From Thermoguttaceae bacterium (lineage in GTDB: Bacteria; Planctomycetota; Planctomycetia; Pirellulales; Thermoguttaceae), in the NCBI GenBank assembly GCA_017454585.1, contig JAFTCU010000220.1, forward strand, positions 1 to 11,182: a stretch of 11,182 nt of DNA, in the 5' to 3' direction. Within the stretch, counting starts at the first letter, position 1. The number at the start of each line of letters is the position of its first letter. Below, piece after piece: positions 1 to 11,182 of the stretch. The notes beneath the pieces were generated by a model that saw only the letters and a program-made list of their open reading frames with translations, was not told where the DNA came from and searched no databases. A program made the position numbers and the translations under genes.

Positions 1-105
1 CTTTCGTTTCGTTTAATGAGCCTCCTGATTCCACTGGCAATCCATTTTCGATATGATGCGAGACACGAAGACGTGCCCATTTGGTCCCACATTCAGTCTT
101 CATGA
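1..105 (+). CDS. 3' end of unrecognised protein, paralogue of 9388-9984 (partial, cut by window edge)
   Basis: Only the last 34 codons and the TGA stop are in the window. The reading frame opens at base 1 and encodes a hydrophobic stretch (FRLMSLLIPLAIHFRYD) followed by RHEDVPIWS, ending in QSS. The same C-terminus, with a few changes, ends the minus-strand protein at 9388-9984, and the two DNAs match over 105 bp in inverted orientation with about 9 differences; similarity stops a few bases past the stop codon. Several differences change amino acids (H/Q, A/L, H/R), so this is a diverged paralogue and not a recent copy. I do not recognise the family. The gene is real as far as can be seen, because the reading frame is conserved between both copies. 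Confidence 0.7.
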   Translation, partial: LSFRLMSLLIPLAIHFRYDARHEDVPIWSHIQSS

Positions 106-195
106 TCAGCTGAATGGTCGCGGGGACCGAGTCGTTTCCAATGAATAACTCGCCCGCACCGGGTGTTCCGGCGTGGGGGATGAAACCGATTTGAC

Positions 196-201
196 AAGGA
201 G
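196..201 (+). promoter_or_regulatory. Ribosome binding site of the rhamnosidase-like gene
   Basis: AAGGAG lies 8 nt before the ATG at 210 and fixes that start. No convincing promoter was found between 105 and 196. Confidence 0.75.
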
Positions 202-209
202 ATATAGCC

Positions 210-2252
210 ATGAGACGAATCGTAATATTAGCCATAGCCGCATTTTTGGCGGTTTCAAACGCCCTGGCGGAGGAAGGCGTGTGGATCCGCTATCCGGGGG
301 ATTACGAAATGTGGCTCGGGAGCGACGTGCAGTCGCGCCGCATTGAGCATGGGATGCACTGCGGCGTGTTTTGGCCGGAATACTCGCATTGGCCGCAGGT
401 GACGTTCGAGAAGAATGTGAATCTCGAAAAACCGGAGCGTATCAAGGTCGAAGCTTGTGGGGATGCGTACATCCAGTCACCGGGAAATATCTTCCCCGAT
501 GCCGAAGGCTGCGCGACACTTCCTCAGGGAAACTACACCATCCAGATCCGCGTCAAGAACGCAGTCGAGCCGCCCGCGTTGAAGATCGGCGGTCCGACCG
601 TCAAGACCGACAAATCATGGCGCGTCCGATGGCGCCCCATGGAATCGTGCCAGGTGGCCACGGACGAGAACGATTGCCGGATGGCGTACAAAACCTTCGA
701 ACCGGTCAAAACGGAACTGGACGGCAAGGGTGGGCTTGTCGCCGACTTCGGCCGGGAGACGATGGGCCTTCTTGAATACGTCGTGGAAGGCAGCGGATCC
801 TTCCGCATCATCTACGCAGAAAGCGAAGAAGAGGCCAAAGCCGGCACCGAGGCGGACGTGTGGGAGGAATTCAACATTCCCGAAAGTAACAAGGAATCCA
901 GGCGCCGCACGCCTTTCGCAATGGCGCTTCGATTTGCGAGGTTCCAGGTCCTTTCGGGGGATCTGAAGATCAAGAGCGTCAAACTGATTTACGAATACCT
1001 GCCCATTCCCTATCGCGGCGCGTTCCGCTGCAACGATGAAGAGATCAACAAAATCTGGGATGTGGCGGCCTATACGCTCCATTTGACCACTCGCGAGTTC
1101 TATCTGGACGGCATCAAGCGCGACCGCTGGGTCTGGTCGGGCGACACTCGCCAAAGCGTGAACATGGCGGCGTACCTCTTCGCGGACAACCCGGTCGCAA
1201 GGCGCACGCTGACCCTGCTCGGAGGCAAAGACCCGATCGGCGCGCACGTCAACACGATCCTCGACTATACATTCTTCTGGATCATTGCCGTGGACGAGTA
1301 CTACATGTACTCCGGCGATACGGAATTCCTGAAGCAGATCTGGCCGCGTGTCAAGGCGTATGCGGACTGGAGTTTGTCGCGCACCGACAAGGACTCCTTC
1401 GCGGTCGGACGGCCGGGAGATTGGGTGTTTATCGACTGGGCGCCCGGGCCGATGAGTCTTCATGGCGGGGCCGTATCGTTCCAGCAGGTGCTCTTTGCCG
1501 AGTCGCTCCGGATCGCGGCCCAAATGGCCAGTGTGGCAGGTGACGAGGCCAAGGCCAGGGAATACGGCAAAAAAGGCGCCGAGCTGCGCGCGAAAATCAT
1601 GCCCACGTTCTGGAACGACGAGCGCAAGGCCCTGATGCACTTCAAGCCCGAAAACGGCGAACCGGCCAGGGAGCTGACCCGCTACGCCAACATTTTCGGC
1701 ATTTTCCTCGGCTACTTCGACGACGCGCAGAAAGAGGCGGTCGTCCGGAACGTGCTCGACAACCCCGACGTAATGGGCATCAAGACCCCGTACTGGCAGT
1801 ACTACGAACTGGAAAGCCTTTGCGCGATCGGACGTCAGGAAACCGTTCTCAAGCGCATCAAGGATTACTGGGGCGGAATGCTGAAACTCGGCGCGACCAG
1901 TTTCTGGGAAGAATACGATCCGAGGGTGGAAGGCGTGCAGCACTACGCGATGTACGGCCGCCCGTTCGGCAAGTCACTCTGCCATGCGTGGGGCGCGAGT
2001 CCCGTCTATCTCCTGCCAAAGTATTTCCTCGGCGTAAAACCCACGAAACCCGGATGGGAGGAGTACGAGGTGCGCCCGAATCTCGGCGGTCTTGAGTGGA
2101 TGGAGGGGACGATTCCGACTCCGTTTGGCGAAATCTGCGTCAAGGTACACGGCGACAAAATCGAGGTGCGCTCCACCGGCGGCAAAGGTACGCTTATTTA
2201 TCCAGACGGCCGCCGGGAGATCATTTTGCAGCAGACTGTTACGCATGAATGA
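210..2252 (+). CDS. Exported GH78-type alpha-L-rhamnosidase-like protein
   Basis: Likely hydrolyses terminal alpha-L-rhamnose from plant or microbial glycans outside the cytoplasm. Residues 1-20 form a signal peptide (basic MRR, hydrophobic core, cleavage after ALA). Residues about 21-265 are beta-rich, as in the N-terminal sandwich domains of this family. Residues about 270-600 are the (alpha/alpha)6 catalytic region, and 605-680 the C-terminal beta domain. Family hallmarks are visible: DGIKRDRWVWSGD with acidic residues D300, D305 and D312; TSFWEE with E567, the expected general base; and HAWGASPVYLLPKYFLG with H592. At 680 aa it is shorter than many GH78 enzymes, which often carry extra carbohydrate-binding modules. 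The start is set by AAGGAG at 196-201. It stands alone, followed by a 250-bp repeat-rich gap. Fold assignment is strong; substrate specificity is inferred, since this superfamily also contains enzymes for other sugars. Confidence 0.88.
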   Translation: MRRIVILAIAAFLAVSNALAEEGVWIRYPGDYEMWLGSDVQSRRIEHGMHCGVFWPEYSHWPQVTFEKNVNLEKPERIKVEACGDAYIQSPGNIFPDAEGCATLPQGNYTIQIRVKNAVEPPALKIGGPTVKTDKSWRVRWRPMESCQVATDENDCRMAYKTFEPVKTELDGKGGLVADFGRETMGLLEYVVEGSGSFRIIYAESEEEAKAGTEADVWEEFNIPESNKESRRRTPFAMALRFARFQVLSGDLKIKSVKLIYEYLPIPYRGAFRCNDEEINKIWDVAAYTLHLTTREFYLDGIKRDRWVWSGDTRQSVNMAAYLFADNPVARRTLTLLGGKDPIGAHVNTILDYTFFWIIAVDEYYMYSGDTEFLKQIWPRVKAYADWSLSRTDKDSFAVGRPGDWVFIDWAPGPMSLHGGAVSFQQVLFAESLRIAAQMASVAGDEAKAREYGKKGAELRAKIMPTFWNDERKALMHFKPENGEPARELTRYANIFGIFLGYFDDAQKEAVVRNVLDNPDVMGIKTPYWQYYELESLCAIGRQETVLKRIKDYWGGMLKLGATSFWEEYDPRVEGVQHYAMYGRPFGKSLCHAWGASPVYLLPKYFLGVKPTKPGWEEYEVRPNLGGLEWMEGTIPTPFGEICVKVHGDKIEVRSTGGKGTLIYPDGRREIILQQTVTHE

Positions 2253-2267
2253 AGAGAGCGTTGTGAT

Positions 2268-2297
2268 AAAAACTCACGCAAAGTCCGCTAAGTGTTA
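2268..2297 (+). repeat. GCAAAG-type dispersed repeat, left arm
   Basis: CTCACGCAAAGTCCGC occupies 2273-2288. Its part CGCAAAGTCCGC (2277-2288) is the exact reverse complement of GCGGACTTTGCG at 2354-2365, and CTCA at 2273 pairs with TGAG at 2374, so the two arms could fold into one long hairpin. The same 16 bases recur at 3421-3436. Confidence 0.75.
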
Positions 2298-2333
2298 AAG
2301 AGAAGATTGGAAATTGCGTTTGTACCGCCATCT

Positions 2334-2470
2334 TAAACCACCTTTAAAACTTTGCGGACTTTGCGAACTTCGAGTGAGATAAATCAATCACATAACGGCC
2401 CCAACGTAAGAAAAAGTGGTCTCCGTTATTTGAGTGAATGCCGAGGGACCAGCGTCCCTCCAATCGAATA
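2334..2470 (+). repeat. Dispersed intergenic repeat, copy A (second copy at 5422-5561)
   Basis: Bases 2334-2385 match 5422-5473 with only two differences over 52 positions. Similarity then loosens, and it returns at a terminal hairpin (2443-2460 versus 5534-5551). Both copies have the same orientation and sit just upstream of a gene block (the SUMF1 protein here, marR at the other copy). No coding frame is conserved. It looks like a non-coding repeat family of this genome. Confidence 0.8.
2443..2460 (+). repeat. Perfect hairpin GAGGGAC-CAGC-GTCCCTC
   Basis: A 7-bp perfect stem with a four-base loop closes repeat copy A. It could act as a transcription terminator or mRNA-stabilising hairpin, but no T-run follows, so a repeat-associated role is likelier. 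Confidence 0.7.
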
Positions 2471-2501
2471 AAATAAAGAAGGATTTTCATCGAGGTGAAT
2501 T

Positions 2502-3281
2502 ATGAAAAAACCGCTTGCAGTCCTTGCCCTTTTGCTTTTGGGTATCTTTTGGGTATCCTACAGTTGGGCTGACGAACCTCCTTCTAACCCTAAAGCTGGA
2601 GATCGAATCGTTCTGACTGCAGACGGGATCGAGTACACTTTCCGTTGGTGCCCGCCGGGTGAGTTTATGATGGGTGGGGATAAATACGATTTTGAAAAGC
2701 CGGTACACAAGGTAAAAATCACCAGGGGGTTCTGGCTTCTTGAGACAGAGGTCACGCAGGCGATGTGGGAGAGCGTGATGGGCGTGAATCCGAGCTTTTT
2801 CAAGGGAAAGCGGAATCCGGTCGAGCAGGCAACTTGGAACGACTGCCAGGAATTCTGCAAGGAATTAAGCCAGAAGTTAGGTCGGCAGGTCCAGCTTCCT
2901 ACAGAGGCGCAGTGGGAATACGCCTGCAGGGCGGGTGGGACGGGGGCTTACGCAGGAACTCTTGACGAGTTGGCGTGGTACAATGGTAATTCGACGAGGA
3001 CTCACGAAGTGCGTCAGAAGAAGCCGAACGCGTGGGGCTTGTATGATATTCACGGGAACGTATATGAGTGGTGTTCCGATTACTATGACGCTGATTATTA
3101 CGGCAGGTCGCCAATGAGCGATCCGGAAAACACAACCGCTTCTGCGAACCGCGTGAGCCGAGGAGGCGGCTGGTTCAGCATCGCCGAGGATTGCCGGTCG
3201 GGATACCATTACGGTTTGGATCCTGATGTCTCGGGATTCGACCTTGGCTTGCGTGTCCTTTTAGTTCCCGGTCAGGAGTAA
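2502..3281 (+). CDS. Exported SUMF1/FGE-fold protein, probably not a functional formylglycine-generating enzyme
   Basis: The 259-aa protein has a signal peptide (MKK, a hydrophobic run from about residue 5 to 18, cleavage near SWA|DEP) and then a single SUMF1 (FGE-sulfatase) domain filling the rest. Typical family motifs are present: PPGEFMMG, ETEVTQAMWESVMG, LPTEAQWEYACRAG, GNVYEWCSDYY, VSRGGGWF and GLRV near the end. In genuine aerobic FGE two cysteines five residues apart bind copper. Here the second is kept (C231), but the first position is serine (S226), so sulfatase activation is unlikely. Members like this are common in Lentisphaerae and Planctomycetes and their roles are mostly unknown. 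GAGGTGA at 2492-2498 supports the ATG. No sulfatase gene is nearby, and the gene appears monocistronic between two repeat-rich gaps. Confidence 0.88.
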   Translation: MKKPLAVLALLLLGIFWVSYSWADEPPSNPKAGDRIVLTADGIEYTFRWCPPGEFMMGGDKYDFEKPVHKVKITRGFWLLETEVTQAMWESVMGVNPSFFKGKRNPVEQATWNDCQEFCKELSQKLGRQVQLPTEAQWEYACRAGGTGAYAGTLDELAWYNGNSTRTHEVRQKKPNAWGLYDIHGNVYEWCSDYYDADYYGRSPMSDPENTTASANRVSRGGGWFSIAEDCRSGYHYGLDPDVSGFDLGLRVLLVPGQE

Positions 3282-3311
3282 GCGCTCTCAGCTTTCTCAC
3301 CCCTTCCCCGT

Positions 3312-3353
3312 CACCGGCCTATAATACGCCAAAATCCCGAACGCCCGTCCGTG
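3312..3353 (-). repeat. Short repeat shared with 7239-7280 (tail of a PIN-gene remnant)
   Basis: The plus strand begins CACCGGCCTATAATA in both copies. The next bases differ mainly by C/T changes. At 7239 the copy runs into the end of a recognisable PIN-domain reading frame on the minus strand. Here that reading frame is no longer recognisable, so this copy is probably the tail of a second, more decayed remnant. Confidence 0.6.
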
Positions 3354-3384
3354 TCCTCGGCAAGCGGCTGGCGGAGAAATCCCG

Positions 3385-3455
3385 ATCACATAATTAACCT
3401 GTCGAAAGGAATGGTAAAAACTCACGCAAAGTCCGCAACGTTCGCAAAGTTTTAA
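3385..3455 (+). repeat. Dispersed repeat, rearranged copy next to the ABM gene
   Basis: The first part (ATCACATAATT... at 3385) resembles the segment following 2385 and 5473 in the other copies. It is joined to CTCACGCAAAGTCCGC (3421-3436) and a further GCAAAG unit ending in GTTTTAA at 3455. This is the same material as at 2268-2385, in a different order and partly opposite orientation. It ends 24 bp before the proposed start of the next gene, which therefore lacks an obvious ribosome binding site of its own. Confidence 0.65.
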
Positions 3456-3479
3456 ATGAAAAAGATTTGAAAAGACATT

Positions 3480-3932
3480 TTGAATACTACATCTACGATC
3501 CATACAAAGTTTCACCCGGGTTCAAAATCACGATGGTTTATCATGGCCGCGGCGGTTTGTGCTGTTTTGGCGCTGCTGACACTTGAGGCGAAAGCGGAAG
3601 AACTGCTCGTCCGAATTGCGGAAATCGAGGTTTATCCGGAACATCTGGAAGCCTACCTCGCGGCCGCGAAGACCGTCGGAGCAGAGTCGGTCGCCAAAGA
3701 ACCGGGAGTCGTGTGTATCTTCCCGATGCAGAAGAAGGAACAGCCGACGCAGATCCGCATCGTCGAAATCTACCGCGGCGAGGCGGCATACAAGGCTCAC
3801 CTCAAAACGCCGCATTTCAAGACGTACAAGGAGGGAACGCTGCACATGGTGAAGTCGCTCCACCTCGCGCCAATGCAGCCGCTCGACCTGGAACACATGA
3901 ACCTGATTTTCAAAAAGGAAGCCGGGAAATGA
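3480..3932 (+). CDS. Exported antibiotic-biosynthesis-monooxygenase (ABM) domain protein
   Basis: Residues 40 to about 130 form an ABM (YgiN-like) ferredoxin-fold domain. E74-P75-G76, Y98 and the H107...P111-H112-F113 segment are typical of the family. Known relatives are small cofactor-free oxygenases or quinol monooxygenases, usually about 100 aa and cytoplasmic. This one is 150 aa because a signal peptide precedes the domain: a basic segment (KSR), hydrophobic residues 22-35 and cleavage after AKA (39). The proposed start is TTG at 3480; ATG at 3543 (residue 22) would remove the basic residues and neither has a good ribosome binding site. An in-frame ATG AAA AAG ATT TGA sits at 3456-3470, just after a repeat, hinting that the original 5' end was disturbed. 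The stop overlaps the next start (ATGA). Confidence 0.8.
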   Translation: MNTTSTIHTKFHPGSKSRWFIMAAAVCAVLALLTLEAKAEELLVRIAEIEVYPEHLEAYLAAAKTVGAESVAKEPGVVCIFPMQKKEQPTQIRIVEIYRGEAAYKAHLKTPHFKTYKEGTLHMVKSLHLAPMQPLDLEHMNLIFKKEAGK

Positions 3933-4276
3933 AGATCGTCAAAATCACTGTGCTTGAGACCTCGCTGAACCAGGCCTTCTGCGAGGAATATGCCGTGGAG
4001 GGGCTGGAACCCTGCCCCATCCTGAAGCCGGGGCAGGTGTTTTACGCGACGAATACCTGTCCGAAAGGAATGTGCGACGCGGCCTGGCGCACGATCAACC
4101 AGTACGTCTTCGCGCTTGCCTGCGGAGTGCGTGAGTTCTACGGCGGCGGCTGGATGAAGAACCCGGGCGAGGTGATCACGTGCTGCAACGACGGACTTCG
4201 GCCCGTGTATTTCAAACTTGAGGCAACCAACGAAGAGGCCGGGCCTTTTCTTGGCAAGGAATCATTTCAACAGTAG
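3929..4276 (+). CDS. TIGR04076 family protein
   Basis: A 115-aa protein without signal peptide. It matches from memory the TIGR04076 family of unknown function: an N-terminal KIVKITVLE strand, a PCPILKPGQVF turn, CDAAWRTINQYVFALACG, WMKNPGE and the hallmark TCCNDGLRPVYFKLE near the end. It has eight cysteines, including the CC pair, which would suit a metal- or redox-linked role, but no function is established. The ATG at 3929 overlaps the upstream TGA by four bases, with AAGGA at 3915-3919 in front, so translation is probably coupled to the ABM gene. The next gene starts 12 bp after its stop, completing a three-gene unit. The start is preferred over the in-frame upstream ATG at 3713, which would lie deep inside the ABM gene. 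Confidence 0.85.
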   Translation: MKIVKITVLETSLNQAFCEEYAVEGLEPCPILKPGQVFYATNTCPKGMCDAAWRTINQYVFALACGVREFYGGGWMKNPGEVITCCNDGLRPVYFKLEATNEEAGPFLGKESFQQ

Positions 4277-4288
4277 AAGGAGCAAACT

Positions 4289-5329
4289 ATGATCAAACAA
4301 ATTACAGGAGGAATCCTCATGACACTGGCAATCGTGGTAAACGCAGCGGCATTGACGCCCAAAGAAACCTCTATCGTCGATATTGGCGCAGCAGTGGCGC
4401 GCGGCGAGCAGGACAAACTTGCGGAAGCGCTTAAAATCGGTTTTGATACAGGGCTGACGCTCAACGAGGCGAAGGAACTCGTCGGGCAGCTTTACGCCTA
4501 TTGTGGTTTTCCTCGCGCTCTCAATGCGGCCGTGACGCTGATGACAGTCGCCAAAGAGTGCAACCCTCCCGAGGGAAACAAGCCTTCGGCGTTCAAGGCC
4601 GACTATAACGCGCTTGCCGACGGCACTGCGAATCAGACAAAACTCTGCGGTGCGCCCGTGAAAGGCCCGCTTTTCGATTTTCATCCGCAGCTTGACGAAT
4701 ATCTGAAGGCGCATCTGTTCGGCGACATTTTCGAGCGCGACAATCTCGACTGGCGTACCCGCGAGATCGTCACCATTGCCGCACTTGCGGCCCGCCCGGA
4801 GACGGAGCCTCAGCTCAAGGCGCACATCGCCATCGGCAAGGGAAACGGCATCTCCGACGAACAGGCGGCGGAGATCGTGCGACGCGTTCAGCTCCCACAA
4901 GACCCGAAAGACCTTCCCGCTGACTGGTCGCCTATCCCGGTTGGCGAGCCGAACACCGCGTACGCGAAGTTTTTCATCGGGAGGAGCTACCTCCACAAGC
5001 TGACGCTCGACCAGGTTCCGGCGTTCGGCGTGACGTTCGAGCCGGGCTGCCGCAACAACTGGCACGTCCACCACGCAAAGACCGGCGGCGGGCAGATGCT
5101 CATCGTTACGGCTGGCGAGGGGTACTATCAGGAATGGGGCAAACCGGCGCGGCGGATCGTGAAAGGCGACACGGTGAACATTCCCGCCGGAGTCAAGCAC
5201 TGGCACGGCGCCGCGCCCGACTCGTGGTTCCAGCACATCGCGCTGGAAGTCCCCGGCACGGAACAGTCCAACGAGTGGCTGGTGCCGGTCGATGACGCCG
5301 CCTACGCCGAGGCGGTGGGGCAGAACTGA
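4289..5329 (+). CDS. Exported carboxymuconolactone decarboxylase-like / cupin fusion protein
   Basis: The 346-aa protein has a short signal-like N-terminus (K3, hydrophobic to about residue 22). It is followed by two CMD/AhpD-like helical segments (about 28-90 and 125-190; WRTREIVTIAALAAR and AHIAIGKGNGISDEQ are typical) and a C-terminal cupin (about 235-325). Cupin metal ligands are visible: H259, H261 (and H262), Q269 in the place usually held by glutamate, and H304/H306 in PAGVKHWHGAAP. Such fusions are annotated as CMD family proteins; the substrate is unknown and the decarboxylase name is only inherited. Start choice: ATG 4289 has AAGGAG at 4277-4282, while ATG 4319 has an even better AGGAGG at 4306-4311 but would delete the only basic residue of the export signal. 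It is the last gene of the ABM unit. Confidence 0.85.
   Translation: MIKQITGGILMTLAIVVNAAALTPKETSIVDIGAAVARGEQDKLAEALKIGFDTGLTLNEAKELVGQLYAYCGFPRALNAAVTLMTVAKECNPPEGNKPSAFKADYNALADGTANQTKLCGAPVKGPLFDFHPQLDEYLKAHLFGDIFERDNLDWRTREIVTIAALAARPETEPQLKAHIAIGKGNGISDEQAAEIVRRVQLPQDPKDLPADWSPIPVGEPNTAYAKFFIGRSYLHKLTLDQVPAFGVTFEPGCRNNWHVHHAKTGGGQMLIVTAGEGYYQEWGKPARRIVKGDTVNIPAGVKHWHGAAPDSWFQHIALEVPGTEQSNEWLVPVDDAAYAEAVGQN
4306..4311 (+). promoter_or_regulatory. Second strong ribosome binding site inside the CMD-cupin 5' end
   Basis: AGGAGG lies 7 nt before an in-frame ATG at 4319, while the chosen start at 4289 has its own AAGGAG. Two well-formed starts 30 bp apart could give forms with different N-termini. 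Confidence 0.45.
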
Positions 5330-5354
5330 CGCGCTGTACCCTAAACCAATTTAG

Positions 5355-5426
5355 CCACAAAGAACGCAAAGGACGCAAAGAGATATGGATGAGTTGAACG
5401 CAGCGTTTACGCAGCGCGTCGTAAAC
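5355..5426 (+). repeat. GCAAAG microrepeat plus short inverted repeat
   Basis: Bases 5355-5381 contain three close copies of the unit (A/G)ACGCAAAG or its variant CACAAAGA. GTTTAC at 5405-5410 is repeated inverted as GTAAAC at 5421-5426. Together with repeat copy B immediately downstream this fills the gap after the CMD-cupin gene. No terminator with a T-run was found. Confidence 0.6.
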
Positions 5427-5561
5427 CACCTTTAAAACTTTGCGGACTTTGTGAACTTCGCGTGAGATAAATCTAAATCATATAATTGTTCTGACGAAAT
5501 GAACAAATTGTCTTCATTATTGGGATGAATGGTGAGGGACCCACGTCCCTCAAATCGAGCA
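5422..5561 (+). repeat. Dispersed intergenic repeat, copy B (with hairpin at 5534-5551)
   Basis: Same family as 2334-2470. The first 52 bases differ at two positions, the middle has diverged, and the end carries the hairpin GAGGGAC-CCAC-GTCCCTC (5534-5551; same stem, different loop). Conservation of the stem with a changed loop suggests the structure is maintained. Confidence 0.8.
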
Positions 5562-5622
5562 TCCGTATTATAAACGCTTCTGAAAATATGTCAATGGAAT
5601 TTCTTTTTTATTCTACCCCCCC

Positions 5623-5651
5623 TTGACATAGTTAGATGTCTAACATATAAT
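5623..5651 (+). promoter_or_regulatory. Consensus sigma-70-type promoter of the marR operon
   Basis: TTGACA (5623-5628) and TATAAT (5646-5651) are separated by exactly 17 bp. Transcription would start near 5658-5660, only a few bases before the ATG at 5662. Confidence 0.9.
5631..5644 (+). promoter_or_regulatory. Probable MarR operator in the promoter spacer
   Basis: GTTAGATGTCTAAC is a perfect 6-bp inverted repeat with a 2-bp centre, lying entirely between the -35 and -10 boxes, where a bound MarR dimer would block RNA polymerase. Similarity of the flanks (ATA/TAT) extends the symmetry a little. That it is bound by the adjacent MarR protein is inferred from position and from how MarR family operators normally look. 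Confidence 0.8.
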
Positions 5652-5661
5652 ATACGCCATC

Positions 5662-6102
5662 ATGCGAGAAATTGGTAAACTAGTAGCGAGAATACATGAA
5701 GCATCCCACAAATGGCTCATGGGGGAACTGGCTGCGGCGGGGCTGAAGTCGCTTGTGCCGTCGCATGGGGATGTATTGGCCTATCTCTTTGCGCACGGCG
5801 AGGCTACGATGCACGAGTTGGCGGACTTTGCGCACCGCACGAGGCCGACCATGACCGTGCTTGTGGACAAGATGGAGTCGGCGGGGCTTGTGAAGCGCGA
5901 GGCGTCCAAGGTCGATTCGCGCAGCACAGTCGTTCGCTTGACCGAACGCGGCGAGGCGTTGCGTGGGGCGTTCGAGTCCATTTCAAGTCGTTTTATCGAG
6001 ATGCTTTACACCGGGGTTTCGGAGAAGGAGGCCGAAACGGTGGAGCGTACCCTGTCAAAGATTTTGTCAAACATAGAACAACCGAAAGGAAAAACACCAT
6101 GA
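5662..6102 (+). CDS. MarR family transcriptional regulator
   Basis: A 146-aa protein of normal MarR length. A winged helix-turn-helix spans about residues 45-105 (MHELADFAHRTRPTMTVLVD, then AGLVKREASKVDSRSTVVRL as the wing), flanked by the N- and C-terminal helices that form the dimer interface. It probably represses its own operon through the palindrome at 5631-5644 and releases on binding a small phenolic, quinone or oxidant, as usual for the family. The ATG is preceded by no Shine-Dalgarno sequence, and the predicted transcription start is only about 2-4 nt upstream, so the mRNA is probably leaderless or nearly so. Its stop overlaps the next gene by four bases (ATGA). The ligand cannot be predicted from sequence. 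Confidence 0.92.
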   Translation: MREIGKLVARIHEASHKWLMGELAAAGLKSLVPSHGDVLAYLFAHGEATMHELADFAHRTRPTMTVLVDKMESAGLVKREASKVDSRSTVVRLTERGEALRGAFESISSRFIEMLYTGVSEKEAETVERTLSKILSNIEQPKGKTP

Positions 6103-6731
6103 AAATGGCGATCATTGCGGCCAACGGAAAGGCCGGAAAACTCATCGCGGCGGAAGCCGTTGATCGGGGAATCGAAGTGACGGCGTTCGTCCGCGGCGAA
6201 AACAAGTCTGCCGCGCAGAGCGCAGTTCAGAAGGACGCGCTTTCGCTCACAAAAGACGACCTCGCGGCATTCGATGTTGTCGTCGATGCGGTAGGTGGCT
6301 GGACTGCGGATACCATTGGCGCGATCCCGGCGGTCGCGAAACACCTCGCGGAAGTCCTTACTGGAACGGAAAAGCGCCTTCTCGTCGTTGGCGGCGCTGG
6401 TTCGCTTTTCGTCAACCCGGAACACACGGCGACCGTGGCGGATGATCCGGCGTTCCCCGCCGACTGGAAACCATTAGCCGCCGCACACAGCGAGGCGCTC
6501 GCCGCGCTCCGTTCTACGTCGGGTCTCAAGTGGACCTACGTCAGCCCGGCCTGTGATTTCCGTGCCGACGAACCACGCACGGGCGAGTACAAACTCGGCG
6601 GAGAGGAACTGACGATGAGTTCCAAGGGTGACAGCGTTGTCGGATACGCCGATTATGCCGTTGCGATGGTTGATGAGGCAATGTCCGCAGCGCCTCACGT
6701 CGCCCAGCGTATCAGTGTTGTCAGAAAGTGA
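6099..6731 (+). CDS. NAD(P)-binding oxidoreductase, NmrA/SDR_a5-like
   Basis: The 210-aa protein has a Rossmann fold. The N-terminal strand MKMAIIAANGKAGKLI carries a variant of the GxxGxxG nucleotide loop (A8-N9-G10...A12-G13), followed by VTAFVR (an R after the second strand often contacts the NADP phosphate), FDVVVDAVGG and RLLVVGGAGSLF. LKWTYVSPACDF is typical of this atypical short-chain dehydrogenase group (NmrA-like, YwnB-like). Members reduce quinones or act as redox sensors; the substrate here is unknown. It is the second gene of the marR operon: its ATG overlaps the marR stop and AAAGGA at 6085-6090 gives a ribosome site. The upstream in-frame region is inside marR and is not coding for this protein. 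Confidence 0.87.
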   Translation: MKMAIIAANGKAGKLIAAEAVDRGIEVTAFVRGENKSAAQSAVQKDALSLTKDDLAAFDVVVDAVGGWTADTIGAIPAVAKHLAEVLTGTEKRLLVVGGAGSLFVNPEHTATVADDPAFPADWKPLAAAHSEALAALRSTSGLKWTYVSPACDFRADEPRTGEYKLGGEELTMSSKGDSVVGYADYAVAMVDEAMSAAPHVAQRISVVRK

Positions 6732-6738
6732 GGCTCGC

Positions 6739-7155
6739 ATGGACGATAAAAATGCAATCGAACAGCTCTTGGCGACATACGCCGAATCCGTGAACAAGGC
6801 TGACATTACCCTTGCGGCCACCATCTGGCTCACGGAAGGCGAACCGATCTTCATCCATCCTCGCGGCACGGAGCGGGGATGGGGCGAAATCACCCGTAAT
6901 TTCTACGGCATCACGATGGGCGATATGTTCACCAAGCGGGAACTGTGTCTTAAGGACATTTCAATAGAGGTATTTGGAGACACTGCCGTCGCAATCTTCC
7001 TCTGGGACTTCTACGCGACAGTCCGCGAGGACGGCTCGCCGCTCGACACACACGGACGTGAAACGCAGGTTCTTCGCAAAATAGACGGCCAATGGCGTAT
7101 CGCCCACGTACACTACTCGAATATGCCCGCAACTGGCAAGTTGGTGGGGTTCTAA
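6739..7155 (+). CDS. SnoaL-like / DUF4440-type NTF2-fold protein
   Basis: A 138-aa protein with the layout of an NTF2-like cone: an N-terminal helix (AIEQLLATYAESVNKADITLAA), TEGEPIFIHPRGTERGWGEI, ISIEVFGDTAVAIFLWDFYATV and a C-terminal ETQVLRKIDGQWRIAHVHYS strand pair. Proteins of this group bind or isomerise small molecules; no catalytic residues can be assigned with confidence. It starts 8 bp after the preceding stop with GAGG at 6730-6733, so it is the third and last gene of the marR operon. An earlier in-frame ATG at 6628 is rejected because it lies inside the upstream gene. No terminator hairpin follows. Confidence 0.82.
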   Translation: MDDKNAIEQLLATYAESVNKADITLAATIWLTEGEPIFIHPRGTERGWGEITRNFYGITMGDMFTKRELCLKDISIEVFGDTAVAIFLWDFYATVREDGSPLDTHGRETQVLRKIDGQWRIAHVHYSNMPATGKLVGF

Positions 7156-7417
7156 ATGGATTCAAAGGCGTATTCGCGATGGTCACACGGTGAGGCAGTG
7201 CGAGCGTAGGGACACCAGCGCCCGGTTCACTCCACTCTCACCGGCCTATAATATGTCAAAATCTCGAACGCTCGCCCACCCTCGCAATCGTGATTCCGCG
7301 GGCCTGGGCTTTCTCCCGCAGCTTGCGGTCCTGCGTCGGTGCGTACCTATCGGTGCGATATTAAATGGGAAAAACTGAAATTTATTCTGACGTTTCAGGA
7401 ATATCTCTCTTGGCCCC
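7156..7417. other. Intergenic region without intact gene
   Basis: It contains a 17-codon ATG frame at 7156 that I do not consider coding, the PIN remnant and its repeat tail (7239-7336), and otherwise nothing recognisable. The base composition becomes AT-rich from about 7340, in contrast to the GC-rich genes on both sides. Confidence 0.5.
7239..7336 (-). pseudogene. C-terminal remnant of a PIN-domain (VapC-like) ribonuclease gene
   Basis: On the minus strand bases 7336 to 7256 encode 26 residues and a stop: TQDRKLREKAQARG, then ITIARVGERSRF. The pattern (T/N)xDxxLrxxAxxxGi is the usual last part of a PIN domain, where the D is a metal ligand. Upstream of 7336 the frame shows no PIN similarity, so most of the gene is missing. 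The bases after the stop (to 7239) match 3312-3353. Such toxins usually belong to toxin-antitoxin pairs; no antitoxin is visible. The assignment rests on one short motif. Confidence 0.55.
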
Positions 7418-7446
7418 TTGACTTTGTTCAAAATCTGTGGTATGAT
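7418..7446 (+). promoter_or_regulatory. Strong promoter-like sequence upstream of the Fic remnant
   Basis: TTGACT (7418-7423) and TATGAT (7441-7446) are 17 bp apart, each one base from consensus. It directs transcription into the half-site array and the Fic remnant. With no terminator recognised before 7912, it could also supply the flavoprotein genes. Confidence 0.7.
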
Positions 7447-7533
7447 GAGCAAATTCGATTTGTTATGCTCAAAAAATGGCAAATTTTGAGCAATCCTTTT
7501 GGACGATGCTCAATTATTTAATAATTTTGAGCA
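7446..7533 (+). promoter_or_regulatory. Array of five alternating half-sites (TGAGCA / TGCTCA), likely operator
   Basis: TGAGCA occurs at 7446, 7487 and 7528, and its reverse complement TGCTCA at 7466 and 7507. The start-to-start steps are 20, 21, 20 and 21 bp, about two helical turns each, with strictly alternating orientation. Two pairs form good inverted repeats: TGCTCAAAA (7466) with TTTTGAGCA (7484), a perfect 9-bp match, and TGCTCAA (7507) with TTGAGCA (7527). The array starts at the last base of the -10 box and covers the initial transcribed region, the place expected for a cooperative repressor. Confidence 0.75.
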
Positions 7534-7537
7534 ATAC

Positions 7538-7742
7538 ATGGAAATAACCAATATGAAAATTGTACCTTCTGATTTCATGTTAGCTCCTCTTCCTCCGAAA
7601 GTAGATCTGGAAAGCCGTCCGGTTTTGAAACGTCACTCTGAGTTTGCAGGAAGCGAAGGATAGTTCTGAAATAGAAAACATTATCACGACCCACGATGAG
7701 CTGTATCATTCAGGAAGAGACGGAAACGATTCTAACGAGTAA
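7538..7742 (+). pseudogene. Broken 5' end of a Fic-family gene
   Basis: Two short frames together resemble the N-terminal domain of Fic (AMPylator-type) proteins. Frame one, ATG 7538 to TAG 7663, contains MLAPLPPKVDLESRPVLKR, like the LPP..(D/E)(L/V)..ET..(V/I)L opening of the Fic N-terminal domain. Frame two, from 7647 to TAA 7742, contains QEAKDSSEIENIITTHDELY, the highly conserved segment with the inhibitory-helix-like SSxIExI motif. The stretch expected between them is missing and the frames differ, so an internal deletion with frameshift has occurred. The core Fic domain (HxFxDxNGR) is absent downstream. ATG 7553 is an alternative start. The upstream promoter and operator array seem intact. 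Too short to be a working enzyme. Confidence 0.8.
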
Positions 7743-7911
7743 CCGTTGACAGTTTCCCTCTTGTAACTTTATGTAATTAGGGGGGCTGGCAAGTCCATAC
7801 CGGCAAGCGGATTCAAGACGCGTGACTCTGATCAAAAGAGGAACCACTAAAATCAGGGGCTCAACCCGATTCATCATTTTATCACACGAAACTGAAACAG
7901 GAGAAACCAAC
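7743..7911. other. Gap between the Fic remnant and the flavoprotein genes
   Basis: There is no reading frame of note. TTGACA at 7746-7751 has no well-placed -10 box, although TGTAAT follows after 20 bp. A run of six Gs lies at about 7780. I see no hairpin with a T-run, so read-through from the promoter at 7418-7446 is possible. Confidence 0.4.
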
Positions 7912-8430
7912 ATGAACGTACTGATTTTGCAAGGCTCGCCCAGAGCGACGGGAAACACCGCATGGATGGCCGAAGAATACCGCAAAGCCGCGGAAGAGGC
8001 GGGGCACCAGGTGACGGTGGTCGATGTGTCGCGCAAAAAGATCGCCGGCTGCCTCGCCTGCGAATACTGCCACACCAAAGGCGGCGGCGTGTGCGTCCAG
8101 AAAGACGACATGCAGGAACTCTACCCGCTGCTGGCGGAGGCGGAGGCCCTTGTTCTTGCCGCTCCCATTTACTACTTCACGATGTCCGCGCAGATCCAGG
8201 CGGCCATTCAGCGCTTCTACGCGATCTGGAAGCCGGCCAAGGTGCGAAAGACGGCCCTGCTTCTCTCGTCCAACTCCCCGGCAGTCTATGACGGCGCGAT
8301 CGGAGAATACCGTGGGATCACCACCTTTTGCGGCTTCGAAGATACCGGCATCGTCACCGCCAAAGCCAGCGAGCAGAAAACCGACGAGACCCGTCAAAAG
8401 ATCGCCGAACTTGTGGCAAAACTCGGCTGA
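7912..8430 (+). CDS. Flavodoxin-fold iron-sulfur flavoprotein (Isf-like), first of a tandem pair
   Basis: The 172-aa protein has a flavodoxin-like NAD(P)H:FMN reductase fold. GSPRATGNT (residues 8-16) is the FMN phosphate loop, and APIYYFTMSAQIQAAIQRFY (about 84-103) is the conserved segment that contacts the isoalloxazine ring and the dimer partner. Cysteines C47, C50, C53 and C61 make CX2CX2CX7C, the compact motif that in iron-sulfur flavoproteins binds a [4Fe-4S] cluster next to FMN. It probably moves electrons from ferredoxin or NAD(P)H to small acceptors such as quinones, oxygen or peroxide. AGGAG at 7899-7903 sets the ATG at 7912; the longer frame from 7822 has no ribosome site. The second flavoprotein begins 43 bp downstream. 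Confidence 0.87.
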   Translation: MNVLILQGSPRATGNTAWMAEEYRKAAEEAGHQVTVVDVSRKKIAGCLACEYCHTKGGGVCVQKDDMQELYPLLAEAEALVLAAPIYYFTMSAQIQAAIQRFYAIWKPAKVRKTALLLSSNSPAVYDGAIGEYRGITTFCGFEDTGIVTAKASEQKTDETRQKIAELVAKLG

Positions 8431-8473
8431 ACCCATGATGAAAAGGAAAAACGATCAAACAGGAGGAAACACC

Positions 8474-9007
8474 ATGAAAAAAGTACTGATCATCTCATCC
8501 TCGCCGCGGAAGGGCGGGAACTCCGACATTCTCTGCGACGCATTCGCGGAAGGGGCGAAAGCGGCCGGGAACGACGTCGAAAAAGTGCGGATCGCCGAAC
8601 TCAAGATCGGTTACTGCACGGGCTGTTACGCCTGCCAGAAGACGGGCAAGTGCGCCCTCAAAGACGACGCGCGGGGCGTCATTGACAAGATGATGGCGGC
8701 CGACGTGATCGTTCTCGCCTCGCCGGTCTATTTCTACACGATCTGCGCCCAGCTCAAGGCCCTCATTGACCGTACGGTGGTCATTTATCCGGACCTCACT
8801 AACAAGCGCTTCTACTACCTCCTCACGATGGCGGACACGGACCGCTCGAAGTTCGACGGTTCGCTGGCGGCGCTTCGCGGATTCCTGGACTGTTACGACG
8901 GCAGCGAGGAGTGCGGCTTGGTCTGCGCCGACGGCGTGTACGAAAAAGGCACAGTCAAAGACACACCGTTCGTCGCCGAGGCAAAAGCCCTTGGAAAGAG
9001 TGTCTGA
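8474..9007 (+). CDS. Flavodoxin-fold iron-sulfur flavoprotein (Isf-like), second of the pair
   Basis: The 177-aa protein is homologous to its neighbour. The FMN phosphate loop is SSSPRKGGNSD (8-18), the ring-contact segment SPVYFYTICAQLKALIDR, and cysteines C48, C51, C54 and C60 form CX2CX2CX5C, again fitting the iron-sulfur flavoprotein motif. A strong AGGAGG at 8461-8466 fixes the start; the frame also runs upstream to 8024, but that part is the out-of-frame shadow of the first flavoprotein gene. Sequence divergence between the two proteins is large, so the pair is an old duplication or two separate lineages, perhaps forming a heteromer. Further cysteines (SEECGLVC) near residue 145 are not part of the motif. 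The pair is transcribed together. Confidence 0.87.
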   Translation: MKKVLIISSSPRKGGNSDILCDAFAEGAKAAGNDVEKVRIAELKIGYCTGCYACQKTGKCALKDDARGVIDKMMAADVIVLASPVYFYTICAQLKALIDRTVVIYPDLTNKRFYYLLTMADTDRSKFDGSLAALRGFLDCYDGSEECGLVCADGVYEKGTVKDTPFVAEAKALGKSV

Positions 9008-9042
9008 CGACGACTGACGAAAGACTCCGGGACGCCCACATT

Positions 9043-9069
9043 GGCTCGGCTTTTTATACCCCCCGAGCC
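9043..9069 (+). terminator. Possible terminator hairpin of the flavoprotein genes
   Basis: GGCTCGG (9043-9049) pairs perfectly with CCGAGCC (9063-9069) across a 13-base loop, 36 bp after the stop codon. The T-rich stretch is in the loop and only TTATTTG follows the stem, so intrinsic termination is uncertain. Confidence 0.35.
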
Positions 9070-9332
9070 TTATTTGCCGGCAACTCCATCCGGGAAAATC
9101 CGGGGCCAGAAACCAGAAAACAGATATACCTCGCGACTGTCTTTATCCCCGTACTCGATGATCCCCCACACCGTTTCAACAGGCCAAACACTCCGCATAT
9201 TCCGGCTTTCGTGCAGGTACGAGCGGGAAAATAACGGGCAATGGTTGGGGTGGTGTGTGAGGAACGCGGGATGGGGAAGTTCGCCTTTTGCGGGTTCGTG
9301 GATGGAGGTTTTCAGTTTGGCACATCTGAAAT

Positions 9333-9380
9333 AATTTGCCAAGTGGAAAAAAGTCTTCCCAAGTCTGTTTCTGGCAAATT
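9333..9380 (-). repeat. Inverted repeat AATTTGCCA / TGGCAAATT downstream of the bracket gene
   Basis: Nine-base perfect arms at 9333-9341 and 9372-9380 enclose 30 bases, 8 bp beyond the minus-strand stop at 9388. It could serve as an mRNA 3'-end structure for that gene. A T-run on the minus strand lies inside the loop, not after the stem, so this is not a standard terminator. Confidence 0.4.
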
Positions 9381-9387
9381 CGTATGA

Positions 9388-9984
9388 TCAGGAAGACTGA
9401 ATACGGGACCAAATGGGCACGTCTTCGTGTCTCAAATCATATCGAAATTGTATTGCCAGTGGAATCAGAAGGCTCATTAAACGAAAAGAAAGTTCCTGGG
9501 CAACGTGAACAGTCCCGTCCGATATGGTACACATTCGGTTGTCACAAGAAATATGAAACACTCGACGAAAACGTTCATCACTGACCATAAAATGATCAGC
9601 GCACCCCCCAGTTACAAAAAAATGGAAAGCGTGACCGGTTGTTTCAACAGAGATCTTATAGTAAAATCGCCAATGTTTGGTTGACGGAAATGAAATATTT
9701 TTATGAAGTTGAAAAAACGCGCTCTCACGCCAATTCTCATCGTAAAGACCAATGTTTCGCTTTTCTCCCTCACCATATCCCTGCTGTGAGATGTACCGCC
9801 ATTGTATTCCTTGTAGTCCGCGTATCTCTTGCCATATCGCACGGGCAAACGGATTTCTGACATCGCTTGTTTGTGCCGCTGTGATAATGGGACGCCCCGT
9901 TCGATCAAGAATTTCTATCGTCCGCGCATCCCAATGAAAACGATATAGTCCCTTGGGAAAGATGATCGGCATTTCGTCAAACAT
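9388..9984 (-). CDS. Unrecognised 198-aa protein, full-length paralogue of the gene at the left edge
   Basis: I do not recognise this family. The protein has no signal peptide. It is rich in aromatic and basic residues, begins MFDEMPIIFPKGLYRFHWD, contains IEILDRTGRPII and IWQEIRGLQGIQWRY, and has one hydrophobic stretch near the end (LMSLLIPLAIQF) followed by RHEDVPIW. The pattern of short strands and the C-terminal hydrophobic strand faintly recall tubby/LURP or scramblase-like beta barrels, but this is only an impression. AAGGAA (plus-strand TTCCTT at 9992-9997) lies 7 nt before the ATG. The last 105 bp are repeated inverted at 1-105 with the frame kept, showing a multi-copy protein family. 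Codon use appears more AT-rich than in the rhamnosidase and flavoprotein genes, which would fit acquisition by transfer. Confidence 0.75.
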   Translation of the reverse strand: MFDEMPIIFPKGLYRFHWDARTIEILDRTGRPIITAAQTSDVRNPFARAIWQEIRGLQGIQWRYISQQGYGEGEKRNIGLYDENWRESAFFQLHKNISFPSTKHWRFYYKISVETTGHAFHFFVTGGCADHFMVSDERFRRVFHISCDNRMCTISDGTVHVAQELSFRLMSLLIPLAIQFRYDLRHEDVPIWSRIQSS

Positions 9985-10234
9985 TACTCTTTTCCTTATA
10001 GCATTTCCGCTTTAGCGCCACTTCCCTTATAGTTGGAAGGATCATACAAACAGCGCGATCTTGTTAGGGTAATTCGTTATTATCCCAATCCGGGTTAATT
10101 TCTTCAGTTCATCCGGTAACCGCGTACCGGAAGAATAATTAAAACGCTGATTGATTCCGTGTATAAGAAATTTTCCAAAACTTCAAAACCTTTCCCAAGG
10201 TACAGGCCCAATCCACTTCCACCCTTTATTTAAA

Positions 10235-10280
10235 TACGGATTTTCACGGATCAAAAGACACAGATCCGTACTTGTCGGAT
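10235..10280 (+). repeat. CGGAT-type repeat cluster with inverted repeat
   Basis: CGGAT occurs at 10237, 10247 and 10275, and its complement ATCCG at 10264. ACGGATC (10246-10252) and GATCCGT (10263-10269) form a perfect 7-bp inverted repeat with a 10-base loop. The ACACAGATC/TTTTCACGGAT wording resembles a non-coding microrepeat type seen in many environmental genomes, distinct from the GCAAAG family elsewhere in the window. Confidence 0.5.
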
Positions 10281-10302
10281 GAGCCTTTTTTAAAACCTTT
10301 AT

Positions 10303-10330
10303 GGGGACGACACGCAGAAACATCGTCCCC
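10303..10330 (-). terminator. Hairpin after the DUF4838 gene, probable terminator
   Basis: GGGGACGA (10303-10310) pairs with TCGTCCCC (10323-10330) as a perfect 8-bp stem with a 12-base loop, about 28 bp beyond the minus-strand stop at 10359. On the minus strand a TTTT follows a few bases after the stem; the T-tract is weak. Confidence 0.5.
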
Positions 10331-10358
10331 GTATTTTGCAGCCTAGTCACCAGGTCCT

Positions 10359-11182
10359 CTATTCGTTCGGGTACATTTCCAGAATCGACTTTTTAAACGG
10401 TTCCCACGGCCAGTGAGAGATCCATTCGCGGTACTGGAACGTCCCTTCTTTTTCCGCCAGATCAATGACGGCTCGGGCGAGCGCGCCGGGATTTTCCGGG
10501 CCGTAGAACGGCTGGCCCGACTTTTCGATCTCCTCTTTGACCTTGGCGTAATTGCGCACCCAGAGCAGATCGTACGAAAGCAGAGCGACATCCACGCGGC
10601 GCTTGAGGACCGGATCGTCCTTGACCGCTTCACGCGCCCGGGCGACGATCTGGGCCGACTGGTTAAACGACGCCGCGTCGAGCCATTTGTCCGTGTTCGC
10701 CATGAAGCAGCGCAGATAAACGTTGGACGCCCAGGCTTTGTCGTGGATGAAGTTCAGGTACTCGAGCAGAATCGGACCGGCTTTCGGGCCGTAGTAGTTC
10801 ACGAAGAACTCGTTCCAGAGCGCCTTTGCGTCCTGATCGGGGTTCCAAAGCAGGTGCATGATGACCCAGTACCGGGCGTAAACGAAATCGCTGACGGTCG
10901 TGTCGCGGTCGCCCTGCTCGTACAGTCCGATGGTTTTATTATCGACGAAGAACCGGATGTTCGGCGCCAACGCGCGCATGTTGGGGTGCGGCTGGAGGTA
11001 GAACGAAAAGTTGGTCACGTAGTCCCAGACGAAAAGCTGCGGCGCGATTTTCGCCCAGCCCTCGATGTCGTCCTTGAGTGCCTTGTTCGACTCGTCCGTC
11101 AGCGGCTTGAGGAACGAACATTCGATCGTGCAGAGCCGGACGATCACGTTATGCCGTGGCTTGATCGTCTTCGGCGGCTTGC
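10359..11182 (-). CDS. DUF4838 domain protein, C-terminal part (5' end beyond the right edge)
   Basis: About 274 residues are visible; the frame remains open through the right edge (KPPKTIKPRHNVIVRLC...), so the apparent GTG start at 11147 is internal. The segments VIVRLCTIECSFLKPL, DIEGWAKIAPQLFVWDYVTN, ALAPNIRFFVDNKTIGLYEQGD, YARYWVIMHLLWNPDQD and EFFVNYYGPKAGPILLEYL are typical of DUF4838, a TIM-barrel-like domain related to alpha-glucuronidase and hexosaminidase families and found mostly in polysaccharide-degrading PVC and Bacteroidetes species. Glycoside hydrolase activity is likely but not shown; any N-terminal signal or catalytic acid pair upstream cannot be seen. The C-terminus, after about 100 mostly helical residues, ends at EMYPNE. 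The gene is GC-rich like the rhamnosidase gene and is followed by a hairpin. Confidence 0.85.
   Translation of the reverse strand, partial: KPPKTIKPRHNVIVRLCTIECSFLKPLTDESNKALKDDIEGWAKIAPQLFVWDYVTNFSFYLQPHPNMRALAPNIRFFVDNKTIGLYEQGDRDTTVSDFVYARYWVIMHLLWNPDQDAKALWNEFFVNYYGPKAGPILLEYLNFIHDKAWASNVYLRCFMANTDKWLDAASFNQSAQIVARAREAVKDDPVLKRRVDVALLSYDLLWVRNYAKVKEEIEKSGQPFYGPENPGALARAVIDLAEKEGTFQYREWISHWPWEPFKKSILEMYPNE

Follow-up and report, generated by a model that had tools for sequence, protein, structure and literature searches.

How do SoFic and related Fic toxins stay harmless until phage infection? The question is raised here by a ladder of short half-sites in the DNA of a Thermoguttaceae bacterium, where it runs from a promoter to the remains of a fic gene. 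A first-pass annotation of this 11,182-bp stretch (hereafter, the window) took the ladder for an operator of a cooperatively binding protein, with autoregulation by Fic as a guess. From sequence comparisons across several phyla, we consider it probable that the array is what remains of the control region of a SoFic-type Fic gene: an operator to which Fic would itself have bound, repressing its own promoter. An operator form that is shared among Fic genes, with a word that changes from gene to gene, offers a testable answer to the question: self-binding through the C-terminal winged helix.

The array is as first described. TGAGCA starts at 7446, 7487, and 7528 and TGCTCA at 7466 and 7507, in steps of 20, 21, 20, and 21 bp; the strong promoter, the 9-bp perfect inverted repeat (arms 7466-7474 and 7484-7492), and the end of the array 4 bp before an ATG are likewise confirmed (Table 1). 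Outside the array, each of the two words is present once in the window (at 344 and 5097, respectively). That such an arrangement is unlikely by chance also holds up, as TGAGCA-N13-15-TGCTCA has two matches in the window versus none in 200 dinucleotide shuffles. A degenerate sixth half-site, TGTTCA (one mismatch), lies at 7425, 21 bp ahead of 7446, so that the array reaches into the spacer between the −35 and −10 boxes. Read in this way, the array consists of three 27-bp TG..CA dyads with a period of 41 bp, two of which have arms agreeing at 7 or more of 8 positions. Alternate 26-bp dyads pass too (7446-7471, arms 7/8; 7487-7512, arms 6/8), because TGAGCA itself starts with TG and ends with CA; we chose the 27-bp reading because 27 bp is the length found in the Fic family (see below).

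Table 1. Features of the window (positions counted from its first letter); L176 is the nearest intact relative of the window Fic
Feature	Position	Strand	Detail and basis
Sigma-70-like promoter	7418..7446	+	−35 TTGACT 7418-7423, 17-bp spacer, −10 TATGAT 7441-7446; read from sequence
Dyad 1, 27 bp	7425..7451	+	left TGTTCA (degenerate), right TGAGCA touches −10 box; arms 5/8
Dyad 2, 27 bp	7466..7492	+	arms 8/8, 9-bp perfect
Dyad 3, 27 bp	7507..7533	+	arms 7/8; end 4 bp ahead of ATG (7538)
Decayed SoFic-type fic, piece 1	7538..7663	+	41-codon open frame, N-terminus; tblastn, query L176 Fic
Decayed SoFic-type fic, piece 2	7638..7715	+	Fic_N region, different frame after internal loss; tblastn, 92% over 26 aa
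Alpha-L-rhamnosidase-like protein	210-2252		
FGE-sulfatase domain protein	2502-3281		
DUF4838 protein	10359-11147		

Directly 3' of the array lie two pieces of a SoFic-type fic gene, and the gene itself is broken. Searches by tblastn with the intact L176 Fic protein placed both pieces (together, E 2.6e-12), the aligned part of the first being 7568-7633 (64% over 22 aa). Residues 35-61 of the L176 protein are absent between the two pieces, and the same query found no fic piece beyond the second, leaving N-terminal pieces only and a window that holds no working Fic active site; fic has therefore decayed here, and autoregulation in cis is no longer possible. A 41-residue protein (P0001) on another, 80-kb contig is 90% identical to the frame at 7538-7663 and shares its C-terminal end, so the truncated form is not confined to the window sequence. 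Among the 20 listed of 21 plasmid records that matched positions 7400-7760, the match was restricted to the fic piece (query 232-309), and a search of phages with the window region gave no match.

We scanned one genome per species (84,980 species) for three half-sites at the window spacing. Twenty stretches matched, two of which are multi-dyad arrays; the remaining 18 have three exact sites each, one of them (L013) with a fourth at one mismatch. The first array, in a Thermoguttaceae MAG (L012, 2529-2801), comprises 14 half-sites, or 7 dyads, in seven near-identical 41-bp units. A Fic C-terminal stub lies 51 bp past it (2853-2906; 72% over 18 aa, E 4.8e-4), so this array also adjoins a lost Fic gene; here the putative operator has been multiplied as a tandem repeat where the gene is gone except for the stub. 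The second array, in a Planctomycetia MAG (L015, 7084-7151), has four half-sites forming a two-dyad TGAGCA ladder, and no Fic piece was found adjoining it. A promoter of the form TTGACA-17-TATAAT precedes it. Its genome also carries the L176 Fic gene, the only Fic_N domain match there, so that the array is possibly a target in trans. Upstream of L176 lies just one 26-bp TGTTCA..TGAGCA dyad, and the four-site statistic described below detects no ladder there (z −1.3).

A looser pattern had matches in 3 of 392 Planctomycetota genomes: a multi-site array in G001, the genome of L012, and single matches in G025 and G032. A different Fic gene of G001 (L177) has, directly past its stop, five near-identical 40-bp units with the half-site TTTAATAAGG, starting at oriented position 2538, and the 700 bp downstream hold no frame of more than 93 codons. 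A plasmid search with the L012 array gave no match. Viral contigs contained no match to the three-site pattern and at least 120 stretches with the two-site pattern; among the matches listed, none examined reached the ladder rule.

To place the array in its family, Fic loci were collected from the phyla of planctomycete, verrucomicrobial, and Bacteroidales centre genomes (L012, L017, and L007) and oriented with the gene; 30 of these, taken from among more matches listed, came from Bacteroidota. A ladder statistic scored four alternating half-sites in 220-bp upstream segments, with periods of 32 to 50 allowed. Upstream of the close Fic subfamily, z exceeded 4 in 30 of 72 loci (29 of 71 without the window), versus 6 of 674 far segments of the same loci, and the best period was 40 to 42 in 29 of the 30 upstream ladders. 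One of the six far segments is the L177 ladder, which scored as far because the L177 match spans the N-terminal domain only. Scores above 4 were also obtained in 7 of 87 3' flanks and in 4 of 19 more distant Fic loci (L177 and L191-L208; periods 40, 41, 41, and 50), which were kept out of the close counts; a Fibrobacter Fic locus (L178) enters no count.

A strict dyad rule, which requires no period, demands TG..CA with 8-bp arms agreeing at 7 or more positions and allows lengths of 22 to 33. In 19.8 kb (220 bp upstream of each of 90 Fic loci), it found 37 dyads of 27 bp, 10 of 28 bp, and 11 spread over the ten other lengths. The 27/28-bp share is thus 47 of 58 upstream versus 5 of 25 in far DNA (89 kb, with 20 dyads of other lengths). 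As the rule was devised on these same 90 loci, 16 held-out loci served as an independent check: 15 chosen among 60 listed of 319 plasmid records (clinical genera excluded) and 1 of 5 phage records. All seven of their upstream dyads, in 6 of the 16 loci, are 27 or 28 bp long. In the held-out control (27.5 kb, from 60 bp past the start to the locus end), 10 of 21 dyads have these lengths, and 8 of those 10 lie directly past the Fic gene in L268, L271, L279, and L281, each of which has no strict upstream dyad.

The window array agrees with this family pattern of 27/28-bp TG..CA dyads at a 40- to 42-bp period. SoFic-type Fic genes of several phyla have ladders of this construction at their flanks, and the half-site words differ among them. 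The first-pass annotation had staked its reading on conservation upstream of homologous genes and had proposed a search for the 88-bp pattern; recurrence at homologous Fic genes is what we find, and the geometry is general, but the TGAGCA word is not. The ladder form would offer a sequence-based route to Fic target sites.

Between neighbouring dyads (23 pairs, 20 loci), half-sites agree at 0.78 versus 0.56 for spacers. Half-sites agree more than spacers in 17 of the 23 pairs, and in the window the figures are 0.92 and 0.45. These values bear on two explanations that do without a DNA-binding protein. One takes the repeats for leader RNA hairpins, serving as a terminator, a processing site, or a repeat RNA resembling a type III antitoxin: each dyad could fold, and the array sits between a strong promoter and a toxin-like gene, as ToxI repeats do. 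Dyad 1 spans the promoter, however, and would not be transcribed whole, no Rfam match reached gathering score anywhere in the window, and the dyad length of 27/28 bp and the period of 40 to 42 match turns of DNA. Furthermore, half-sites of different dyads agree more than hairpin logic requires; for a hairpin it is enough that its own arms pair, and they need not recur in the next hairpin, so this agreement favours DNA over RNA. We regard hairpins as highly improbable and set them aside. Less credible still, to the point of being negligible, is chance or simple tandem duplication without function. Tandem expansion is clear in L012 and L177, and spacers are as alike as half-sites in 6 of the 23 pairs; yet the predominance of half-site over spacer agreement in the window and in most pairs, together with the association of ladders with Fic genes, led us to set this explanation aside as well.

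The SoFic defence model recognises the L176 Fic (E 4e-115), which carries a SoFic-like_C domain and matches solved SoFic structures. Its predicted model (mean pLDDT 87) has a C-terminal winged helix with a recognition helix at 327-339 and a wing at 344-355; the segment compared among loci below is this helix ahead of the wing. For the protein alignment, 7 of the 71 close loci were excluded for in-frame stops or short frames. By eye, helices of the SRxTAxKYL type accompany TGTAAAGA or TGTATAGA, and RKTAAKYL accompanies TGGGTAAA or TGTACCC. Among 26 loci with an RQ(T/A)(A/G) helix, TGTCGC occurs upstream in 6 of 6 with SR(Y/H)L versus 0 of 20 others (Fisher 4e-6, uncorrected for kinship and for a link spotted by eye before counting). 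Each of the six has at least two TGTCGC words upstream, and three also have TGTCGA. TGTCGA is present upstream or downstream in 11 of 11 KRQTA loci; L209, L228, and L229 have neither word.

The half-site word thus covaries with the Fic winged helix. With the rest of the protein taken into account, word and helix have a partial correlation of 0.27, a value that none of 999 permutations attains (43 loci). The recognition helix predicts the word at 0.471, another stretch of the same domain at 0.488, and a Fic_N stretch at 0.455; since other stretches predict the word about as well, some of the correlation is due to ancestry. Outside this comparison, KRQTASSYL is the helix of two E. coli fic genes, upstream of which TGTCGA and TGTTTAAA-type words follow one another over a long stretch up to the ATG; both fail the strict dyad rule (best arms 6/8). 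With a word that changes in a shared form, these loci provide natural material for working out a winged-helix recognition code; one candidate pair is the Arg of SR(Y/H)L and the final C of TGTCGC.

The covariation lends weight to the first-pass guess of an operator for autoregulation, but the fic gene next to this particular array is broken. That circumstance, and the L015 array next to which we found no Fic piece at all, would suit a separate regulator encoded elsewhere, such as a defence-island repressor, for which Fic is merely the target. Such a regulator explains neither a word that varies among loci in step with the Fic winged helix nor ladders at either end of the Fic gene, and we judge it improbable.

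Self-binding by Fic, the reading that we prefer, would work as follows. A SoFic-type Fic is a protein AMPylase of a known anti-phage family, and each subunit of its dimer has a winged helix at the C-terminus. Within a 27/28-bp dyad, the pair of winged helices of a single dimer would read the pair of half-sites, each with TG outward, which, about two helical turns (21 bp) apart, would lie on one face of the DNA. The rise of B-DNA is 3.4 Å per bp, so that 21 bp corresponds to 71 Å. Tandem dyads every 40 to 42 bp would then seat several Fic dimers side by side, presumably with cooperative binding. With the array running from promoter to start codon, Fic would close its own promoter, and a toxic defence enzyme would be kept low. 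Later, the fic gene of the window lost most of its body, and the ladder has outlived it.

The closest precedent is CccR, a Yersinia pseudotuberculosis Fic protein with a C-terminal HTH, described as an autorepressor whose dimer binds inverted repeats near its own −35/−10 boxes (PMC9755527); this supports the principle of Fic autorepression. In the CccR structure, as reported, the HTH helices are 70.2 Å apart (PMC9755527). This is close to the 71 Å that separates half-sites 21 bp apart. CccR is a secreted effector with 29% identity to SoFic at 45% coverage, and its footprint covers one pair of sites, AGATAATCAT-N26-ATGATAATCT (PMC9755527). Both operators overlap the −35/−10 region of a fic promoter (in the window, 7425-7451 versus 7418-7446). 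They differ in that CccR has two 10-bp half-sites 26 bp apart, whereas the window half-sites alternate at 20/21 bp, and in that no multi-dyad ladder appears in the CccR text available; sequence and spacing are also unlike those of the window array. By analogy, the window array may work like the CccR operator, although it is a different operator form.

The other known systems match in part. SoFic of Shewanella and E. coli, the family on whose models the intact relative of the window remnant scores, is a dimeric anti-phage Fic in which the C-terminal domain controls toxicity (PMC12249575). The main text of that paper contains none of the terms "HTH," "DNA-binding," and "upstream," and no operator is described in the text available. 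Just downstream of E. coli H397 Sofic, a 47-residue frame, EcAS1, is reported as an antitoxin, for which soluble protein was not obtained (PMC12249575); ladders, too, can sit directly past fic stops. CbFic2 of Coxiella burnetii is a Fic protein with a DNA-binding HTH whose AMPylation is described as DNA-binding induced; its binding was studied on random DNA sequences, and the text available names no specific operator (PMC10628234). AbiE-type toxin-antitoxin operators, so far as their descriptions go, combine multiple inverted repeats with negative autoregulation, like the ladder, but belong to a different protein family. Neither the ladder nor the word-helix covariation was found described in the literature covered, bioRxiv preprints and most subscription papers being outside its scope. 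The first-pass remark that no operator of this form had been described stands for the ladder, but a Fic protein that represses its own promoter by way of a C-terminal HTH is already on record (CccR, PMC9755527); new, relative to the sources available, are the ladder form and the covariation of word and helix.

Where the ladders lie with respect to the gene was counted at 87 loci (71 close and 16 held out), with start codons assigned by a simple rule. Strict 27/28-bp dyads are only 5' in 40 loci, only 3' in 15, on both sides in 2, and absent in 30. Of 58 upstream dyads, 54 are no more than 200 bp from the start, and of 29 downstream dyads, 26 are no more than 200 bp from the stop; six dyads fall inside genes. 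The 3' dyads of L213 and L233 (the two loci with both) and of L264 (one of the 15 with 3' dyads only) have words unlike those of their own 5' ladders and may be due to chance. Some ladders are visible by eye but fail the strict rule (e.g., L185, L190, and L269). The first-pass annotation had asked whether the pattern always precedes the gene; it does not, as at 15 of the 87 loci the strict dyads are confined to the DNA just past the stop. These 3'-only loci count against the operator reading, as do the 30 loci with no strict dyad on either side, the two E. coli genes that fail the same rule, the 26-bp dyad and low ladder score of L176, the L015 array with no Fic piece, and the different spacing of CccR.

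The gene following fic was checked in ten loci with 3' sites. It encodes HsdS in L225, HsdR in L262, a type III Res in L220, a helicase in L226, YhcG in L184, a tRNA synthetase in L235, and a convergent ABC protein in L261; no family was assigned in L182, L217, and L212. The gene ahead of Fic, examined in six of the ten, encodes HsdM in L182 and L184, a type III methylase in L220, and HsdS in L262, with no family assigned in L225 and L226; an HsdM-type methylase lies ahead of Fic in L176 as well. A restriction-modification gene adjoins fic in 5 of the 10 loci. L271 and L279 have a convergent gene past fic, for which a promoter role of the ladder does not fit. The 3' ladders are not accounted for by promoter repression, which suggests room for a role of DNA in enzyme control.

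Such a role is the core of an alternative that we think unlikely, though the least so of the rivals, in which the ladder would serve chiefly as a DNA platform acting in cis rather than as a promoter operator. On either side of the gene, Fic dimers would polymerise on this platform, and the AMPylase would be held off or switched on by the state of the DNA. The nearly exclusive choice of one side or the other, near start or stop, and the 3' ladders that face convergent genes are in keeping with a platform, as are the DNA-binding-induced AMPylation of CbFic2, another Fic-HTH protein (PMC10628234), and the multiplication of the L012 and L177 arrays in G001 to 7 and 5 near-identical units. Ladders are commoner 5' than 3', however, and for some 3' ladders the target could be the gene that follows fic in a restriction operon (HsdS in L225, HsdR in L262, and Res in L220). 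A bolder form, to which we give somewhat less credence again, would have SoFic-type enzymes assembled on a dedicated, position-independent ladder by their own gene, at once operator and switch of an AMPylase-dimer filament that is silent on DNA and released when phage disturbs the DNA; the lineage-specific pair of word and helix would then be a natural recognition code. The 3' ladders do suggest a role beyond promoter repression, next to the self-repression that we favour for the window array.

A different kind of repeat was seen at L211, which the 3' ladder test flagged with a period of 32: at the end of the fic gene and in its 3' flank (about 1390-1500), TGTCATAAAAT-type repeats recur in one orientation every 16 to 17 bp.
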